From Jiella pacifica (lineage in GTDB: Bacteria > Pseudomonadota > Alphaproteobacteria > Rhizobiales > Rhizobiaceae), in contig NZ_JAAAMG010000013.1 of the NCBI RefSeq assembly GCF_010500815.1, forward strand, positions 1-64,000: a stretch of 64,000 bases of DNA, in the 5' to 3' direction. Position 1 is the stretch's first letter. The number at the start of each line of letters is the position of its first letter. This document shows, one piece after another, positions 1 through 64,000 of the stretch. The position numbers and the translations under genes were made by a program. The notes beneath the pieces are model-generated. The model saw only the letters and a list, made by a program, of their open reading frames with translations, was not told the origin of the DNA and did not search any database.

Positions 1-1
1 G

Positions 2-109
2 GCTCTCGCCAATCGCTCGGGGTCGAAAAAGCTCGCTCTCACCGCCGTCGCGCACAAGCTGCTCGTCGTCCTCAATGCCATGCAACGCGACCAAAAGGCG
101 TTCGCATGA
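2..109 (+). CDS. IS110-family transposase, C-terminal fragment (cut by window edge)
   Basis: An open frame enters from the left edge and stops with TGA at 107-109. Its 35 visible residues end in KLLVVLNAMQRDQKAF, which resembles the extreme C-terminus of IS110/IS116/IS902 transposases (a helix with a KLL..LNAM pattern). The catalytic DEDD and serine regions would lie outside the window, so it cannot be judged whether the element is intact. No terminal repeat is evident in the 244 bases that follow, which fits IS110 elements because most lack inverted ends. The family call is by pattern resemblance only. Confidence 0.6.
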   Translation, partial: ALANRSGSKKLALTAVAHKLLVVLNAMQRDQKAFA

Positions 110-353
110 ACACAGTTGCCAGGGGCAGCCGCCGCAACATCGCCCGCTTCCGCCTTCTGCAGCTGAAGCCGCCTTCTTCAGCTAAAGCCAATCGCGCCCG
201 ACGATCTCAAGACTCTCTGGACGGGGCCTGAGAATTACGGTGGGCGTTCGCGTGGTGCCTGCCGATCCACTGCAGCAGCGGCGTGGATGCTCGATCTTCG
301 CCGCCCAAATTGCCTGCGGCAAGAGATGGGTCAATGACAGGCAGCGGGGCTCA

Positions 354-1328
354 TCAGGCGGCCAGAGGATAAAAACACGCCGCGCGATGGCCTTCGCCGC
401 GTTCTTTCGCCTCCAGCGGCGGCATCGCTTCGCGGCAATCGGCCTCCACCCGTGGGCAGCGGGCGGCAAACGGGCAGCCGGGGGGCGGATCGTAAGGGTC
501 CGGCAGTTCGCCCGTATCGCCCGCCAGCCTCTCCCGCTTGCGGTTCGGCACGGGGGCGGAATCGATGAGGAGCTTCGTGTAGGGGTGGAGCGGCGCCCGG
601 AACATCGCGCGGGCCAGCGCCTCTTCGACGACTGCGCCGAAATACATCACCGCAACCCGGGTCGCGACGCTTTCGACCACCGCCAGATCGTGGCTGATGA
701 AGACATAGGTGAGGCCGCGCTCGCGTTTCAGCCGGTCGAGGAGGTTCAGCACCTGCGCCTGCACCGAGACGTCGAGGGCCGAGACCGGCTCGTCGAGGAC
801 GACGACGTCCGGCTCGGCCGCGAGCGCCCTCGCAATGCCGATGCGCTGGGCCTGGCCGCCCGAGAACTCGTGCGGATAGCGTTCCAGGAATTCCGGCCGA
901 AGGTTCACGTCGTCGATCAGCTTTGCCAGCCGCGCCTCGCGTTCGGCCCGGCCGAGGCCAAGGAGATGGCGCATCGGCGCCTCGAGGATCTCGCGGATGG
1001 TCTGGCGCGGATTGAGCGAGGAGACCGGATCCTGGAAGACATATTGCACGCGCCGGGCAAGGGCCTTGGTGCCGGAGGCCGAGAGATCCTCGCCGGAAAG
1101 GCGGATCTCGCCGGACGTCGGTCGGTCGAGGCCGACAAGCATGCGGGCGAGGGTGGACTTGCCACAGCCGGATTCCCCGACGATGCCGAGGGTCTCGCCC
1201 TGGACGAGATCGATCGAAACCCCGCGCACCGCCGTCAGTTGCGGCTTCTTCGTGCCGAAGATCGTCCGGCCGCCGCCAAAGGTTCGAGCGAGCTCGCGGA
1301 TCTCGATCAGGGGCGCGGCCGCGCTCAT
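354..1328 (-). CDS. Peptide/nickel-class ABC importer, second ATP-binding subunit (DppF/OppF-like)
   Basis: A 324-residue cytoplasmic ATPase that should pair with the ATPase half of the fused gene upstream to drive uptake of peptides or a related solute. Visible motifs are Walker A GESGCGKS at about 51-58, a Q-loop glutamine near 99, signature FSGGQ at 155-159, and Walker B VVVLDE at 175-180. An oligopeptide-transporter C-terminal extension carries the HPYT and CPFAARCP cysteine patterns. It is the last gene of a minus-strand operon. Its ATG overlaps the upstream stop as ATGA (1325-1328), implying coupled translation. Substrate cannot be told from an ATPase; peptides are the family default, but nickel, opines or glycosides are also possible. 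Confidence 0.93.
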
Positions 1329-3439
1329 GGCGATGTCCCCTGTGCGTGAGCGCCCGGGTAGCGGGGCTCGGGACGGTGTGGCTTCCCGCCCTGGGACCCC
1401 TTTGACGTCGCACCGCCCGACAACGCCTCGCCGGGAGACAGCGGATGCAGGCAGCGGGCCTGAAGGCTGCCGCGCTTGTCTTCCAGCGGGATCTCCCCCG
1501 TCCGGCAGTCAGCCTCCACCCGCGGGCAGCGGTCGGCGAAGGCGCAGCCGGGCGGCAGGCGGTTGACCGCCGGCGGCCGGCCCGGCACGGCGTCGAGGCG
1601 GCGCTCCGGCTCACCCATGACGGGCACGCAGTCGATCAGCATCCGCGTGTAGGGATGCGCCGGCTGGGTGAGGATCTCCTCGGTCCGGCCGGTCTCGACG
1701 ATCCGGCCGGCATACATCACCGCCACCCGGTCGGCGATCTCCGAGACCACGCCGAAATCATGGGTGATGAACAGGACGGCGGTGTTCCGTTCGCGCCTGA
1801 GCTCGTCGAGGAGCCGCAGCACCTCGGCCTGAACGGTCACGTCGAGGGCCGTCGTCGGCTCGTCGGCGATGATCAGCTCGGGATCGTTGGCGAGCGCCAT
1901 GGCGATCGAAACGCGCTGGCGCAGCCCGCCTGAGAGTTCGTGCGGCAGCGCCTTCATCCGCTGGGCGGCGTTGGGAATGCGGACGAGATCGAGGAGCTCG
2001 CGCGCCTTGGTCTCGGCATCACGTCGCGAGAGCGGCTGGTGGGCGCGGATCGCCTCGACGATCTGGTCGCCGACGCAAAACAGCGGATGCAGCGTCGCCA
2101 GCGGGTCCTGGAAGACATGGGAGACGGCGCCGCCGCGCAACTGCCGTATGCGCCTGTCCGAGGCCTCGGCGAGGTCCTCGCCCTTGAAGCCGATGCGCCC
2201 GCCGGCGATGACGCCGGGCGGCGAGGGGACGAGGCCCATGATGCTCATTGCCGTCACCGACTTGCCGGAACCCGATTCCCCGACGAGGCCGAGGCATTCG
2301 CCGGGCCGGATGACGAGATCGACGCCGCCGGTGGCGTGGTAGATCTCGGAGCCCATGTGGAAATCAGTGCGCAGGTCGCGGACGGCGAGGATTGGGGCTT
2401 CGTCTCGATGGTCCTCATTGTTCCATCCGGCACGGTCGGCGCCGGGGTGGCCGCCGCCGGATGTATCGGCAGGAATAGGCTCTTCCTGCGGTCGCCTGCG
2501 ATCCTTCGCCATTCTCGTCCTGAATGACGGCCGCGCCAGCGCCCCCGACCGCAGCCGCGGATCCAGCGCGTCCCTGATGCCGTCGCCGATCAGGTTGATG
2601 CTCACGACGATGAGAAAGATCATCAGGCCGGGCACCAGCGAGATCGTCGGCGCGGTGAACATCACCTTGCGGCCATCGCCGAGCATCGAGCCGAGATCGG
2701 CCTGGGGCGGCTGGGCGCCGAGGCCGAGGAAGGAGAGGCCGGCGGTCTCGAGGATCATCCAGCCGACGGTGGTCGAGAGCGTGATGACGATGGTCGGCAG
2801 GACGTTGGGCATGATGTCGGACCAGAGAATCCGCAGCGGGCCCTTGCCGGAGAGCCGCGCGGCATCGACGAATTCGCGGCGGGCGAGGCCGACGGTGATG
2901 CCGCGGATGTTGCGGGCGAAGAACGGCACGTTGACGATGGCGATCGCATAGAGCGCGTTGATCAGCCCCGGCCCGAGGATCGCCACGATGGCGAGCGCCA
3001 GGAGGATGTAGGGAAAGGCCATCATCAGATCGATCAGCCGCATCAAGACCTGGTCGGCCCGCCCGCCCGCATAGCCCGCGACGAGGCCGATGGCCGAGCC
3101 GAAGAAGGCGGCGATCAGCGAGGCGGAAAAGCCGACGAGAAGCGACACGCGGGTGCCCCAGATCAGCCGCGAGAGCATGTCGCGGCCCAGCGCATCGGTG
3201 CCGAGGAGATGGCCGGCGGAGAAGAGCGGCGCGAGGCGGTTGGCGGGGTCGGTGGCGTCGGGGTCGGCGAGCGGCAGGATCGGCGCGGCGAGCGCGGCAA
3301 GGACGACGACGGCGAGGATGCCGAGGCCGACCGCCGCAAGCCGGTTGTTGAGGATGAGCGCGAGGGTCGAGGGCCGCTCGCGGCGTTGCCGCTGCTGCGA
3401 GGGCGCGGCGCTCTGGGTCGCTGCTGCCGCACCGGTCAT
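1325..3439 (-). CDS. Fused DppC-type permease and DppD-type ATPase of peptide/nickel-class ABC importer
   Basis: One uninterrupted 704-residue frame holds two subunits that are usually separate. Residues 1 to about 297 are a DppC-like permease with an N-terminal extension, several hydrophobic helices, and the cytoplasmic coupling loop around [14 protein letters not shown] (188-201). A linker of about 50 polar residues follows, with an internal Met at 310. Residues from about 349 onward are an ATPase with Walker A GESGSGKS (387-394), signature LSGGLRQR, Walker [13 protein letters not shown], and the oligopeptide C-terminal domain. The start at 3439 overlaps the upstream permease stop (ATGA), and the end overlaps the next gene (ATGA). 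Permease-ATPase fusions of this kind are known in the family. Internal initiation at Met310 could release a free ATPase, but no strong ribosome site was seen there. Confidence 0.9.
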
Positions 3440-4380
3440 TTCAGCCTCGGATCGAGCAGGGTCTGACAGACGTCGGCCAGAAGGTTGAACAGGACGTAGG
3501 AGGCCGCGACCACGAGGACGCCGCCCTGGACGAGCAGGATGTCGCGCTGGGAGATGGCGTCGACCAGCATCGCGCCGATGCCCGGCCACTGGAACACCGT
3601 CTCCACATAGACCGCGCCGCCGAGGACGAAGCCGGCCTGGATGCCGATGACCGGGATCACCGAGACCAGCGCCGCCATGAAGGCGTGGCGGTAGATCACC
3701 CGGCGCTCGGTGAGGCCCTTCGCCCTTGCGGTGCGGATGTAGTCCTGGCGCAGCACCTCCAGCATCGCCGTGCGGGTGAGCCGCGCGATGACGCCGGTGG
3801 CGACGAGGGCCAGCGTGATCGCCGGCAGCACGAGATGGTGCAGAATGTCGAGCGGCCCGCCGCCGCCATAGATCGCCACCATGCCGCTGGCCGGAAAGAG
3901 CCTGATCTTCACAGCGAAGAACAGGATGAGCAGCAGCCCCAGCCAGAAGGACGGAACCGAGATGCCGATCAGGACGACGAGGGTGATCGCCTTGTCGGCA
4001 AGGCCGAACTGGCGCACCGCCGAGACAATGCCGGCGAGAAGCCCGAAGAGGGTGGCGAGCAGCAGCGAGGCGCCGGCGAGCAGCAGAGTCGCCGAGAAGC
4101 GCTCCAGGACGATGTCGATGATCGGCCGGTTGAGGGCGTAGGAGCGGCCGAAATCGCCGGTGACGACGCCGGACATCCAAGCGAGATATTGCTGCGGCAG
4201 GCTCTTGTCCAAACCGAGCGCGGCGTTGAGCCGCGCGACGTTTTCCGGCGTGGCGTAGGAGCCGAGGATGGCGGTGGCCGGGTCTCCGGGGATGAGGGCG
4301 ATCATCCCGAAGACGACAACGGAGAGGCCGAACAGGACGGGGATGGCGGCGAGAAGGCGCTTGGCGATGGTGGCGGTCAT
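3436..4380 (-). CDS. Peptide/nickel-class ABC importer, first permease subunit (DppB-like)
   Basis: A 314-residue inner-membrane permease of the DppB/OppB type. The N-terminus MTATIAKRLLAAIPVLFGLSV is the conserved first helix, followed by the periplasmic loop with IPGDP. A second hydrophobic block (LLLAGASLLLATLFGLLAG) and the coupling loop RTARAKGLTERRVIYRHAF are also clear. It should form the membrane channel with the permease half of the fused gene. It is translationally coupled downstream (ATGA at 3436-3439). It is separated from the binding-protein gene by a 199-base gap holding a long inverted repeat, which suggests its expression is set below that of the binding protein. Confidence 0.93.
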   Translation of the reverse strand: MTATIAKRLLAAIPVLFGLSVVVFGMIALIPGDPATAILGSYATPENVARLNAALGLDKSLPQQYLAWMSGVVTGDFGRSYALNRPIIDIVLERFSATLLLAGASLLLATLFGLLAGIVSAVRQFGLADKAITLVVLIGISVPSFWLGLLLILFFAVKIRLFPASGMVAIYGGGGPLDILHHLVLPAITLALVATGVIARLTRTAMLEVLRQDYIRTARAKGLTERRVIYRHAFMAALVSVIPVIGIQAGFVLGGAVYVETVFQWPGIGAMLVDAISQRDILLVQGGVLVVAASYVLFNLLADVCQTLLDPRLK

Positions 4381-4420
4381 GGGTGGGAATGTTTGGAGCG
4401 AGGCTCGGGGCGATGAAGTA

Positions 4421-4541
4421 GCCCCTCATCCTGAGCGTGTCGAAGGGCGAAGGGCGCTCGGCGCAACCTGTCCCCTTCACCCTCGTGGTTCGCCCTTCGA
4501 CAATGGCTCAGGAGGCTCACCATGAGGGTGAAGGGGACAGG
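4421..4541. repeat. Nested inverted repeat between binding-protein and permease genes; copy A of a dispersed repeat
   Basis: The gap holds two nested inverted repeats. The outer arms TCGAAGGGCGAA (4440-4451) and TTCGCCCTTCGA (4489-4500) are exact, and CCTGAG near 4430 pairs with CTCAGG near 4507. The inner arms CCTGTCCCCTTCACCCTC (about 4468-4485) and GAGGGTGAAGGGGACAGG (about 4524-4541) are also complementary. The left part, from gcccctcatcctgag to tcgaagggcgaagggcgct, recurs in modified form at 57671-57729, in another ABC operon. It behaves like a REP-type palindrome. An mRNA-stabilising or attenuating role is inferred. Confidence 0.75.
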
Positions 4542-4579
4542 TCGCGCCTTTGCATCGAGCGCGTTGAAGCCCATCATCC

Positions 4580-6136
4580 TCACCCTTTCGTCACGTCCTT
4601 CAAGACCAGCAGAAACGACGGCTCCAGCTCAAATCCCTGCACGCCTGCCGTCGAGACCGCGTTCTGCTTCCAGTTGGCGACGAAGGCCCAAGGCGCGTCG
4701 TCATGGACGATCTGCTGCACCTGCCCATAGAGTTCGCCGCGCTTCTTCTGGTCGGTCGTCCTTCGGGCCTCGTCCAGCAGCTTGTCCACCTCGGGGTTGG
4801 AATAATAGCCCGAATTGAAGCCGCCCTTATCAGGCATCGCTTCGGTGCGCAGCGCGAGGAAGGGCAGGGTGTCCGGGTCGTTGGTCATCCAGGCCATCTC
4901 GGCCATGTCGGCCTTGCCCTGAAGGCCCGGATTGACGTTGGCGAGATAGGTGTTCCACTCGTAGGTCTGGATGCGTGCGTCGAGCCCGACCTTCTTCAGG
5001 TCCGCCTGGATCGCGGTTGCCATCGCCACCGGGTCGAGCATGCCCGAGCCGCCCTCCGGGACGTAGAAGGTCAGCGTCTTGCCCTCGGCGCCGGCGGCGC
5101 GGATCAGTTCCTTGGCCTTCTCCGGATCGTAGGGGTAAGGCTCCACAGAGCCGTCATTGGCCCATTCGAAGGCGGCGGGGATCGGACCGTCCGCGATGGT
5201 GGCGGTGCCCTGCAGGACGTCCTCGGTCAGCGCTTTCTTGTCGATGGCGTAGTTCACCGCCTGGCGCACGCGCTTGTCGGAGAAGGGGCCTTCCTTGGTG
5301 TTGAGGATCAGAAACCACAGATGCGGACCGGCCTCCTCGTAAACCTTGTAGTTTGCATCGTCCCGGAACTGCCCGAGCCCGTCCGGCGGCACCTCGACCA
5401 TCAGGTCGATGCCGCCCGACAGCATCTCGGCGACGCGGGTGTTGGCGTCGGCGATCGGCCGGAACACCACGGCTTCGATCTGAGGAGCGCCGTCCCAATA
5501 GTCGTCGTTGCGGGAGACGACGACCTTCGAATTCGGGTCCCAGCCCTCGAACTTGAACGCCCCGGTACCGACCGGATGGCGACCGAAGTCCTGGCCGTAT
5601 TCCTTCACCGCCGCCGGTGAGACGATCAGCCCGGTCGGGTAGGCGAGGTTGGAAAGGAAGGGCGCGAACGGCTCCTTCAGCTTGAAGACGACGGTCTGGG
5701 CATCCTTGGCGGTCACCTCGTCGACCTGCGAGAAGAAGAAGGCGAGGGGAAAGGGTCCAGTGTCGTGAAACGGGTGGTCGTCCTTCAGCATCCGGTCGAA
5801 GGTGAACTTCACCGCCTCGGCGTCGAAGGGCGTGTCGTCCTGGAAGGTCACGTCGTCGCGCAGGTGAAAGGTGTAGGTCGTGCCGTCGTCGGAGATGTCC
5901 CAGCTTTTCGCCAGGGCCGGCTCGACCTCGAGCGTTCCCTGCTTGAAGCGCACCAGCCCGTCATAGACGTTCATCAGGATGCGAAAGTCGTTGGTCGCGG
6001 TCACCGCCTGCGGGTCGAGCGACTTCGGCTCGGCGATCTGGCCGACGATCAGGACGTTCGGCGGCGTCTGCGCGAGGGCTGGAAGCGCCAGAGCCATGGC
6101 GCATAGGGCGAACGCGGCGGCGACGAGGTTTCGCAT
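4580..6136 (-). CDS. Periplasmic solute-binding protein, family 5 (peptide/nickel ABC importer)
   Basis: A 518-residue extracytoplasmic binding protein that should deliver solute to the importer encoded downstream. The start at 6136 is chosen over an upstream in-frame Met because AAGGAG sits just ahead of it and the product then begins with a signal peptide (MRNLVAAAFALCAMALALPALAQ). The mature protein has the family-5 pattern: NVLIVGQIAEPKSLDPQ at the N-terminus, then YDGLVRFKQGTLEVEPALAKSW, then the long two-lobed body. It is the first gene of the operon. Family-5 proteins bind peptides, nickel-chelates, heme or glycosides, and the ligand cannot be read from sequence here. Confidence 0.92.
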   Translation of the reverse strand: MRNLVAAAFALCAMALALPALAQTPPNVLIVGQIAEPKSLDPQAVTATNDFRILMNVYDGLVRFKQGTLEVEPALAKSWDISDDGTTYTFHLRDDVTFQDDTPFDAEAVKFTFDRMLKDDHPFHDTGPFPLAFFFSQVDEVTAKDAQTVVFKLKEPFAPFLSNLAYPTGLIVSPAAVKEYGQDFGRHPVGTGAFKFEGWDPNSKVVVSRNDDYWDGAPQIEAVVFRPIADANTRVAEMLSGGIDLMVEVPPDGLGQFRDDANYKVYEEAGPHLWFLILNTKEGPFSDKRVRQAVNYAIDKKALTEDVLQGTATIADGPIPAAFEWANDGSVEPYPYDPEKAKELIRAAGAEGKTLTFYVPEGGSGMLDPVAMATAIQADLKKVGLDARIQTYEWNTYLANVNPGLQGKADMAEMAWMTNDPDTLPFLALRTEAMPDKGGFNSGYYSNPEVDKLLDEARRTTDQKKRGELYGQVQQIVHDDAPWAFVANWKQNAVSTAGVQGFELEPSFLLVLKDVTKG

Positions 6137-6233
6137 CGGGGCTCCTTTCCGTGGCGATTGTTTCAAAACTAGGAGATGCCGGCGGATGGCAAGGAAATGG
6201 TCTCATTTCGCGGCACGCGTCGGGCCGTAAAGC

Positions 6234-6259
6234 AAAAGGCCGCCCGGGGATGGGCGGCC
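6234..6259 (-). terminator. Rho-independent terminator of pepF
   Basis: GGCCGCCC (6238-6245) and GGGCGGCC (6252-6259) form an 8-bp perfect stem with a 6-base loop. On the minus strand the stem is followed by TTTT. It lies 37 bases past the pepF stop. Confidence 0.85.
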
Positions 6260-6295
6260 TTTCGAGGAGGCTTGTCGGTACCGTCCGGGCCGGGT

Positions 6296-8122
6296 TCAGC
6301 CCATCGCTTCCAGTTCGTCGATGAAGCCGGAAATCATGCCGAGACCCTTCGACCAGAAGGCCGGATCGGACGCGTCGAGGCCGAAGGGTGCGAGCAGTTC
6401 CGAATGATGCTTGGTACCGCCGGCCTTGAGCATCTGGAAATACTTCTCCTGAAAGCCCGTCTCCGAATTGCGGTAGACCGCATAGAGCGAGTTCACCAGG
6501 CAGTCGCCGAAGGCATAGGCATAGACGTAGAACGGCGAATGGATGAAGTGCGGCACGTAGGTCCAATAGGTGTCGTAGCCGTCGCCGAGGCGGATCGCTG
6601 GCCCCAGGCTCTTGCCCTGGACGTCCAGCCAGATCTCGCCGATCCGTTCCGAGGTGAGTTCGCCCTGGCGCCGCTCGGTGTGGAGCCTCCGCTCGAACTG
6701 GTAGAAGGCGATCTGCCGGACCACCGTGTTGATCATGTCCTCGACCTTGGAGGCGAGCAGCGTCTTGCGCTCGGCGTCGGTCTTGGCCTGATCGAGGAGC
6801 GAGCGGAAGGTCAGCATCTCCCCGAACACCGAGGCGGTCTCGGCGAGCGTCAGCGGCGTCGGCGCCATCAGTGCCCCCTGCCGTCCGGCGAGCACCTGAT
6901 GGACGCCGTGGCCGAGCTCGTGGGCGAGCGTCATCACGTCCCGCGGCTTGCCCATGTAGTTGAGCAGAACGTAGGGATGGACGCTCGGCACCGTCGGATG
7001 GGCGAAGGCGCCCGGCGCCTTGCCGGGACGGATCGCCGCGTCGATCCAGGAATTGTCGAAGAAGCGTTCGGCGATGTCGGCCATTTCCGGCGAGAATCCC
7101 GAATAGGCCGACAGCACCGTCGAGCGGGCCTCGTCCCAGGGAATGTCCCGGCGCCTGGCGTCCGGCAGGGGGGCGTTGCGGTCCCAGTATTCGAGCTGAT
7201 CGACGCCGAGCCACTTCGCCTTCATCGCGTAATAGCGGTGGGAGATGCGCGGATAGGCCTCCGAGACGGCCTCAGTCAATGCGTCGACGACCTCGCGCTC
7301 GACCCGGTTGGCGAGGTGGCGACTGTCGGCGACGTCGGAAAAGCCGCGCCAGCGGTCGGAGATCTCCTTGTCCTTGGCGAGCGTGTTGGTGATCAGCGTG
7401 AAGACACGCAGGTTCTCCGAGAAGACGTTGGCGAGCGCATTGGCGGCCTTGCGGCGCTTTTCCGGTTCGGGATCCTGGAGCATGTTGAGGGCGGCCTCGA
7501 TGGCCATGTCCTCGCCGTCGACGGTGAAACGCAGCGAGGTCAGCGTCTCGTCGAACAGCCGGTTCCACGCGCCGGCGCCGGTCACCGCCTTGTCGTGGAA
7601 GAGCTCCTCGACGCGGTCCTCCAGCTGATACGGCTTGTCCTGTCTCAGATCGACGATCCACGGCCGGTAGTGGGCGAGCGCCGGATCGCGGTCCATCGCG
7701 GCGTCCATGACGCCGTCCTCGACGCGGTTGAGCTCCAGCGCGAAGAACAGGAGCTTGGAGAAGATGTCGGTGACGTTCGACTGGGTGTCGCCATAGAATT
7801 TCGCCCGGGCGGGATCGGACGTGTCGCCGGAATAGATGAGACCGGCATAGGAGATGATCCGGCCTAGCAGCTCCTCGAGCTCTTCGTAGTCCTTGATCGC
7901 CTCGGCAAGACCACCCTCGGGCGCCGCTGCCGCCGCGGCCAGCTTGCCACGCCAGCGCTCCTGGAAGCTTCCGGCCCTGTTTCGCGCCGTTTCGAGATCG
8001 GCGGAGAGCTCCGGGCTGTCCATGGCCGGATAGAGATCGGCGAGGTTCCACTCGGGCAGCGTGCCGGCCTCGGCTGCGGCTGCCTCCACCGCGGAACGGG
8101 CCGGCGTGATCGACTTGGTCAT
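6296..8122 (-). CDS. pepF: M3-family oligoendopeptidase F
   Basis: A 608-residue zinc metallopeptidase expected to cleave short peptides in the cytoplasm. The catalytic HELGH motif is at residues 401-405. The surrounding sequence (VMTLAHELGHGVHQVLAG, then a downstream glutamate helix ETASVFGEMLTFRSLLD) is typical of the PepF clade, and the length is near the usual 600. The start at 8122 is preferred to an in-frame GTG 29 codons upstream because AAAGAG precedes it at normal spacing. A strong terminator follows, so it is a single-gene unit, although it stands next to a possible peptide importer that could supply substrates. Confidence 0.93.
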   Translation of the reverse strand: MTKSITPARSAVEAAAAEAGTLPEWNLADLYPAMDSPELSADLETARNRAGSFQERWRGKLAAAAAAPEGGLAEAIKDYEELEELLGRIISYAGLIYSGDTSDPARAKFYGDTQSNVTDIFSKLLFFALELNRVEDGVMDAAMDRDPALAHYRPWIVDLRQDKPYQLEDRVEELFHDKAVTGAGAWNRLFDETLTSLRFTVDGEDMAIEAALNMLQDPEPEKRRKAANALANVFSENLRVFTLITNTLAKDKEISDRWRGFSDVADSRHLANRVEREVVDALTEAVSEAYPRISHRYYAMKAKWLGVDQLEYWDRNAPLPDARRRDIPWDEARSTVLSAYSGFSPEMADIAERFFDNSWIDAAIRPGKAPGAFAHPTVPSVHPYVLLNYMGKPRDVMTLAHELGHGVHQVLAGRQGALMAPTPLTLAETASVFGEMLTFRSLLDQAKTDAERKTLLASKVEDMINTVVRQIAFYQFERRLHTERRQGELTSERIGEIWLDVQGKSLGPAIRLGDGYDTYWTYVPHFIHSPFYVYAYAFGDCLVNSLYAVYRNSETGFQEKYFQMLKAGGTKHHSELLAPFGLDASDPAFWSKGLGMISGFIDELEAMG

Positions 8123-8348
8123 GAAATGCTCTTTGGGTTCGTTACGGCCGATTGAATCCTGAATTACCGGTTCGCAAGGGTTTGGCCAAGCCCGGATGCG
8201 CCTTTGCACGGCATATCGTGATCGTGCCCGACTGGTTCAAATTCGACTGAAATTACAGACAGATCATTGTCCGTGCTCGTTCAGTCGGACTTTAGGCGAC
8301 CGTGCCAAAGTGGGGCATTCTCGCACCAAGACGAGACCGGAGGCGTCA

Positions 8349-9857
8349 ATGACCGAGATCGTCCTAATCGTCGACGACGATCCTATACAGCGTCGTCTGC
8401 TCGACGCGCACGTGGCCCGCATGGGGCTGAGGCCGCTGCATTGCGACGGCGGGCGTGCTGCGCTGGACGCGCTCGGCGGGCGCAACGGCGGCCAGATCGC
8501 CGCCGTCGTGCTCGACCTGATGATGCCCGACAAGAGCGGCATGGAGGTGATGGCCGAGATGCGCCGCAACCGCTTCGACGTGCCGATCGTCGTCCAGACG
8601 GCGAAGGGCTCGATCGACACCGTCGTCGAGGCGATGCGCGCCGGCGCCTTCGATTTCGTGGTCAAGCCGGTGTCGCCGGAGCGATTTCGCGAGACGCTCG
8701 CCAACGCCGTGAAAATGCACACGGCGGCGCGGCCGAAGCGCGGCCCGTCGACGCTGTCTCCCGAAGGTGCCTCCGAGGTGATGCGGCCGGTGCTTCTCAC
8801 CGCCGCCAAGGCCGCCCGTTCGACGATCCCGATGCTTCTCGAAGGTGAGACCGGCGTCGGCAAGGAATGGCTCGCACGCGCCATCCGAGGATCGAGCGAC
8901 CGATCGTCGAAGCCGTTCGTTGCGGTCAATTGCGGTGCCCTGCCGGCCGATCTCGTCGAAAGCATCTTGTTCGGCCATGCCAAGGGCGCCTTTACCGACG
9001 CGACCGCCGAGCATCGCGGCAAGTTCGCCGAGGCCGACGGGGGAACGTTGTTTCTCGACGAAATCAGCGAGCTCGCGCCCCTGGCGCAGGTGAAGCTGTT
9101 GCGGGTGCTGCAGGAGGGCGAGATCGATCCGATCGGCGCCAAGACCTCGGCGCGGGTCGACGTCAGGGTCATATCGGCGACGAACCGCAGCCTCGCCGAG
9201 GCCGTCGAGGCGGGCCGGTTCCGGGAAGACCTCTATTATCGGCTGAATGCCGTCGAAATCACCATGCCGCCGCTGCGTGAGCGCCGTTCGGAAATCGAGG
9301 GGCTCGTCGAGCGGTTCCTCGCGCGGCTGGCCACCATCGAGAAACGCGCAGGCGCGATGGCCATCGACGCCGAGGCGCTGGCGCTTCTCGAAGCCTACGA
9401 CTGGCCGGGCAACATCCGCCAGCTGGAGAACAGCCTGCACCGGGCGGTGGTCCTGTCCGAACGGGACGTCCTCGGCGTCGCCGACTTCCGCCAGATCGAG
9501 GCGTTGATGGCGGCAGGTTCCGCAGGCAGTCCGGCGGCGGCGAAAGCCAACGGGGCCGATGTCGGCCGGAGCTTCCACAGGCCAGCCCCGCAACGCGCCA
9601 CGTCGTTCGACGCGGTGGCGGCGAGCCGTGACGATATTCCGCCGCAGCTCCGGCGGGAGTTGCCGTTTTCGCCCGAATTCCCGTTGCGCGACGGCGAAGG
9701 ACAGGTCCGGCGGCTGGTCGACGTCGAGGCGGATCTCATCCGCCTGGCGGTCGCTCAATATGACGGCCGGATGAGCGAGATCGCCCGCCGTCTCGGCATC
9801 GGCCGCTCGACGCTCTATCGAAAGATGCGCGAATACAAGATCGAGGACCGGGGCTGA
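8349..9857 (+). CDS. NtrC-family sigma54-type response regulator with variant GAFTDA loop
   Basis: A 502-residue regulator. The receiver domain (about 1-120) has acidic pocket DDD near 9-11, phospho-acceptor D56, T84 and K106. An AAA+ domain carries Walker A GETGVGKE (166-173), Walker B TLFLDE (233-238) and sensor arginines. A C-terminal Fis-type helix-turn-helix contains MSEIARRLGIGRSTLYRKM. The loop that normally reads GAFTGA and touches sigma54 reads GAFTDA (213-218), a G-to-D change. The start at 8349 follows GGAGG; upstream in-frame codons lack a ribosome site. No histidine kinase gene is adjacent, so it is an orphan, and its targets are unknown. Confidence 0.9.
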   Translation: MTEIVLIVDDDPIQRRLLDAHVARMGLRPLHCDGGRAALDALGGRNGGQIAAVVLDLMMPDKSGMEVMAEMRRNRFDVPIVVQTAKGSIDTVVEAMRAGAFDFVVKPVSPERFRETLANAVKMHTAARPKRGPSTLSPEGASEVMRPVLLTAAKAARSTIPMLLEGETGVGKEWLARAIRGSSDRSSKPFVAVNCGALPADLVESILFGHAKGAFTDATAEHRGKFAEADGGTLFLDEISELAPLAQVKLLRVLQEGEIDPIGAKTSARVDVRVISATNRSLAEAVEAGRFREDLYYRLNAVEITMPPLRERRSEIEGLVERFLARLATIEKRAGAMAIDAEALALLEAYDWPGNIRQLENSLHRAVVLSERDVLGVADFRQIEALMAAGSAGSPAAAKANGADVGRSFHRPAPQRATSFDAVAASRDDIPPQLRRELPFSPEFPLRDGEGQVRRLVDVEADLIRLAVAQYDGRMSEIARRLGIGRSTLYRKMREYKIEDRG

Positions 9858-9874
9858 AGGGCCTCAGCGGGCGT

Positions 9875-9892
9875 TCGGTGGCCGGCCACCGA
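9875..9892. terminator. Perfect 18-bp palindrome after the response-regulator gene
   Basis: TCGGTGGCCGGCCACCGA is an uninterrupted palindrome 18 bases after the stop codon. It could form a stem but has no T-run, so it is either a weak terminator or a protein site. Confidence 0.4.
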
Positions 9893-10015
9893 CTTGCCCT
9901 TCGCCGCCGCCGGGTGTAGGGGGCTGCCCCTTATGGGGGGCGGTGTGAAGCGGCGTCTCCCGAGGTCGCTTCCCAGCCGGCCGAATGAGTTCGTCACGCA
10001 AAAGGCTGTGAGAAG

Positions 10016-10963
10016 ATGCATCCAAGGATCGCCGTGATCGGCTGTGGGCAATGGGGCCAGAACCACGTCCGCACCCTGGCCGAAATCGGAGCCCTCGTCG
10101 CCGTCGCCGACCGCAATGTCGAGCGGGCTGAAACCTTCGCCGAGCGCCACGGCGTCGCGGCGATGGAGCCGGACGAGGCGACCGCCTCGCCCGACATCGA
10201 CGCTTTGGTGCTGGCGCTGCCGGCGAGCGCTCACGGCCCGACGGCGCGGGCGGCTTTCGCGGTGGGCAAGGACGTCCTCATCGAGAAACCGATTTCGCTC
10301 GACGTCGCCGACGCGGAACTCACCGCCGCCGTTGCGAGGAAGGCCGGCCGCATCCTCATGGTCGGCCATGTCCTGCGCTTTCACCCGGTGTTCCAGAAGC
10401 TCGTCGCGACCGTCGCCGAGGGGCGGATCGGCACGGTGCGCCACATCGTCGCCAATCGCATGGGCCTCGGCCGCTTCCTTGGCATGGACGTCGTCTGGGA
10501 TCTCGCCCCTCACGACCTGTCGCTGATCCTGAAGATGGCGGGGTCGATGCCGCTCGCCGTCCAAGCGATGCGGCGCACCGTGCTGTCCGACGCCACCGAC
10601 GTCGCGGACATCGTCATGGAATTCGCCGGCGGGCTGAAGGCCGAGGTCCACGCTTCGCGCATCTCGCCCTATCGCGACCGTCGCTTCTCTGTGATCGGCA
10701 CCGAAGGCATGCTGGTCTTCGACGATCTCGCCCCGGAGGGCGAGAAGCTGGGGCTCTACGGCCACAAGGTCTGGCGCGACGGCGAAGTGTTTTCGTTCGA
10801 GAACGCGCCAGTCACTTATCTACCGGTCTCGCCCGGCCTGCCGCTCGACCGCGAACTGCGCCACTTCATCGACTGCATCGTCCATCGCCGCCAGCCGGAG
10901 ACCGGACCGGAAGAGGCGGTCGAGACGGTCCGGATCCTGAACGCGGCCTCGCCGCTGGGGTGA
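10016..10963 (+). CDS. Gfo/Idh/MocA-family oxidoreductase
   Basis: A 315-residue NAD(P)-dependent dehydrogenase. The N-terminal Rossmann fold opens with RIAVIGCGQWGQNHVRTL (GxGxxG variant). The family motif EKPISL (about 92-97) supplies the catalytic lysine, and VGHVLRFHPVFQKL follows. The C-terminal sheet domain has a histidine-bearing stretch, WDLAPHDLSLILKM. Similar proteins act on nucleotide sugars or small sugars (WlbA/WbpB-like), but substrate cannot be assigned here. It lies between the response-regulator gene and convergent mnmA, with no operon partner. Confidence 0.85.
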   Translation: MHPRIAVIGCGQWGQNHVRTLAEIGALVAVADRNVERAETFAERHGVAAMEPDEATASPDIDALVLALPASAHGPTARAAFAVGKDVLIEKPISLDVADAELTAAVARKAGRILMVGHVLRFHPVFQKLVATVAEGRIGTVRHIVANRMGLGRFLGMDVVWDLAPHDLSLILKMAGSMPLAVQAMRRTVLSDATDVADIVMEFAGGLKAEVHASRISPYRDRRFSVIGTEGMLVFDDLAPEGEKLGLYGHKVWRDGEVFSFENAPVTYLPVSPGLPLDRELRHFIDCIVHRRQPETGPEEAVETVRILNAASPLG

Positions 10964-11060
10964 GTGCCGGCGGGGCTGGCAGTTCGTCATTCGGCCATCG
11001 CTGCGGGGTAAAGGAGCGCGGCGGGTCTGCCTTGGTTCGCTTTCCAATCCCGTTCGCAGC

Positions 11061-12239
11061 TCACACGGCCGCCGCGACCGCCTCCCGCGCAGCCAGCCTC
11101 CGGGCCGACAGGCTCTCGGCGATGACGCCGCCGCCGAGCACTTCGGCGCCGGCTTCCATGCCGTCGTAGAAGACGCAGGCCTGGCCAGGCGCGATGCCGT
11201 CCTCGCCGAGGACGAGTTCGACCTCGGCTGAGCCGTCCGCTGCCGAGACGATGCGCGCCGGAGCAGGGGGGCGGGTCGAGCGAACCTTGACGAAGAGGTC
11301 GCGATCGCCCGCGAGCCAAGCTTCCGGCGAACCTTCGCCGAGCCAGTTGAGGTCGCGAAGGCGGATGCGGCGCGTGAGCAGCGCCTCGCGGGGGCCGACG
11401 GTGACGGTCGCGGTCGCGGCATCGAGCGCGACGACATAGAGTGGCTCGCTGGCGGCAACGCCGAGGCCGCGCCGCTGGCCGATGGTGAAGTTCACGATCC
11501 CTTCGTGCCGGCCGAGCTTACGGCCGGTCAGATCGACGATGTCGCCCGGCTCGGCCGATTCGGGGCGGAGCTTGCGGATGACGTCGAAATACTTGCCCTT
11601 GGAGACGAAGCAGATGTCCTGGCTGTCGGGCTTGGCCGCGACGGATAGGCCGAAGCGCTCCGCCATCTGCCGGGTCTCGTCCTTGGTCATGGTGCCCAGC
11701 GGAAAGCGCAGGAAGTCGAGCTGCGCCTGCGTCGTGCCGTAGAGAAAATAGCTCTGGTCGCGGTCGAGATCCCTTGGCCGGAACATCGCGCGATGGGCGC
11801 CGCGCCGACGGGTTTCGATGTAGTGGCCGGTGGCGAGCGCATCCGCGCCGAGATCCTCGGCGGTCGCCAGGAGATCACGGAACTTGACCGTCTGATTGCA
11901 GGCGACGCAGGGAATCGGCGTCTCGCCGGCGAGATAGCTGTCGGCGAAGGGGTCGATCACCGCTTGCCGGAAACGCTCCTCGTAGTCGAGCACGTAATGG
12001 TCGATGCCGAGCGCTTCGGCGACGCGGCGGGCGTCGTGGATGTCCTGGCCGGCGCAGCAGGCCCCGGCCCGGCGCGGGCCGGTGCCGCCGTCGTAAAGCT
12101 GCAGCGTGATGCCGACGACGTCGTAGCCTGCCTCGGCGAGGAGGGCGGCCGTGACAGAGGAATCGACACCGCCGGACATGGCGACGACGACACGCGTCTC
12201 GGCCGGCGGCTTGGCGATGTCGAGGCTGTTCAATGACAT
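11061..12239 (-). CDS. mnmA: tRNA-specific 2-thiouridylase MnmA
   Basis: A 392-residue enzyme that installs sulfur at U34 of tRNA-Glu, tRNA-Gln and tRNA-Lys, using ATP and persulfide sulfur. The PP-loop SGGVDSS is at residues 22-28. The two catalytic cysteines are visible as CVAC114N and SQDIC210F. The mid-region GHYIETRR and the C-terminal barrel ([11 protein letters not shown]) are intact. GAAGG precedes the ATG. It is transcribed away from sciP, and the target tRNA-Glu lies within the same window at 23.2 kb. Confidence 0.97.
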
Positions 12240-12529
12240 GTGTGGGCCTTCGCGGCGTCCGTTTCGATCGCGAGCCCGAGTGGCGGCAGATCACGAGCGG
12301 GAAATCTCACGTCGCCATATCGGCGATTTTCGCCGGATTTTCAACGCGCCGCGGTGGCGCAAATATGGCCATGCGGGTCAGAATTGGCGCGAAACCCATG
12401 ACTGTCGCGATTTCGATGAGAATTTTCAGCGACTTCTTATCGAAAGCTTACGCGTGGCTTGACGGTTTTTTTAGAAGCCGGGGCTACGGTCTGAATGATT
12501 GTGTCTTTGGGTAGTGTATCGAGTGTGCA

Positions 12530-12820
12530 ATGACCGATCTGGTTAGACCAAGGGTGAAGTACGTCATCGGGCCGGATGGAAGCCCGCTGACCCTGGCGGA
12601 TTTGCCTCCGTCGAATACCAGGCGCTGGGTGATCCGCCGCAAGGCGGAAGTCGTGGCGGCCGTCCGCGGCGGGCTGCTCAGCCTCGACGAGGCTTGCTCG
12701 CGCTATACGCTGACCGTGGAAGAGTTTCTGTCCTGGCAGATGTCCATCGACCAGCATGGGCTCGCGGGCCTGCGCACCACGCAGCTGCAGGAATATCGGC
12801 GCAAGATCGATCTTCACTGA
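12530..12820 (+). CDS. sciP: CtrA inhibitor SciP (DUF1153)
   Basis: A 96-residue small helix-turn-helix protein. The conserved alphaproteobacterial signature is nearly complete: RPRVKYVIGPDGSPLTLADLP, RRKAEVVAAVRGGLLSLDEAC, and YTLTVEEFLSWQ near the C-terminus. In Caulobacter SciP binds CtrA and blocks activation of CtrA-dependent promoters. The gene stands alone, divergent from mnmA across 290 bases and convergent with the cpdR-like gene. A weak TTGACG hexamer lies at about 12458. I saw no clear CtrA box (TTAA-N7-TTAA) in the upstream region. Confidence 0.95.
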   Translation: MTDLVRPRVKYVIGPDGSPLTLADLPPSNTRRWVIRRKAEVVAAVRGGLLSLDEACSRYTLTVEEFLSWQMSIDQHGLAGLRTTQLQEYRRKIDLH

Positions 12821-12915
12821 CGCCGGCCGACGTCGGTTTCTCGGGCGGCTGGTCAATTCCGGCGTAGCAGCGGCCGACGACGCGCCAAGATTGGAGGAAT
12901 GTCGACGCATCGCGT

Positions 12916-12941
12916 CGTGGTTCACTCGGCGCCGAACCACG
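12916..12941. terminator. Inverted repeat between convergent sciP and cpdR-like genes
   Basis: CGTGGTTC (12916-12923) and GAACCACG (12934-12941) form an 8-bp perfect stem with a 10-base loop in the convergent gap. There is no T-run, so intrinsic termination is uncertain. Confidence 0.4.
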
Positions 12942-13015
12942 CCTCGTCCAACTGCGCATTTCCAGAAGCACGTTTCAGGCAGGCGACTTCACGAGGTCCG
13001 CCCCCGCGGCCATGC

Positions 13016-13429
13016 TCAGGCGCAATAGCGCTGGCTGGCCGGGACGGAGCGATTCCCCCGGACGTTCGTTGCCAGGATTCGGCCGACGTGGCGGCGAAGT
13101 TCCGCAACGCTGAACGGCTTTTCGATCACGCCCAGAATGATCGCCGCCAGATCCGCCGCCGCTTCCTTCTGTTCCGCATAGCCGGTCATCAGCTGGATCC
13201 GCAGGTCCGGCCAGCGCGCCGCGGCGGCATAAGCCAGTTCGATCCCCGTCATGGCCGGCATGCGGATGTCGGAGAGCAGGAGGTCGAAAGCGCCCGCGTG
13301 TTCCTCGAGGACCTCGAGTGCCAATTCGCCATCCTCGACGGCGATCACGTCATGGCCCTCGAGACGCAGCGCACGCTCGACCAGGAGGCGCACACCCGTG
13401 TCGTCCTCGGCGATCAAAAGCTTTGCCAC
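13016..13429 (-). CDS. cpdR: CpdR-like single-domain response regulator
   Basis: A 137-residue stand-alone receiver: acidic pocket AEDD (about 7-10), phospho-acceptor D54 in LLSDIRMP, T82 in LMTGYAE, and K104 in EKPFS. The LIAEDD and TDIRMP/MTGYA-like wording matches CpdR, the phospho-switched adaptor that directs ClpXP to CtrA and other cell-cycle substrates. GTG at 13429 is chosen because AGGGAG lies just upstream and the product then begins VAKLLIAEDD. The ATG five codons earlier overlaps that ribosome site. The neighbourhood (sciP, hpt, ftsEX) agrees with rhizobial cpdR1 loci. A generic CheY-like role is the main alternative. Confidence 0.85.
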   Translation of the reverse strand: MAKLLIAEDDTGVRLLVERALRLEGHDVIAVEDGELALEVLEEHAGAFDLLLSDIRMPAMTGIELAYAAAARWPDLRIQLMTGYAEQKEAAADLAAIILGVIEKPFSVAELRRHVGRILATNVRGNRSVPASQRYCA

Positions 13430-13441
13430 GTCGAACTCCCT

Positions 13442-13461
13442 CATTCGGATTGAGTCGAATG
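13442..13461. promoter_or_regulatory. Inverted repeat with GANTC site upstream of cpdR-like start
   Basis: CATTCG (13442-13447) and CGAATG (13456-13461) flank an 8-base spacer. GAGTC (13452-13456), a CcrM-type GANTC methylation site, runs through the right arm. The element lies 13-32 bases upstream of the GTG. Cell-cycle methylation control is only inferred, since GANTC also occurs by chance. Confidence 0.3.
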
Positions 13462-13588
13462 ATCATCGAGATTGGCCGAACGAACTTGCGCGGACCTTAC
13501 GTCCCTCAATGGGGCGCTGACCCACTGCGAACGGGTTGCAGTCCTTCGCATGCCAAAACCCGACCGTCGACCCACCGCAGCCGAGCGG

Positions 13589-14125
13589 TCAGTCGAGGAC
13601 GCGGCCGATGAACGGCAGTTCGCGGAATGCGTGGCCAACGTCCATCCCATATCCGACGACGAAATAGTCCGGGCAGGAAAAACCGACGAAATCGGCCTCG
13701 ATCTCAGCCTTGCGATGGCCCTCCTTGTCAAGAAGGACGGCGAGATCGACCCGGGTGGCGCCGCGCGACAGAAGCAGGTCGCGGGCGAAGGCGAGCGTGC
13801 GTCCGGACTCCAGAATGTCGTCGACCAGAAGCACCGGTCGTCCGGCAACGTCCGCGTCGATGTCGCGCAGGATGTTCACCTCGCCGCCGACGGTGCCGGC
13901 GCCGTAGCTGGACAGCGAGATGAACTCGACCTGCGGGGCGACGCCGGCGTGATGCATGGCGCGAATCAAATCGGCCGCGAAGACGAAGGCGCCCTTCAGG
14001 ACCGAAACGACCACGAGGTCCTCGGCGGCGGAGGCCGCGATCTCACGCGCCAGCCTGCCGACTTCGACGCCTATCTCCTCGGCGCTGAACAGAACGTCGA
14101 TCGTCTTGCCGCGGACGGTGATCAC
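13589..14125 (-). CDS. hpt: Hypoxanthine phosphoribosyltransferase
   Basis: A 178-residue purine-salvage enzyme converting hypoxanthine or guanine plus PRPP to the nucleotide. The PRPP-binding loop VLLVDDILESGRTL is clear. The metal and pyrophosphate region VVSVLKGAFVFAADL and the C-terminal YFVVGYGMDVGHAFRELPFIG are characteristic. The GTG start at 14125 overlaps the upstream stop (GTGA) and is preceded by GAAGG, which fixes the reading start. A much longer in-frame extension exists but overlaps the upstream gene in another frame and is rejected. It is downstream of the MJ0042-like gene and upstream of the cpdR-like gene. Confidence 0.95.
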   Translation of the reverse strand: MITVRGKTIDVLFSAEEIGVEVGRLAREIAASAAEDLVVVSVLKGAFVFAADLIRAMHHAGVAPQVEFISLSSYGAGTVGGEVNILRDIDADVAGRPVLLVDDILESGRTLAFARDLLLSRGATRVDLAVLLDKEGHRKAEIEADFVGFSCPDYFVVGYGMDVGHAFRELPFIGRVLD

Positions 14126-14868
14126 TGGCTGCCTTCGCGCGATGTGCCGACGAAACCCACTCTGACCTCTCCCTTCGCTTCTTCCGGCACCGCGATCATC
14201 GTCACGAAGTCGATCGACGTGCCGGCACTCAGATGGTCGACACTGGTCTGAAGCGTCCGCGAGCGCAACCCCGCCGAGCGATCGGCGAAGTCGATCCGCA
14301 GCGGCGGGACGGCGGCCGCGATCGCGGCAGGATTGCTGATCCGGCCCTCGACGCGCAGGAGCCGGCCGTCGCCATGGCTTACCAGGCTGGCGTTGATCGT
14401 GGACAGGCGAACCGGATAGCCGCCGCCGTTCGAGACGGTCGCGGCCACCGGCGTTTCGGGAAAGGAAACCAGGAAGACGGGCAGCAGCAGCGCACCGAAC
14501 GCGAAGGCGCAGACGACGAGGCCGATGCGCCCCGGCATCGCCGCGATGCGGCGGCCCATCGGCAGATCCTGCGGCTTGCTCGTCGTCTCGGCGGGGGGCA
14601 CCTCGACGGCTTCGGCCCATTCGCTGGCTTCCGCCCGTCGTTCCGCCGGTTGGCGAGCGGGATCGCGCCGGTCGTCCGCAGCCGGCCGGCGGCCGAAGAC
14701 CGCGCCATGGCCGATCCCGACCGTGGTCGACCCGGCGTCGCCGCGGCTTCGCCCGCGCCGACCGGTCACTTCGGCGGTGCCGTCGATGCAGGGCCCGGCG
14801 GCGGGTGTCCGTGTTCTGCCATCGGCTTCGGGTCTCTGCGAATTTCTGCCGTCAGACTGCCCGTGCAT
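14122..14868 (-). CDS. Membrane-anchored MJ0042-family relative lacking the N-terminal zinc finger
   Basis: A 248-residue protein. Residues 1 to about 110 are polar, Arg/Pro/Ala-rich and probably disordered. One transmembrane helix follows (IGLVVCAFAFGALLLPVFLVSF). The C-terminal part resembles the extracytoplasmic beta domain of alphaproteobacterial MJ0042 zinc-finger proteins, with LLRVEGRISNPAAIAAAVPPLRIDFADR. In Rhizobiales such proteins normally sit here, divergent from ftsE, but start with a CxxC...CxxC ribbon. Only isolated cysteines are present here, and the 161-base gap to ftsE encodes no ribbon. Function is unknown. It overlaps hpt by GTGA. The start is uncertain because the ribosome site is weak. 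Confidence 0.6.
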   Translation of the reverse strand: MHGQSDGRNSQRPEADGRTRTPAAGPCIDGTAEVTGRRGRSRGDAGSTTVGIGHGAVFGRRPAADDRRDPARQPAERRAEASEWAEAVEVPPAETTSKPQDLPMGRRIAAMPGRIGLVVCAFAFGALLLPVFLVSFPETPVAATVSNGGGYPVRLSTINASLVSHGDGRLLRVEGRISNPAAIAAAVPPLRIDFADRSAGLRSRTLQTSVDHLSAGTSIDFVTMIAVPEEAKGEVRVGFVGTSREGSQ

Positions 14869-14913
14869 AGGGATACCCCGCTCGATGATTCAGCAAACGG
14901 TAAGGTTTTATGG

Positions 14914-14928
14914 TTAACGAGTGGTGAA
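14914..14928 (+). promoter_or_regulatory. CtrA-like site upstream of ftsE
   Basis: TTAA (14914-14917), seven bases, then TGAA (14925-14928) differs at one position from the CtrA consensus TTAA-N7-TTAA. It lies in the divergent promoter gap before ftsEX. Confidence 0.3.
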
Positions 14929-15029
14929 GCAGCGCGGCCGGGGCCAGCGGGCGGCCTATCGTCAAATGGCCACTTTGCTGGCGTCTGACCGTCGCGACTT
15001 CAGGAATCAGCGAGGAACGAGGCTCCCTC

Positions 15030-15689
15030 TTGATACGGTTCGAGAATGTCGGCCTGCGATACGACATGGGGCCGGAAGTGTTGCGCGATCTGAGCTTCGA
15101 GATCCGCCGACAGTCCTTCCAGTTTCTCACCGGGCCCTCGGGCGCCGGCAAGACCAGCCTCCTGCGCATGCTGTTCCTGGCGCTCCGCCCGACGCGAGGG
15201 CTGATCACAGTGCTCGGCCGCGACGTCGCGACCCTGTCGCGCAAGGATCTGCCCTCGATCCGGCGCAGGATCGGCGTCGTCTTCCAGGACTTTCGCCTGC
15301 TCGACCACATGACGACCTACGAGAACGTCGCGCTGCCGCTGCGGGTGCGCGGCAAGGAGGAGCGGGAGTATCGCCAGGACGTCGTCGACCTCATCAAGTG
15401 GGTCGGACTCGGCGAGCGGCTCCATGCGCTTCCGGTCGTGCTGTCGGGCGGTGAGAAGCAGCGCGCGGCGATCGCCAGAGCGCTGATCGACCAGCCGGAC
15501 GTCCTTCTGGCCGACGAGCCGACGGGCAATGTCGACGCGCCGCTGGCGCGGCGTCTCCTGCGTCTCTTCCTCGAACTCAACCGTTCCGGCACCGCCGTCG
15601 TCATCGCCACCCACGATCTCGGCCTGATGGAGCAGGTGGATGCGCGCCGGCTGATTCTCTCGGAAGGGCGACTGGAAATCTATGACTGA
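15030..15689 (+). CDS. ftsE: Cell-division ABC ATPase FtsE
   Basis: A 219-residue ATPase that with FtsX couples divisome assembly to periplasmic peptidoglycan hydrolase activation. Walker A GPSGAGKT is at residues 35-42, the Q-loop VVFQDFRLLDH near 84-93, signature LSGGEKQR at 138-145, and Walker B LLADEPTGNVD at 159-169. That last stretch is the FtsE-type wording. The frame begins with TTG at 15030, giving the canonical MIRFENVGLRY. A GAGG element about 9 bases upstream supports the start. It overlaps ftsX by eight bases. Confidence 0.95.
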   Translation: MIRFENVGLRYDMGPEVLRDLSFEIRRQSFQFLTGPSGAGKTSLLRMLFLALRPTRGLITVLGRDVATLSRKDLPSIRRRIGVVFQDFRLLDHMTTYENVALPLRVRGKEEREYRQDVVDLIKWVGLGERLHALPVVLSGGEKQRAAIARALIDQPDVLLADEPTGNVDAPLARRLLRLFLELNRSGTAVVIATHDLGLMEQVDARRLILSEGRLEIYD

Positions 15690-16671
15690 CACGGCCGCGA
15701 TCACCGCCGACGTGCTTTCACGGGCGAGGCGCATCGCCTCGCGCCTCAAGGGCGAGCGCCAGACCCCGATCGTTCCGGCGGGCAACGTCGCCGGGCGGGC
15801 GATGGCGACGGTCATCGCCATCATGACGTTTCTCGCTGCGCTGACCGTCGGCGCCGTCAGCCTCGTCGGCGATACGGCCGCGCGGTGGCAGAACGACATC
15901 TCGGACGAGATCACCATCCAGGTGAAACCCGCCGAGGGGCTCGACATGCCGCAGGCGCTGGAGACCGCCCGGCAGATCGCCCTGCAGACCCCGGGCGTCC
16001 AGGGCGCCTCGATCCTCGACGAGGCGGCGACGGGCCGGCTGCTGGAGCCGTGGCTCGGGGAGGGGGTGGATCTGTCGGAACTGCCGGTGCCGCGGCTGGT
16101 CATCGTTTCGATCGACACCGAGGATCCACCGAACTTCGCCTTCATGCGGACGGAGTTGAAGGAGGCCGTGCCGCAGGCCGACCTCGACGATCATCGCGCC
16201 TGGGTGTCGCGGCTCGTCACCATGGCCCGGACCGTGGTGTTCATCGGCGTCTTCGTCCTCTCCCTGGTGATCGTCGCGACCACTCTCACGGTGATCTTCG
16301 CCACCCGGGGCGCCATGTCCGGCAACCGCCATATCGTCGAGGTTCTGCATTTCGTCGGCGCCCGTTCGAGCTTCATCGCGCGCGAATTCGAGCGGCACTT
16401 CCTGCGTCTCGGTCTCATCGGCGCTGCCGCCGGCGGCCTCGTCGCGATCGCTCTCTTCGCCATGCTCGGCTCGTTCACCGCCGCCAATCGGCAGACGCCG
16501 GAGGCCGACCAGATCAGCGCCCTGTTCGGTTCCTTCACCATCGGCTGGACCGGCTACGCCGGCGTCCTGCTTCTCATTGCAACGGTGGCGACCCTTACGG
16601 CGTTGACGTCGCGGTGGACCGTGATGCGCCATCTGGCGGAGATCGACATGATCTCGCCGGTTGAAAATTAG
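15682..16671 (+). CDS. ftsX: Cell-division permease-like protein FtsX
   Basis: A 329-residue membrane partner of FtsE. A cytoplasmic N-terminal tail precedes the first helix (ATVIAIMTFLAALTVGAVSLV). A periplasmic domain of about 120 residues follows (SDEITIQVKPAEGLD to VSRLVTMARTV), then three more helices, matching the four-helix FtsX fold. The ATG overlaps the end of ftsE (15682-15689), so translation is coupled. The periplasmic domain is where FtsX contacts hydrolase activators; which activator it uses cannot be seen. Confidence 0.93.
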   Translation: MTDTAAITADVLSRARRIASRLKGERQTPIVPAGNVAGRAMATVIAIMTFLAALTVGAVSLVGDTAARWQNDISDEITIQVKPAEGLDMPQALETARQIALQTPGVQGASILDEAATGRLLEPWLGEGVDLSELPVPRLVIVSIDTEDPPNFAFMRTELKEAVPQADLDDHRAWVSRLVTMARTVVFIGVFVLSLVIVATTLTVIFATRGAMSGNRHIVEVLHFVGARSSFIAREFERHFLRLGLIGAAAGGLVAIALFAMLGSFTAANRQTPEADQISALFGSFTIGWTGYAGVLLLIATVATLTALTSRWTVMRHLAEIDMISPVEN

Positions 16672-16871
16672 CAAATGGTTCATCGGATTGGCGCAGGCTT
16701 CGTCCTTCCGCCGGAGTCCGATCGCAAAAGGAGGCTCTGGTTGCTGACGAAACGGTCAGTCTCGCAGCGGGATGGAAATCGCGTCCGGGCGATGCCATGT
16801 TGTTTTCTTGATCGCCGGAAGAAAGATCGGTTGCGGATGATAGCCGTCATGCGCGCCGACGCGGAGATTGG

Positions 16872-17594
16872 ATGACGATCGTCATCGACCCACGCTTTGA
16901 CCGGTCCGGCCGCTCCGAGGGGCAGGGCGGCGAGGATCTGCGGCCCGCGGCGCCCCGCTGGCGCAAGCGGCTGGCGGCGACGCTGCTCGTCGCGGGTTTT
17001 GCCGGCTATCTCATCGGCGGCTTCTGGCGGTTCACCGAGGAGGTCGACCGGCTGTCCAAGCCGCTGCCGCGCGCCGACGCCGATGCGATCGTCGTCCTGA
17101 CGGGTGGGGCGCTGCGACTCGACTATGGGCTCGACCTTCTGCGCAGCGGGCGAGGGCGGCGGCTCTTGATCAGCGGCGTCCATCCCGGCACCAGTGCCGC
17201 GACGCTGGCGCGGCTGACGAAGACCGACAAGGCTTGGTTCGATTGCTGCGTCGACATCGACTACGTCGCCGCCGACACGGTGGGCAACGCCGAGATGGCA
17301 GGCCGCTGGGCGGAACGCCGTGGCTACCAGGACCTCATTCTCGTCACCAGCGACTATCACATGCCGCGCTCGCTGCTCGAATTCGACCGGATCTCCGGCA
17401 TCCGCTCGATCACCCCGGTTGCCGTGCGGCGCGACGATCTGTGGAGCCGCGACAGCCTTCCCACCGGTTCGGGGCTCAGGCTCCTGATGACCGAATACGG
17501 CAAGTTCGTCGCGACGCGGATCAGGGGCTTCCTCGGCATGGCCCCGCAGGACGCCGACACCGGCCCATACGTGGCGAGCCTCGATCGGCGATAG
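16872..17594 (+). CDS. YdcF/ElyC/SanA-like DUF218 protein
   Basis: A 240-residue protein with one membrane helix near the N-terminus (about residues 34-51, LAATLLVAGFAGYLIGGFW), placing the DUF218 domain outside the membrane. Family features are DAIVVLTGGALRLDYGLDLL, the loop LLISGVHPGTS, ADTVGNAEMAGRWA, and the conserved VTSDYHMPRSLLEF. Members of this family have been linked to envelope integrity, but the reaction is unknown. GGAG precedes the ATG. It follows ftsEX by 200 bases and precedes plsC, an order common in Rhizobiales. Confidence 0.88.
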   Translation: MTIVIDPRFDRSGRSEGQGGEDLRPAAPRWRKRLAATLLVAGFAGYLIGGFWRFTEEVDRLSKPLPRADADAIVVLTGGALRLDYGLDLLRSGRGRRLLISGVHPGTSAATLARLTKTDKAWFDCCVDIDYVAADTVGNAEMAGRWAERRGYQDLILVTSDYHMPRSLLEFDRISGIRSITPVAVRRDDLWSRDSLPTGSGLRLLMTEYGKFVATRIRGFLGMAPQDADTGPYVASLDRR

Positions 17595-17708
17595 CGACCC
17601 CATTCCGGCTGGCGCGGGCGAGAACCGCACGAGCGACCTTTGCCTCGCCGGCGATCGGTCCTATGAACGCGTCGCGCGCCGGAACGGGCGCACAACCTTC
17701 GAGCTCGG

Positions 17709-18515
17709 ATGGCTGCCATGACGCTGCTGCGTTCCCTCGCGTTCAATGTCGTCTTCTACGGCAATCTCACGCTCCAGCTCCTGTTCTGGTCGCCGGTGTT
17801 CTTCTTCGCGAGCGAGGAAACCGGCTGGTGGATCGTGCGGAACTGGGCCCGCTCCAGTCTGTGGCTGCTGAAGCACGTCGCCGGCGCGCGCTCCGACCTC
17901 ACCGGTCTCGAACATCTGCCCGAGGGCGGGGCGATCGTCGCCTCCAAGCACCAGTCGGTCTGGGAGATCCTGTCGCTTCTGACCGTCGTCGAGCGGCCGA
18001 CCTTCATCCTGAAGAAGGAACTGCTCTCCATTCCGCTGTTCGGCAGCTTCGCCCGGCACATGAAGATGATCCCGGTCGACCGCGGCAGGCGCGGCAACGC
18101 CATCCCGAAGATGATGGAAGCAGCCGCGGAGGCCGTCGCCTCGGGCCGGCGGATCATCATCTTTCCCGAGGGCACCCGGACGAAGCCGGGCGCCGAGGTC
18201 GATTATCGCCAGGGAGTCTTCCGCCTCTACGAGGCGCTGGGCCTGCCGGTGGTTCCGGTCGCCATCAATTCCGGCCTCTACTGGCCCCGCAACAGCTTCA
18301 TCAAGCGACCGGGCACCATTCGGGCCGATTTTCTACCGGTCATCCAGCCGGGGCTCGATCGACCGCATTTCATCGGCGCCCTGCGCGAGGCGATCGAGAC
18401 GCGTTCGCGCGAGCTGATGCGCGAGGGCGGCTGGAAGGACGACGCCGGAGGCCGTCCCGCGCCGGACATGACTGCGCCGGGCGAGCCCGCTCACAGCCGC
18501 GAGACCACGTCCTGA
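17709..18515 (+). CDS. plsC: 1-acyl-sn-glycerol-3-phosphate acyltransferase
   Basis: A 268-residue membrane-associated acyltransferase converting lysophosphatidate to phosphatidate. The catalytic box is HQSVWE at residues 81-86 (HX4E, a form frequent in alphaproteobacterial members, instead of HX4D). The acceptor motif FPEGTR is at 152-157, and the region VPVAINSGLYWPR follows. Two hydrophobic N-terminal stretches fit membrane attachment. The start could instead be Met4, three codons on; no ribosome site decides. Its last 25 bases overlap the convergent ChaC-like gene. Confidence 0.92.
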   Translation: MAAMTLLRSLAFNVVFYGNLTLQLLFWSPVFFFASEETGWWIVRNWARSSLWLLKHVAGARSDLTGLEHLPEGGAIVASKHQSVWEILSLLTVVERPTFILKKELLSIPLFGSFARHMKMIPVDRGRRGNAIPKMMEAAAEAVASGRRIIIFPEGTRTKPGAEVDYRQGVFRLYEALGLPVVPVAINSGLYWPRNSFIKRPGTIRADFLPVIQPGLDRPHFIGALREAIETRSRELMREGGWKDDAGGRPAPDMTAPGEPAHSRETTS

Positions 18516-19003
18516 AGCCAGCGATCCTTCAGGCCCATGGCGGCGATGTGTTCGAAGGCGTTCCTGACATAGTCGACGTTCGGGCCGGACTGGCCATGGC
18601 TGCGGGCGACGATCGCCGCTGCGCTGGCGACGTCGATCTTGCCGGCATATTGGGGATGGCCACGGTCGACGACATAGGTGACCGCTTCTATGCGGCGGCC
18701 ATCCATCGCGCGGACCGGCAGGATGCTCTCGCGATAGACGTGGGTCACCAGTTCGCGGCCCCTCAGATAGTCGATGGTCGCCTCCCATCTCGCGCCCTCG
18801 ACCCGAAAGGCCATGCCGACGCAGGAGCCGCCGCGGTCCAGCCCGAAGACGAGGCCCGGGCGTTCCGGCGTCCCACGATGGACATGCGAATGGACGCAGA
18901 GGGCCCGGTGATAACCGGCCAGTCTTGCTTTTGTGCTTTCCACATAGTCAAAACCGGGACGCCAGATCAGCGAACCGTAACCGAACACCCAGAAATCGTT
19001 CAT
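18491..19003 (-). CDS. ChaC-like gamma-glutamylcyclotransferase
   Basis: A 170-residue cytosolic enzyme likely to cleave the gamma-glutamyl unit of glutathione to 5-oxoproline. The N-terminal substrate loop reads FWVFGYGSLIW. The conserved cluster LRGRE (residues 80-84) contains the probable catalytic glutamate. Length fits the ChaC family, about 170-230. The start at 19003 places the YGSL loop at residues 9-12, as in relatives, and discards a 26-codon upstream extension. It converges on and overlaps plsC by 25 bases. Confidence 0.88.
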   Translation of the reverse strand: MNDFWVFGYGSLIWRPGFDYVESTKARLAGYHRALCVHSHVHRGTPERPGLVFGLDRGGSCVGMAFRVEGARWEATIDYLRGRELVTHVYRESILPVRAMDGRRIEAVTYVVDRGHPQYAGKIDVASAAAIVARSHGQSGPNVDYVRNAFEHIAAMGLKDRWLQDVVSRL

Positions 19004-19174
19004 TGGCCTCAGATCGCCCCGCATCTCCTGTTCCGACCGCCCGGCTCCGCCATTTGCAGGACGCGGCCCGATGCGCGGCATCGCGCCGCGATGGTGGTCT
19101 GACGGCTTGGCGACACGTGCCGGCGCCGGGAACCTCCCGGTGCCTTCGGCTTCATGCTCTAAGAGGATAACGGG

Positions 19175-20200
19175 ATGGCTCCGTCAAGCGACAGTCCCTC
19201 CAATGCGCGCCGTGCGCTCATCGGCGTCGTGCTCGTCATTGTGCTTCTCGCCGCCGGGCTGAGCGGCGCCTGGTTCTATCTCGCCGGCCGCCTCGATGGC
19301 GAATTGACCCGGGCGATCGAGCAGGCGCGGGCGCGGGGGACCGAGATCGCCTGCCCGAACCGCGAGGTCTTCGGGTTTCCGTTCCGGATCGGCTTTCATT
19401 GCGATTCGCTCTCGATCGCAAGGGGCGGCGACAGGCCGTTCGAGGCCGTGGGCGGGGCCGTGCGCACCGCCGCGCAGATCTATCGGCCGAACCGCATCGT
19501 CGGCGAAATGGACGGCCCGTTGAGGGTCGACGGTTCGTCCTTTCCGCCGCTCGACCTCCGCTGGGCATTGGCCCAGGTCTCGGCGACCTTCTGGACCGAA
19601 GGCCTCGATCGCTTCTCCTTCGTCACCGAGGAGCCGCGCGTCGCCACCCTTGCGGCCACGGAGGGCGAGGCCCAGCCGATCGTCGAGGCGGCCCACAGCG
19701 AGGCCCATGCGCGGCGCCGGGACGACGATCTCGACATCTTCACCCTGATGAAGGGCGGCAAGCTGACCTTCCCCGGGGCCCCGGACCTGCCGCCGCTCGA
19801 AGCGAGCACGGATCTGACGATCGAGGGTGCCGGCAACTGGCTTTCCGGTGCCGCGCGAGGCCAGACGGGCAGGGAACTCTTCGCCGGGCGAAACGTGTCG
19901 CTGCGGTCCCTGCTCGTGGAAATGGACACCGCCAACGCCGAGCTCAGCGGCGACTTCTCCTTCGACGACGAGGGGCGCGTGTCCGGTACCTTCCAGCTGG
20001 CGATCGCCGACGCGGAAAAGATCGCCGAACTCGTCACCTCCGTCGCGCCGAACCTGAAGGACATCGCCAGCGGCATCGCCTCGGCTCTGCCGATGGCGGG
20101 GCGCAGGTCCGACGGTCGCACCGTGATCGAGTTGAAGGCGCGAAACGGGATTCTCGCCATCGGCATCTTTCCGATCGGCAAGCTGCCGTCGCTGCGCTGA
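19175..20200 (+). CDS. DUF2125 protein, membrane-anchored
   Basis: A 341-residue protein with one N-terminal helix (ALIGVVLVIVLLAAGLSGAWFYLAG) followed by a periplasmic DUF2125 domain. The marker CPNREVFGFPFRIGFHCDSL with its two cysteines is typical of the family. The rest is a long beta-rich region (DLRWALAQVSATFWTEGLDRFSF). The family is nearly confined to alphaproteobacteria and has no assigned role. The gene is divergent from the ChaC-like gene and ends at a shared terminator with rpoH. Confidence 0.88.
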   Translation: MAPSSDSPSNARRALIGVVLVIVLLAAGLSGAWFYLAGRLDGELTRAIEQARARGTEIACPNREVFGFPFRIGFHCDSLSIARGGDRPFEAVGGAVRTAAQIYRPNRIVGEMDGPLRVDGSSFPPLDLRWALAQVSATFWTEGLDRFSFVTEEPRVATLAATEGEAQPIVEAAHSEAHARRRDDDLDIFTLMKGGKLTFPGAPDLPPLEASTDLTIEGAGNWLSGAARGQTGRELFAGRNVSLRSLLVEMDTANAELSGDFSFDDEGRVSGTFQLAIADAEKIAELVTSVAPNLKDIASGIASALPMAGRRSDGRTVIELKARNGILAIGIFPIGKLPSLR

Positions 20201-20273
20201 AACGGCTTTCGGCTCCGGCGAACCCGCCGCCGAGGCGGCCAGCCGGCGATGGCTGCATCGAAGTCCGCACACG

Positions 20274-20300
20274 AAAAAGCCGGGGCATCTGCCCCGGCTT
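20274..20300 (-). terminator. Rho-independent terminator of rpoH (usable in both directions)
   Basis: GCCGGGGC (20279-20286) and GCCCCGGC (20291-20298) make an 8-bp perfect stem with a four-base loop. Read on the minus strand it is followed by TTTTT. It lies in the convergent gap between DUF2125 and rpoH. Confidence 0.9.
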
Positions 20301-20330
20301 CGCTCGTCTCCGGCCATCCGGTCCGGGCCG

Positions 20331-21233
20331 TCAGGCGTGGACGGGCGTCAGCGCCTCGTTGGCCGCCGCCGCCTTGTCGCGAACTGCCTTCTGAACCTTT
20401 TCGAAGGCCCTGACCTCGATCTGCCGCACACGCTCGCGCGAGATGTCGAACTCGCCCGACAACGCCTCGAGCGTCAGAGGCTCCTCGGCGAGGCGGCGTG
20501 CCTCGAAGATCCGGCGCTCGCGATCGTTGAGGACGCCCATGGCCGAGCGCAGCATGCCGCGCCGCTGGTCGAACTCGTCCTGGCGGACGAGGACGTCTTC
20601 CTGCGAGTCCGAGTTGTCGACCAGCCAATCCTGCCACTCGCCCGATTCGCCTTCCGTCGCGCGGATCGGCGCGTTGAGCGAGGCGTCGCCGGACAGGCGC
20701 CGGTTCATCGAGATCACCTCCTCGTCGGAGACGCCGAGGGTGGTGGCGATCTGCTTGACCTGGTCGGGCTTCAGGTCGCCTTCGTCGAGCGCCTGGATCT
20801 TGCTCTTCATCTTGCGAAGGTTGAAGAACAGCCGCTTCTGGTTGGCGGTGGTTCCCATCTTCACCAGGCTCCAGGAGCGCAGGATGTATTCCTGGATCGA
20901 GGCCTTGATCCACCACATCGCATAGGTCGCCAGGCGGAAGCCCCGCTCGGCATCGAAGCGCTTCACCGCCTGCATCAAGCCGACATTGCCCTCGGAGATG
21001 ACCTCGCCGATCGGCAGGCCATACCCGCGGTAACCCATTGCGATCTTGGCAACGAGCCTTAAATGGCTGGTGACGAGACGATGCGCCGCATGCCGGTCGT
21101 CATGCTCGGCATAGCGTTTGGCAAGCATGTATTCTTCCTGCGGCTCCAGCATCGGAAACCGCCGGATCTCCTCGAGATAACGGGTCAGTCCGCCATCGCC
21201 AGAAGAGATGGTCGGAAGATTCATCTGGGCCAT
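20331..21233 (-). CDS. rpoH: RNA polymerase sigma-32 (RpoH-type) factor
   Basis: A 300-residue heat-shock-type sigma factor. Region 2 is intact (SHLRLVAKIAMGYRGYGLPIGEVISEGNVGLMQAVKRFDAERGFRLATYAMWWIKASIQEYI), followed by the RpoH box-like QKRLFFNLRKMKSKI and region 4 with EALSGEFDISRERVRQIEVRAFEKV. The start at 21233 follows GGAGGG; a 32-codon upstream extension is rejected. Alphaproteobacteria often carry two rpoH paralogues, and which one this is cannot be decided. It has its own terminator. Confidence 0.95.
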   Translation of the reverse strand: MAQMNLPTISSGDGGLTRYLEEIRRFPMLEPQEEYMLAKRYAEHDDRHAAHRLVTSHLRLVAKIAMGYRGYGLPIGEVISEGNVGLMQAVKRFDAERGFRLATYAMWWIKASIQEYILRSWSLVKMGTTANQKRLFFNLRKMKSKIQALDEGDLKPDQVKQIATTLGVSDEEVISMNRRLSGDASLNAPIRATEGESGEWQDWLVDNSDSQEDVLVRQDEFDQRRGMLRSAMGVLNDRERRIFEARRLAEEPLTLEALSGEFDISRERVRQIEVRAFEKVQKAVRDKAAAANEALTPVHA

Positions 21234-21481
21234 TATGCGCCCTCCATCATTTGAGTTCGGCCGCTTCGACCTGGAAGCCGGCCGGTATGCGAGCTGCTGT
21301 CGCCAACTCGCACACACCCAATTCGGCATATGGTGACGATCGCTGTCGATTGCATCGTTTCCATCACGACTATGAACGACATTTCATCCTGGGTTTACGG
21401 TCATGGGGTGGCCGATGTTCCCGCTCATGCCCCGGTATCTTGATCGGACAGACCACCTCCGGTGTCCAGAACGCCGACAGG

Positions 21482-22507
21482 TCACCCGTCGGACCGCTTT
21501 GTCACGATTTCGGGAGCGTCGATGCAGAGGACCTCGCAGAGCGCCCGCATGTCGCCGGGAAGCGGCGAGCGGAACGACAGCGGGCGGGCGTTCTCGGGAT
21601 GGCAGAAGCCGAGTTCGGCAGCATGGAGAGCCTGCCGGCCCAGTGTCTCGACGACGGCTCTCGCCTCGGCTTCGAGCTTTGCCGCTTTGGTCTTCACCCC
21701 CGCGCCGTAAAGCGGGTCGGCGACGAGCGGATGGCCGAGATGGGCCATGTGGACGCGGATCTGATGGGTGCGACCGGTCTCGAGTCGGCAGGTGAGGAGC
21801 GAGGCCTCGGCCGCTGCCCTCCCGGCGGCGAGCGTTTCGTAGTGGGTGACCGCATGGCGGGCGTCGGCCCGTCCGGCCGGCACCACCGCCCGCTTGATCC
21901 GGTTCGCCGCCGAGCGGCCGAGGGCGGCGTCGACCGTCCCTGCCGGCGGGCGTGGCTCGCCCCACACGACGGCGAGATAAGCGCGTCGGAGCCTACCGTC
22001 GCGACCATGGGCGGCGAACTGTTCCGACAGGTCGCGATGGGCGCGTTCTGTCTTGGCGACGACGAGAAGGCCACTGGTATCCTTGTCGAGGCGATGGACG
22101 ATGCCCGGGCGGCGGACGCCGCCAATGCCGGTCAGGCTCGGCCCGCAATGAGCGAGCAGGGCGTTCACCAGCGTGCCATCCGGATTGCCGGCGCCCGGAT
22201 GGACGACGAGGCCGGCCGGTTTGTCGATGACCAGGAGCCATTCGTCCTCGTAGCGGATGTCGAGCGCGATGTCCTGCGGCCTCGGTTCGGGGTCTTCCGG
22301 CAGCGGCAGGGCGAGTTCGACGCCGTCGCCGGCAGACAGTTTCTGCTTCGCACCGCTTGCGGGACGGTCTGCGACCCTGGCATGGCCGCCCTCGATCAGC
22401 ACCTTGATGCGGCTTCGCGACAATTCGCCTTCCAGAGCCCGCGCCAGGAAGACGTCGAGCCGTTCGCCTTCGTCGGCGGCTTCCACGCTGAAGCGTCTTG
22501 TCTGCAT
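21482..22507 (-). CDS. RluA/RluD-family 23S rRNA pseudouridine synthase
   Basis: A 341-residue enzyme. An N-terminal S4-like domain (RLDVFLARAL...RSRIKVLIEGGHARV) precedes the catalytic domain with the signature HRLDKDTSGLLVVAKT, which includes the catalytic aspartate. It also has IDKPAGLVVHPGAGNPDGTLVNALL and the late motif TGRTHQIRVHMAHLGHPLVADPLYG. The S4 domain plus this wording favours RluD (helix 69 of 23S rRNA) over RluA or RluC. It is divergent from the small membrane-protein gene. Confidence 0.93.
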   Translation of the reverse strand: MQTRRFSVEAADEGERLDVFLARALEGELSRSRIKVLIEGGHARVADRPASGAKQKLSAGDGVELALPLPEDPEPRPQDIALDIRYEDEWLLVIDKPAGLVVHPGAGNPDGTLVNALLAHCGPSLTGIGGVRRPGIVHRLDKDTSGLLVVAKTERAHRDLSEQFAAHGRDGRLRRAYLAVVWGEPRPPAGTVDAALGRSAANRIKRAVVPAGRADARHAVTHYETLAAGRAAAEASLLTCRLETGRTHQIRVHMAHLGHPLVADPLYGAGVKTKAAKLEAEARAVVETLGRQALHAAELGFCHPENARPLSFRSPLPGDMRALCEVLCIDAPEIVTKRSDG

Positions 22508-22598
22508 GGTTTAAAGCCTTGTAGGAGCAGCCTGAACCTTTGCCGGTCCCGTCCCGACGGCGGACGCCGGACGAAATGTGATCGAGAGAGGAAGCATC

Positions 22599-22985
22599 AT
22601 GGGGCCGGCCGGACAGGAGAGGGAAGAGGACGAAAAGCCGCTCGATCCGGCAGCGGAGCGTCTGCGGCGCAAGATGGTCCGGCTTCTCGCGGTCTCGATC
22701 GGCATCATGCTGATCGGCGTTATGGCGGTGCTCGGCGTCGTTGTCTACAAGACGTTGCCGCAGACAAAGGGCGTCGGCGCGCCGACGGTGAGCGTCGAAC
22801 TACCGGCCGACGAAGAGATCGTCGACACCGGCCTCGATGGCGACCGGGCGCTGATCCACACCCGGGCGGGCGGCATCGACCGCCTGTATGTTGTCTCCCT
22901 TTCCGATGGCGCCATCGTCAAGCGCCTCGACGTCGGCCGAAAAGGCGCGACGCGGGTCGATCTTGAAAACGCGGCCTCGCGCTGA
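22599..22985 (+). CDS. Small single-helix membrane protein (DUF6476-like)
   Basis: A 128-residue protein with a charged N-terminus, one helix (LLAVSIGIMLIGVMAVLGVVVY) and a soluble C-terminal domain with a beta-propeller-like sentence (GDRALIHTRAGGIDRLYVVSLSDGAIVKRLDV). Short proteins of this plan, divergent from an RluD-type gene, are common in Rhizobiales, and I associate them with DUF6476. Function is unknown. ATG at 22599 is preferred over a GTG seven codons upstream because AGAGGAAG lies ahead of it. Confidence 0.7.
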   Translation: MGPAGQEREEDEKPLDPAAERLRRKMVRLLAVSIGIMLIGVMAVLGVVVYKTLPQTKGVGAPTVSVELPADEEIVDTGLDGDRALIHTRAGGIDRLYVVSLSDGAIVKRLDVGRKGATRVDLENAASR

Positions 22986-23172
22986 CGGCCGCTTGACTGC
23001 TTGACAGCCTACGCCGCGACGGCCGGTCGTGGGGTATGGCTGCCACTGCGGGGAGCATCGGCGATGGTGTCGGGGGTGAAGGTCGGTCACTTCACGCTCT
23101 GACGAAAAAGCCCTTGCGTTCGTCGGCTGGAGCCTCTAAGAGACCCGGCATCAGCGCAGAACAATGCGCGAC

Positions 23173-23247
23173 GCGCCCATCGTCTAGCGGTTAGGACGGC
23201 GCCCTCTCACGGCGCAAACAGGGGTTCGATTCCCCTTGGGCGTACCA
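23173..23247 (+). tRNA. tRNA-Glu (anticodon CUC)
   Basis: The acceptor arm GCGCCCA (23173-23179) pairs with TGGGCGT (23237-23243), the first pair being G-U, followed by A and an encoded CCA ending at 23247. The anticodon stem GCGCC/GGCGC encloses loop CTCTCAC with anticodon CTC at 23206-23208. The T-arm GGGG TTCGATT CCCC is perfect. A plausible promoter (CTTGCG at about 23112, TCTAAG at about 23134) lies upstream, and a 7-bp hairpin (23252-23258 with 23268-23274) just downstream. Confidence 0.97.
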
Positions 23248-23507
23248 ATTCTCTTCAGACGAAGACACTGAAGATAAGCAGCCGGCAGGCGGCATGCTCG
23301 CTAGGGACATGAGCGGGCTTGCACGACGTCTGCCAGAATTTTCCAGACAGGCCGCTTCGCACCGCGTCGCCCGAGCCAGCGATCCGTGTGGCACCCCCGT
23401 GATTCGTCGAAGCTGATGGATAGCTCGAAGTCGGCGGTTCCCGGAGTGTGCCGGCAATCGACCTCGGTCGTGACGGCGTAGGTGAAAGAGCAGGCGCGAG
23501 CGAAGCG

Positions 23508-23822
23508 CTATCCCGGCACGCGAACCTTCAGCCCATCCAATGCGTCAGTGACCGGGATCTGGCAGCCCAGACGGCTTCCCTCGAAGCGTTCGGAGGTGCC
23601 GAATTCGAGCATCTCTTCCTCTCCCTCGGAAATCGGTGGGAGCCGGGGCAAATCGGCGAGGTCGAGGACCACGTGGCAGGTCGCGCACATGCGCGAGCCG
23701 CCGCACTCTCCGACGATGCCTGAGATGTCGTTGGCGACGCCCGCCTGCATCAGGCTCGTTCCTTCGGCAGCCACGACGGTGCGTTCGGTGCCGTCGGCTT
23801 CGACGAAGGTGATCGTGGGCAT
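23508..23822 (-). CDS. 2Fe-2S ferredoxin, adrenodoxin/putidaredoxin type
   Basis: A 104-residue electron carrier. The cluster ligands are C40, C46, C49 and C87 (pattern C-x5-C-x2-C-x37-C), within ECGGSRMCATCHVVLD and RLGCQIP, as in P450-reducing ferredoxins. The start at 23822 is set by AGGAGAAG upstream. It lies 211 bases downstream of the cytochrome P450 gene on the same strand, so it is the natural redox partner. No ferredoxin reductase is encoded nearby, so one must come from elsewhere in the genome. Confidence 0.93.
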   Translation of the reverse strand: MPTITFVEADGTERTVVAAEGTSLMQAGVANDISGIVGECGGSRMCATCHVVLDLADLPRLPPISEGEEEMLEFGTSERFEGSRLGCQIPVTDALDGLKVRVPG

Positions 23823-24032
23823 GATGCTTCTCCTCGACGGAAGGATTTGATGGGCCAAGACGCCTGGACAGTCGTCGTGACGCCGGTTCGCAGATTCTCG
23901 CCCACGCCTCCGCCGTGCCCGCCACCATCGGGGTCGGCTTTGATGAGGTGGTCGTGATCGGCAGGCCAAGGCTGGCGCTTGCCGATCGCCGGACAACCGG
24001 GAGACCGGGGCCGTGCGATCGCACCCCGACGT

Positions 24033-25217
24033 TCAGGCATCCCAGCGGGCGGGCAGGTTCAGCGGGCCGCGGAACACCCAGCCGCCGAAACGCACGGGCT
24101 CACTCTCGTCGAGGCGCAGGTTCTTCAGCCGCGAAAAGAGCGTCGGCAGGGCGATTTCGCCGACCTGCGCCCGGGCCGCCCAGGCGCCGAGGCAGAAATG
24201 CGGGCCGCCGCCGAATGCGATGTGCGGCGCCTTGGGCCGGTTGATGTCGAATCGATCGGGATTTTGGAAGACCGTCTCGTCGCGATTGCCCGCGGCGAGG
24301 ACGACGCCGATGCGTGATCCGGCCGGAAGGGGGATGCCCGCAAGCTCGGTGTCGACCGCCGTCTGGCGCGGATACATGCCGATCGGCGAGACCCAACGCA
24401 CGGTTTCCTCGAAGACCTTGCGCCAGAGGGCCGGATCGGCCTCGACGAGTCGGCGCTGCTCGTCATCGGCGAGGAGGGCGTATGCGCCCGTGGCGATGGC
24501 GTCGCGCGGCTCGTTCAGACCGCCTCCGATGATCACCTTGACGTTGGCGGCGATCTCCTCGCGCGACAGCGGATCGTCGGCATGCAGCATGCAGGAAATC
24601 AGCGACTCGTCCGGGTTGGCCTGAAGATAGGGGATGGCGACGTCGAGCGCGGCGTCGACGCCGGCCGCCGCCTCGTCCGAACGGCGCCAGACCTCCGCAT
24701 CGTCGGCATAGTTGCCGGTCGCGTCCATCATCGCCTGGGACCAGATGCGCAGGTCCTTCTGGTCGACGTCCTTGAGGCCGAGCATGGCGATCAGCGACAG
24801 CGAGGCGCAAGGACCGGCGAAGCGATCGAACAGGTCGACCATGCCGTCCTTCTCGAAGCCATCGATCAACGCGTCGACGATCGCCTGGAAGGTCGGCACC
24901 CACTTGTTCTTCACGACACCCGGCCGCAGCGCCGGCTCGCAGGCGAGGCGCTCGCGGCGATGGGCGGCCCCGTCCTTGCGGATCATCGTGTGGCCCATCA
25001 CCCGGATCATCAGGGAGTTCGCCTCATGGGCGCTGAAGATCTCCGGCTTGCGCTCCAGTTCGACGATGTCGGCATGGCGGGTGACGAGGTAGCGGTTGGC
25101 GGCCGGCACGAAGGCCACGGGCGCTTCGTTCCGCAGTCGCTCGTAGGTCGGGTAGGGATCGTTCCAGAGATCCTCCAGCGCGATCGCAGCGGCAAAATCC
25201 CGGGATATCGTATCCAT
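24033..25217 (-). CDS. Cytochrome P450 with EP-type I-helix; candidate aromatic O-demethylase
   Basis: A 394-residue soluble bacterial P450. The heme loop FGGGPHFCLG (335-344) gives ligand C342, and ExxR is E271-T-V-R274. The I-helix, usually AGxDT, reads GGGLNEPRD (231-239), so the acid-alcohol pair used in oxygen activation is replaced. From memory, the guaiacol O-demethylase GcoA (CYP255A) has a similar GAMQEP segment. It also has similar ends: NPYEVYERLRAEAPLAFVP against this protein's DPYPTYERLRNEAPVAFVP, and GWGFRGP against GWVFRGP. Together with the neighbouring homoprotocatechuate pathway, this suggests demethylation of a methoxylated phenylacetate such as homovanillate. The P450 identity is certain; the substrate is inference. 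Confidence 0.95.
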   Translation of the reverse strand: MDTISRDFAAAIALEDLWNDPYPTYERLRNEAPVAFVPAANRYLVTRHADIVELERKPEIFSAHEANSLMIRVMGHTMIRKDGAAHRRERLACEPALRPGVVKNKWVPTFQAIVDALIDGFEKDGMVDLFDRFAGPCASLSLIAMLGLKDVDQKDLRIWSQAMMDATGNYADDAEVWRRSDEAAAGVDAALDVAIPYLQANPDESLISCMLHADDPLSREEIAANVKVIIGGGLNEPRDAIATGAYALLADDEQRRLVEADPALWRKVFEETVRWVSPIGMYPRQTAVDTELAGIPLPAGSRIGVVLAAGNRDETVFQNPDRFDINRPKAPHIAFGGGPHFCLGAWAARAQVGEIALPTLFSRLKNLRLDESEPVRFGGWVFRGPLNLPARWDA

Positions 25218-25283
25218 GGCGGCCTCCCAACCGTTGTCTCCCGTCCTGCCAGGCGCATCGAAACGCCCGTGGCGGCGGCTTGC

Positions 25284-25296
25284 TTAACATAATAAC
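25284..25296. promoter_or_regulatory. Putative HpaR-type operator, degenerate copy
   Basis: TTAACATAATAAC matches the motifs at 26833-26845 and 31942-31954 at about 10 of 13 positions. It lies 67 bases upstream of the P450 start, in the AT-rich divergent promoter gap. Confidence 0.4.
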
Positions 25297-25333
25297 TATC
25301 CCTATCACTCGTAAAATGGGATTTATCGAACTC

Positions 25334-25346
25334 TAAACTCAGTTTA
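25334..25346. promoter_or_regulatory. 13-bp palindrome before the LysR gene, candidate autoregulatory site
   Basis: TAAACT-C-AGTTTA is a perfect palindrome with a one-base centre. It lies between the divergent P450 and LysR genes, 13 bases before the GTG proposed as the LysR start. Binding by this LysR protein is inferred from position. Confidence 0.4.
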
Positions 25347-25359
25347 ATTGAGCAAGCGC

Positions 25360-26307
25360 GTGAACGTCCGGTTTTCGCTGAGACAGCTGACCTATTTTCT
25401 CGCCGTCGCCGAGCGCGGCTCCGTGCGGGCGGCGGCCGAAGAGTTGAACGTCTCACCGACGGCGCTGACCCAGGCCTTGAACGAGTTGGAGCGGGAACTG
25501 GGCACGGTGTTGCTGCACCGCCAGCGTGCGGTCGGCGCGCGGCTGACCCAGGCGGGCGCCAATCTGGTCGGCCAGGTCCGCACCGTCCTCGATTCTGCCG
25601 CCGATCTGCAGTCGCTGGCCGAGCGCTGGGAGCTCGAGCCCGCCGGATCTCTGGCCGTCGGCTGCGTGTCGACGCTCTCGCCGTTTCTGGCGGCCAGACT
25701 CCTGCGCGGCTTCCAGGACGCCCATCCCGCCATCGCCGTCGATCTGCGGGACGACCGGCACGAAACGCTTCTCGCCGAACTCGAGGAGGGGCGCACCGAG
25801 CTTTCCATCGTCTACGAACATTGTCTCAGCGATCGCTTCGCCCGCGACACGCTGTACCGCATTCGTCCGCACGTCGTGCTGCCCGCCGCCCACTGGCTCG
25901 CCGGACGGCAGGCGGTGTCGCTGCACGATCTGGCCGACGAGCCCTTCATCCTCTACGACGCCGCTCCGGCGGGGGCGAACACCTTGGGCATCTTCGCCCA
26001 TGCCGGCATCTCGCCGCGCATCGGCCGCAGAACGGCGAACTTCGAGTTGGTCCGCTCCTTCGTCGGCGCCGAACTCGGCTATTCCGTCTTGTTGCATCAC
26101 CCGGCCGCCGACGTCACTCATGACGGTGCCCACGTCGTCTGGCGGCCCGTCGCCGAACAGTCGCGGGATTTCGGCGTCGTCCTCGCTTGGCCGCTGAACG
26201 TGCGCCTCAGCCGCAGGGCCGAGGCCTTTCGCAGCCACTGTCGGCGCGAACTGACGGATTTCGAAACCTTTCTTGCAAACCCCAGCCGAAAAGGAACCGA
26301 GGCATGA
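25360..26307 (+). CDS. LysR-family transcriptional regulator
   Basis: A regulator of about 315 residues. An N-terminal winged helix (FSLRQLTYFLAVAERGSVRAAAEELNVSPTALTQALNELERELGTVLLHR) is followed by an effector domain (GSLAVGCVSTLSPFLAARLLRGFQDAHPAIAVDL). Divergence from the P450 gene is the classic layout for control of that promoter. GTG at 25360 is chosen so that the palindromic site stays upstream; a TTG four codons earlier is also possible. Its stop overlaps the ATG of the HpaR-like gene (ATGA at 26304-26307), so the two regulators are co-translated. The effector is unknown, presumably an aromatic acid. Confidence 0.9.
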   Translation: MNVRFSLRQLTYFLAVAERGSVRAAAEELNVSPTALTQALNELERELGTVLLHRQRAVGARLTQAGANLVGQVRTVLDSAADLQSLAERWELEPAGSLAVGCVSTLSPFLAARLLRGFQDAHPAIAVDLRDDRHETLLAELEEGRTELSIVYEHCLSDRFARDTLYRIRPHVVLPAAHWLAGRQAVSLHDLADEPFILYDAAPAGANTLGIFAHAGISPRIGRRTANFELVRSFVGAELGYSVLLHHPAADVTHDGAHVVWRPVAEQSRDFGVVLAWPLNVRLSRRAEAFRSHCRRELTDFETFLANPSRKGTEA

Positions 26308-26807
26308 AGAGAGCCTCAGACGAGGCCGTCGCCTCGTCCCGGGCGGCGCAGACCAGCCGCGGCCGATTGCGCGATTTCTCCCGCTCGCTGCCGATGTCGC
26401 TGCTGCGCGCGCGCGAGGCGGTGATGGGCCATTTCCGCCCCGGCCTTCGCCATTTCGATCTGACCGAACAGCAATGGCGTGTCCTGCGTGCGCTGACGAC
26501 GGTCGAAAGCATCGGCACGATGAATCTGGCCTCGGCGACGTTCCTGCTGCCGCCTTCGCTGTCGCGGATCATCCGCGATCTCGAGGCTCGAGGTCTGATC
26601 GAGCGGTCGAGCGTTGCGGAGGATCTGAGGCGCGGCATGGTCGCGATCAGCCCAACCGGGCGCGATCTGGTCGAGCGGGCCGGCCAGCATTCCGAGGCGA
26701 TCTACGCGGAAATCACCCGGCGGTTCGGGGCCGAGAGGCTGCAGCTGCTGCAGGCGATGCTGAAGGAGCTGGAGGAGGTGCTGAAGGAGCCGATCGAGCC
26801 GAAATAG
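26304..26807 (+). CDS. hpaR: MarR-family regulator, HpaR-like
   Basis: A 167-residue repressor-type protein. The winged helix includes FDLTEQQWRVLRALTTVESIGTMNLASATFLLPPSLSRIIRDLEARGLIERSS. That wording is close to HpaR, the repressor of the homoprotocatechuate operon, as is the C-terminal helix SEAIYAEITRRFGAERLQLLQAMLKELEEVL. The start at 26304 overlaps the LysR stop and discards a 39-codon extension. HpaR is relieved by hydroxyphenylacetates. A candidate operator lies at 26833-26845, 26 bases downstream of its stop and ahead of the transporter operon. Confidence 0.85.
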   Translation: MKRASDEAVASSRAAQTSRGRLRDFSRSLPMSLLRAREAVMGHFRPGLRHFDLTEQQWRVLRALTTVESIGTMNLASATFLLPPSLSRIIRDLEARGLIERSSVAEDLRRGMVAISPTGRDLVERAGQHSEAIYAEITRRFGAERLQLLQAMLKELEEVLKEPIEPK

Positions 26808-26832
26808 GCAGGGATCGGTTGCGGAAGAAATA

Positions 26833-26845
26833 TGAACATGTTAAC
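26833..26845. promoter_or_regulatory. Putative HpaR operator ahead of the transporter operon
   Basis: TGAACATGTTAAC contains the perfect palindrome AACATGTT and matches the site at 31942-31954 at 11 of 13 positions. It lies 55 bases before the binding-protein ATG. Confidence 0.55.
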
Positions 26846-26899
26846 TAACTGCGCGTCGCCGGGCCGGGAGGGCTCGGTTGCCAATCATCGGGAGGAAGC

Positions 26900-28051
26900 A
26901 TGCGCACATTCGCCCTCGCCACGCTCGCAGCCGGGCTTCTCGCCTCGACCGCCGCGAATGCCGAGATCAAGATCGGCGCCATCCTGTCCCTGACCGGCCC
27001 CGCCGCCTCGCTCGGCATCCCGGAAAAGCAGACGATCGACGTCCTGCCGCGGGAGATCGACGGCGAGCCGGTGAGCTACACGATCGTCGACGATGCCAGC
27101 GATCCGTCGGCCGCCGTTCGCGCCGCCGCCAAGCTGATCGAGGAGAACAAGGTCGACGTCGTGCTCGGGCCGTCGGTAACGCCCACCTCGCTGGCCATTC
27201 TGGAGGCGATGGCCAAGGGGGAAACGGTGTTCATCTCGGCCGCCGGCTCGGCAGTGATCGCCAGCCCCGTGGAGGGCCCGAAGAAGTGGGCCTTCAAGCT
27301 GGCGCCGCAGGAGTCCTCTATGGCCCACTACGTCTATGGCAGCATGCAGAAGGCGGGCGACGAGACCGTCGGCTTCATCGGCTTCAACGACGCCTTCGGC
27401 GACAGCTTCATCGGCGCCTTCAAGAAGGAAGCCGAGAAGCGCGGCATCGAGGTGGTTTCCGACGAGCGCTTCTCGCCGCGCGACGCCAGCGTGACGGCGC
27501 AGGCCTTGTCGACCCTGTCGGCCAATCCCGACGCCGTGATCATCGGCGCCTCCGGCACGCCGGGCGTTGCGCCGATCCTGGAGTTGCGCAATCTCGGCTA
27601 CGAAGGCGACATCTACATCAACCAGGGCATGGCCAATCCGGATGTGCTGCGCGTCGGCGGCGATGCCATGAACGGCGTAATGCTGGCGGTCTCGCCGGTC
27701 CTCGTCGCTGAGCAGTTGCCCGAGGAAAATCCAGTCAAGCCCGAAGCGCTGAAATACATCGCCGCCTATGAGGGCAAATACGGCGAGGGTACGCGCAACC
27801 TGTTCGGCGCGACCATCTGGGACGGCTTCAAGCTCGTCGCTGCGGCCGCGGCCGAGGCCAAGCAGGAGGCCGAGCCCGGCACGCCCGAGTTCCGTCAGGC
27901 GCTCCGCGCGGCGCTCGAGAGCCAGAAGGAGCTGGTCGGCGCGCAAGGCGTCTTCAACATGAGCCCGACCGATCACAACGGCACCGATCTGCGCGCCGAA
28001 TCCCTCGTCAGGATCGAGGACGGCAAGTGGGTCTACGTGCCGCTGGAATAG
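26900..28051 (+). CDS. Periplasmic binding protein, branched-chain amino acid/aromatic acid class
   Basis: A 383-residue protein with a signal peptide (MRTFALATLAAGLLASTAANA) and the Peripla_BP_6 fold (EIKIGAILSLTGPAASLGIPEKQTIDV). GGAGG stands just before the ATG. Proteins of this class bind branched-chain amino acids, but several known members bind aromatic acids. The position between hpaR and the hpa catabolic genes makes uptake of 4-hydroxyphenylacetate, homovanillate or a similar compound likely. It is followed by a 283-base gap with two strong hairpins, so it may be expressed above the membrane genes. Confidence 0.9.
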   Translation: MRTFALATLAAGLLASTAANAEIKIGAILSLTGPAASLGIPEKQTIDVLPREIDGEPVSYTIVDDASDPSAAVRAAAKLIEENKVDVVLGPSVTPTSLAILEAMAKGETVFISAAGSAVIASPVEGPKKWAFKLAPQESSMAHYVYGSMQKAGDETVGFIGFNDAFGDSFIGAFKKEAEKRGIEVVSDERFSPRDASVTAQALSTLSANPDAVIIGASGTPGVAPILELRNLGYEGDIYINQGMANPDVLRVGGDAMNGVMLAVSPVLVAEQLPEENPVKPEALKYIAAYEGKYGEGTRNLFGATIWDGFKLVAAAAAEAKQEAEPGTPEFRQALRAALESQKELVGAQGVFNMSPTDHNGTDLRAESLVRIEDGKWVYVPLE

Positions 28052-28067
28052 CCTCGGCGCTGGCTTT

Positions 28068-28128
28068 CTTCACGCCGGCGGCTCGCCGGGGGTGAAGCGT
28101 CTTCCCGCCGCGCCGGGCTTCGCCCGGC
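28068..28128 (+). terminator. Tandem stem-loops at the binding-protein/permease junction
   Basis: Hairpin 1 pairs CTTCACGCCGGC (28068-28079) with GCCGGGGGTGAAG (28084-28096), nearly perfectly. Hairpin 2 is GCCGGGC-TTC-GCCCGGC (28112-28128), a 7-bp perfect stem. There is no T-run. They probably trim or protect the mRNA end and reduce read-through into the permease genes. The rest of the gap (28129-28334) shows nothing further. Confidence 0.6.
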
Positions 28129-28334
28129 CACGCGGTAGGCGGTATCGCCGAAACGGGGCAGGTATTGCGGCGCCTGGCCTGCGGCTGGGGGTGCCTGAGC
28201 CGCAAGATCCTGGAGATCCGCCTGCTCGCCTGGCCCTACGGCCGGGTCCGTTCGAAACACATCATTCTCGCCATGTTGGATGCGCGAGCAGCGGCGGCCC
28301 CGGGCGCCATGCTTCCGCCTCCAGGGGATCGACC

Positions 28335-29375
28335 ATGTCCTATCTCATCGGCGCGCTGCTCGCCCAGGACGGGCTGACCAACGGCGCGATCTATGCGCTG
28401 ATCGCGCTCGCACTGGTGATGGTCTTTTCCGTCACGCGCATCATCTTCATCCCCCAGGGCGAGATCGTCACCTATTCCTCACTGTCGCTCGCGAGCCTGC
28501 AGCAGGGGACGGCGCCGGGCTCGATCTGGCTCATCGTCGCCCTCGGCCTGCTGGCCGCCGGGCTCGAAGGCTTCGGCTACCTGCGCGGCGACCGTTCCAC
28601 CTCGCGGCTTCGGGCGATGGCCGCCTACGGTCTCGTGCCGCTCGCCGTCGCCGCATTGACCTTCGCCACCGCCGGTGCCGGCTTCGGTTTTCTCTGGAAC
28701 ATCGTCCTCGTGCTTCTGATCGTCGTGCCGATGGGGCCGCTGATCTACCGCGTCGCCTTCCGGCCGCTCGGCGATGCGACGGTGCTGCACTCGCTGATCG
28801 TCGCCATGGCGGTGCATTTCGTGCTGCTCGGCTGCGGACTCTTGGCTTTCGGGCCGGAGGGGGTGCGCACGCCGCCGCTGATCGCCGGCCGCTTTCCCGT
28901 GTTCGGCGTGCCGGTCTCGGCCCAGGCGATGGTGGTCGTTGCGGTGGCGATCGTCGCGATCATTGCGATGGCGCTTTATTTCGGCCGCACGCTCTCCGGC
29001 AAGGCGCTGCGGGCGACCGCCTTCAACCGTGTCGGCGCCCGGCTCGTCGGCATCCGCACCGAACAGGCGGCGCGGCTCGTCTTCCTGCTCGCGGGCTTTG
29101 CCGGGGCCCTCTGCGGCATCCTCGTCGCGCCGATCACCACGGTCTATTACGACACCGGCTTCCTGATCGGCCTGAAGGGCTTCATCGCCGCGATCTTCGC
29201 CGGCCTCGCCTCCTATCCGCTGGCGGCCCTCGGCGCCGTGCTGCTCGGCCTGTTCGAGAGCTACTCGTCCTTCTTCGCCAGCCTCTACAAGGATGCGATC
29301 GTCTTTGCGCTGATCATCCCGATCCTGCTCTGGCGGTCGCTGCGTTCCACCCATGTCGAGGAGGACGAGGAATGA
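28335..29375 (+). CDS. LivH-type ABC permease
   Basis: A 346-residue inner-membrane permease. It opens GLTNGAIYALIALALVMVFSVTRIIFIPQGEIVTYSSL, the standard LivH start, and contains the coupling segment RATAFNRVGARLVGIRTEQAARLVFLLAGFAGALCG. It is somewhat longer than the typical 290 because of an extra stretch after the third helix (GYLRGDRSTSRLRAM). The start at 28335 is set by homology; an 81-codon in-frame upstream extension has no family resemblance. It overlaps the next gene by ATGA (29372-29375). Confidence 0.9.
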   Translation: MSYLIGALLAQDGLTNGAIYALIALALVMVFSVTRIIFIPQGEIVTYSSLSLASLQQGTAPGSIWLIVALGLLAAGLEGFGYLRGDRSTSRLRAMAAYGLVPLAVAALTFATAGAGFGFLWNIVLVLLIVVPMGPLIYRVAFRPLGDATVLHSLIVAMAVHFVLLGCGLLAFGPEGVRTPPLIAGRFPVFGVPVSAQAMVVVAVAIVAIIAMALYFGRTLSGKALRATAFNRVGARLVGIRTEQAARLVFLLAGFAGALCGILVAPITTVYYDTGFLIGLKGFIAAIFAGLASYPLAALGAVLLGLFESYSSFFASLYKDAIVFALIIPILLWRSLRSTHVEEDEE

Positions 29376-31144
29376 GCACCCGCAGGATCGCCCTTCTGGT
29401 CTTCACGGCCATCGTCCTCGTCCTGCCCGCCGTCCTTTCGGCCTACGGCCTGACGCTGATGAACTTCATCGGCCTTGCCGCCATCGTCGTCGTCGGTCTC
29501 GTGCTCCTCACCGGCATCGGCGGGCTGACCTCCTTCGGCCAGGCGAGTTTCGTCGGCGTCGGCGCCTATACCACCGCCTGGCTGACGACGGCGGCAGGCC
29601 TCTCGCCGGTGCTGGCGCTGCCGGTGGCGCTGTTCGCCGGCGCGTTCTTCGCCCTCGTCATCGGGGCGGTGACGCTGCGGCTTTCCGGCCACTACCTGCC
29701 ACTCTCGACCATCGCCTGGAGCCTCAGCCTGTATTTTCTCGTCGGCAACGTCGCGGCCCTCGGCGGCCATGACGGCATTCCGGCCGTCCCGCCGATCTCG
29801 CTCTTCGGCTGGGAGCCTTCCGGTCCCGCCTATACCTGGCTGATCGTCGCCGCCGTCGCGCTGTCGCTCCTCACCGTCGCCAATGTTCTCGCCTCGCGCG
29901 ACGGGCGCGCCGTGCGCTGCCTGCGGGGGCGCCGAGTAATGCTGGAGGCCTTCGGCGTCGACACGGCGCGGCTACGCCTCGTCATCTTCGTCCATGCCGC
30001 GGTGCTCGCCGCACTCACCGGCTGGCTCTACGCCCACCTCATCCAGTTCGTGAACGCGACTCCTTTCGGCCTCAACGCCAGCATCGAATATCTCTTCATG
30101 ACGGTGATCGGCGGCTCGGCTCATCTGTTCGGCGCGGTGATCGGCGCCGGGCTGATGACGCTTTTGCGCGACGGCCTGCAGCGGCTCGCGCCTGAACTGG
30201 TCGGCAGCGGCGGCGCCACCGAGATCGTCATGCTGGGCCTCGTCATGGTGGTCCTGCTGCAGACCGCGCCGCGAGGGGTCATGCCTTGGCTGCTGCGGCT
30301 GTTGCCGCCGCGCGGCCGGCCGTGGATGGATCTCGATCGGGCCCGCGCCATCGCGCCTTTCTCGTCCCGACCGAAGCCGGAGCGCGGAACGGAGCTTCTG
30401 ACGGTCGCGGGCGTCACCAAGCGCTTCGGCGGGTTGATCGCGGTGAACGATGTCTCGTTCGACCTCAAGGCCGGCGAGATCCTCGGGCTCATCGGCCCGA
30501 ATGGTGCCGGCAAGTCGACCCTGTTCAATCTCTTGACCGGCATCAGCCCGGCCACCGCCGGCACGATCAGTTTCGCCGGCGAGCGCATTGAGCGCATGGC
30601 CTCGCGCAAGATCGCCCGGCTGGGCGTGGCGCGCAGCTTCCAGCACGTCCTCCTGCGCTCCGACATGTCGGCGCTCGAAAACGTCGCCGTCGGCGCCCAT
30701 CTGCGCTCGACCCGCGGCTATCTCTCGGCGCTGCTTCGCCTCGACCGCCGCGAGGAGGAGAGGCTGCTCGCAGAAGCGATGCGCCAGCTCGACCGCGTGG
30801 GGCTCGCCCATCTCGCTCACGAGCCGGCCGGCAGCCTCGCCCTCGGCCAGCAGCGCATCCTGGAAATCGCCCGGGCGCTCGCCGCCGATCCGGCGCTGCT
30901 TCTCCTCGACGAGCCGGCGGCGGGCCTGCGCTACCGTGAGAAGCAGGAGCTCGCCGCTCTCCTGTCGAAGCTCGGCGAGGAGGGCGTCGCCGTCCTCGTC
31001 GTCGAGCACGACATGAATTTCGTCATGAACCTCGTCGACCGCCTGGTGGTCATCTCCTTCGGCCAGAAGATCTCCGAAGGCGCCCCCACCCACGTCCAGA
31101 ACGACGTCGCCGTCCAGGAAGCCTATCTCGGAGTGGCCGCATGA
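29372..31144 (+). CDS. Fused LivM-type permease and LivG-type ATPase
   Basis: A 590-residue fusion. The first part of about 310 residues is a LivM permease ([42 protein letters not shown], then the coupling region [31 protein letters not shown]). After a linker ([15 protein letters not shown]) comes a LivG ATPase with Walker A GPNGAGKS, signature [15 protein letters not shown] and Walker [12 protein letters not shown]. The final helix, [11 protein letters not shown], is typical of LivG. No stop or frame change separates the parts. Both ends overlap neighbours as ATGA. Such fusions are known among aromatic-acid importers of alphaproteobacteria. Confidence 0.9.
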
Positions 31145-31896
31145 GTGGAACATCGCCAGACACGCCGCTGCTTTGCGTGCGAGATCTCCACGTCTCCTAT
31201 GGGCCCGTCGAGGCCGTCGGAGGCATCTCGCTCGACGTGCCGAGGGGCGCCATCGTTTCGGTTATCGGTCCGAACGGCGCCGGCAAGTCCACGCTTCTCA
31301 ACGCCCTCATGGGGCTGTTGCCATCGAAGGGCCAGGCGACGCTCGACGGCCGCGACGTCGCAGCGATGCCGGTGGAAGACCGGCTGCGGCGGGGCCTCTG
31401 CCTCGTTTCGGAAAAGCGCGAGCTGTTTGCCGAAATGAGCGTCGCCGACAATCTGGCGCTGGGCGCCTATTCGCGGCGGCACGAGCCGAAAGGTGCCGTC
31501 GAAGCCGATCTCGAAGCCGGCTATCAGCGCTTTCCGCGGCTGAAGGAGCGGCGGCACCAGACGGCCGGGACGTTGTCCGGCGGCGAACGCCAGATGCTCG
31601 CCATTGCCAGAGCCCTGATGGCCCGGCCGCAGCTTCTGATGCTCGACGAACCGAGCCTCGGCCTCGCTCCGCTGATCGTTGCCGAGGTGTTGGAAACGGT
31701 TTCCGAGCTTCGCCGAAGCGGCGTCTCCATCCTCATCGTCGAGCAGAACGCCCGGGCGGTCCTGCGGATCGCCGACTACGGCTACGTGCTCGAACAGGGG
31801 CGCATCGCCATGGAGGGCGATGCCGCGACGCTGCTTGCCGACGAGCGCCTGATCCAGACCTATCTCGGCTTCGGCAAAGGCGAGGCGGCGGCCTGA
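31141..31896 (+). CDS. LivF-type ABC ATPase
   Basis: A 251-residue ATPase completing the importer: Walker A GPNGAGKS, signature [16 protein letters not shown], Walker [14 protein letters not shown], and the LivF C-terminus [21 protein letters not shown] (with A before M). The ATG overlaps the fused gene's stop. It is the last transporter gene. A 78-base gap holding an HpaR-like site separates it from hpaF, so the catabolic genes may have their own promoter. Confidence 0.92.
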
Positions 31897-31941
31897 TGAG
31901 GCGCATCGGATTTTGCCCTTGACGAAGCTGCGTGCATATAA

Positions 31942-31954
31942 TTAACACGTTAAC
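31942..31954. promoter_or_regulatory. Putative HpaR operator ahead of hpaF
   Basis: TTAACACGTTAAC has arms TTAAC and GTTAA around AC, and shares 11 of 13 bases with the site at 26833-26845. It ends 20 bases before the hpaF ATG. Confidence 0.55.
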
Positions 31955-31974
31955 AAATGGACGGTACGACTTCC

Positions 31975-32373
31975 ATGCCTCACCTCACCATCGAACATTC
32001 GGCCAATCTCTCGCAGCGAGCCGATCTTCAGGCGCTCTGCGCCGAGTTGAAGGATGCCCTGCTTGAGACCGGGCTGTTCGAGATCGGTGCGGTGCGTGTC
32101 CGGGCGATCGCCTGCGAGGCCTATGCCATCGCCGACGAACGGCCCGAAAACGCCTTTCTCGACATGAGCCTGCGCATGGGGGCAGGGCGCAGCGGCGAAG
32201 ATAAGAAGCGCATCGGCGAGGCCCTGTTCTCTGCGGCGGAGCGGCGGCTGAAGCCGCTCTTTGCCGAGCCGCATTTCGCGCTGTCGCTGGAAGTGCGGGA
32301 GATCGATCCGGCTCTCAGCTGGAAGAAGAACGCCATGCATGCCCGGCTGCGGACGCCGGCTCGGGAAGGCTGA
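31975..32373 (+). CDS. hpaF: 5-carboxymethyl-2-hydroxymuconate delta-isomerase (HpaF)
   Basis: A 132-residue tautomerase of the CHMI type that isomerises 5-carboxymethyl-2-hydroxymuconate in homoprotocatechuate breakdown. The start at 31975 is fixed by mechanism: it gives M-P-H-L-T-I-E, so removal of Met exposes the catalytic Pro1, whereas the ATG six codons upstream would bury it. The C-terminal region (FLDMSLRMGAGRSGEDKKRIGEALF, then FALSLEVREIDPALSWKKNAMH) matches the family. It is the first gene of the catabolic block. Confidence 0.93.
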   Translation: MPHLTIEHSANLSQRADLQALCAELKDALLETGLFEIGAVRVRAIACEAYAIADERPENAFLDMSLRMGAGRSGEDKKRIGEALFSAAERRLKPLFAEPHFALSLEVREIDPALSWKKNAMHARLRTPAREG

Positions 32374-32493
32374 AGAAAGCCCGCGGCTGCGGATGGCTGG
32401 CGGGCGGTCGTCGTCCGCCGCTGTCCGGGCCTGGCGGAACAAGGCGGAGATCGACGCTTCCGTCGGCGGCCGCAACGGACGAAGGACCACGTG

Positions 32494-34011
32494 ATGAGCG
32501 ATTTCGACACCCATCTCGCCAAGGCCGAGCGCCATCTGGCAAGGTTCAGCGAAGGCATCGTCGCCAACCAGATCGGCGGCGAGGCGGTCGAAGCAGCGGA
32601 CGGCGAAACCTTCGAGACGATCTCGCCGGTCGATCTGAAGCCGCTGGCGCGCGTCGCCCACGGCAAGACGGCGGACGTCGACCGGGCGGCCAAGGCGGCG
32701 AAGGCGGCGTTCCCGGCCTGGGCGGCGATCTCGGGCGACGAGCGCAAGAAGATCCTCCACAAGGTCGCCGACGCCATCGTCGCACGGGCCGAAGAGATCG
32801 CCCTCGTCGAATGCATGGACACCGGCCAGGCCTGGCGCTTCATGTCGAAGGCGGCGCTGCGCGGGGCGGAGAACTTCCGCTTCTTCGCCGACAGGGCGCC
32901 AGCCGCACGTGACGGCGCCTCGCTTCGGACGACGGGCCAGATCAACGTCACCACCCGCTCGCCGATCGGCCCGGTCGGGGTGATCACCCCCTGGAACACG
33001 CCGTTCATGTTGTCCACCTGGAAGATCGCGCCGGCGCTGGCGGCGGGCTGCACCATCGTCCACAAGCCGGCCGAGTTCTCGCCCCTGACCGCCCGTCTCC
33101 TCGTCGAGATCGCCGAAGAGGCCGGCCTTCCGAAAGGCGTCTGGAACCTCGTCAACGGCTTCGGAGAGGATGCCGGCAAGGCGCTGACCGAACATCCGGA
33201 CATCAAGGCCATCGGCTTCGTCGGTGAAAGCCGCACCGGCTCGATGATCATGCGCCAGGGCGCCGACACCCTGAAGCGGGTGCATTTCGAGCTCGGCGGC
33301 AAGAATCCGGTGATCGTCTTCGCCGACGCCGATCTCGACCGCGCCGTCGATGCGGCGGTCTTCATGATCTACTCGCTCAATGGCGAGCGCTGCACCTCGT
33401 CCTCGCGGCTTCTGGTCGAGGCACCGATCTATGACGCGTTCGTGGGCAGGGTTGCGGAAAAGGCGAAGGCGATCAGGATCGGCCATCCGCTGGACCCCGA
33501 AACCGTCGTCGGCCCGCTGATCCATCCGGTGCACGAGAAGAAGGTGCTCTCCTATTTCGACGTCGCCCGGCAGGAGGGAGCGACGATCGCCGCGGGCGGC
33601 GAAAAGGTCCAGGGGCCAGGGGGCGGCTGCTACGTCGCGCCGACGCTGTTCACCGGCGTGTCGAACGACATGCGCGTCGCCCAGGAAGAAATCTTCGGCC
33701 CGGTCTTGTCGGCGATTTCCTTCAAGGACGAACAAGAGGCGCTCGAGATCGCCAATGACGTCGACTACGGCCTCACCGGCTATCTCTGGACTTCCGACGT
33801 CACCCGCGCCTTCCGCTTTTCCGATGCGCTCGAAGCCGGGATGATCTGGGTGAACTCCGAGAACGTCCGCCACCTGCCGACGCCCTTTGGCGGGGTGAAA
33901 AGCTCGGGCATCGGCCGCGACGGCGGCGACTGGTCCTTCGACTTCTACATGGAAACCAAGAACGTCGCCTTCGCGACGTCCGCCCATCGCATCCCCAAGC
34001 TCGGCGGCTGA
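32494..34011 (+). CDS. hpaE: 5-carboxymethyl-2-hydroxymuconate semialdehyde dehydrogenase (HpaE)
   Basis: A 505-residue NAD-dependent aldehyde dehydrogenase oxidising the ring-cleavage product to the diacid. The nucleotide site GVITPWNTPFMLSTWKIAPALAAG, glutamate loop FELGGKNPVIVF, nucleophile cysteine in NGERCTSSSRLLV, and EEIFGPVLS are all present. Position between hpaF and hpaD gives the specific assignment. ATG at 32494 is chosen because GAAGGA precedes it; GTG immediately upstream is possible. Confidence 0.93.
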   Translation: MSDFDTHLAKAERHLARFSEGIVANQIGGEAVEAADGETFETISPVDLKPLARVAHGKTADVDRAAKAAKAAFPAWAAISGDERKKILHKVADAIVARAEEIALVECMDTGQAWRFMSKAALRGAENFRFFADRAPAARDGASLRTTGQINVTTRSPIGPVGVITPWNTPFMLSTWKIAPALAAGCTIVHKPAEFSPLTARLLVEIAEEAGLPKGVWNLVNGFGEDAGKALTEHPDIKAIGFVGESRTGSMIMRQGADTLKRVHFELGGKNPVIVFADADLDRAVDAAVFMIYSLNGERCTSSSRLLVEAPIYDAFVGRVAEKAKAIRIGHPLDPETVVGPLIHPVHEKKVLSYFDVARQEGATIAAGGEKVQGPGGGCYVAPTLFTGVSNDMRVAQEEIFGPVLSAISFKDEQEALEIANDVDYGLTGYLWTSDVTRAFRFSDALEAGMIWVNSENVRHLPTPFGGVKSSGIGRDGGDWSFDFYMETKNVAFATSAHRIPKLGG

Positions 34012-34097
34012 CTGCCGGGACGATCGAAGACTTTTCAGGCGGTTGGATCGCGTCGGTCCGCGCGTCCAGCCGCTCCGCCAGCCGGGAGGAAACCGTC

Positions 34098-35078
34098 ATG
34101 CCCATACCCAAGCCGCAACTCTATCCCCCGTTCAACATCGTCCGCCTGAGCCATGTCGAGCTTCTGGTCACCGATCTCGGCAAGTCGCGCGCCTTCTACG
34201 TCGACACGCTCGGCCTGCAGGTCACCGACGAGACGAGCGATGTGATCTATCTGAGGGCGCTCGAGGAGCGCGGCCATCACTGCATCGTCCTGCGCAAGGC
34301 CGCGGCGGGCGAAGCGCGGCACCTCGGTTTCAAGGTCTTCGACGAGGAGGATCTCGACCGGGCGGCGGCGTTTTTCGGGGGGCGGGAGCTTCCGGTCGAG
34401 TGGGTTGAGCGGCCCTATCAGGGCAAGACCTTCCAGACCCGCGACCCGCAGGGCATTCCGCTGGAATTCTACTGCAAGATGGACAGGCTGCCGCCGATCC
34501 ATCAGCAATATGCGCTCTACAAGGGCGTGAAGCCGCTGCGCATCGACCATTTCAACGTCTTTTCGCAGAATGTCGACGAGGCGGTCGCCTTCTACAACGA
34601 GATCGGCTTCCGCGTGACGGAATATACCGAGGACGAGGAAAGCGGCCGGCTCTGGGCGGCCTGGGCGCATCGCAAGGGCGGGGTCCACGACATCGCCTTC
34701 ACCAACGGCCGCGGCCCGCGGCTGCACCATACCGCCTTCTGGGTGCCGACGCCGCTCGCCATCATCGACCTTCTCGACCTGATGTCGACCACAGGCTGGT
34801 TGCAGAACATCGAGCGTGGCCCCGGTCGGCACGGCATCTCCAACGCCTTCTTTCTCTATGTCCGCGATCCCGACGGCCACCGGATCGAGATCTACTGCTC
34901 GGACTACCAGACGGTCGACCCCGATCTCGAACCGATCAAGTGGGACCTCAAGGATCCGCAGCGCCAGACGCTCTGGGGGGCTCCGGCGCCGCGCTCCTGG
35001 TTCCATGAAGGCTCGCTGTTTTCCGGCGCGGAACTGACCGATTCCGATCTCGCCGCCCAGCCGATCATCGCCCCTTGA
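34098..35078 (+). CDS. hpaD: 3,4-dihydroxyphenylacetate 2,3-dioxygenase (HpaD)
   Basis: A 326-residue type I extradiol dioxygenase that opens homoprotocatechuate. It contains four vicinal-oxygen-chelate modules. Probable metal ligands are H151 (in RIDHFNVF), H210 or H211 (in RLHHTAFWVP) and E264 (in GHRIEIYCSDYQT). The C-terminal lid DLKDPQRQTLWGAPAPRSWFHEGS matches the Brevibacterium and Arthrobacter HPCD/MndD class, not the LigB-type HpaD of E. coli. Metal (Fe or Mn) cannot be predicted. GGAGG precedes the ATG. Confidence 0.95.
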   Translation: MPIPKPQLYPPFNIVRLSHVELLVTDLGKSRAFYVDTLGLQVTDETSDVIYLRALEERGHHCIVLRKAAAGEARHLGFKVFDEEDLDRAAAFFGGRELPVEWVERPYQGKTFQTRDPQGIPLEFYCKMDRLPPIHQQYALYKGVKPLRIDHFNVFSQNVDEAVAFYNEIGFRVTEYTEDEESGRLWAAWAHRKGGVHDIAFTNGRGPRLHHTAFWVPTPLAIIDLLDLMSTTGWLQNIERGPGRHGISNAFFLYVRDPDGHRIEIYCSDYQTVDPDLEPIKWDLKDPQRQTLWGAPAPRSWFHEGSLFSGAELTDSDLAAQPIIAP

Positions 35079-35100
35079 GATGGCCGACGAAGGAACGATC

Positions 35101-35982
35101 ATGACGGCACGGCTCCTCAGCTTCATCGCCGGCGGAAAACCCGGCTACGGCCTCGCCAGGGACGGTGGCATCGTCGACCTCTCGGCCCGGCACGGCAGCG
35201 AGTGGCCGGACCTTCGGGCCGTGATCGAGGCCGGCGCGGTCGACAGGCTGGTCGCGGCGGGCGAGGCGCTGTCGCCCGACATGGCGGAAGCCGACGTCGG
35301 TTTCGACATCCCGGTGCCGAATGCCGAAAAGATCATCTGCGTCGGGGTGAACTACCCGGATCGCAATGGCGAGTACAAGGACGGCCAGGAAGCCCCGCCC
35401 AACCCCTCGCTGTTTCCCCGCTTCGCCCGGTCCTTCGTCGGCCATCAGGTGCCGCTGACCCGGCCGAAGGCCTCCGAGCAGCTCGATTATGAGGGCGAGG
35501 TGGTCATCGTCATCGGCAAGGCGGGGCGCCATATCCCCGAAGCCCACGCCCTGTCCCACATTGCCGGACTCAGCCTCTGCAACGAAGGCACGCTGCGCGA
35601 CTGGGTGCGCCACGCCAAGTTCAACGTCACCCAGGGCAAGAACTTCGACGGCAGCGGCGCCATCGGTCCGTGGTTCGTGCCCTTCACCGGCGAGGATCAG
35701 ATCGCCGACATCGAACTGACGACCCGGGTGAATGGCGAGTTGCGGCAGAGCGACCGGACGTCGCGGATGATCTTCCCCTTCGCCAAACTCATCGCCTACA
35801 TCTCCACCTTCACGACGCTGGTTCCCGGCGACATGATCGTCACCGGAACGCCGACCGGGGCTGGCGCCCGGCTCGACCCGCCGGTGTGGCTGAAGCCTGG
35901 TGACATGGTCGAAGTCGCCGCCACCGGGCTCGGCACGTTGGTCAACGGTGTGCGAGACGAAGGCGAGGGGGGCGCTGCATGA
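35101..35982 (+). CDS. hpaG: Fumarylacetoacetate hydrolase-family HpaG (single domain)
   Basis: A 293-residue FAH-fold enzyme for the 5-oxo-pent-3-ene-1,2,5-tricarboxylate decarboxylation and/or isomerisation step. Metal ligands appear in DYEGEVVIVIGK. KNFDGSGAIGPWFVP and GDMIVTGTPTGAGARLDPPVWLKPGD are diagnostic. E. coli HpaG is about twice this length, being two tandem FAH domains. Here only one is present, so one step may fall to this protein with HpaF or to a distant gene. The start at 35101 follows GAAGGA; Met at 35080 is less likely. It overlaps hpaH by ATGA. Confidence 0.88.
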   Translation: MTARLLSFIAGGKPGYGLARDGGIVDLSARHGSEWPDLRAVIEAGAVDRLVAAGEALSPDMAEADVGFDIPVPNAEKIICVGVNYPDRNGEYKDGQEAPPNPSLFPRFARSFVGHQVPLTRPKASEQLDYEGEVVIVIGKAGRHIPEAHALSHIAGLSLCNEGTLRDWVRHAKFNVTQGKNFDGSGAIGPWFVPFTGEDQIADIELTTRVNGELRQSDRTSRMIFPFAKLIAYISTFTTLVPGDMIVTGTPTGAGARLDPPVWLKPGDMVEVAATGLGTLVNGVRDEGEGGAA

Positions 35983-36785
35983 CGTTGCGGGACGAAGACG
36001 TCGCCCGGATGGCCGCAGAACTCTTCGAGGCCGAGCGGACGCGAAGCCAGATCCCACTGCTCAGCCAGCGCTTTCCGCAGGCCGGTCTCGCCGAGGCCTA
36101 CAAGGTCCAGGGCGCGCTGGTGAAGCTGAAGGAATCGGCCGGGCGGGTGCGAAAAGGCTGGAAGATCGGCCTCACCTCCAAGGCCATGCAGGCGGCGCTG
36201 AATATTGCGACGCCCGATTCCGGCGTCCTCTTCGACGACATGGTCTTTGCCGACGGCAGCCGCATCCCCGCCGGTCGCTTCATCCAGCCGCGGGTCGAGG
36301 CCGAGATCGCCTTCGTCATGAAGGCGCCGCTCGAAGGGCCGGGGGTGACGTTGTTCGACGTCCTCAACGCCACCGACTACATCGTGCCGGCGCTGGAAAT
36401 TCTCGACACCCGCGTCGTGCGTGCCGACCCCGTCACCGGCAAGGCGCGGACGATCTTCGACACCGTCGCCGACAACGCCGCCAATGCCGGCATCGTCATG
36501 GGCGGCCGGCCGGTGCGCCCGCTCGAGGCCGACATGCGCTGGATCGGCGCGATCGTCTCTCGCAATGCCGAGGTCGAAGAAACCGGGCTCGGCGCGGGGG
36601 TGCTCAACCATCCCGGCACCGGCATCGTCTGGCTCGCCAACCGCCTTGCCGAATACGGCTCCAAGATCGCGGCCGGCGAGGTGGTCCTGTCCGGCTCCTT
36701 CATCCGGCCGATCGAGGCGCGCCATGGCGACACGATCACAGCCGATTTCGGCCCCTACGGCTCGGTGAGCCTTCATTTCGAGTGA
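35979..36785 (+). CDS. hpaH: 2-oxo-hept-4-ene-1,7-dioate hydratase (HpaH)
   Basis: A 268-residue hydratase adding water to the decarboxylated intermediate. Family landmarks are [17 protein letters not shown], the metal-binding pair in [23 protein letters not shown] with the third acidic ligand, and [13 protein letters not shown]. The length equals the usual 267 residues. The ATG overlaps hpaG (35979-35982), so translation is coupled. Homologous hydratases act in the catechol meta pathway; the neighbouring hpa genes make HpaH the fitting assignment. Confidence 0.94.
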
Positions 36786-36789
36786 GCCC

Positions 36790-37590
36790 ATGCCCGCACC
36801 GATCAACATCTTCAAGCAGCGCCTGAAAAGCGTCGATCCGCAGATCGGCCTGTGGGTGGCGTTGGCCAATCCCTATTCGGCGGAAGTGGTCGGCGGGCTC
36901 GGCTTCGACTGGCTGCTCGTCGACGGCGAGCACGCGCCCAACGACCTGCCGCTCGTTCTCGCCCAGCTTCAGGCGCTGGCGAACTCGACCTCCTCGCCTG
37001 TCGTACGCCTGCCGATCGGCGAGACGTATCTGATCAAGCAAATGCTCGACATCGGCGCCCAGACGCTGCTGATCCCGATGGTCGAGAGTGCCGAGCAGGC
37101 GCGCCAACTGGTGCGCGCGACGCGCTATCCGCCCGATGGTGTGCGCGGCGTCGGCGCGGCGCTGGCCCGGGCGTCAGCCTTCAACCGCATCGCCGACTAT
37201 CTGCCGACGGCCAATGCCGAGATCTGCCTGATCCTCCAGATCGAGACGGTGAAGGGCCTCGCCGCGATCGAGGACATTGCGGCCGTCGACGGCGTCGACG
37301 GCCTGTTCATCGGCCCCTCGGACCTTGCCGCCGACATGGGCCATCTCGGCAATCCCGTCCATCCGGATGTCCGGGCGGCGGTCGACGACGGGCTGAAGCG
37401 GATCAAGGCGAGCGGCAAGGCGGCGGGCACGCTCGCCACCACCCCCGACTTCGCCGACGCCGTCCTGGCGCTCGGCGCCGACTTCGTCGCCGTCGGCACG
37501 GACGTCTCGCTGCTGATGCGCGGCGGGACGGAGCTTCTGCGGCGGTTCAGGAGCGAAGGTGGGGAGCCGGGCAAGGGCGGCGGCTACTGA
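36790..37590 (+). CDS. hpaI: 4-hydroxy-2-oxoheptanedioate aldolase (HpaI)
   Basis: A 266-residue class II aldolase cleaving the hydrated product to pyruvate and succinate semialdehyde. It begins with [34 protein letters not shown], which has the catalytic His in GEHAPND. The loop [17 protein letters not shown] and the metal pair in LQIET...[10 protein letters not shown] follow. Last gene of the pathway block; no succinate-semialdehyde dehydrogenase follows, so that product must be handled elsewhere. A long gene-free stretch comes next. Confidence 0.95.
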
Positions 37591-38499
37591 AGCGCGGCAT
37601 CGACGCCGCTCATACCCCCGGGCGCGCCAAACTCCCCGGCGGCGCGAGGCGCGCCGGTCTTGGCCCATGCGATCCGCCCGTCTCCCGAGGGGAGCCGGGC
37701 CGCCTTGTCGCACCATTCGCCCGAGCGGACGGACAGCGGAACGCCGGAGGCAGGCCCTCCGAACTTCGATATGCTTACGGCCCGCCTCCGGCGTCCCGCG
37801 CGATGTCTTTTCGGGCCCTTGTGGCCTTCGTCACCCGCCCGGCCCTCGACTTGCGCCTCCGGCCGGGTGGCGGGTTGGAAAACCGGCTGCCGACGCTTCA
37901 CGAGATTCCCCTTTTCAGGGCCTCTCCTTCAAGCGGACCAATCCGCACCCGCCTCGTAGTGGGCGAGGGGTCGGCGGAGCCTCGAACCCGTCCGAGTCGC
38001 GAACACCCTCCGGAAGGGGTCGCGCCGCGGACACCGCCCGTCCTCCCGAACGATCCCGGCGATCGTCCGTGCCCCTCGGGAAGACGGCAAGGGAATTGTG
38101 GGGGCACAGCCGGGGGTGGGGATAAGTCTGGCGGTCACGAGCGTGTGACGTGCTGCAAGCGGCTATTCCGGCTGCGTTTTTCGTTCTGGTCTGCCGAAGA
38201 GCGAGGCGCTGCCGTCCCCGTTTCGTCGTCTGTGTGCGGGATATTGACGCTGCTCGATGCATGCGGCAATTCCGCCTTACGCGGCCCAGCGTATGAAAGT
38301 CTGCCCGAACCGATGGAGGTCGCGTAGCCCGTCCTCGCCGTGCCCGTGGAATGCCGGCGGGCACACCTTGCTTTGGAGTGGACGACGAATGTCAACCGCA
38401 CGCCCGGCGCCGCGGCCTTGACCGCCGGATCACCTGGCGGAGGGCCGTTCTGAGGCATCTTCGGCAGATCAGCGCCCGGCCGTTTCGATCCGACGAGGA
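37591..38499. other. Gene-free stretch of about 900 bases
   Basis: No frame here resembles a known protein or has a supported start on either strand. It holds a long stem-loop, ACGCCGGAGGC (37741-37751) with GCCTCCGGCGT (37784-37794), extended by GGCC on both inner sides. That may end hpa transcription. The rest is GC-rich with short repeats and stays unexplained. Confidence 0.6.
37741..37794. repeat. Long inverted repeat downstream of hpaI
   Basis: Eleven-base arms ACGCCGGAGGC and GCCTCCGGCGT are exact complements, with a further GGCC/GGCC pair inside, spaced by about 32 bases. There is no T-run. It could be a transcript end or a mobile-repeat relic. Confidence 0.6.
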
Positions 38500-39426
38500 T
38501 CATCCGCCGAGTTGCATCCACCTGTCGCAGAGCCAGTCGAGGGCTTCGTTCGCTTCCGGGATCAGCGCCGACAGGGACAGGAAGCCGTGGATTTGCCCCG
38601 GCCAGCAGCGGACGCTTGCACGGCTTTCGGCTTCCAGTCTCGCGGCATAGGCCGCGCCTTCGGAATAGAGCACGTCGTGGCCCGCCAGGATGACGGCAGC
38701 CGGGGCGATACCATGAAGAGACGGTGCCAGGAGCGGGGCGGCGAGCCAGTCCTGCCAGGCTTCCGGCGTCGGCAGGTAGTGCGAGCGGAACCAGGCCATT
38801 TCCCGGGCTGACAGGCCAAAGCCTTCGGCGAAGCGACGGAAGCTCTCGCCGTTCTGGGCCTGGTCGGTGTTCGGATAGATCAGGAGCTGCGCCGCAATGG
38901 CCGGGGCCGCGCCGTCCTTCGCCAGGAGGGCGAGGACGGCGGCGAGATTGCCGCCGGCGCTGTCGCCGCCGACGGCGATCCGCGCCGGATCGACGGCGAG
39001 GGTGTCGGCCTTCTCGTGCAGATGGCGGAGAGCTGCCACGCAGTCCTCGATCGCGCCGGGGAAGGGCGTTTCGGGCGCCAGCCGGTAGTCCGGCGCGATC
39101 ACGACGGAGCCTGTCCGGTTGGCGATGCGCCGGCAGATCTCCTCGTGGGATTCGATCGCGCCGATGACCCAGCCGCCGCCATGGAGATAGAGCAGGGCCC
39201 GTCCGCCCGAACGCGGCGCGCCGTGGCCGCGCCAGATCTTGACGCGCAAGCCCTGCCAGCTTTCGACAGTCGCTTCCGCGACCTCCTCATGGGGCAGTTG
39301 CAGGGCGGCGTAACCCTGATCGTACTGGAGGCGGGCCGCTTGCGGCGTCAGATCCGCCAGCGACGGAGCACCGGCCTCGGCCATGACACGCAGCGCGGCG
39401 GCGGCGGATGCGTCGAGGCCGCTCAT
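38500..39426 (-). CDS. Alpha/beta hydrolase, hormone-sensitive-lipase class
   Basis: A 308-residue cytoplasmic esterase-type enzyme. The oxyanion motif is HGGGWVIG, the nucleophile elbow GDSAGG, and the catalytic histidine lies near the end in GQIHGFLSL. It is the second gene of a minus-strand pair, starting inside the stop of the Gfo/Idh/MocA gene (ATGA at 39423-39426), so the two are co-translated. In this setting it could release a sugar or sugar acid from an ester or lactone, but the substrate is unknown. Confidence 0.9.
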   Translation of the reverse strand: MSGLDASAAAALRVMAEAGAPSLADLTPQAARLQYDQGYAALQLPHEEVAEATVESWQGLRVKIWRGHGAPRSGGRALLYLHGGGWVIGAIESHEEICRRIANRTGSVVIAPDYRLAPETPFPGAIEDCVAALRHLHEKADTLAVDPARIAVGGDSAGGNLAAVLALLAKDGAAPAIAAQLLIYPNTDQAQNGESFRRFAEGFGLSAREMAWFRSHYLPTPEAWQDWLAAPLLAPSLHGIAPAAVILAGHDVLYSEGAAYAARLEAESRASVRCWPGQIHGFLSLSALIPEANEALDWLCDRWMQLGG

Positions 39427-40571
39427 TTCAGGAGCTCTTCGGCCTCTGCCTCGGCGAGGGGACGGGGCTGGCAGTCGGCGGGTTCGACGGTGATGCTTTC
39501 GCCCGTCTCGCCGGCCCTGAGAATCGCTTCCATCACCTCAAGGACATGCAAAGCAAGGTCCCCCGAGGCTCGCGGTGCGCGGCCCTCGATCAAAGATCGC
39601 GCCAGATCGGCGAGGCCGAGCATCCGGTAGTTGCCACGATCGGGGGCTTCCAGCGGCCAGTTGAGCGCGCCGAAGGGCAGGGACGCGGTGTCGAGATCCT
39701 GCCAGGGCGCGCCCTGATCGGACAGGCTCACGACGCCGGAGAAGTTGTCGGGATCGGGCAGGCCGAGCGAGCCTTCGCTGCCGTGCAGTTCGATCTGGCG
39801 GTTCGAGTGGCGATAGACGTCCCAGGAGGCGACGAAGGTGATCTGCGTGCCGCTGGCAAATTCGAGCAGCGAGGAGACGCTGGTGGGCGTGCCGACGGGG
39901 ATGCGGGTGCCTTTCAACGGACCTTCGGCCGTCAGGAGCCGCTCCTTGTGGGCGCTGGTCGAGAGCGCCTGCACCCGGTGGACGGGGCCGAGCAGATTGA
40001 CCAGCATGCTGAGATAATACGGCCCCATATCGAGGACCGGCCCGCCGCCGGGCTGGTAGTAGAAGGCCGGATCGGGGTGCCAGTGCTCCATGCCGCGGCC
40101 CATCATGAAGGCGGTTCCGGTGACCGGCCGGCCGATGGCGCCGCTCTCGATCAGCCGGCGGGCATGACGCCCTGCCGCGCCGAGGAAGGTATCGGGCGCC
40201 GAGCCGATCGAAAGCCCGCAAGCCTTGGCCGCTGCGACCAGCTTGCGACCGTCGCCGACCGTGGTGGCAAGTGGCTTTTCGGTGAAGACGTGCTTGCCCG
40301 CTTCGAGCGCCTGCATCGAGATGGCGAAATGGGCGGCGGGTACGGTGAGATTGAGGACGAGATCGACCTCGGGCGAGGCGATCAGCGCCTCGGGGCTCAT
40401 CGCCTTGATTCCGAAAGCTCCGGCGCGGGCCTTCGCAGCTTCTAGGTTGATATCGGCGCAGGCCACTGGCCGCAATCCCGCAAACATCGCCGCGTTGTGC
40501 AGATAGGCGTGTGAGATGTTCCCGCAGCCCACGACGCCGATCCTGAGTTGATCCGGGACGGCTTTCGACAT
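39423..40571 (-). CDS. Gfo/Idh/MocA-family oxidoreductase (carbohydrate cluster)
   Basis: A 382-residue NAD(P)-dependent dehydrogenase. The Rossmann start is LRIGVVGCGNISHAYLHNAAM, the catalytic motif EKPLATT follows, and the substrate region GRGMEHWHPDPAFYYQPGGGPVLDMGPYYLSML carries the family histidine/tyrosine pattern. GGAGG precedes the ATG. It heads the leftward operon and is divergent from the isomerase-aldolase-kinase operon, sharing an operator-like site at 40617-40629. It probably oxidises a sugar or cyclitol to a keto form; substrate unknown. Confidence 0.9.
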   Translation of the reverse strand: MSKAVPDQLRIGVVGCGNISHAYLHNAAMFAGLRPVACADINLEAAKARAGAFGIKAMSPEALIASPEVDLVLNLTVPAAHFAISMQALEAGKHVFTEKPLATTVGDGRKLVAAAKACGLSIGSAPDTFLGAAGRHARRLIESGAIGRPVTGTAFMMGRGMEHWHPDPAFYYQPGGGPVLDMGPYYLSMLVNLLGPVHRVQALSTSAHKERLLTAEGPLKGTRIPVGTPTSVSSLLEFASGTQITFVASWDVYRHSNRQIELHGSEGSLGLPDPDNFSGVVSLSDQGAPWQDLDTASLPFGALNWPLEAPDRGNYRMLGLADLARSLIEGRAPRASGDLALHVLEVMEAILRAGETGESITVEPADCQPRPLAEAEAEELLK

Positions 40572-40616
40572 GAGATGTCCTCCAATCCAAATTTTTTGGT
40601 TTCGTATATTTTTATT

Positions 40617-40629
40617 TGACGATCTGTAA
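40617..40629. promoter_or_regulatory. Putative operator, copy 1 of 3 (carbohydrate cluster)
   Basis: TGACGATCTGTAA matches the consensus TTRCGANNTGTAA at 12 of 13 positions. It lies in the divergent promoter region, next to AT-rich sequence, 46 bases upstream of the leftward gene's start. Confidence 0.5.
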
Positions 40630-40738
40630 AAAAACAAGTTAGCTCGGGCCATCGAGTTGTCGGCCCGAAGCGCTCGGAAGCGGCGCGCGGGGGAGCGCTC
40701 CCTTCATGCGAAGGAGCGCCGGGAGAGGGAGGAAAACC

Positions 40739-41554
40739 ATGGCGACAGAGCGCCTTGCGTGCCAGACATTCACGTGGGAAATGCTCGGCGACGGCTGGAC
40801 GGGCGGGCCGGACGACCTGGTCGAGGCGATCGCGGCCGCCGGCTACGAAGGCATCGAGATCACCGACACGATGATCGGCCACTATGCCGATCGGCCGGAC
40901 GCCTTCGCAAAGCGCCTCGACGAGGCCGGCCTGGCGCTCGCCGCCTTCGCCTACGGCTCTGATGGCGGTTTCAGCGAGCCGGACCTGGCCGAGGCCGACT
41001 ATGAGGCCTGCCGCAAATGGGCAGACTTCGCGGCCCGCTTTCCGGGCGCCGTCCTGTCGATGGGCTCGGCGACGGCGATGTCGGAAGGCCCGCGCGCCGA
41101 CAAGATCGGCCGTGCCGCGGACATTTACAACCATTCGGCCAAGATCGCCCGCGCGGCAGGTGTCGATCTCGCATTGCATCCGTCGTCCCACGAGAACACG
41201 CTTCTGTTCGACAAGGCCGACTACGACCGGATTTTCTCGCTTCTGGACGACACCGTCGGCTGGGTGCCCGACACCGGACACATCCTGCGCGGCGGCCAGG
41301 ATCTCCTCGCAACCTTCGGCGATTTCGCCCACCGCATCCGCTACGTCCACCTGAAGGACGTCACGGCTGAAGGCACCTGGGCGATGCTCGGCGCGGGCGT
41401 CTGCGACGTGGCGGCCGTACTCGATGCCGCCAAGAGGGCACCCCGCTTCAACGGCTGGATCGTCGTCGAGGAAGAATCCGACGAGGCAGGCAAAGATCCG
41501 GCCAATGCGGTTCGCCGCAACTTCGAGACCATGCGCGCGCTGACGCAGGCATGA
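40739..41554 (+). CDS. TIM-barrel sugar phosphate isomerase/epimerase
   Basis: A 271-residue AP-endonuclease-2-type barrel protein. It begins ERLACQTFTWEMLGDGWTGGPDDLVEAIAAAGYEGIEITD. Probable metal ligands are spread through DLALHPSSHENTLL, GWVPDTGHILRGGQD, YVHLKDV and WIVVEEES, as in xylose-isomerase-like epimerases. GGAGG lies upstream of the ATG. It heads the rightward operon. The reaction is probably isomerisation or epimerisation of a keto sugar produced by the neighbouring oxidoreductases. Confidence 0.9.
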   Translation: MATERLACQTFTWEMLGDGWTGGPDDLVEAIAAAGYEGIEITDTMIGHYADRPDAFAKRLDEAGLALAAFAYGSDGGFSEPDLAEADYEACRKWADFAARFPGAVLSMGSATAMSEGPRADKIGRAADIYNHSAKIARAAGVDLALHPSSHENTLLFDKADYDRIFSLLDDTVGWVPDTGHILRGGQDLLATFGDFAHRIRYVHLKDVTAEGTWAMLGAGVCDVAAVLDAAKRAPRFNGWIVVEEESDEAGKDPANAVRRNFETMRALTQA

Positions 41555-41620
41555 GGCCCGACGGGGCCGGTCGATGGTGCGAAGCCCCGATCTAACATTC
41601 CAAATCCTTGGAGACTTGAG

Positions 41621-42421
41621 ATGACTCTCGGTACGGCGGTGCGCCTTGCGCGCCTGTTTTCCCACCCTTCCGGAAACCTGTTCGGCGGCGCTGTCGACCA
41701 CTTCGTCGGCTATGGCGATGTGCGCTATGGCGGCCTTGCCGATCTGCCGGGCGCGCTGGAGCGCGTCATGCAGGGCAAGCCGGATTACGTCAGCATCCAG
41801 CCGGGTGCGGCGCGCACGCTCTGGCCGCGTTATGCGGGCAAGGCGTCGCTGGTGATCCAGGCGGGCTGCTTCACGCCGGACGATCGGATCAGCGAGCTGA
41901 TCGCGACCCCCGAGGATGCGGTGCGGATGGGCGCCGACGCTTTGGCCGTCGCCATCCCGGTGCGCGGCGCCACCGAGGGGCGCTACATCCGCTGGCTCAC
42001 CGATTCCGTCAACGCCGCGGCGCGCTTCGGCATGCCCGTCGTCGCCCACATCTATCCACGCGACTACTCCGACGGCTGCAAGATCGTCTTCACCCCGGAA
42101 GAAATCGCTTACGCAGCCCGGATCGGCATCGAGACCGGCGTCGACGTCATCAAGATCGGCTATACCGGCGACTTCGAGAGCTACAAGGAAACCGTGCGCA
42201 CCAGCCCGGTTCCGGTGGTGATCGCCGGTGGCCCCAAGACCGAGACGCTTCTCGGCGCGCTGGAGCAGACCGCCGAGGCGATCCAGGCGGGTGCCCGCGG
42301 CGCGGTCGTCGGGCGCAATCTGTGGGGCCACGGCGATCCGACGATGTCGGCGCGCGCGTTTCGCGGCGTCATCCATGACGGGCTCGCCGCGGAAGACGCA
42401 TTGAAGCGGGCCAAGGACTGA
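41621..42421 (+). CDS. Class I aldolase of the DeoC/LacD/FbaB superfamily
   Basis: A 266-residue (beta/alpha)8 Schiff-base aldolase. Family features are GGAVDHFVGYGDVRYGGLADLPGAL, MGADALAVAIPVRG, and the probable catalytic lysine in TGVDVIKIGYTGDF. The phosphate loop is VVIAGGPKTETLL with GARGAVVGRNLWGH. It should split a phosphorylated ketose into two short pieces. Its stop shares an A with the kinase start (TGATG at 42419-42423), tying the aldolase to the PfkB product. LsrF- and YihT-like enzymes are relatives; specificity is open. Confidence 0.88.
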   Translation: MTLGTAVRLARLFSHPSGNLFGGAVDHFVGYGDVRYGGLADLPGALERVMQGKPDYVSIQPGAARTLWPRYAGKASLVIQAGCFTPDDRISELIATPEDAVRMGADALAVAIPVRGATEGRYIRWLTDSVNAAARFGMPVVAHIYPRDYSDGCKIVFTPEEIAYAARIGIETGVDVIKIGYTGDFESYKETVRTSPVPVVIAGGPKTETLLGALEQTAEAIQAGARGAVVGRNLWGHGDPTMSARAFRGVIHDGLAAEDALKRAKD

Positions 42422-43365
42422 TGGAGAGGCCGGCGCGCCCGGTCATCGGCTTCGGCGCGCTGTCGGTCGACGACATCATCTATGTCGACGCGCCGCTTCA
42501 GGCCGGTAAGGGTCGTGTGCTTCGCCGCACCCGCGCCTTCGGCGGCAACGTCGCGACGGCGCTCGTCGCCGTCGCCCGGCTGGGCGGTGCGGCGAGCTTC
42601 GTCGGCTGGCTGAACGAGGCTCCCGATGATGAGGTAGTCCAGGAACTGCGGGCCAGCGGCGTGCGCCTCGACGATGCGCCCCGTGCGGCCGGCTGCCAGC
42701 CGATCCGGGCGACCATCACGGTCGGCTCGGACGGCGACCGGTTCATTGCCTATGACGACGACGTGCGGCTCGGCACGTCGCCCGACCTGTCGGATGCGAT
42801 CCTGACGGCCGCCGGAGCGCTGCTGATCGACGGCTATGCCATCCGTTCGTCCGATGTCGTGCGACGGGCGCGCGACCTCGGTGTGCCGGTCATCGCGGAC
42901 ATCGAGTGGACGGCCGGGGAGGCCACGAACCTTCTGCTGGAAGTTTCGGACCACCTGGTGCTGCCGATCGGCTTTGCGCGGCGCCATACCCGGCGGCAGG
43001 CGCCCGGAGACGTCTTGGCGGACCTGTGGTCGGACACGCGCTCGGCGGTGATCCTGACGGACGGCGCCGAGGGCGCCTATTTGTTGGAGGCGGGCGGTCG
43101 CCCGCGGCATCTGCCGGCGCATCCCGTCGCCGTGGTCGACACGACGGGGGCGGGAGACTGCTTCCACGGCGCCTATGCCCATGCCCTCGTTCAAAAGCGC
43201 AGCATCGGCGACTGCGTCCGCTTCGCGGCAGCGACGGCGGCGATCTCCGTGGGTGGACGTGGCGGACGAGAGGCACTGCCATCCGCCGAGGCCGTCGAGC
43301 AATTGCTCGGTCGGGACGATGCGCCCGGCTTTCGCGATCTGCGATCCGAAGTGGAGGTGCGTTAA
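42421..43365 (+). CDS. PfkB-family carbohydrate kinase
   Basis: A 314-residue ribokinase-like kinase. The N-terminal motif FGALSVDDIIYVDAPLQAGKGRVLRRTRAFGGNVATALVAVARLGG and the C-terminal signature VVDTTGAGDCFHGAYAHAL, with the catalytic aspartate, are intact. It should phosphorylate a keto sugar for the aldolase encoded just upstream. The start overlaps the aldolase stop by one base. It is followed by two operator-like sites and then the sugar importer genes. Confidence 0.9.
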   Translation: MERPARPVIGFGALSVDDIIYVDAPLQAGKGRVLRRTRAFGGNVATALVAVARLGGAASFVGWLNEAPDDEVVQELRASGVRLDDAPRAAGCQPIRATITVGSDGDRFIAYDDDVRLGTSPDLSDAILTAAGALLIDGYAIRSSDVVRRARDLGVPVIADIEWTAGEATNLLLEVSDHLVLPIGFARRHTRRQAPGDVLADLWSDTRSAVILTDGAEGAYLLEAGGRPRHLPAHPVAVVDTTGAGDCFHGAYAHALVQKRSIGDCVRFAAATAAISVGGRGGREALPSAEAVEQLLGRDDAPGFRDLRSEVEVR

Positions 43366-43367
43366 TT

Positions 43368-43380
43368 TTACATCTCGTAA
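43368..43380. promoter_or_regulatory. Putative operator, copy 2 of 3 (carbohydrate cluster)
   Basis: TTACATCTCGTAA; its reverse complement fits TTRCGANNTGTAA at all fixed positions. It starts three bases past the kinase stop. Its centre lies 22 bases from the next copy, about two helical turns. Confidence 0.5.
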
Positions 43381-43389
43381 TTTTTTAAT

Positions 43390-43402
43390 TTGCGATTTGT
43401 AA
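43390..43402. promoter_or_regulatory. Putative operator, copy 3 of 3 (carbohydrate cluster)
   Basis: TTGCGATTTGTAA fits the consensus fully and lies in AT-rich sequence 111 bases before the importer ATPase start, so a promoter is likely here. Confidence 0.5.
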
Positions 43403-43513
43403 CGTTTGCCGTATTGTCGAGAGAAGAACAGGCGACCGACGCTGGCGAGGGGTCAGGTAAGCCGAAGACATGACGCACATCCCGCAGAGGTTGGCGGCAT
43501 CGGGAGGAGACGG

Positions 43514-44662
43514 ATGGCTGAGGTCGTTCTTGAGAACATCTGCAAGACGTATGGAAACAGCTTCAAGGCAATCCAGAACCTCAATCTGGAGATCGCCGAC
43601 GGCGAGTTTCTGATCCTGGTCGGCCCGTCCGGCTGCGGGAAGTCGACCGCGCTCCGCATGATCGCGGGGCTGGAGGACATCACCAGCGGCCATTTGTACA
43701 TCGGCGGCCGGGACGTGGTGGACATGGCCCCCAAGGACCGGGACATCGCCATGGTGTTCCAGTCCTACGCGCTCTATCCGCACATGACCGTCTTCGAGAA
43801 CATCGGCTTTTCGATGCGGCTTGCCGGCAAGAAGAAGGCCGAACGCAAGCAGCGGGTCGACGAGATCGCCAAGACGCTCCAGCTGACCGAGCTTCTGGAC
43901 AGCAAGCCGGCGAACCTATCCGGCGGGCAGCGCCAGCGCGTCGCCATGGGGCGCGCCATGGTGCGCGAGCCGGCGGCCTTCCTGATGGATGAGCCGCTGT
44001 CGAACCTCGACGCCAAGCTGAGGGTGCAGATGCGCGCGGAGATCGCCAGCCTGCAGCGCCAGCTCGGGGTGACGACCATCTACGTCACTCACGACCAGAC
44101 CGAAGCCATGACCATGGGCGACCGCGTCGCCGTCATGAAGGGCGGCGTGCTGCAGCAGGTGGATACGCCGAAGCGGCTCTATGATGCGCCCGTCAACGCC
44201 TTCGTCGCCGGCTTCATCGGGTCGCCGTCGATGAACCTCTTCGAAGCCGAGTTGAGCCGCGGAACGCTGCAGGCGCCGGGCTTCGCCTTGCAGCTGCCCG
44301 ACACGGTGCTGTCGGAGCGGCCGGCGCTGCGCGGCTATGACGGCCGCAAGATCGTCTTCGGCGCCCGGCCGGAAGACCTCTACGACAGCACTCTGGCGTC
44401 GGGCCGCGACCATCAGGCCATTCCGGCAGAGGTCGTCACGGTCGAGGAACTCGGTTCGGAACACGTGGTGCATCTGCGTCTCGACGCGGTGCCGGTCGAT
44501 TCCGGCGATCCCGACGCCGTCGAGGAGCTCGGCGGCCTGTCGAATGCAGTCGCAAGGTTCGAGCCTGCGAGCGACGTCCACGCCAGGAGCCGGATCGACG
44601 TGGCGGTGGACTGCTCGAAGCTGCACTTCTTCGATCCGGAAACGCATCTGGCCATTCGCTGA
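43514..44662 (+). CDS. Carbohydrate ABC importer ATPase (UgpC/MsmX type)
   Basis: A 382-residue CUT1-class ATPase: Walker A GPSGCGKST, Q-loop VFQSYALYPHMTV, signature LSGGQRQRVAMGRAMV and Walker B LMDEPLSNLDAKL. The C-terminal MOP-like regulatory domain has FIGSPSMNLFEAEL and FGARPEDLYD. GGAGG precedes the ATG at 43514. The gene order ATPase, binding protein, permease, permease is complete. The substrate is probably a mono- or disaccharide or polyol fed to the enzymes on either side. Confidence 0.93.
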   Translation: MAEVVLENICKTYGNSFKAIQNLNLEIADGEFLILVGPSGCGKSTALRMIAGLEDITSGHLYIGGRDVVDMAPKDRDIAMVFQSYALYPHMTVFENIGFSMRLAGKKKAERKQRVDEIAKTLQLTELLDSKPANLSGGQRQRVAMGRAMVREPAAFLMDEPLSNLDAKLRVQMRAEIASLQRQLGVTTIYVTHDQTEAMTMGDRVAVMKGGVLQQVDTPKRLYDAPVNAFVAGFIGSPSMNLFEAELSRGTLQAPGFALQLPDTVLSERPALRGYDGRKIVFGARPEDLYDSTLASGRDHQAIPAEVVTVEELGSEHVVHLRLDAVPVDSGDPDAVEELGGLSNAVARFEPASDVHARSRIDVAVDCSKLHFFDPETHLAIR

Positions 44663-44851
44663 CGCCTGGGAGGAGGGCAGGGCGGACACTGGGGAAGGGG
44701 CACGAGGATGGCGGAATGGCCCGGCTCGCCGCGGGGCCGGAGGCAAGCAGCGGGGCAGGACCAACGGCCGGGAAGAGCCCAAGGGACGAGGCCCGGACGC
44801 ATCGAGATCACCATGCGGCTGGATGCCGCGAACACCAAGGGAGGAAAGATT

Positions 44852-46099
44852 ATGAAGACCAGCAGAGCCATGACCCTTTTGAAGGGCGCGACCGCGATCT
44901 GGCTGCTCGGCGCCACCGGCGCAATGGCGCAGACCACGCTCGAATTCTCGCAATGGTGGGAGCCGGAGCTGCCGAAGGGCTCGCTGCGTGCCATCATGGA
45001 CGACTTCGAGAAGGAAAATCCTGACATCAAGGTCGATCTGATCAGCGGGCCCTATGCCACGACGCGTGACCAGATCGCCATCGGCGCGGCCAGCGGTACG
45101 ATGAGCGACGTCGTCGGTCTCGACGGCGCGTGGGTCAACAGCCTGTCGGCGCAGAACGCGATCGCCGACATGAACCCGCTGATGGAAAGCACTGACTTCG
45201 ACAAGAGCCAGGTCGCGGACATCATCAAGATCGACGACAAGGCGGTGATGTTCCCCGTGGCGTCCTTCGTCTATCCGCTCTTCGTCAATCTCGACTTCGC
45301 CAAGGAAGCCGGCGTCACCGGGCTGCCTTCGACCCGCGCCGAATTTCTGGAAGCGGCGAAGAAGATGACCAATGCGGACGCGAACAAGTACGGCTGGGCG
45401 CTACCCCTGTCGCTGCAGTCGCCGTCGAGCGTCTTGAACGACATGATGTCCTGGGTCTGGGCATCGGGCGAGAGCATGATGGCCGACGGCAAGCCCGCCC
45501 TCGAAGGGGCGCCGGTCCTTGACATGCTCACCTTCGTCAAAGATCTCAACGACGCCGGCGTCATCTCGCCCGGCATCGCCTCGAAGACCGAGCAGGAAAA
45601 GGTCGAGGAATTCGTCAACGGGCGCATCGGCATGATGGTCGACACGCTCGCCCACGTGAACCTGATCCGCGAGCGCAATCCCGATCTCAACTTCGACGTC
45701 ATCCCGATGCCGGTCGTCGAGGGGTACGAAGGCAAGCGCGGGATGGCCTACGCATCCTGGGGTATCGGCATCTCCGAATCCACCGAGCATAAGGACGAGG
45801 CCTGGAAGCTGGTGCAGTACATGATGCGCGAGGACGTCAATGCGCGTCTCGTGTCGCTCGCCAATGCCTTTCCCGGCAACGTCAACGCCAAGCCCGACTT
45901 CGTGACCTCCGATCCGGTCTTCGCCAAGGCCTTCGAGATCTTCCAGGCCGGCTACCTCGCCAACGAGTTCACCGGCTTGCCGGAAGCCGTGGACCTGATG
46001 CGCCAGTTCGACGTCGAGACCCAGAAGATGCTGGAAGGCCAGCAGACGCCGGAAGAAACCGCCGCGGCCGCCCAGGCCAAGTGGATAGAGAAGTTCTGA
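44852..46099 (+). CDS. Carbohydrate ABC importer binding protein (family 1)
   Basis: A 415-residue extracytoplasmic protein with a signal peptide (MKTSRAMTLLKGATAIWLLGATGAMAQ). The mature start is TTLEFSQWWEPELPKGSLRAIMDDFEKENPDIKVDL, a SBP_bac_1 fold. GGGAGGAAAG lies just before the ATG, a strong ribosome site. A 189-base gap separates it from the ATPase gene, and a stem-loop (46127-46152) follows it. The ligand cannot be read from sequence. Confidence 0.92.
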   Translation: MKTSRAMTLLKGATAIWLLGATGAMAQTTLEFSQWWEPELPKGSLRAIMDDFEKENPDIKVDLISGPYATTRDQIAIGAASGTMSDVVGLDGAWVNSLSAQNAIADMNPLMESTDFDKSQVADIIKIDDKAVMFPVASFVYPLFVNLDFAKEAGVTGLPSTRAEFLEAAKKMTNADANKYGWALPLSLQSPSSVLNDMMSWVWASGESMMADGKPALEGAPVLDMLTFVKDLNDAGVISPGIASKTEQEKVEEFVNGRIGMMVDTLAHVNLIRERNPDLNFDVIPMPVVEGYEGKRGMAYASWGIGISESTEHKDEAWKLVQYMMREDVNARLVSLANAFPGNVNAKPDFVTSDPVFAKAFEIFQAGYLANEFTGLPEAVDLMRQFDVETQKMLEGQQTPEETAAAAQAKWIEKF

Positions 46100-46126
46100 G
46101 GCCTCGACCCGAGACGAGACCTCTCC

Positions 46127-46152
46127 GGGGGCGCGAGTTCGCTTGCGCCCCC
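46127..46152 (+). terminator. Stem-loop at the binding-protein/permease junction (sugar importer)
   Basis: GGGGGCGC (46127-46134) and GCGCCCCC (46145-46152) form an 8-bp perfect stem with a 10-base loop, 28 bases after the binding-protein stop. There is no T-run, so partial termination or 3' protection is likely. Confidence 0.6.
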
Positions 46153-46188
46153 ACCCGTTCCAAAGCGTTCTTTCAGGCCACTTGACCG

Positions 46189-47100
46189 ATGAGCACCTCA
46201 ATGACCGCGCGGGGCCCGAAGGCGAACTACAAGCTCGGCCGGAAGGTCGCCCCGTATTTCTACCTTTCGCCGTCGCTTCTCGTCGTCGGACTGCTGATGC
46301 TGTTGCCCATGGGCATGGTGATCACCTATTCCTTCCAGGAAAGCGCCGTCCTGCGGCCGGACACGAGCTTCGCCGGGTTCAAGCACTATCGGGCGATCTT
46401 CGGCGACGAGGTGTTCTGGGCCTCGCTCTGGCATACCTTGTATTTCACCATCGCCAGCGTCGTCGCGCACATGACGATCGGCCTCGCCTTCGCCCTGATG
46501 CTGAACAGCGACCGGATCAGCCCGATGCTGCGCAGCGTGTTGCGGGTGCTTTATATCCTGCCCTGGCTGTTCACCCAGGTGATCATCGCGGTGATCTGGC
46601 GGCTGCTTCTCGACCCCAACGGCGTCGTCAACAGCATTCTGATCGACCTCGGCATCATCGGATCGAAGGTCGAGTGGTTCTCATCGGTCGAGACGGCGCT
46701 TCACGCCGTGACCTTCGCCAATATCTGGGCGGGTTACCCGCTGTTCATGGTCAGCCTTCTCGCCGGTCTCCAGGGGATCCCGAAGGACCTTTACGAGGCC
46801 GCCGACATCGACGGCGCCACCGGTCCGCAGAAGCTGTTCTTCATCACCATCCCGCAGCTCATGCCGATCATCGTCAGCATCTCGCTCCTCGACTTCATCT
46901 GGACGATGCAGGTCTTCCCGCTGATCTGGCTGACCACCGGTGGCGGCCCGATCTACGCCACCGAGGTGCTCAGCACCTACACCTACAAGCTAGCCTTTTC
47001 CCAGTACAATCTGGCGCAGGCCGCGGCGAGCGCGGTGACGATCCTGCTCATCTCGATCGGTCTCACCCTCTTCTACATCCGCCATCAGAAGGCCCGGTAG
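46189..47100 (+). CDS. Carbohydrate ABC importer permease 1 (MalF/UgpA type)
   Basis: A 303-residue inner-membrane permease with six predicted helices, the first being FYLSPSLLVVGLLMLLPMGMVITYSF. The EAA-type coupling loop is LYEAADIDGATGPQKLFFITIPQLMPII. It should pair with the permease encoded four bases after it. The start is uncertain by four codons, since neither ATG has a clear ribosome site. Confidence 0.93.
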   Translation: MSTSMTARGPKANYKLGRKVAPYFYLSPSLLVVGLLMLLPMGMVITYSFQESAVLRPDTSFAGFKHYRAIFGDEVFWASLWHTLYFTIASVVAHMTIGLAFALMLNSDRISPMLRSVLRVLYILPWLFTQVIIAVIWRLLLDPNGVVNSILIDLGIIGSKVEWFSSVETALHAVTFANIWAGYPLFMVSLLAGLQGIPKDLYEAADIDGATGPQKLFFITIPQLMPIIVSISLLDFIWTMQVFPLIWLTTGGGPIYATEVLSTYTYKLAFSQYNLAQAAASAVTILLISIGLTLFYIRHQKAR

Positions 47101-47104
47101 ACCC

Positions 47105-47947
47105 ATGGCGAGACGCAATACCAGACGCGAAAAGCTGATCACCCTGGCGCTTCATGTCGGGCTGTTCGCCGGCCTTTTCTTCGCCGCCTTCCCGATCTAC
47201 TGGATGCTCGCCAGTTCCTTCAAGACCAATGGCGAGATCTTCGCCCTGCCGCCGACGATCCTGCCGAAGATCTTCACCTTCGAGGCCTATGCCGCGATCC
47301 TGACCGACCCGGTGAAGCTGCGCTTCTTCTTCAACAGCTATCTCGTCGCCGCAGTCGTCACGATCCTGACGGTGTTCATCGCACTGTTGGCGGCCTACGG
47401 CTTCAGTCGCTTCACCTTCCGCGGCAAGGCGGCACTGAGCACGCTGATCATCAGCACCCAGACCCTGCCACCGATCACGCTGCTGATCCCGTTCTTCGGA
47501 CTGGTCGTGTCCTACGGGTTGTTCGACACCTACGCGGCGCTGGTGCTGACCTATCTCGTCTTCACCCTGCCTTACGCGATCCTCCTGATGACCGGCTATC
47601 TCAACACGCTGCCGCGCGACCTCGACGAGGCCGTGGCCGTCGATGGCGGCTCCAGCTGGACGGCGCTGTGGCGGGTGATCGTGCCGATCTCGGTTCCCGG
47701 GATCGTCGCCACTTCGGTATATACGTTTCTCCTGTGCTGGAACGAGTTCCTCTTCGCGTTGACCCTGACCAAGTCGACCGATATGCGCACCGTGCCGATC
47801 GGGATCCAGCTCCTGATGGGCCAGCACGCCTTCGAGTGGAACCAGATGATGGCGATGAGCGTGCTCGGTTCCCTGCCGCTGCTGGTCATCTATCTGATCG
47901 CCCAACGCTACTTCCTCGCCGGCATGGCCGCCGGTTCGGTGAAGTGA
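47105..47947 (+). CDS. Carbohydrate ABC importer permease 2 (MalG/UgpE type)
   Basis: A 280-residue permease with first helix ALHVGLFAGLFFAAFPIYWML and the conserved loop DLDEAVAVDGGSSWTALWRVIVPISVPGI. It ends LIAQRYFLAGMAAGSVK, the usual C-terminus. A small hairpin (GATCGCC-CAG-GGCGATC, 47946-47962) begins in its stop codon and precedes the SDR gene. Confidence 0.93.
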   Translation: MARRNTRREKLITLALHVGLFAGLFFAAFPIYWMLASSFKTNGEIFALPPTILPKIFTFEAYAAILTDPVKLRFFFNSYLVAAVVTILTVFIALLAAYGFSRFTFRGKAALSTLIISTQTLPPITLLIPFFGLVVSYGLFDTYAALVLTYLVFTLPYAILLMTGYLNTLPRDLDEAVAVDGGSSWTALWRVIVPISVPGIVATSVYTFLLCWNEFLFALTLTKSTDMRTVPIGIQLLMGQHAFEWNQMMAMSVLGSLPLLVIYLIAQRYFLAGMAAGSVK

Positions 47948-47997
47948 TCGCCCAGGGCGATCGCTGACTCCCGAGACAATCCACGAAGGAATCCTCG

Positions 47998-48726
47998 ATG
48001 TACAAGTTCGACAAGGGCCCGATCCTCGTCACCGGCGCCAGCGGTGGCATCGGCGGCGCCACAGTCCGCCAGCTTACGGAAGCCGGCGCCGAGGTCATCG
48101 CCAATGGCCGCAACGAGGAGGCGCTGGCCGGCCTCGCAAAGGCGACGGGCAGCCGCACCTTGCCCTTCGATCTCCAGTCCGAGGACGAAATCCGCGGTGC
48201 GCTGGAGGGGCTCGACATCTACGGCGTCGTCAATTGCGGCGGCTGGGGCGGCGAGATCGCGACGCCGATGGACACCGACATCGACGTCTTCGACAAGGTC
48301 ATGTCGATCAACGCCCGCGGCGCGCTGCTGGTGACGAAATATGCCAGCCGCGCGATGATCGCGGCCGGGCGCGGCGGCGTCTTCGTCAACGTCTCCAGCC
48401 AGGCATCGCTGGTCGGCCTCAAGGGCCACATCTCCTACGGCTCGTCCAAGGCCGCCCTGGACAACATCACCCGCGTTTCCGCGCTGGAACTCGGGAAATA
48501 CGGCATCAGGGTCAACAGCGTGAACCCGACGGTGGTGATGACGCCGATGTCGACCTGGTACTGGGGCAAGCCGGAGATCGAGAAGCCGTTTCTCGAGACC
48601 ATGCCACTCGGCCGCTGGGCGAGCGAGGACGAGATCGCCGCGCCGATCGTCTTCCTCCTGTCCGATGCCGCCTCGATGATATCCGGCGTCACGCTGCCGA
48701 TCGACGGCGGGTTCACCGCCGTATAA
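47998..48726 (+). CDS. Short-chain dehydrogenase/reductase
   Basis: A 242-residue classical SDR. The cofactor motif is TGASGGIGG with ANGRN after beta-2, suggesting NADP(H). The catalytic set is S (NVSSQASLVG), Y and K (YGSSKAALDN). The C-terminus is LPIDGGFTAV. It resembles the L-xylulose/carbonyl reductase group. As last gene of the sugar operon it probably interconverts an imported polyol and a keto sugar. Confidence 0.9.
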   Translation: MYKFDKGPILVTGASGGIGGATVRQLTEAGAEVIANGRNEEALAGLAKATGSRTLPFDLQSEDEIRGALEGLDIYGVVNCGGWGGEIATPMDTDIDVFDKVMSINARGALLVTKYASRAMIAAGRGGVFVNVSSQASLVGLKGHISYGSSKAALDNITRVSALELGKYGIRVNSVNPTVVMTPMSTWYWGKPEIEKPFLETMPLGRWASEDEIAAPIVFLLSDAASMISGVTLPIDGGFTAV

Positions 48727-49008
48727 CAGCCTGCGCTGGCATGGCGGCTGGAACAGCGCCAGCCGGGCCGCCGCCATCGCCTCCCGGTGGCGGCGCCATA
48801 TCTGGTCGAACCCAAGTGGCCGCCGACGAGGCCGCGGCCGGAGCGATGGGCGCTGCTGGTCGATGCGCTGGGGATGACGCTGCCCCGATGGCGCCACGGC
48901 GCCGCCGTCTCGGCCGGCAGCCGCCGCATTGCCGAGGCGACGGGCGCAATGATCGGCACGGCGCTCGGACCGCGCATCCGGCGTCATGAGGCCGTCGACC
49001 CCATCCGG

Positions 49009-50289
49009 TCAGATCCGTGAGGAAAGGTGGGCGATCTGGCTGCCGAGCCGGTAGTAGCCCTCGCGCAGCTGGCGCAGGCGCTGCGGCTCCGGCGTCGTCA
49101 CCGGCAGCGGCAGATCCTCTTCCGCGAGCTCGCCGAGGATGTGTCGGGCGAGGGTGTGGCCGAAGACGGTTCCCGGCGCGATGCCGCGGCCGTTGTAGCC
49201 GCTGAAGGAGACCACCTTCTCGTCGAGGCGGTGGAACTTCGGCAGCGAGTCGGCGGTCATGCCGATCTGGCCGTACCATTCGGCCTCGAATTCGATCTCG
49301 CCGAGTTGCGGAAACAGCCGCCTCAGGCTGCGCCGGGCCCAGCTTCGATGAATGCTCGCCCCGGCCCCTTCGAGCGCGCCGACGCTGCCGATGATTAGCC
49401 GGCCCGCCCGGTCGAGGCGGAAGGAGGAGAGAACTTCCTTGGTGTCCCAGCAGCCCTGGCGCTCCGGCAGGATGGAGCGGGCGACGTTCGAGGACAGCGG
49501 CCGGGTGGCGATGTTGAAATAGGGCAGATGCACGATCTCCTGGCGGATCTGCGGCCAGGGCGTGCGGGTATAGGCGTTGGTGGCGACGACCACCCACTCC
49601 GCCGTCACCGAACCGCCGGGCGTCGCGAGGCGCCAGCCTTCGCCGGCGCGGCTCGTCTCGGTGACCGGGCTGGCCGTGAAGATCTCGGCGCCCGCGGCAG
49701 TGGCGGCATGGCCGAGGCCGCGGACATAGGCGAGCGGCTGGACGGTGCCGGCCCGCCGGTCGAGGAGGGCGCAGGAATAGGCCGGCGAGCCGGTCAGCCG
49801 CCGCGCCTCGTCCGCATCGAGGAGCTCGACCGGGGCGCCGCGCTGCTGCCACTGGCGGGCTCGCTCGGCGAGCTCCCCGGCGCCCTTCTTGCCGACGCCG
49901 AGATGCAGCGTTCCGGAGCGCTCGCTCTCGCAGGCGATCTGATGGCGATCGATCAGCTCGAAGACCTGCCGGGGTGCGTCGCCGAGAAGGTCGAGCAGCC
50001 GCTCGCCATGGACCGCGCCGAGGACGCCGGGGAGGTCGTCCGGCATTACCCACATTCCGGCGTTGACGAGGCCGACATTGCGGCCCGAGCCGCCGAAGCC
50101 GATTTCGGCCGCTTCCAGCACCGCCACGCGCAGACCGGCCTCGGCGAGGTGGAGCGCCGCCGACAGACCGGTGAAACCCGCGCCGACCACGGCGACGTCG
50201 GCGCCAAGGTCCGTGCCGAGCGGCCGGGTCACCGGCGCCGGTGGCGCTGTACGCTCCCAGAGGCCGTGAGAACGCGGGTCGTTCAGCAT
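49009..50289 (-). CDS. FAD-dependent amine/amino-acid oxidoreductase (DadA/PuuB-like)
   Basis: A 426-residue flavoprotein. The dinucleotide-binding motif DVAVVGAGFTGLSAALHLAEAG is near residue 30. The GSGRNVGLVNAGMWV loop and the C-terminal FAD motif FSGYNGRGIAPGTVFGHTLA match the DadA/PuuB/sarcosine-oxidase class. The start at 50289 follows GAAGGA; an 84-codon extension is rejected. Placed beside doeD and doeC, it may oxidise an amino intermediate or by-product of ectoine breakdown. That role is inference, and it is separated from doeD by 392 bases. Confidence 0.85.
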   Translation of the reverse strand: MLNDPRSHGLWERTAPPAPVTRPLGTDLGADVAVVGAGFTGLSAALHLAEAGLRVAVLEAAEIGFGGSGRNVGLVNAGMWVMPDDLPGVLGAVHGERLLDLLGDAPRQVFELIDRHQIACESERSGTLHLGVGKKGAGELAERARQWQQRGAPVELLDADEARRLTGSPAYSCALLDRRAGTVQPLAYVRGLGHAATAAGAEIFTASPVTETSRAGEGWRLATPGGSVTAEWVVVATNAYTRTPWPQIRQEIVHLPYFNIATRPLSSNVARSILPERQGCWDTKEVLSSFRLDRAGRLIIGSVGALEGAGASIHRSWARRSLRRLFPQLGEIEFEAEWYGQIGMTADSLPKFHRLDEKVVSFSGYNGRGIAPGTVFGHTLARHILGELAEEDLPLPVTTPEPQRLRQLREGYYRLGSQIAHLSSRI

Positions 50290-50681
50290 GGGACGGGTTC
50301 CTTCGGACGTGGGCCGGCGGAAAGCGCCGTCCACGCGATGACGACTGCGGCTCGCCGCAGGGCGTTCCGTTCGGCGGCGACAAAAGAAGGTCGTCGCTGC
50401 CGACCGCGCGCCGCAAGGATCTGAGCGCGCCGCGCTGATTCGAGCAAGCCCCTCGACGTTGCCGGAACTTTGGACCGGAAACGGTCCTTTGCCGAAGGGT
50501 GGCCGCCGTGTGCCATCAGTCGTGCCCCCGGCTCGTCGCATGCGACGAGCGCCTGTTCGGCGCCGTGACGAGCTCCAGAATCAGCCCGGCCGGGACCCGC
50601 CGCGTCCCTCATGCAGAGACGCGGCCGGCCCCGGCCGGATTTTAGCCACGTTGGGATTGCCCGCCTGAGGGGCGCGCCCGT
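50290..50681. other. 392-base gap with palindromes between the FAD oxidoreductase and doeD
   Basis: No supported gene. It holds a hairpin GGACCG-GAAA-CGGTCC (50472-50487) that could end doeCD transcription, and a 20-bp perfect palindrome at 50531-50550. The rest is the likely leader of the oxidoreductase gene. Confidence 0.6.
50531..50550. promoter_or_regulatory. 20-bp perfect palindrome, candidate operator
   Basis: GCTCGTCGCATGCGACGAGC is fully self-complementary. Its core TCGCATGCGA recurs at 53790-53799, upstream of doeC. It lies about 240 bases before the oxidoreductase start. The local AsnC protein is a candidate binder. Confidence 0.5.
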
Positions 50682-52055
50682 TCAGCCGAGGACGTGCCTG
50701 ACCGCCTCTTTCGTCTTGGCGACGATGAGATCGGCATCCTCTTTCGTCAGGCAGAAGGGCGGCGCGAAGCCGAGGATGTCGCCCTCCGGCATCGCGCGGC
50801 CGATGACACCGCGCTCAAACAGGGCGGCGGCGATTTTCGGGCCGACCTTCTCGGACGCATCGAAGAAGCGGCGATCGTCCTTGTCCGCGACGAATTCGAC
50901 GGCCGCGAGCAGGCCTTCGCCACGCACCTCGCCGACATTGGCATGGCCTTCCAGCGCATCCTTCAGGCCGGCGAGGAAATACGGGCCGACCTCGCGGACA
51001 TTGTCGATGAGGGCGAGATCGTCGATCAGCTTCAGATTGGCGACGCCCGCCGCCGCGCAGATCGGATGGGCCGAATAGGTCCAGCCATGGCCGAAGGCGC
51101 CGAGCTCGTCGACGCCGCTCACGAGGCCGTCCCACATGCGCTTCGAGACGATCGAGCCGGACAGTGGCGCATAGGCCGAGGTGAGGCCCTTGGCGATGGT
51201 GATGAGGTCCGGCTTCATGCCGTAGTGATCCGAGCCGAACATCGAGCCGAGACGGCCGAAGCCGGTGACGACCTCGTCGGCGACGAGCATGACGTCGTAT
51301 TTGTCGAGAACGGCCTGGATCTTCTGCCAGTAGCCGGCCGGCGGCGGCACGATGCCGCCGGTGCCGAGCACCGGCTCGCCGATGAAGGCGGCGACGGTGT
51401 CCGGGCCCTCGGCGAGGATCATCTCCTCCAGCTGGTCGGCGCAATATTGCGAGAACTGCGCCTCGCTCATCGAGCGGTCTTGGCGCCGGAAGTAGTAAGG
51501 CGAGACGGTGTGGAGGATCGGCGCGCGCGGCAGGTCGAAGGCGTTGTGGAAGAGCTGCAGGCCGGTGAGCGAGCCGGTCATCACGCCGGAGCCGTGATAG
51601 CCGCGCCAGCGCGAAATGATCTTCTTCTTCTCCGGCCGGCCGAGAACGTTGTTGTAGAACCAGATCAGCTTGATGTTGGTCTCGTTGGCGTCCGAGCCGG
51701 ACAGGCCGAAATAGACCCGGCTCATGTGCTCTGGCGCCCGATCGATGATCATCTTCGACAGCTGGATCGAGGCGTCCGTGCCGTGGCCGACATAGGCGTG
51801 GTAATAGGCCAGTTCATGGGCCTGCTTGGCAATCGCGTCGGCGATCTCGGTGCGGCCGTAGCCGGCATTGACGCAGTAGAGCCCGGCGAAGGCGTCGACA
51901 TGGGTGCGGCCGGTCGCGTCGGTGATGCGCACGCCCTCGGCGCCGGTGATGACGCGGGTCGGGCTCTCGCCGCGGGCATGGGTGCCCATATGGGTCGAGG
52001 GGTGGAAGAAGTGATCGCGGTCGAAGGCTTCGCGTTCGTTCGAGGCGTCGAGCAT
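50682..52055 (-). CDS. doeD: L-2,4-diaminobutyrate aminotransferase (DoeD)
   Basis: A 457-residue class III PLP aminotransferase. The fold landmarks are GLYCVNAGYGRTEIADAIAKQ, the GDxG-like SGSDANETNIKL, VADEVVTGFGRLGSMFG, and the PLP lysine in LITIAKGLTSAYAPLSG. In ectoine catabolism DoeD converts diaminobutyrate to aspartate semialdehyde, which DoeC oxidises. The general omega-aminotransferase class includes taurine and putrescine enzymes. The assignment relies on linkage to doeC, AsnC and the ehu/eut genes. Confidence 0.85.
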   Translation of the reverse strand: MLDASNEREAFDRDHFFHPSTHMGTHARGESPTRVITGAEGVRITDATGRTHVDAFAGLYCVNAGYGRTEIADAIAKQAHELAYYHAYVGHGTDASIQLSKMIIDRAPEHMSRVYFGLSGSDANETNIKLIWFYNNVLGRPEKKKIISRWRGYHGSGVMTGSLTGLQLFHNAFDLPRAPILHTVSPYYFRRQDRSMSEAQFSQYCADQLEEMILAEGPDTVAAFIGEPVLGTGGIVPPPAGYWQKIQAVLDKYDVMLVADEVVTGFGRLGSMFGSDHYGMKPDLITIAKGLTSAYAPLSGSIVSKRMWDGLVSGVDELGAFGHGWTYSAHPICAAAGVANLKLIDDLALIDNVREVGPYFLAGLKDALEGHANVGEVRGEGLLAAVEFVADKDDRRFFDASEKVGPKIAAALFERGVIGRAMPEGDILGFAPPFCLTKEDADLIVAKTKEAVRHVLG

Positions 52056-52107
52056 GATGACGGCTCCTTTCAGGTTTTCTCTGCAGGTTGGTGGTTTTGC
52101 GGCCGGA

Positions 52108-53601
52108 TCAGGTCAGATCGGCGCAGACATATTTGACGTCGGTGAAGGCCTCGAGGCCGTGACGCGAGCCTTCGCGGCCGAGGCCGGACTGCTTGACCCC
52201 CCCGAAGGGGATCGGCGCGCCGGTGATCTTCACCCGGTTGACGGCGACCATGCCGTATTCGAGCGCGGCGGCGAGGCGGGTGGCGCGGACGCCGTCCTTC
52301 GTCACCACATAGGCGACGAGGCCGTATTCGCTGTCGTTGGCCCGACCGACGACCTCGTCCTCGCTGTCGAAGGGGGCGAGCGCCGCGACCGGGCCGAAGG
52401 TCTCCTCCCGCATGATCAACGCCGCTTCCGGGACGTCGGCGAGCACCGTTGGCCGGTAGAACAGCGGCCCGGCCGCATCGCGGGTGCCGCCGGTGAGCAG
52501 CCTCGCGCCGCGGGCTCTCGCATCCTTTACCTGCGCCTCGACCTTGGCGATCGCCCGCTCGTGCATCAGCGGGCCGATGTCCGTGCCCTCGTCGAGGCCG
52601 TTGCCGACGGTCAGCGCCGCCGCCTTCTCCGCAAAGCGTTCCGCGAATTCCTCGTAGACCGGCCGCTCCACATAGATGCGGTTGGCGGCAAGGCAGTCCT
52701 GGCCGGAGGTGGCGAACTTCGCGTCGATGGCGATGGCGACGGCCCGGTCGAGATCGGCATCGGCGAAGACGATCAGCGGGGCGTGGCCGCCGAGTTCCAT
52801 GACGAGGCGCTTGACCGTCGGCGCCGACTGCGCGGCGATCAGCCGGCCGATCTCGGTCGAGCCGGTGAAGCTCATCGCGCGGACACGGGGATCGGTGCAC
52901 ATCGCTTCGACGATGGTCGCGGCATCGCCGGTGACGACATTGAAGACGCCCGCCGGAAAGCCCGCCCGTTCGGCGAGTTCGGCAAGGGCGAGGGCCGAGA
53001 GCGGCGTTTCGGCGGAAGGATGGGCGACGACGGTACAGCCGGCGGCGAGTGCCGCGGCCGCCTTGCGGGTCAGCATGGCGGCTGGGAAATTCCACGGCGT
53101 GACGAGGCCGGCGACGCCGACCGGCACCCGCGACACGCTCATCGCCGCGCCGGGCAGGTGGCTTGCCACGCTCTCGATCGAGACGCGCTTGGCCTCCTCG
53201 GCATAATAGTCGACGAAGGACGCGGCATAGTCGATCTCGCCGCGCGCCTCGGCGTAAGGCTTGCCCTGTTCCAGCACCATCAGGAGTGCGAGGTCGTCCT
53301 GGGCCGCCAGGATCAGGTCGTTCCAGCGTTTCAGGACCTTGCCGCGTTCCTGCGGCAGCAGCGCTTTCCACGCCGGGAAGGCGGCCTGAGCCGCATCGAT
53401 CGCCGCCGTCGTCGCCGCGGTGTCGAGGGCGGCGACGTGAGCGAGGGTCGCACCGCTGGCGGGATCGGTGACGGCAAACGTCGCGCTGCTGCCGCCACGG
53501 ACCCAGCGCCCGCCGACATAGGCGTTGTCGCGGAAGAGCCGGGGGTCGGCGAGGCGGTCGAGGGCGGGGTGGAATTCGTTGCGGGCGAAGACGGCGCTCA
53601 T
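52108..53601 (-). CDS. doeC: Aspartate-semialdehyde dehydrogenase of ectoine breakdown (DoeC), succinate-semialdehyde-dehydrogenase-like
   Basis: A 497-residue NAD(P)-dependent aldehyde dehydrogenase. The cofactor site is VTPWNFPAAMLTRKAAAALAAG, the general-base glutamate lies in VMELGGHAPLIVF, and the nucleophile is the cysteine in SGQDCLAANR. IPFGGVKQSGLGREGSRHGLEAFTDVKYVC is the GabD-like C-terminus. In this context it should yield aspartate from the DoeD product. The start at 53601 follows GGAG. It precedes doeD by 52 bases, so they form one unit. Confidence 0.87.
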   Translation of the reverse strand: MSAVFARNEFHPALDRLADPRLFRDNAYVGGRWVRGGSSATFAVTDPASGATLAHVAALDTAATTAAIDAAQAAFPAWKALLPQERGKVLKRWNDLILAAQDDLALLMVLEQGKPYAEARGEIDYAASFVDYYAEEAKRVSIESVASHLPGAAMSVSRVPVGVAGLVTPWNFPAAMLTRKAAAALAAGCTVVAHPSAETPLSALALAELAERAGFPAGVFNVVTGDAATIVEAMCTDPRVRAMSFTGSTEIGRLIAAQSAPTVKRLVMELGGHAPLIVFADADLDRAVAIAIDAKFATSGQDCLAANRIYVERPVYEEFAERFAEKAAALTVGNGLDEGTDIGPLMHERAIAKVEAQVKDARARGARLLTGGTRDAAGPLFYRPTVLADVPEAALIMREETFGPVAALAPFDSEDEVVGRANDSEYGLVAYVVTKDGVRATRLAAALEYGMVAVNRVKITGAPIPFGGVKQSGLGREGSRHGLEAFTDVKYVCADLT

Positions 53602-53747
53602 GGATGATCTCCGGGGTTTTCCCCGCGAACGGGCGAAAAGGCCGGCGATGCGTGCCGACATGGCCATGAGCTTAAGCGGTCGGCGCCGGAGGAACGGGCT
53701 GAACAGGCGCCGGCGACCGCCTGTCTGGACTGAAGTTCGAGGCTTTG

Positions 53748-53764
53748 GGAGAGAGTCTCTCTCC
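53748..53764. promoter_or_regulatory. Inverted repeat upstream of doeC
   Basis: GGAGAGAG-T-CTCTCTCC is a perfect inverted repeat with one central base, 147 bases before the doeC start. With the palindrome at 53789-53800, it is a candidate regulator site. Confidence 0.4.
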
Positions 53765-53788
53765 TGCGGGCCCTGCCGCCCCCGCCTC

Positions 53789-53800
53789 CTCGCATGCGAG
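53789..53800. promoter_or_regulatory. 12-bp palindrome upstream of doeC sharing a core with 50531-50550
   Basis: CTCGCATGCGAG is a perfect palindrome. The inner ten bases, TCGCATGCGA, equal the centre of the 20-bp palindrome before the FAD oxidoreductase. Confidence 0.45.
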
Positions 53801-53837
53801 CCGGGACACCTCCGCAGGCGGCGGCAACGCGACACAC

Positions 53838-54302
53838 TCACCCCTCGGTTTCCTTCACGGTCCTCGTGACGACGTAGGTAAAATAGCGGGCGATGCCGAT
53901 CTCGCGCTCCAGCCAGCCGTCGATCAGCCGCTGATAGGCGTCGATGTCGCTTGTCGCGACTTTGAGGACGTAGTCGACGCCGCCGCCGACGGACCAGCAG
54001 GCGGTGACCTCTGGCGTCTCCCGAACCACCTTCTCGAACCGGTCGAAATCGGCCTGGCGATGCTGGCCGAGGGTGATTTCGACGAGCACCGTCGCCCGCG
54101 GCGCGACCAGGCGCCATTCGATCCGGGCATGATAGCCGGCGACGATGCCGGCCTCCTCCAGACGCTTCAGCCGGTTCCAGCAGGGGGTCGGGGAGAGCCC
54201 GACCTTCTCGGCCAGCTTCAGCTTGGTGATCCGCCCCTCGCGCTGGATGGCGCCGAGGATCTTCAGGTCGATCGGATCGAGCTTGATGGGCGGCATTGGC
54301 AT
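53838..54302 (-). CDS. AsnC/Lrp-family regulator of ectoine catabolism (DoeX-like)
   Basis: A 154-residue regulator. The helix-turn-helix spans LDPIDLKILGAIQREGRITKLKLAEKVGLSPTPCWNRLKRLEEAGIV. The RAM domain ends in VTACWSVGGGVDYVLKVATSDIDAYQRLIDGWL. GAGGAA precedes the ATG at 54302; Met three codons on is possible. AsnC-type genes are a recurring part of ectoine clusters. It is divergent from enuR over only 66 bases, so the two promoters overlap. A much longer in-frame extension through enuR is not credible. Confidence 0.9.
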   Translation of the reverse strand: MPMPPIKLDPIDLKILGAIQREGRITKLKLAEKVGLSPTPCWNRLKRLEEAGIVAGYHARIEWRLVAPRATVLVEITLGQHRQADFDRFEKVVRETPEVTACWSVGGGVDYVLKVATSDIDAYQRLIDGWLEREIGIARYFTYVVTRTVKETEG

Positions 54303-54341
54303 GGCATTCCTCGATAGGCGTCGCATCACCATATTGCCCAA

Positions 54342-54354
54342 TGACATGATTTGC
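54342..54354 (+). promoter_or_regulatory. Putative EnuR box, copy 1
   Basis: TGACATGATTTGC is identical to the 13-mer at 55833-55845. It ends 14 bases before the enuR ATG, in the 66-base asnC-enuR gap, a position suited to autorepression. Confidence 0.6.
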
Positions 54355-54368
54355 GAAAGAGTGCTTTC

Positions 54369-55751
54369 ATGACAATGCCTTTCCTCGATCCCGCGACGCT
54401 GCACCGGCCGGTCTATCAGTCGCTCGCCGATCAGATCGCCCGTGCCATTGCCGACGGTCATTTGGCGAACGGCATCAAGCTGCCGCCCCACCGCATCCTC
54501 GCCCACGATCTGGGGATCTCGGTCCAGACGGTGAGCCGCGCCTATGAGGAGCTGATTCGCCGCGGGCTGGTCTCCGGCGAGACCGGCCGCGGCAGCTTCG
54601 TCAGGCGCCACGAGCCGGCGGGCGAGGTGCCCTATCTTCAGGAGAGACCGGGCGAGGTGGTCGATCTGTCGATCCTCAAGCCGGTCTGCGAGACGATGCA
54701 TCTCGACAGGATGAAGGCGGTGCTCGCCGAGATGGCGGCGGATCTGCCCGCCAGTGCGGCTCTGTCGTTCCGTCCGAACGTCATCTTTCCAGGCCACCGG
54801 ATTGTCGCCGCCGAGTGGCTGCGCCACTGCGGCTTGAGCGTCTCGCCCGGCAACGTCGTCCTTACCAACGGGGCGACGGCAGGCATGACCGTCGCAATGA
54901 TGAGCGCCGCCTCGACCGGCACGGTGATCGCCACGGAGGCCGTCGGCCACCACACGCTGGTGCCGCTGGCGAGCTATCTCGGGCTGAAGATGGCCGGCGT
55001 GGCGATCGACGGGGAGGGGATGGTTCCCCAGGCGCTGGCGGCGCTCTGCCGGCAGGAGGACGTGCGCGCGGTTTTCCTGCAACCCTCGCCGATCAATCCC
55101 TCCGCAACGATGATGGGTCTCGAACGGCGCGAGGCGCTGATCGACGTTGCCCGCTCCAACGGCCTGACGATCATCGAGAACGATCCGCTCGGCCCTTTGA
55201 TCGAAGACCGTCCGCCGCCGGTCGCGGCGCTGGCGCCGGAGCGTACGCTCTACGTCACGAGCTTTACCAAGACCGTGCTGCCCGGCCTTCGCACCGGCTA
55301 TCTCGTCGCCCCCGATCGGCTGATGCCGGCCGTCGCGAACCGCCATCTGGTCAGCCACTGGATCGCCACGCCGCTGCTCGCCGAGATCGCTTCGCGCTGG
55401 GTCCGCGACGGCACGGCCATGGAACTGGTGCGCTGGCAGAGGGCGACGCTGAAGAAGCGTCAGGCGATCGTCAGCAGCATGCTGGAGGGCATTCCTCATG
55501 CCGCCCATCCGCAAGGGCTGCATGTCTGGCTGCCGCTTGCCAGCCGGGCGGAGGAGGAGGTCTTCGTCGCCCAGGCGCGGCTGCGCGGCGTCGCACTGGC
55601 GCCGGGGCGCAGCTTCCAGATCGGCCGGGACGAGCACCCGGCGGTGCGCATCGCCGTCGGCGCGTCGAACGAGAGCGAGCTCAGGGCCGGTCTCAGGATC
55701 GTCGCCAGCCTCTTCCACGCAGCGCCGGAGCCGCTGCTGCTCGCGATCTAG
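54369..55751 (+). CDS. enuR: MocR-type GntR regulator of ectoine use (EnuR)
   Basis: A 460-residue regulator. An N-terminal GntR winged helix (VYQSLADQIARAIADGHLANGIKLPPHRILAHDLGISVQTVSRAYEELIRRGLV) is joined to an aminotransferase-like domain. The PLP lysine is K301 in VTSFTKTVLPGLRTGYLVAP. In Ruegeria, EnuR carries PLP at the equivalent lysine and is released from DNA by N-alpha-acetyl-diaminobutyrate made from ectoine. Linkage to ehu/eut makes the call firm. ATG at 54369 is chosen over an upstream TTG. Confidence 0.93.
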   Translation: MTMPFLDPATLHRPVYQSLADQIARAIADGHLANGIKLPPHRILAHDLGISVQTVSRAYEELIRRGLVSGETGRGSFVRRHEPAGEVPYLQERPGEVVDLSILKPVCETMHLDRMKAVLAEMAADLPASAALSFRPNVIFPGHRIVAAEWLRHCGLSVSPGNVVLTNGATAGMTVAMMSAASTGTVIATEAVGHHTLVPLASYLGLKMAGVAIDGEGMVPQALAALCRQEDVRAVFLQPSPINPSATMMGLERREALIDVARSNGLTIIENDPLGPLIEDRPPPVAALAPERTLYVTSFTKTVLPGLRTGYLVAPDRLMPAVANRHLVSHWIATPLLAEIASRWVRDGTAMELVRWQRATLKKRQAIVSSMLEGIPHAAHPQGLHVWLPLASRAEEEVFVAQARLRGVALAPGRSFQIGRDEHPAVRIAVGASNESELRAGLRIVASLFHAAPEPLLLAI

Positions 55752-55832
55752 GCATTATGCCGCCGAAGGAGCGGCGCGCTGCCGGATTGCATGGCAGGAG
55801 TCGGATTATTGTACTGATTTAATTTTCCTGAT

Positions 55833-55845
55833 TGACATGATTTGC
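55833..55845 (+). promoter_or_regulatory. Putative EnuR box, copy 2, ahead of ehuA
   Basis: TGACATGATTTGC repeats the sequence at 54342-54354 exactly, 48 bases before the ehuA GTG. With the preceding T it also gives a TTGACA hexamer, so it could be part of a -35 element. Confidence 0.6.
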
Positions 55846-55893
55846 TTCTGGGCCACATCCTAAGTCTTCGAAACCCGAAGACAGAGGACGTGC

Positions 55894-56670
55894 GTGGTCG
55901 AACCCGTCATCAAGCTCGAATCCGTCACCAAGCGCTTCGGCTCCCTGACCGTGCTGGACGAATTGTCCTTCGAGGTGAAGCCGGGGGAGAAGCTGGCACT
56001 GATCGGGCCGTCGGGATCGGGCAAGACCACCATCCTGCGCATGCTGATGACGCTGGAGCACCCGTCGGAGGGGCGCATCACCGTCGACGGCGACTATCTC
56101 TTCCACATGAAGAACGGCAACGGCCTCGTGCCGGCGAGCGAGAAGCATCTCCACGAGATGCGCCGCAAGATCGGCATGGTCTTCCAGCACTTCAACCTGT
56201 TTCCCCACAAGTCGGTGCTGCAGAACATCACTCTGGCGCCGATCCTCACGCAGAACGTGTCGAAGGTCGATGCCGAGAAGCGCGGGATGGAACTCCTCGA
56301 CATGGTGGGTCTCGCCGACAAGGCGGATGCCATGCCGTCGCAGCTGTCCGGTGGGCAGAAGCAGCGCGTCGCGATCGCCAGGGCCTGCGCGCTTCGCCCC
56401 AAGATCATGCTGTTCGACGAAGTGACCTCGGCGCTCGATCCGGAACTGGTCGAGGAAGTGCTGAACGTCATGCGGCGCCTTGCGGCCGAAACCGACATGA
56501 CGATGCTGCTGGTCACCCATGAGATGAACTTCGCCAAGGATTTCGCCGACCGGGTGCTGTTCTTCGATAGTGGCCACATCATCGAGGACGGCCCGCCGGC
56601 AGAGATCTTCACCAATCCCAGCCACGAGCGCACCCAGAGTTTCCTGCGCAAGGTGCTGGCCGCGCATTAG
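55894..56670 (+). CDS. ehuA: Ectoine/hydroxyectoine ABC importer ATPase (EhuA)
   Basis: A 258-residue polar-amino-acid-class ATPase: Walker A GPSGSGKTT, Q-loop VFQHFNLFPHKSVLQNI, signature LSGGQKQRVAIARAC and Walker B IMLFDEVTSALDPEL. The insert YLFHMKNGNGLVPASEKHLHEMRRK and the end HERTQSFLRKVLAAH are typical of EhuA. Translation starts with GTG at 55894, after GAGGAC. It is the first gene of the importer and follows an EnuR-box-like element. Confidence 0.93.
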   Translation: MVEPVIKLESVTKRFGSLTVLDELSFEVKPGEKLALIGPSGSGKTTILRMLMTLEHPSEGRITVDGDYLFHMKNGNGLVPASEKHLHEMRRKIGMVFQHFNLFPHKSVLQNITLAPILTQNVSKVDAEKRGMELLDMVGLADKADAMPSQLSGGQKQRVAIARACALRPKIMLFDEVTSALDPELVEEVLNVMRRLAAETDMTMLLVTHEMNFAKDFADRVLFFDSGHIIEDGPPAEIFTNPSHERTQSFLRKVLAAH

Positions 56671-56742
56671 CGGCACGGCCGGCGGCTTGCCGGTCTCGCC
56701 GCGACGACCATGACACCCCAATCCCAACCCAACGGAGTTGCC

Positions 56743-57600
56743 ATGAACCGCCTGATTTCCCTGTCCCGCCGCGCCGTCCTCGGCGTCGCAGTCGCCGGCC
56801 TTGCCGCCGCCAGCGCCGCGCCCGCCATGGCCCAGGATGCGCTCGAGCAGCTGAAGGAGAAGGGCTCGGTGCGCGTCGCCATCGGTAACGAGCCGCCCTA
56901 TACCGAGCTGAAGTCCGACGGGACCGTGTCTGGCGCCGCACCGGACGTCGCCCGGGCGGTGTTCAAGAAACTCGGCATCGACAATCTGGAGCCGGTCGTC
57001 TCCGAATACGGCGCGATGATCCCGGGTCTGCAGGCAGGCCGCTTCGACGCCGTCACCGCCGGGCTGTTCATGAAGCCGCAGCGCTGCAATGCCGTGGCCT
57101 ATTCCGAGCCGGTGCTCTGCGACGCCGAGGCCTTCCTGGTGAAGAAGGGCAATCCGAAGGGGCTCACCACCTTCAAGTCGATCGCCGACAGCTCCGACGC
57201 CACCATCGGCGCGCCGGGCGGCGGCACCGAGGAGCGGCTGGCACTCGAAGCCGGCGTGCCGCGCAGCCGCGTCATCGTCGTCCCCGATCCGCAGAGCGGC
57301 CTGACCATGCTGGAGCAGGGCCGCATCGACGTCTATTCGCTGCCCGTCCTGTCGATCAACTCGCTGGCCAAAAAAGGCGGCGACGGTCTCGAGGTCATCG
57401 CTCCGGTCGAGGATTCGCCCATCGCCTGCGACGGTGCGGCCTTTGCCAAGGACCAGACGGCGCTGCGCGACGCCTTCGACAAGGGCCTCGCCGAGCTGAA
57501 GGAATCCGGCGAGTTCGCCGCCCTCGTCGAGCCCTACGGCTTCTCGGCCGCCGCGGCGATGAAGACCTCGCGCGAGAAGCTGTGCGCCGCAGCGGAGTGA
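56743..57600 (+). CDS. ehuB: Ectoine/hydroxyectoine-binding protein (EhuB)
   Basis: A 285-residue periplasmic receptor of the amino-acid-binding (family 3) fold with signal peptide MNRLISLSRRAVLGVAVAGLAAASAAPAMAQ, including twin arginines. The mature N-terminus is DALEQLKEKGSVRVAIGNEPPYTELKSDGTVSGAAPDVARAVFKKLGI. EhuB proteins bind ectoine and hydroxyectoine through an aromatic pocket, but individual residues cannot be assigned without an alignment. CGGAG lies before the ATG. A 464-base repeat-filled gap follows. Confidence 0.92.
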   Translation: MNRLISLSRRAVLGVAVAGLAAASAAPAMAQDALEQLKEKGSVRVAIGNEPPYTELKSDGTVSGAAPDVARAVFKKLGIDNLEPVVSEYGAMIPGLQAGRFDAVTAGLFMKPQRCNAVAYSEPVLCDAEAFLVKKGNPKGLTTFKSIADSSDATIGAPGGGTEERLALEAGVPRSRVIVVPDPQSGLTMLEQGRIDVYSLPVLSINSLAKKGGDGLEVIAPVEDSPIACDGAAFAKDQTALRDAFDKGLAELKESGEFAALVEPYGFSAAAAMKTSREKLCAAAE

Positions 57601-57606
57601 GAGGCG

Positions 57607-57627
57607 GGGGCTCTTTGAAGGAGCCCC
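57607..57627 (+). terminator. Stem-loop after ehuB
   Basis: GGGGCTC (57607-57613) and GAGCCCC (57621-57627) form a 7-bp perfect stem with a 7-base loop, six bases past the ehuB stop. Only TT follows, so termination would be partial. Confidence 0.6.
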
Positions 57628-57670
57628 TTGCACGGAGCGCAGGAATCCGCTGCGCTCACGCTTTGCATTA

Positions 57671-57729
57671 GCCCCTCATCCTGAGGTGCGAGCGCAGCGA
57701 GCCTCGAAGGGCGAGGGGCGCTTGGCGCA
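57671..57729. repeat. Copy B of the dispersed repeat also at 4421-4465
   Basis: gcccctcatcctgag is identical to 4421-4435. After a variable middle, tcgaagggcgaggggcgct (57704-57722) differs from copy A at one base, and GGCGCA follows shortly in both. The ends CCCCTC and GAGGGG pair, so it can form a hairpin. Confidence 0.8.
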
Positions 57730-57844
57730 GGCAGACACGTGGCATGATCCCCGGGCCCGTCTCGGGGATCTCCCGAACCGGCCGTCGCGGGATCGATGAA
57801 GAGCGATCGGTCGGGCAATGAGCCCCTCCCATCGATGGCAGTAG

Positions 57845-57867
57845 ATCCTCGGGACAAGCCCGAGGAT
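57845..57867. repeat. REP-like palindrome
   Basis: ATCCTCGGG and CCCGAGGAT form a 9-bp perfect stem around ACAAG. This short palindrome is a common dispersed intergenic element in alphaproteobacterial genomes. Confidence 0.75.
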
Positions 57868-58064
57868 GACGCCGCGGATGGATGGGCGTCCCGCCGCTTC
57901 GTCGTTCGGCTCGTCCTGCGGTTGGCTCCGCTCACGCGGGGCTACATCAGGTCCGGGTCGCTTCGCTGCCACCTTCGCAGGTCCGGAGCCAAAGGTCCGG
58001 CGGACACCCGTCCCGCCGGCGCCATCGAACCAGACACACCAACCCTTCGAGGACCCGGACCTTC

Positions 58065-58724
58065 ATGGAGATGTGGCTCGGCTACATGCAGCTCATTCTT
58101 CACGGCGCCTGGATCACCATCCAGCTCACCGTCTATGGCTGCGCCTTCGCGCTGGCGGTCGCGCTCGTTGCGGGCCTCGGCCGGATATCGCCCTTCGCCC
58201 CGGTGCGGTGGATCTCCGTCGGCTACATCGAGTTCTTCCGCGGCACCTCGATCTTCGTCCAGCTGTTCTGGATCTACTACGTCCTGCCGCTGATGGGCTT
58301 CACCCTCAGCCCCATGCAGGCGGGTGTCCTCGCCCTCGGGCTCAACGTCGGAGCCTACGGCGCCGAGGTGGTGCGCAGCGCCGTCCAAGCCGTCGATGAG
58401 GGCCAGAAGGAGGCCGCCGTCGCCGTCAATCTCACCCGCTACCAGACGATGCGCCACGTCATCCTTCCCCAGGCGATCGTCATCATGCTGCCGACCTTCG
58501 GCAACAACGCCATCGAACTGCTCAAGGGAACCGCGATCGTCTCGTTGATCTCGCTCTCCGACATGACCTTCCAGGCCCAGGTGGTGCGCGCCCAGACCGG
58601 CAATACGGCGGTGCCCTTCATCACCATCCTCCTTCTCTACTTCGCCATCGCATCGGTGATCAGCTTTGCCGTGCGATCCCTCGAAAGGCGCCTGACGCGC
58701 GGCCTCGACGGCGTTCGGGCTTAA
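58065..58724 (+). CDS. ehuC: Ectoine/hydroxyectoine ABC importer permease 1 (EhuC)
   Basis: A 219-residue HisM-type permease. It opens MQLILHGAWITIQLTVYGCAFALAVALVAGLGRIS, and has YIEFFRGTSIFVQLFWIYYVLPLMG and the coupling loop EGQKEAAVAVNLTRYQTMRHVILPQAIVIMLPTFGN. The length is normal for EhuC. The start at 58065 is by homology; Met two codons later is equally possible, and ribosome signals are weak. A 61-codon in-frame extension through the repeat region is rejected. Confidence 0.9.
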   Translation: MEMWLGYMQLILHGAWITIQLTVYGCAFALAVALVAGLGRISPFAPVRWISVGYIEFFRGTSIFVQLFWIYYVLPLMGFTLSPMQAGVLALGLNVGAYGAEVVRSAVQAVDEGQKEAAVAVNLTRYQTMRHVILPQAIVIMLPTFGNNAIELLKGTAIVSLISLSDMTFQAQVVRAQTGNTAVPFITILLLYFAIASVISFAVRSLERRLTRGLDGVRA

Positions 58725-58739
58725 GGGAGGGAACTGCTC

Positions 58740-59417
58740 ATGGACTGGGACTGGCAATTCGTCTGGCAGATCCTGCCGACCCTCGCCGAGGGCGCCAAGA
58801 TCACCATCATCGCAACGCTGCTCGGCTACGTCCTCGCCGTCGTGCTCGGCCTCGTCCTGGCGGTCATGCGCCGTTCGCACAACGGCTTCGTCTCGAAACC
58901 GACCGCCGGCGTCGTCGAATTCGTGCGCGGTACGCCGCTGCTCGTGCAGCTGTACTTCCTGTTCTACATCCTACCCGAGGCGGGCATCACGCTCGGGCCG
59001 CTGGTCGCCGGCGTCATCGGCCTCGGCCTGCACTATGCGACCTACACCTCCGAGGTCTACCGCGCCGGCATCGACAACGTCCCGCGTGGCCAGTGGGAGG
59101 CGGCGAAGGCCTGCAATCTCACCGCCCGCCAGACCTGGCGCCACATCGTCCTGCCCCAGGCGATCATGCCGGTGATCCCGGCGCTGGCGAACTATCTGAT
59201 CGCAATGTTCAAGGAGACGCCGCTGCTCTCGGCGATCACCGTCCTCGAACTGATGAACCAGGCCCGCTCGATCGCCAACTACAACTATCGCTATGTCGAG
59301 CCGATCACCCTCGTCGGCGTGTTCTTCCTGGTGATCAGCCTGATCTCGGTGATTGGGGTGAAGTATCTGGAGCGCCGTTTCGGCAGCTACGGCAATCGCG
59401 GCAGGGCGGCGACATGA
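58740..59417 (+). CDS. ehuD: Ectoine/hydroxyectoine ABC importer permease 2 (EhuD)
   Basis: A 225-residue permease of the same class. The first helix region is ILPTLAEGAKITIIATLLGYVLAVVLGLVLAVMRRS. VVEFVRGTPLLVQLYFLFYILPEAG and coupling loop RGQWEAAKACNLTARQTWRHIVLPQAIMPVIPAL follow. GGAGGG precedes the ATG. Its stop overlaps the eutA start (ATGA at 59414-59417), so uptake and breakdown genes are translationally coupled. Confidence 0.93.
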   Translation: MDWDWQFVWQILPTLAEGAKITIIATLLGYVLAVVLGLVLAVMRRSHNGFVSKPTAGVVEFVRGTPLLVQLYFLFYILPEAGITLGPLVAGVIGLGLHYATYTSEVYRAGIDNVPRGQWEAAKACNLTARQTWRHIVLPQAIMPVIPALANYLIAMFKETPLLSAITVLELMNQARSIANYNYRYVEPITLVGVFFLVISLISVIGVKYLERRFGSYGNRGRAAT

Positions 59418-60190
59418 CGGCGATGCGGGAGCTTTCGCCTTCGGCCGTCAGCCTGGACGAGCGGCCGATTGCGCGGCGGGTCGGGCTGATCCTGCTGTCG
59501 ACCGACCACACGACGGAACTGGACTATGCCCGCCTCGTGTCGTCGGACGAGATCGGCGTCTATGCAAGCCGTGTCGAGTACGCCAATCCGACGACACCGG
59601 AAAACCTCCTCGCCATGCGCCCCCGCCTCGCCGAGGCGGCGGCCGCGATCCTGCCGGGCTCGGATCTCGACGCGGTCTGCTTTTCCTGCTCCTCGGCCTC
59701 CGCGGTGATCGGCGACGTCGCCGTGACCGAGGCGGTCCAGGCCGGTAAGCCCGGCATTCCCGTGGTGACGCCGGCGCTCGCCGCGGCCAACGCGTTGACC
59801 GCCCTCGGCACGCGCAGGATCGCGGTGCTGACGCCCTATCTCGCCGAAACCACCCGGCCGCTGGTGGAGTACATGGAGAAGAAGGGCTTCGAGCTGTCGG
59901 CCGTCAGCTGCCTCGGCTTCGACGACGACCGGGTGATGGCGCGGATCTCGCGTACTGCGCTGATCGAGGTCGCCGCAGCCGCGATGACCGACGAGGCAGA
60001 GGCGCTGTTCATCTCCTGCACGGCGCTCCGTGCGGTTTCGGTCGTCGCAGACATCGAAGCGCGGATCGGCCGGCCGGTGGTCACCTCCAACCAGGCGACG
60101 ATCTGGGAGTGCCTGCAGCACTGCGACGCCGCGTTGAAGCTGGCGAATGCCGGGCGGCTGTTCGGTCACAAGTTGCCGAAGGCGGCGTGA
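59414..60190 (+). CDS. eutA: Ectoine-use protein EutA (Asp/Glu racemase-like)
   Basis: A 258-residue member of the maleate isomerase/Asp-Glu racemase superfamily. Two cysteine sites, AVCFSCSSASAVIGD and LFISCTALRAVSV, stand where the catalytic pair of that superfamily lies. Other landmarks are LTPYLAETTRPLVEYME and the C-terminal RPVVTSNQATIWECLQ. With EutB and EutC it is thought to convert hydroxyectoine to ectoine; its exact reaction is not established. The start overlaps ehuD. Confidence 0.9.
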   Translation: MTAMRELSPSAVSLDERPIARRVGLILLSTDHTTELDYARLVSSDEIGVYASRVEYANPTTPENLLAMRPRLAEAAAAILPGSDLDAVCFSCSSASAVIGDVAVTEAVQAGKPGIPVVTPALAAANALTALGTRRIAVLTPYLAETTRPLVEYMEKKGFELSAVSCLGFDDDRVMARISRTALIEVAAAAMTDEAEALFISCTALRAVSVVADIEARIGRPVVTSNQATIWECLQHCDAALKLANAGRLFGHKLPKAA

Positions 60191-60191
60191 G

Positions 60192-61184
60192 ATGACGGAT
60201 GCAGCGGTGACGATCACAGACATCGAGGCCGCGGCGCGGCGCATCGCCGGCCATGTCCGCCGCACGCCCATGGAGCGCTCTGCGGCGCTCTCGGATCTTT
60301 GCGGCGTGCCGGTCCATCTGAAGCTCGAACACTGGCAGGAGACCGGCGCCTTCAAGCTGCGCGGGGCGACGAATGCCGTCCTGTCCCTGACCGACGAGGA
60401 GCGGGCGAGGGGCGTCGTCGCCGCCTCTACCGGCAATCACGGGCGCGCGCTCGCCCATGCGGCAAAGACGGCCGGCGCGCGCTGCGTCGTCTGCCTGTCG
60501 AACCTCGTGCCGCAGAACAAGCGTGACGCCATCACCGCGCTCGGCGCCGAGCTTCGCGTCGTCGGCAAGAGCCAGGACGATGCGCAGATCGAGGTCGACC
60601 GGCTGGCGCGCGAGGACGGCATGGTGCCGCTGCCGCCCTTCGATCATCCGGACATCGTCGCCGGACAGGGAACGATCGGCCTCGAAATCGTCGAGGACAT
60701 TGCCGACGTCGAGACGGTGCTGGTGCCGCTGTCGGGGGGCGGTCTGATCGCCGGCATCGCGGCGGCCGTGAAAGCAAGATCGCCGAAGACCCGCATCGTC
60801 GGCATTTCCATGGCGCGCGGCGCGGCGATGCAGGCGAGCCTTGCCGCCGGCCATCCGGTCGAGGTCGAGGAACTTCCAACACTTGCCGACTCGCTCGGCG
60901 GCGGCATCGGCCTCGACAACCGCCTGACCTTTGCGATGGTGCGCGATCTCGTCGACGAGGTGGTGCTGCTCAGCGAGGCCGAGATCGCGGCCGGCATCCG
61001 CCACGCTTATTTCGCGGAGCGCGAAATCCTCGAAGGCGGTGCCGCCGTCGGCATCGCCGCGCTCCTTGCCGGCAAGATCGAGATGCGCGGCCCGACCGTC
61101 GCGGTCCTGTCCGGTCGCAACGTCGCTATGGATCAGCATGCCCGCATCGTCGCCGGCGCGAACGGGCTGGAGGAGGCCGCCTGA
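60192..61184 (+). CDS. eutB: EutB, threonine-dehydratase-like hydroxyectoine enzyme
   Basis: A 330-residue fold-type II PLP enzyme. The PLP lysine is K55 in ETGAFKLRGATNAV, and the phosphate-binding loop is SGGGLIAGIA. STGNHGRALAHAAK matches threonine dehydratase/serine racemase. It lacks a C-terminal ACT domain, in line with a catabolic role. In the proposed scheme EutB acts on the hydroxyl-bearing compound, EutC following. It starts one base after the eutA stop and shares TGATG with eutC. Confidence 0.92.
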   Translation: MTDAAVTITDIEAAARRIAGHVRRTPMERSAALSDLCGVPVHLKLEHWQETGAFKLRGATNAVLSLTDEERARGVVAASTGNHGRALAHAAKTAGARCVVCLSNLVPQNKRDAITALGAELRVVGKSQDDAQIEVDRLAREDGMVPLPPFDHPDIVAGQGTIGLEIVEDIADVETVLVPLSGGGLIAGIAAAVKARSPKTRIVGISMARGAAMQASLAAGHPVEVEELPTLADSLGGGIGLDNRLTFAMVRDLVDEVVLLSEAEIAAGIRHAYFAEREILEGGAAVGIAALLAGKIEMRGPTVAVLSGRNVAMDQHARIVAGANGLEEAA

Positions 61185-62176
61185 TGCCGCAGATCCGCAT
61201 CCTGACCGAAGCCGAGCTTCGGCAGTTCGTCAGCCTCGACATCGAGACCATCGACGCCATCGAGGCGGCCTTCCTGGCGCTGGCGACGAAGCCGGTCGCC
61301 ATGCCGGAGATCATGCGTCTCGACATCCCGGAGCATCGCGGCGAGGTCGACGTGAAGACCGCCTATGTGCCGGGGCTGTCGGGCTTTGCGATCAAGGTCA
61401 GCCCCGGCTTCTTCGACAACCCGAAGCTCGGCCTGCCCAGCGTCAACGGGCTGATGATGCTGCTATCGGCAAGGACTGGCCTCGTCGAGGCGCTGTTCCT
61501 CGACAACGGCTATCTCACCGACGTGCGGACGGCCGCCGCCGGCGCCGTCGCCGCCCGCCATCTGGCGCGGGAAGACGCCTCGGTCGCCGCGATCTTCGGC
61601 GCCGGCGTCCAGGCGCGGCTGCAGCTGCAGGCGCTGACGCTGGTCCGGCCGATCCGCGAGGCGCGGATCTGGGCCCGAGACTTTGCCAAGGCGGAACAGG
61701 TGGCAGCCGAGCTGTCGACCGAGCTGGGCCTGGCGGTCACGGCGGTTGCGGCGGGTCGGGACGCCGTCGACGGCGCCGACGTCGTCGTCACCACCACGCC
61801 CTCCGAAACGCCGGTCCTGATGGCCGATTGGCTGCAGCCCGGCCAGCATGTCACCGCCATGGGCTCGGATGCCGAGCATAAGAACGAGATCGAGCCCGCG
61901 GCCATTGCCCGCGCCGACCTTTACGTCGCCGACAGCCTCAAGCAGACCCGGCGGCTCGGCGAACTCCACCACGCCATCGCCGCCGGAGTGGTCGCGGCCG
62001 AAGTGACTTTTCCTGAAATGGGTCAAATCGTTGCAGGCCTTTCCGAAGGTCGAACATTCGATGATGCGATCACCATCGCGGACCTCACCGGAACCGGCGT
62101 CCAGGATACGGCGATCGCCACCCTTGCCCATGCCCGCGCGCGCTCCGGCGATCGCGGCACTCCCTTTGCAACCTGA
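61184..62176 (+). CDS. eutC: EutC, ornithine-cyclodeaminase-like enzyme
   Basis: A 330-residue NAD-dependent protein of the ornithine cyclodeaminase/mu-crystallin family. Landmarks are VDVKTAYVPGLSGFAIKVSPGFFDN, the Rossmann stretch ASVAAIFGAGVQARLQLQALTLV and DVVVTTTPSETPVL. HVTAMGSDAEHKNEIEPA holds the acidic catalytic residue. It is proposed to complete hydroxyectoine to ectoine conversion with EutA and EutB. The ATG uses the last base of the eutB stop. Confidence 0.92.
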   Translation: MPQIRILTEAELRQFVSLDIETIDAIEAAFLALATKPVAMPEIMRLDIPEHRGEVDVKTAYVPGLSGFAIKVSPGFFDNPKLGLPSVNGLMMLLSARTGLVEALFLDNGYLTDVRTAAAGAVAARHLAREDASVAAIFGAGVQARLQLQALTLVRPIREARIWARDFAKAEQVAAELSTELGLAVTAVAAGRDAVDGADVVVTTTPSETPVLMADWLQPGQHVTAMGSDAEHKNEIEPAAIARADLYVADSLKQTRRLGELHHAIAAGVVAAEVTFPEMGQIVAGLSEGRTFDDAITIADLTGTGVQDTAIATLAHARARSGDRGTPFAT

Positions 62177-62192
62177 CAGGAAAGACGGCCCG

Positions 62193-63374
62193 ATGTCGGT
62201 GCCCCAGCTGAAATTCACCCGCGAGGAATATGCCGCGCGGCTTGCCAAGACCCGCCGCGCCATGGCGGCCAGGGGCGTCGACGCCCTGTGGGTCTCCGAC
62301 CCCTCCAACATGGCCTGGCTGACGGGCTATGACGGCTGGTCCTTCTACGTCCATCAGGGCGTGCTGGTGCCGCCCGAAGGCGACCCGATCTGGTTCGGCC
62401 GCGGCCAGGATGCCAATGGCGCCAAGCGGACGGCCTATCTCGGTCACGACGACATCGTCGGCTATGCCGATCATTACGTTCAGTCGACCGAGCGCCACCC
62501 GATGCAGGCGCTGGCCACCCTGATCAAGGATCGCGGCCTCGATCGCCTGACCATCGGCGTCGAGATGGACAATTACTGGTTCTCCGCCGCCGCCTTCGAG
62601 ACCATGTGCCGGGACTTGCCTGGGGCGCGTTTCGTCGACGCCACGGGGCTGGTCAACTGGCAGCGCGCCGAAAAGAGCGCGCAGGAACTCGACTACATGC
62701 GCATCGCGGGCCGGATCGTCGGGGCGATGCACCAGCGCATCGTCGACAGGATCGAGCCCGGCATGCGCAAATGCGATCTCGTCGCCGAGATCTATGACGC
62801 GGGAACACGCGGCGTCGACGGTTACGGGGGCGATTATCCGGCGATCGTGCCGCTGCTGCCCTCGGGTGCGGATGCCTCGGCACCGCATCTCACCTGGGAC
62901 GACAAGCCGATGAAGGTCGGCGAGGGCACCTTCTTCGAGATCGCCGGCTGCTACAACCGCTACCATTGTCCGCTGTCGCGCACCGTCTTCCTCGGCAAGC
63001 CGAGCCAGGCCTTCCTCGATGCCGAAAAGGCGACGCTCGAAGGCATGGAGGCCGGCCTTGCAGCGGCGAAACCCGGCAATGCCTGCGAGGACATCGCCAA
63101 CGCGTTCTACGCGGTCCTGAAGAAATACGGGATCGTCAAGGACAACCGCACCGGCTATCCGATTGGCCTGTCCTATCCGCCGGACTGGGGCGAGCGGACC
63201 ATGAGCCTTCGCCCCGGCGACCGGACCGAGCTGAAGCCCGGCATGACCTTCCATTTCATGACCGGCCTCTGGCTTGAGGACATGGGTCTCGAGATTACCG
63301 AGAGCCTTGCCATCACGGAGACCGGCTACGAACTCCTGGCAAACGTGCCGCGTAAGCTGTTCGTCAAGGACTGA
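62193..63374 (+). CDS. eutD: Ectoine hydrolase (EutD/DoeA)
   Basis: A 393-residue M24-family (creatinase-like) enzyme that opens the ectoine ring to N-acetyl-2,4-diaminobutyrate. The N-terminal domain has DALWVSDPSNMAWLTGYDGWSFYVHQGVLVPPEG. The C-terminal pita-bread domain has GDYPAIVPLLPSGADASAPHLTWDD, EIAGCYNRYHCPLSRTVFLG and IGLSYPPDWGER, the ectoine-hydrolase wording. AGGAAAG precedes the ATG at 62193. Its alpha-acetyl product is the EnuR inducer. Confidence 0.94.
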   Translation: MSVPQLKFTREEYAARLAKTRRAMAARGVDALWVSDPSNMAWLTGYDGWSFYVHQGVLVPPEGDPIWFGRGQDANGAKRTAYLGHDDIVGYADHYVQSTERHPMQALATLIKDRGLDRLTIGVEMDNYWFSAAAFETMCRDLPGARFVDATGLVNWQRAEKSAQELDYMRIAGRIVGAMHQRIVDRIEPGMRKCDLVAEIYDAGTRGVDGYGGDYPAIVPLLPSGADASAPHLTWDDKPMKVGEGTFFEIAGCYNRYHCPLSRTVFLGKPSQAFLDAEKATLEGMEAGLAAAKPGNACEDIANAFYAVLKKYGIVKDNRTGYPIGLSYPPDWGERTMSLRPGDRTELKPGMTFHFMTGLWLEDMGLEITESLAITETGYELLANVPRKLFVKD

Positions 63375-63379
63375 TCCCC

Positions 63380-64000
63380 ATGTTCGGACCCGAACCGATG
63401 GCCGAGCTGCCGCCATCGCCCGTCGTCGCCAAGGTCGAGTTCGACACTGACGGCATTCATCACGGCTTCCTGCGCATGCCCTACAGCCGCGACGACTCGG
63501 CGTGGGGCTCGATCCTGACGCCGATCACCGTCGCCAGGAACGGCGACGGGCCGACGGCGCTGCTCACCGGCGGCAATCACGGCGACGAATACGAGGGCCC
63601 GATCGCGCTGTTCGATCTCGCCCGCAATCTCGACCTGTCGCAGGTGACGGGCCGGATCATCATCGTTCCGGCGCTGAACTACCCTGCCTTCCGGGCCGGG
63701 ACGCGCACCTCGCCGATCGACAAGGGCAATCTCAACCGGTCGTTCCCGGGTCGGCCCTTCGGCCAGCCGACGGAGAAGATCGCCGACTTCGTCACCCGCA
63801 ATCTCCTGCCGATGGGCGACATCGTCCTCGACTTCCACTCCGGCGGCAGGACGCTGGACTTCCTGCCGTTTGCCGCCGCGCACGTTCTCGACGACAAGCA
63901 GCAGGAGGCGGCCTGCTTTGCCGCGGTCCGGGCGTTCGGCGCGCCCTATTCGGTGAAGATGCTGGAGATCGACGCGGTCGGGATGTTCGACACGACGGCC
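63380..64000 (+). CDS. eutE: N-alpha-acetyl-diaminobutyrate deacetylase (EutE/DoeB), cut by window end
   Basis: The first 207 codons of a succinylglutamate-desuccinylase/aspartoacylase-type zinc enzyme. Zinc ligands are expected in GGNHGDEYEGP (His and Glu) and DFHSGG (His), both visible. ALNYPAFRAGTRTSPIDKGNLNRSFPG is the family arginine region. It should deacetylate the EutD product to L-2,4-diaminobutyrate for DoeD. It starts five bases after the eutD stop. The C-terminal part lies outside the window. Confidence 0.92.
   Translation, partial: MFGPEPMAELPPSPVVAKVEFDTDGIHHGFLRMPYSRDDSAWGSILTPITVARNGDGPTALLTGGNHGDEYEGPIALFDLARNLDLSQVTGRIIIVPALNYPAFRAGTRTSPIDKGNLNRSFPGRPFGQPTEKIADFVTRNLLPMGDIVLDFHSGGRTLDFLPFAAAHVLDDKQQEAACFAAVRAFGAPYSVKMLEIDAVGMFDTTA

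Follow-up and report, generated by a model that had tools for sequence, protein, structure and literature searches.

Homovanillate (4-hydroxy-3-methoxyphenylacetate) is a lignin-related compound. CYP1232A24, a P450 already known from Arthrobacter, reportedly demethylates it to 3,4-dihydroxyphenylacetate, and is said to take 3,4-dimethoxyphenylacetate as well. The names CYP1232 and CYP1232A24 were not found in the literature searched. GcoA (CYP255A) and SyoA are also aryl O-demethylases of the P450 fold. GcoA works with GcoB, a reductase of three domains, rather than with a ferredoxin, and it neither binds nor demethylates carboxylates, vanillate among them (excerpt of PMC6021390). Rhodococcus forms homovanillate from lignin (excerpt of PMC9811514). 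In another study, Rhodococcus strains that carry VanAB failed to grow on this compound (excerpt of PMC9867520). Literature searches on homovanillate demethylation and related terms revealed, among the matches listed, no P450 genetic route for this reaction in Gram-negative bacteria, nor, judged by title and the start of the abstract, the P450/hpa system described here.

The P450 and its relatives

The 64-kb stretch of DNA that was analysed (the window) includes a P450 gene (24033-25217, minus strand) coding for a 394 aa protein with GGGLNEPRD in the I-helix, as the initial annotation had stated. Sequence, fold and tree all point to a CYP1232-like enzyme, and it is a candidate homovanillate O-demethylase. 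The top PDB sequence match is 6g71 (E 1.3e-120), entitled 'Structure of CYP1232A24 from Arthrobacter sp.', and GcoA is second (E about 4e-55). The resemblance to GcoA noted in the initial annotation is real but ranks behind that to 6g71. The predicted structure (pLDDT 95) also has 6g71 as its best fold match (TM 0.92, 47 % identity), and the first 21 fold matches are exclusively CYP1232A24, GcoA or SyoA entries. By convention, P450s that are at least 40 % identical are placed in the same family and those that are >55 % identical in the same subfamily. Identity to 6g71 over aligned columns is 47.6 %, which falls within the range for the CYP1232 family and below that for the CYP1232A subfamily, while the 33-34 % identity to GcoA is below the range for the CYP255A family.

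Alignment with CYP255A and other families, the check proposed in the initial annotation, led to a tree that groups the P450 with CYP1232A24 (fork 90/91), and GcoA lies across a 100/99 branch, though the exact position of 6g71 is uncertain because its branch is long (fork <95). The I-helix Glu-Pro replacing the usual acid-Thr pair and FRGP near the C-terminus are common to this P450, GcoA and SyoA, and the chemistry is likely the same. However, GcoA and SyoA, at about 33 % identity, form a separate clade with QEPG, and orthology with GcoA was rejected.

The NEPRD motif is shared with CYP1232A24, as are the residues at GcoA contact positions 75, 244 and 296 (M74, G231 and P283 in the P450), which differ from those of GcoA. 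At the position of F169 in GcoA, both proteins also carry a small residue. As Ala occupies this position in all five GcoA-like alphaproteobacterial rows of the alignment too, the small residue is no mark of the function of the P450. The pocket positions V228 and Y282 are M and V in 6g71, and this difference, together with an identity of 47 %, would allow for a different substrate. Overall, the P450 looks like a relative, in an alphaproteobacterial, Gram-negative host, of the Arthrobacter enzyme. Unlike that enzyme, it is found with an HpaR-bearing hpa cluster and without a dedicated reductase at the locus.

The hpa genes and the proposed substrate

The hpaF-E-D-G-H-I set for the homoprotocatechuate meta-cleavage pathway listed in the initial annotation is present, with all genes on the plus strand. 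The products of hpaE (semialdehyde dehydrogenase, 32491-34011), hpaD (3,4-dihydroxyphenylacetate 2,3-dioxygenase, 34098-35078), hpaH (2-oxo-hept-4-ene-1,7-dioate hydratase, 35979-36785) and hpaI (4-hydroxy-2-oxoheptanedioate aldolase, 36790-37590) score above curated cut-offs. HpaF (5-carboxymethyl-2-hydroxymuconate isomerase, 31957-32373) is above the Pfam cut-off only, and scores 100 bits against an NCBIfam cut-off of 215. The HpaG-like isomerase/decarboxylase (35080-35982), a single-domain member of the FAA hydrolase family, is likewise above the Pfam cut-off but below that of the NCBIfam HpaG model (158 versus 276 bits). A LysR-type regulator gene (25348-26307, plus strand) is divergent from the P450 and ferredoxin genes, and its end overlaps the ATG of hpaR (MarR family, 26304-26807, plus strand, above the NCBIfam cut-off) by 4 bp at 26304, also as first described. 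Between hpaR and hpaF are genes for an ABC importer of the branched-chain amino acid type (26900-31896, plus strand) that were absent from the initial annotation. They encode a binding protein, a permease and a LivF-like ATPase, and comparison with a related locus (L087) places a permease/ATPase between them. The cargo is presumed to be aromatic acids. Relative to the usual hpa pathway, with which hpaR and hpaF-E-D-G-H-I are held in common, hpaBC is unlinked, HpaG has a single domain, and a P450, a ferredoxin and the importer have been added.

The divergent LysR gene and the importer were found in all six linked loci, and hpaR and at least one hpa catabolic gene in 5/6 each. In the genus, the P450, hpaD and hpaB co-occur in the same two of ten genomes.

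A palindrome, TTAACRTGTTAA, recurs in the cluster. Allowing up to 2 mismatches, it is found at only three places in the window, namely as a degenerate copy with 2 mismatches in the P450/LysR intergenic region (25284-25295), as a copy with 1 mismatch upstream of the importer (26833-26844) and as the perfect palindrome TTAACGTGTTAA just upstream of hpaF (31942-31953). These correspond to 6 strand matches, compared with 0.32 expected, and none of 100 shuffles reached 6, but the excess is weak when 3 mismatches are allowed. The copy upstream of the importer, with 1 mismatch, is present in 6/6 linked loci and the copy at the P450 promoter in just three, the three most alike. The palindrome is a putative HpaR site.

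We consider it likely that the P450 O-demethylates homovanillate or a methoxyphenylacetate very close to it. This is the best-supported reading because of the closest structure (CYP1232A24), the tree, the linkage, the shared palindrome and the lack of a VanA_C match above the cut-off. The reported demethylase activity of CYP1232A24 agrees with the pathway adjoining the P450. In the genome, the VanA_C profile had no match at its cut-off (one match, 21 versus 23.5 bits), while matches over the cut-off were obtained in 4 of 14 control genomes. A VanA-type oxygenase was rejected as a competitor on this basis, the search being confined to this type of demethylase. The P450 would hydroxylate the methyl carbon of homovanillate, the resulting hemiacetal would fall apart into formaldehyde and 3,4-dihydroxyphenylacetate, and HpaD would open the ring of the latter. 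The linked importer may take up the substrate. The initial annotation had proposed the same activity, yielding the HpaD substrate, and the proposal stands, but its arguments from GcoA kinship and from the absence of hpaBC were only partly right.

A different phenylacetate (3-hydroxy-4-methoxy-, 3,4-dimethoxy-, 3-methoxy- or 4-methoxyphenylacetate) as the main substrate, with homovanillate a minor one, appears unlikely. The differences from 6g71 at positions 228 and 282 and the dimethoxyphenylacetate that CYP1232A24 is reported to accept are consistent with it, as are the different catabolic genes that adjoin members of the P450 clade: relatives that are 50-63 % identical and encoded on plasmids of Rhodococcus and Rhizobium are beside other catabolic genes, without a full hpa set. 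However, HpaD requires a vicinal diol, and homovanillate and its 4-methoxy isomer are the only ones of these compounds that yield one by a single demethylation.

Redox partners

The gene adjoining the P450 (23508-23822, minus strand) encodes a [2Fe-2S] ferredoxin of the putidaredoxin type, as originally annotated. The start was taken at ATG 23822, which gives 104 aa, not at TTG 23996 of the ORF list. All four cysteines (40/46/49/87) are intact, and the best PDB match is 4ltu, also a ferredoxin (E 1e-25), with putidaredoxin second (E 2e-24). No GcoB-type three-domain reductase adjoins the P450 in the window, only this ferredoxin. Class I bacterial sets consist of a P450, a [2Fe-2S] ferredoxin and an FAD reductase. 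In three relatives (Jiella pelagia, Mesorhizobium and Aquabacter), a ferredoxin reductase gene lies between the P450 and ferredoxin genes. The window cluster has instead a gap of 210 bp (23823-24032), in which blastn (E 1e-3, same strand) found no match to the regions around the P450 in five relatives. The lack of this gene is a detail beyond those of the initial annotation. At the P450 locus, both partners are present in Jiella pelagia, the ferredoxin only here, and neither was found in Aurantimonas.

As the dedicated reductase is lacking, the P450 must rely on another reductase to be active in vivo. An unlinked homologue (45 %) is present in the genome, on contig C34 (102691-103908), and electrons from NADH could reach the P450 via this FAD ferredoxin reductase and then the ferredoxin of the cluster. 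The missing reductase gene and the Aurantimonas locus might also be seen as signs of a decaying system, whose P450/ferredoxin pair has ceased to be productive. This is very improbable given that the P450, whose frame is intact, shares 91 % identity with both close relatives, that the ferredoxin retains its cysteines, and that the unlinked reductase persists in each of three genomes (70-82 % identical between them).

HpaB/HpaC homologues and a proposed HpaR regulon

The initial annotation recorded no hpaBC, and none was seen within the 64-kb window. This does not hold for the genome, in which contig C12 encodes HpaB with an HpaC-like reductase and contig C30 carries another HpaB-family gene. 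HpaB is above the Pfam cut-off, and HpaB/HpaC-like orthologues are near the same P450 in Mesorhizobium and Aurantimonas. The P450 was rejected as a substitute for hpaBC on these grounds. Hence, of the two competitors named at the outset, an HpaB/HpaC-like pair was found and a vanAB-type demethylase, at the VanA_C cut-off, was not. A search of this genome for a copper amine oxidase that could feed the pathway, like that of the Aurantimonas locus, found none. The alternative in the initial annotation, hydroxylation of 4-hydroxyphenylacetate to 3,4-dihydroxyphenylacetate by the P450 in place of HpaBC, would fit HpaD, the lack of adjoining hpaBC and the scores of the C12 proteins below the NCBIfam equivalog cut-offs (HpaB, 762 versus 885 bits; HpaC, 152 versus 206 bits), but is the least probable reading given the HpaB/HpaC-like pairs, the palindrome at the start of the one in this genome, and nearest solved relatives that are CYP1232A24, GcoA and SyoA, the last two crystallised with methoxyphenols.

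The copy of the palindrome at the hpaB start, on another contig, has 1 mismatch. With the copies at the three cluster promoters, it suggests a single HpaR regulon in which two inlets lead to one ring-cleavage route. HpaR, if it binds this palindrome, would control the P450 together with the LysR protein, and also the importer, hpaFEDGHI and the remote hpaBC, and both methoxylated and unmethoxylated phenylacetates would enter the route. A fuller version is offered tentatively, at a little under even chances. Here, HpaBC for 4-hydroxyphenylacetate and the CYP1232-type P450 for homovanillate would be parallel inlets to homoprotocatechuate, and the P450, having given up its own redox partners to a varying extent in this lineage, would now be fed by a general reductase.

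The P450 is a candidate for use as a biocatalyst on phenylacetates derived from lignin, and its loci form a small natural series in which changes of redox partner by P450s can be studied. Wired as it is to a complete hpa cluster, it provides a direct, deletable test of a P450 route for homovanillate.

Identity of the P450

The P450 of the window (24033-25217, minus strand) had been likened to GcoA. GcoA chains are indeed its second-ranked PDB sequence match (E ~4e-55), but 6g71, entitled 'Structure of CYP1232A24 from Arthrobacter sp.', is the closer relative (top match, E 1.3e-120). When an AlphaFold model of the window P450 (28 input sequences, pLDDT 95.2) was used in a fold search, 6g71 again ranked first (TM 0.92, 47 % identity), and ranks 2-21 were GcoA or SyoA entries. 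A tree of 42 rows groups the window P450 with 6g71 (90/91) and separates GcoA from them by a 100/99 branch; the 6g71 branch is long and its exact place unsure. The I helix of these 42 rows reads NEPR in 35, QEPG in six (the GcoA group) and neither in one. P450cam has Asp-Thr at the spot where both the NEPR and QEPG groups carry Glu-Pro, and the altered AGxDT motif is therefore a trait of the whole group and not special to the window P450.

Among the contact positions of GcoA, those of F75, L244 and T296 are occupied by Met, Gly and Pro in both the window P450 and 6g71, which differ from one another at those of V241 (Val versus Met) and A295 (Tyr versus Val). The GcoA chain used for this comparison was the F169S variant, with the wild-type Phe taken from an excerpt of PMC6628648. 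At position 169, both enzymes have a small residue (Thr in the window, Ala in 6g71). Ala is also found there in all five GcoA-like alphaproteobacterial rows, so this position fails to separate the groups. Excerpts of PMC6628648 and PMC6021390 state that a smaller residue at F169 lets syringol into GcoA, and that GcoA accepts neither vanillate nor ferulate.

Gene arrangement, relatives and the missing reductase

From left to right, the window carries the ferredoxin (23508-23822) and P450 genes on the minus strand, and a LysR gene, hpaR, a branched-chain-amino-acid-type ABC importer and hpaF-E-D-G-H-I on the plus strand. The reported overlap of the LysR gene with hpaR was confirmed, the stop of the former and the start of the latter sharing 4 bp. 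For the ferredoxin, the ATG at 23822 should be taken as the start; the ORF list has a longer frame from a TTG, which extends into the 210 bp gap toward the P450. A tRNA-Glu gene (23173-23247) at the left, ferredoxin-side edge is a possible insertion boundary, and a hormone-sensitive-lipase-type esterase gene (38500-39426) adjoins hpaI on the opposite strand.

Within the class, 12 of 385 genomes have a P450 match (E 1e-60), as do 10 of 121 genomes of the family sample (E 1e-100) and 261 plasmid records (E 1e-30). Few share at least 70 % identity, namely Jiella pelagia (locus L003, genome G508), Mesorhizobium sp. RMAD-H1 (L004), Aquabacter (L005) and Aurantimonas sp. VKM B-3413 (L007, and again as genome G411), the loci being among 48, and plasmid H1 (70.4 %). 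Six linked loci were compared: the window, L003, L007/L097/L098, L004, L005 and L087 (an Agrobacterium leguminum plasmid). As these were grouped because of their linkage, the following counts describe the group and are no independent test. The divergent LysR gene and the importer are present in 6/6. Five of the six have hpaR (L087 yielded none), and five have one or more hpa catabolic genes (the 21 kb L005 stretch yielded none); the ferredoxin is present in 5/6 (L007 excepted) and a reductase in 4/6.

In Jiella pelagia, the order is P450, FAD reductase (415 aa, putidaredoxin-reductase-like) and ferredoxin. Its alignment with the window runs to the P450 stop, breaks off and resumes at the ferredoxin start; in between, the window has 210 bp instead of ~1.4 kb and thus lacks the reductase. 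Neither ferredoxin nor reductase was found at the Aurantimonas locus, where the best ferredoxin homologue (52 % identical) lies ~144 kb off on the same contig. All three genomes retain a further reductase, 43-46 % identical to the Jiella pelagia cluster reductase and 70-82 % among themselves, and we infer that this may now serve the P450. At L003:183-2700, hpaD and hpaE each match in two pieces, perhaps through sequencing errors (G508 is 84 % complete).

P450s 50-63 % identical to that of the window, on Rhodococcus and Rhizobium plasmids, have ferredoxin and reductase genes alongside and other catabolic genes near, including a VOC-family protein (L090 and L092) and a LigB-type dioxygenase (L088); no recognised dioxygenase lies beside the P450 in L089. 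As the adjoining catabolic genes differ, clade membership alone leaves the substrate unfixed. The sets on the R. opacus (L088) and R. pyridinivorans (L089) plasmids lie near FAA hydrolase and carboxymuconolactone decarboxylase genes, perhaps a related P450 wired to a different ring-cleavage route. The enterobacterium Citrobacter sp. 18056 (L006:8933-12779) has LysR, P450 (58 % identical), ferredoxin and reductase genes, and no hpa gene was found in that 21 kb stretch. L004 also holds a second P450 (17350-18537) of the GcoA-like QEPG clade, 43 % identical to GcoA, adjoining aldehyde dehydrogenase and APC permease genes.

hpaBC and a shared palindrome

The initial annotation held that hpaBC was absent. 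However, the genome contains two HpaB-family genes over the Pfam cut-off, one of which (contig C12) has the gene of an HpaC-like flavin reductase on one side and that of an AraC-type regulator on the other. The C12 pair does not reach the equivalog cut-offs of NCBIfam (HpaB-2, 762 versus 885 bits; HpaC, 152 versus 206), nor does the Aurantimonas HpaB (767 bits). Among 10 genomes of the genus, the P450, hpaD and C12-type hpaB each occur in the same two, this one and Jiella pelagia, where the P450 and hpaB are distant from each other (1.03 and 3.47 Mb). hpaBC orthologues lie within ~8 kb of the same P450 in L004 and L007. The P450 thus travels with hpaBC and is unlikely to stand in for it.

The palindrome TTAACRTGTTAA, allowing up to two mismatches, occurs at only three places in the window: the P450/LysR intergenic region (two mismatches), the importer promoter (one) and the hpaF promoter (none). 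These six strand matches compare with 0.32 expected and were reached by 0/100 shuffles. As the motif was spotted by eye at the importer and hpaF sites, the shuffle figure makes these two look more surprising than they are. At three mismatches, the excess is weaker (11 versus 5.3, reached by 6/100 shuffles). The motif came from an alignment of the importer promoters, in which TGAACATGTTAA, here taken as this palindrome, or a close form was present in 6/6 loci. The P450-promoter copy (up to two mismatches) is confined to the window, L003 and L007, and is absent from L004, L005 and L087. The hpaB start carries a one-mismatch site in this genome (L068:8555), Aurantimonas (L007:17358) and G508 (L103:1490). 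HpaR is the natural candidate regulator for these putative sites, because its gene adjoins them.

Probable function

CYP1232A24 reportedly turns homovanillate, and also 3,4-dimethoxyphenylacetate, into 3,4-dihydroxyphenylacetate, according to a 2019 article in J Biochem on how Arthrobacter metabolises papaverine. This reported activity is the main weak link of the functional reading; the name CYP1232A24 was not found in the literature searched. In the proposed route, the importer would take up homovanillate, the P450 would hydroxylate its methyl group with release of formaldehyde, and the product would enter at HpaD, under control of HpaR and the LysR protein. In Aurantimonas, copper amine oxidase and amino-acid-type permease genes between the P450 and hpaBC (L007:12473-16188) suggest an inflow of phenethylamines (tyramine, methoxytyramine) into the same pathway; no counterpart of this oxidase was found in the genome of the window.

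Homovanillate formation from lignin has been shown for Rhodococcus (excerpt of PMC9811514). The Rhodococcus strains tested in PMC9867520 did not grow on homovanillate, so there is still a place for a route by way of a P450. The initial proposal of a homovanillate O-demethylase is probably right in function, but partly wrong in its reasons, as an HpaB/HpaC-like pair is present elsewhere and 6g71 is nearer than GcoA. What is new about the system, a Gram-negative representative of the CYP1232 kind, is mostly its setting: it stands in an hpa cluster, has a palindrome in common with hpaBC and has lost its own reductase.
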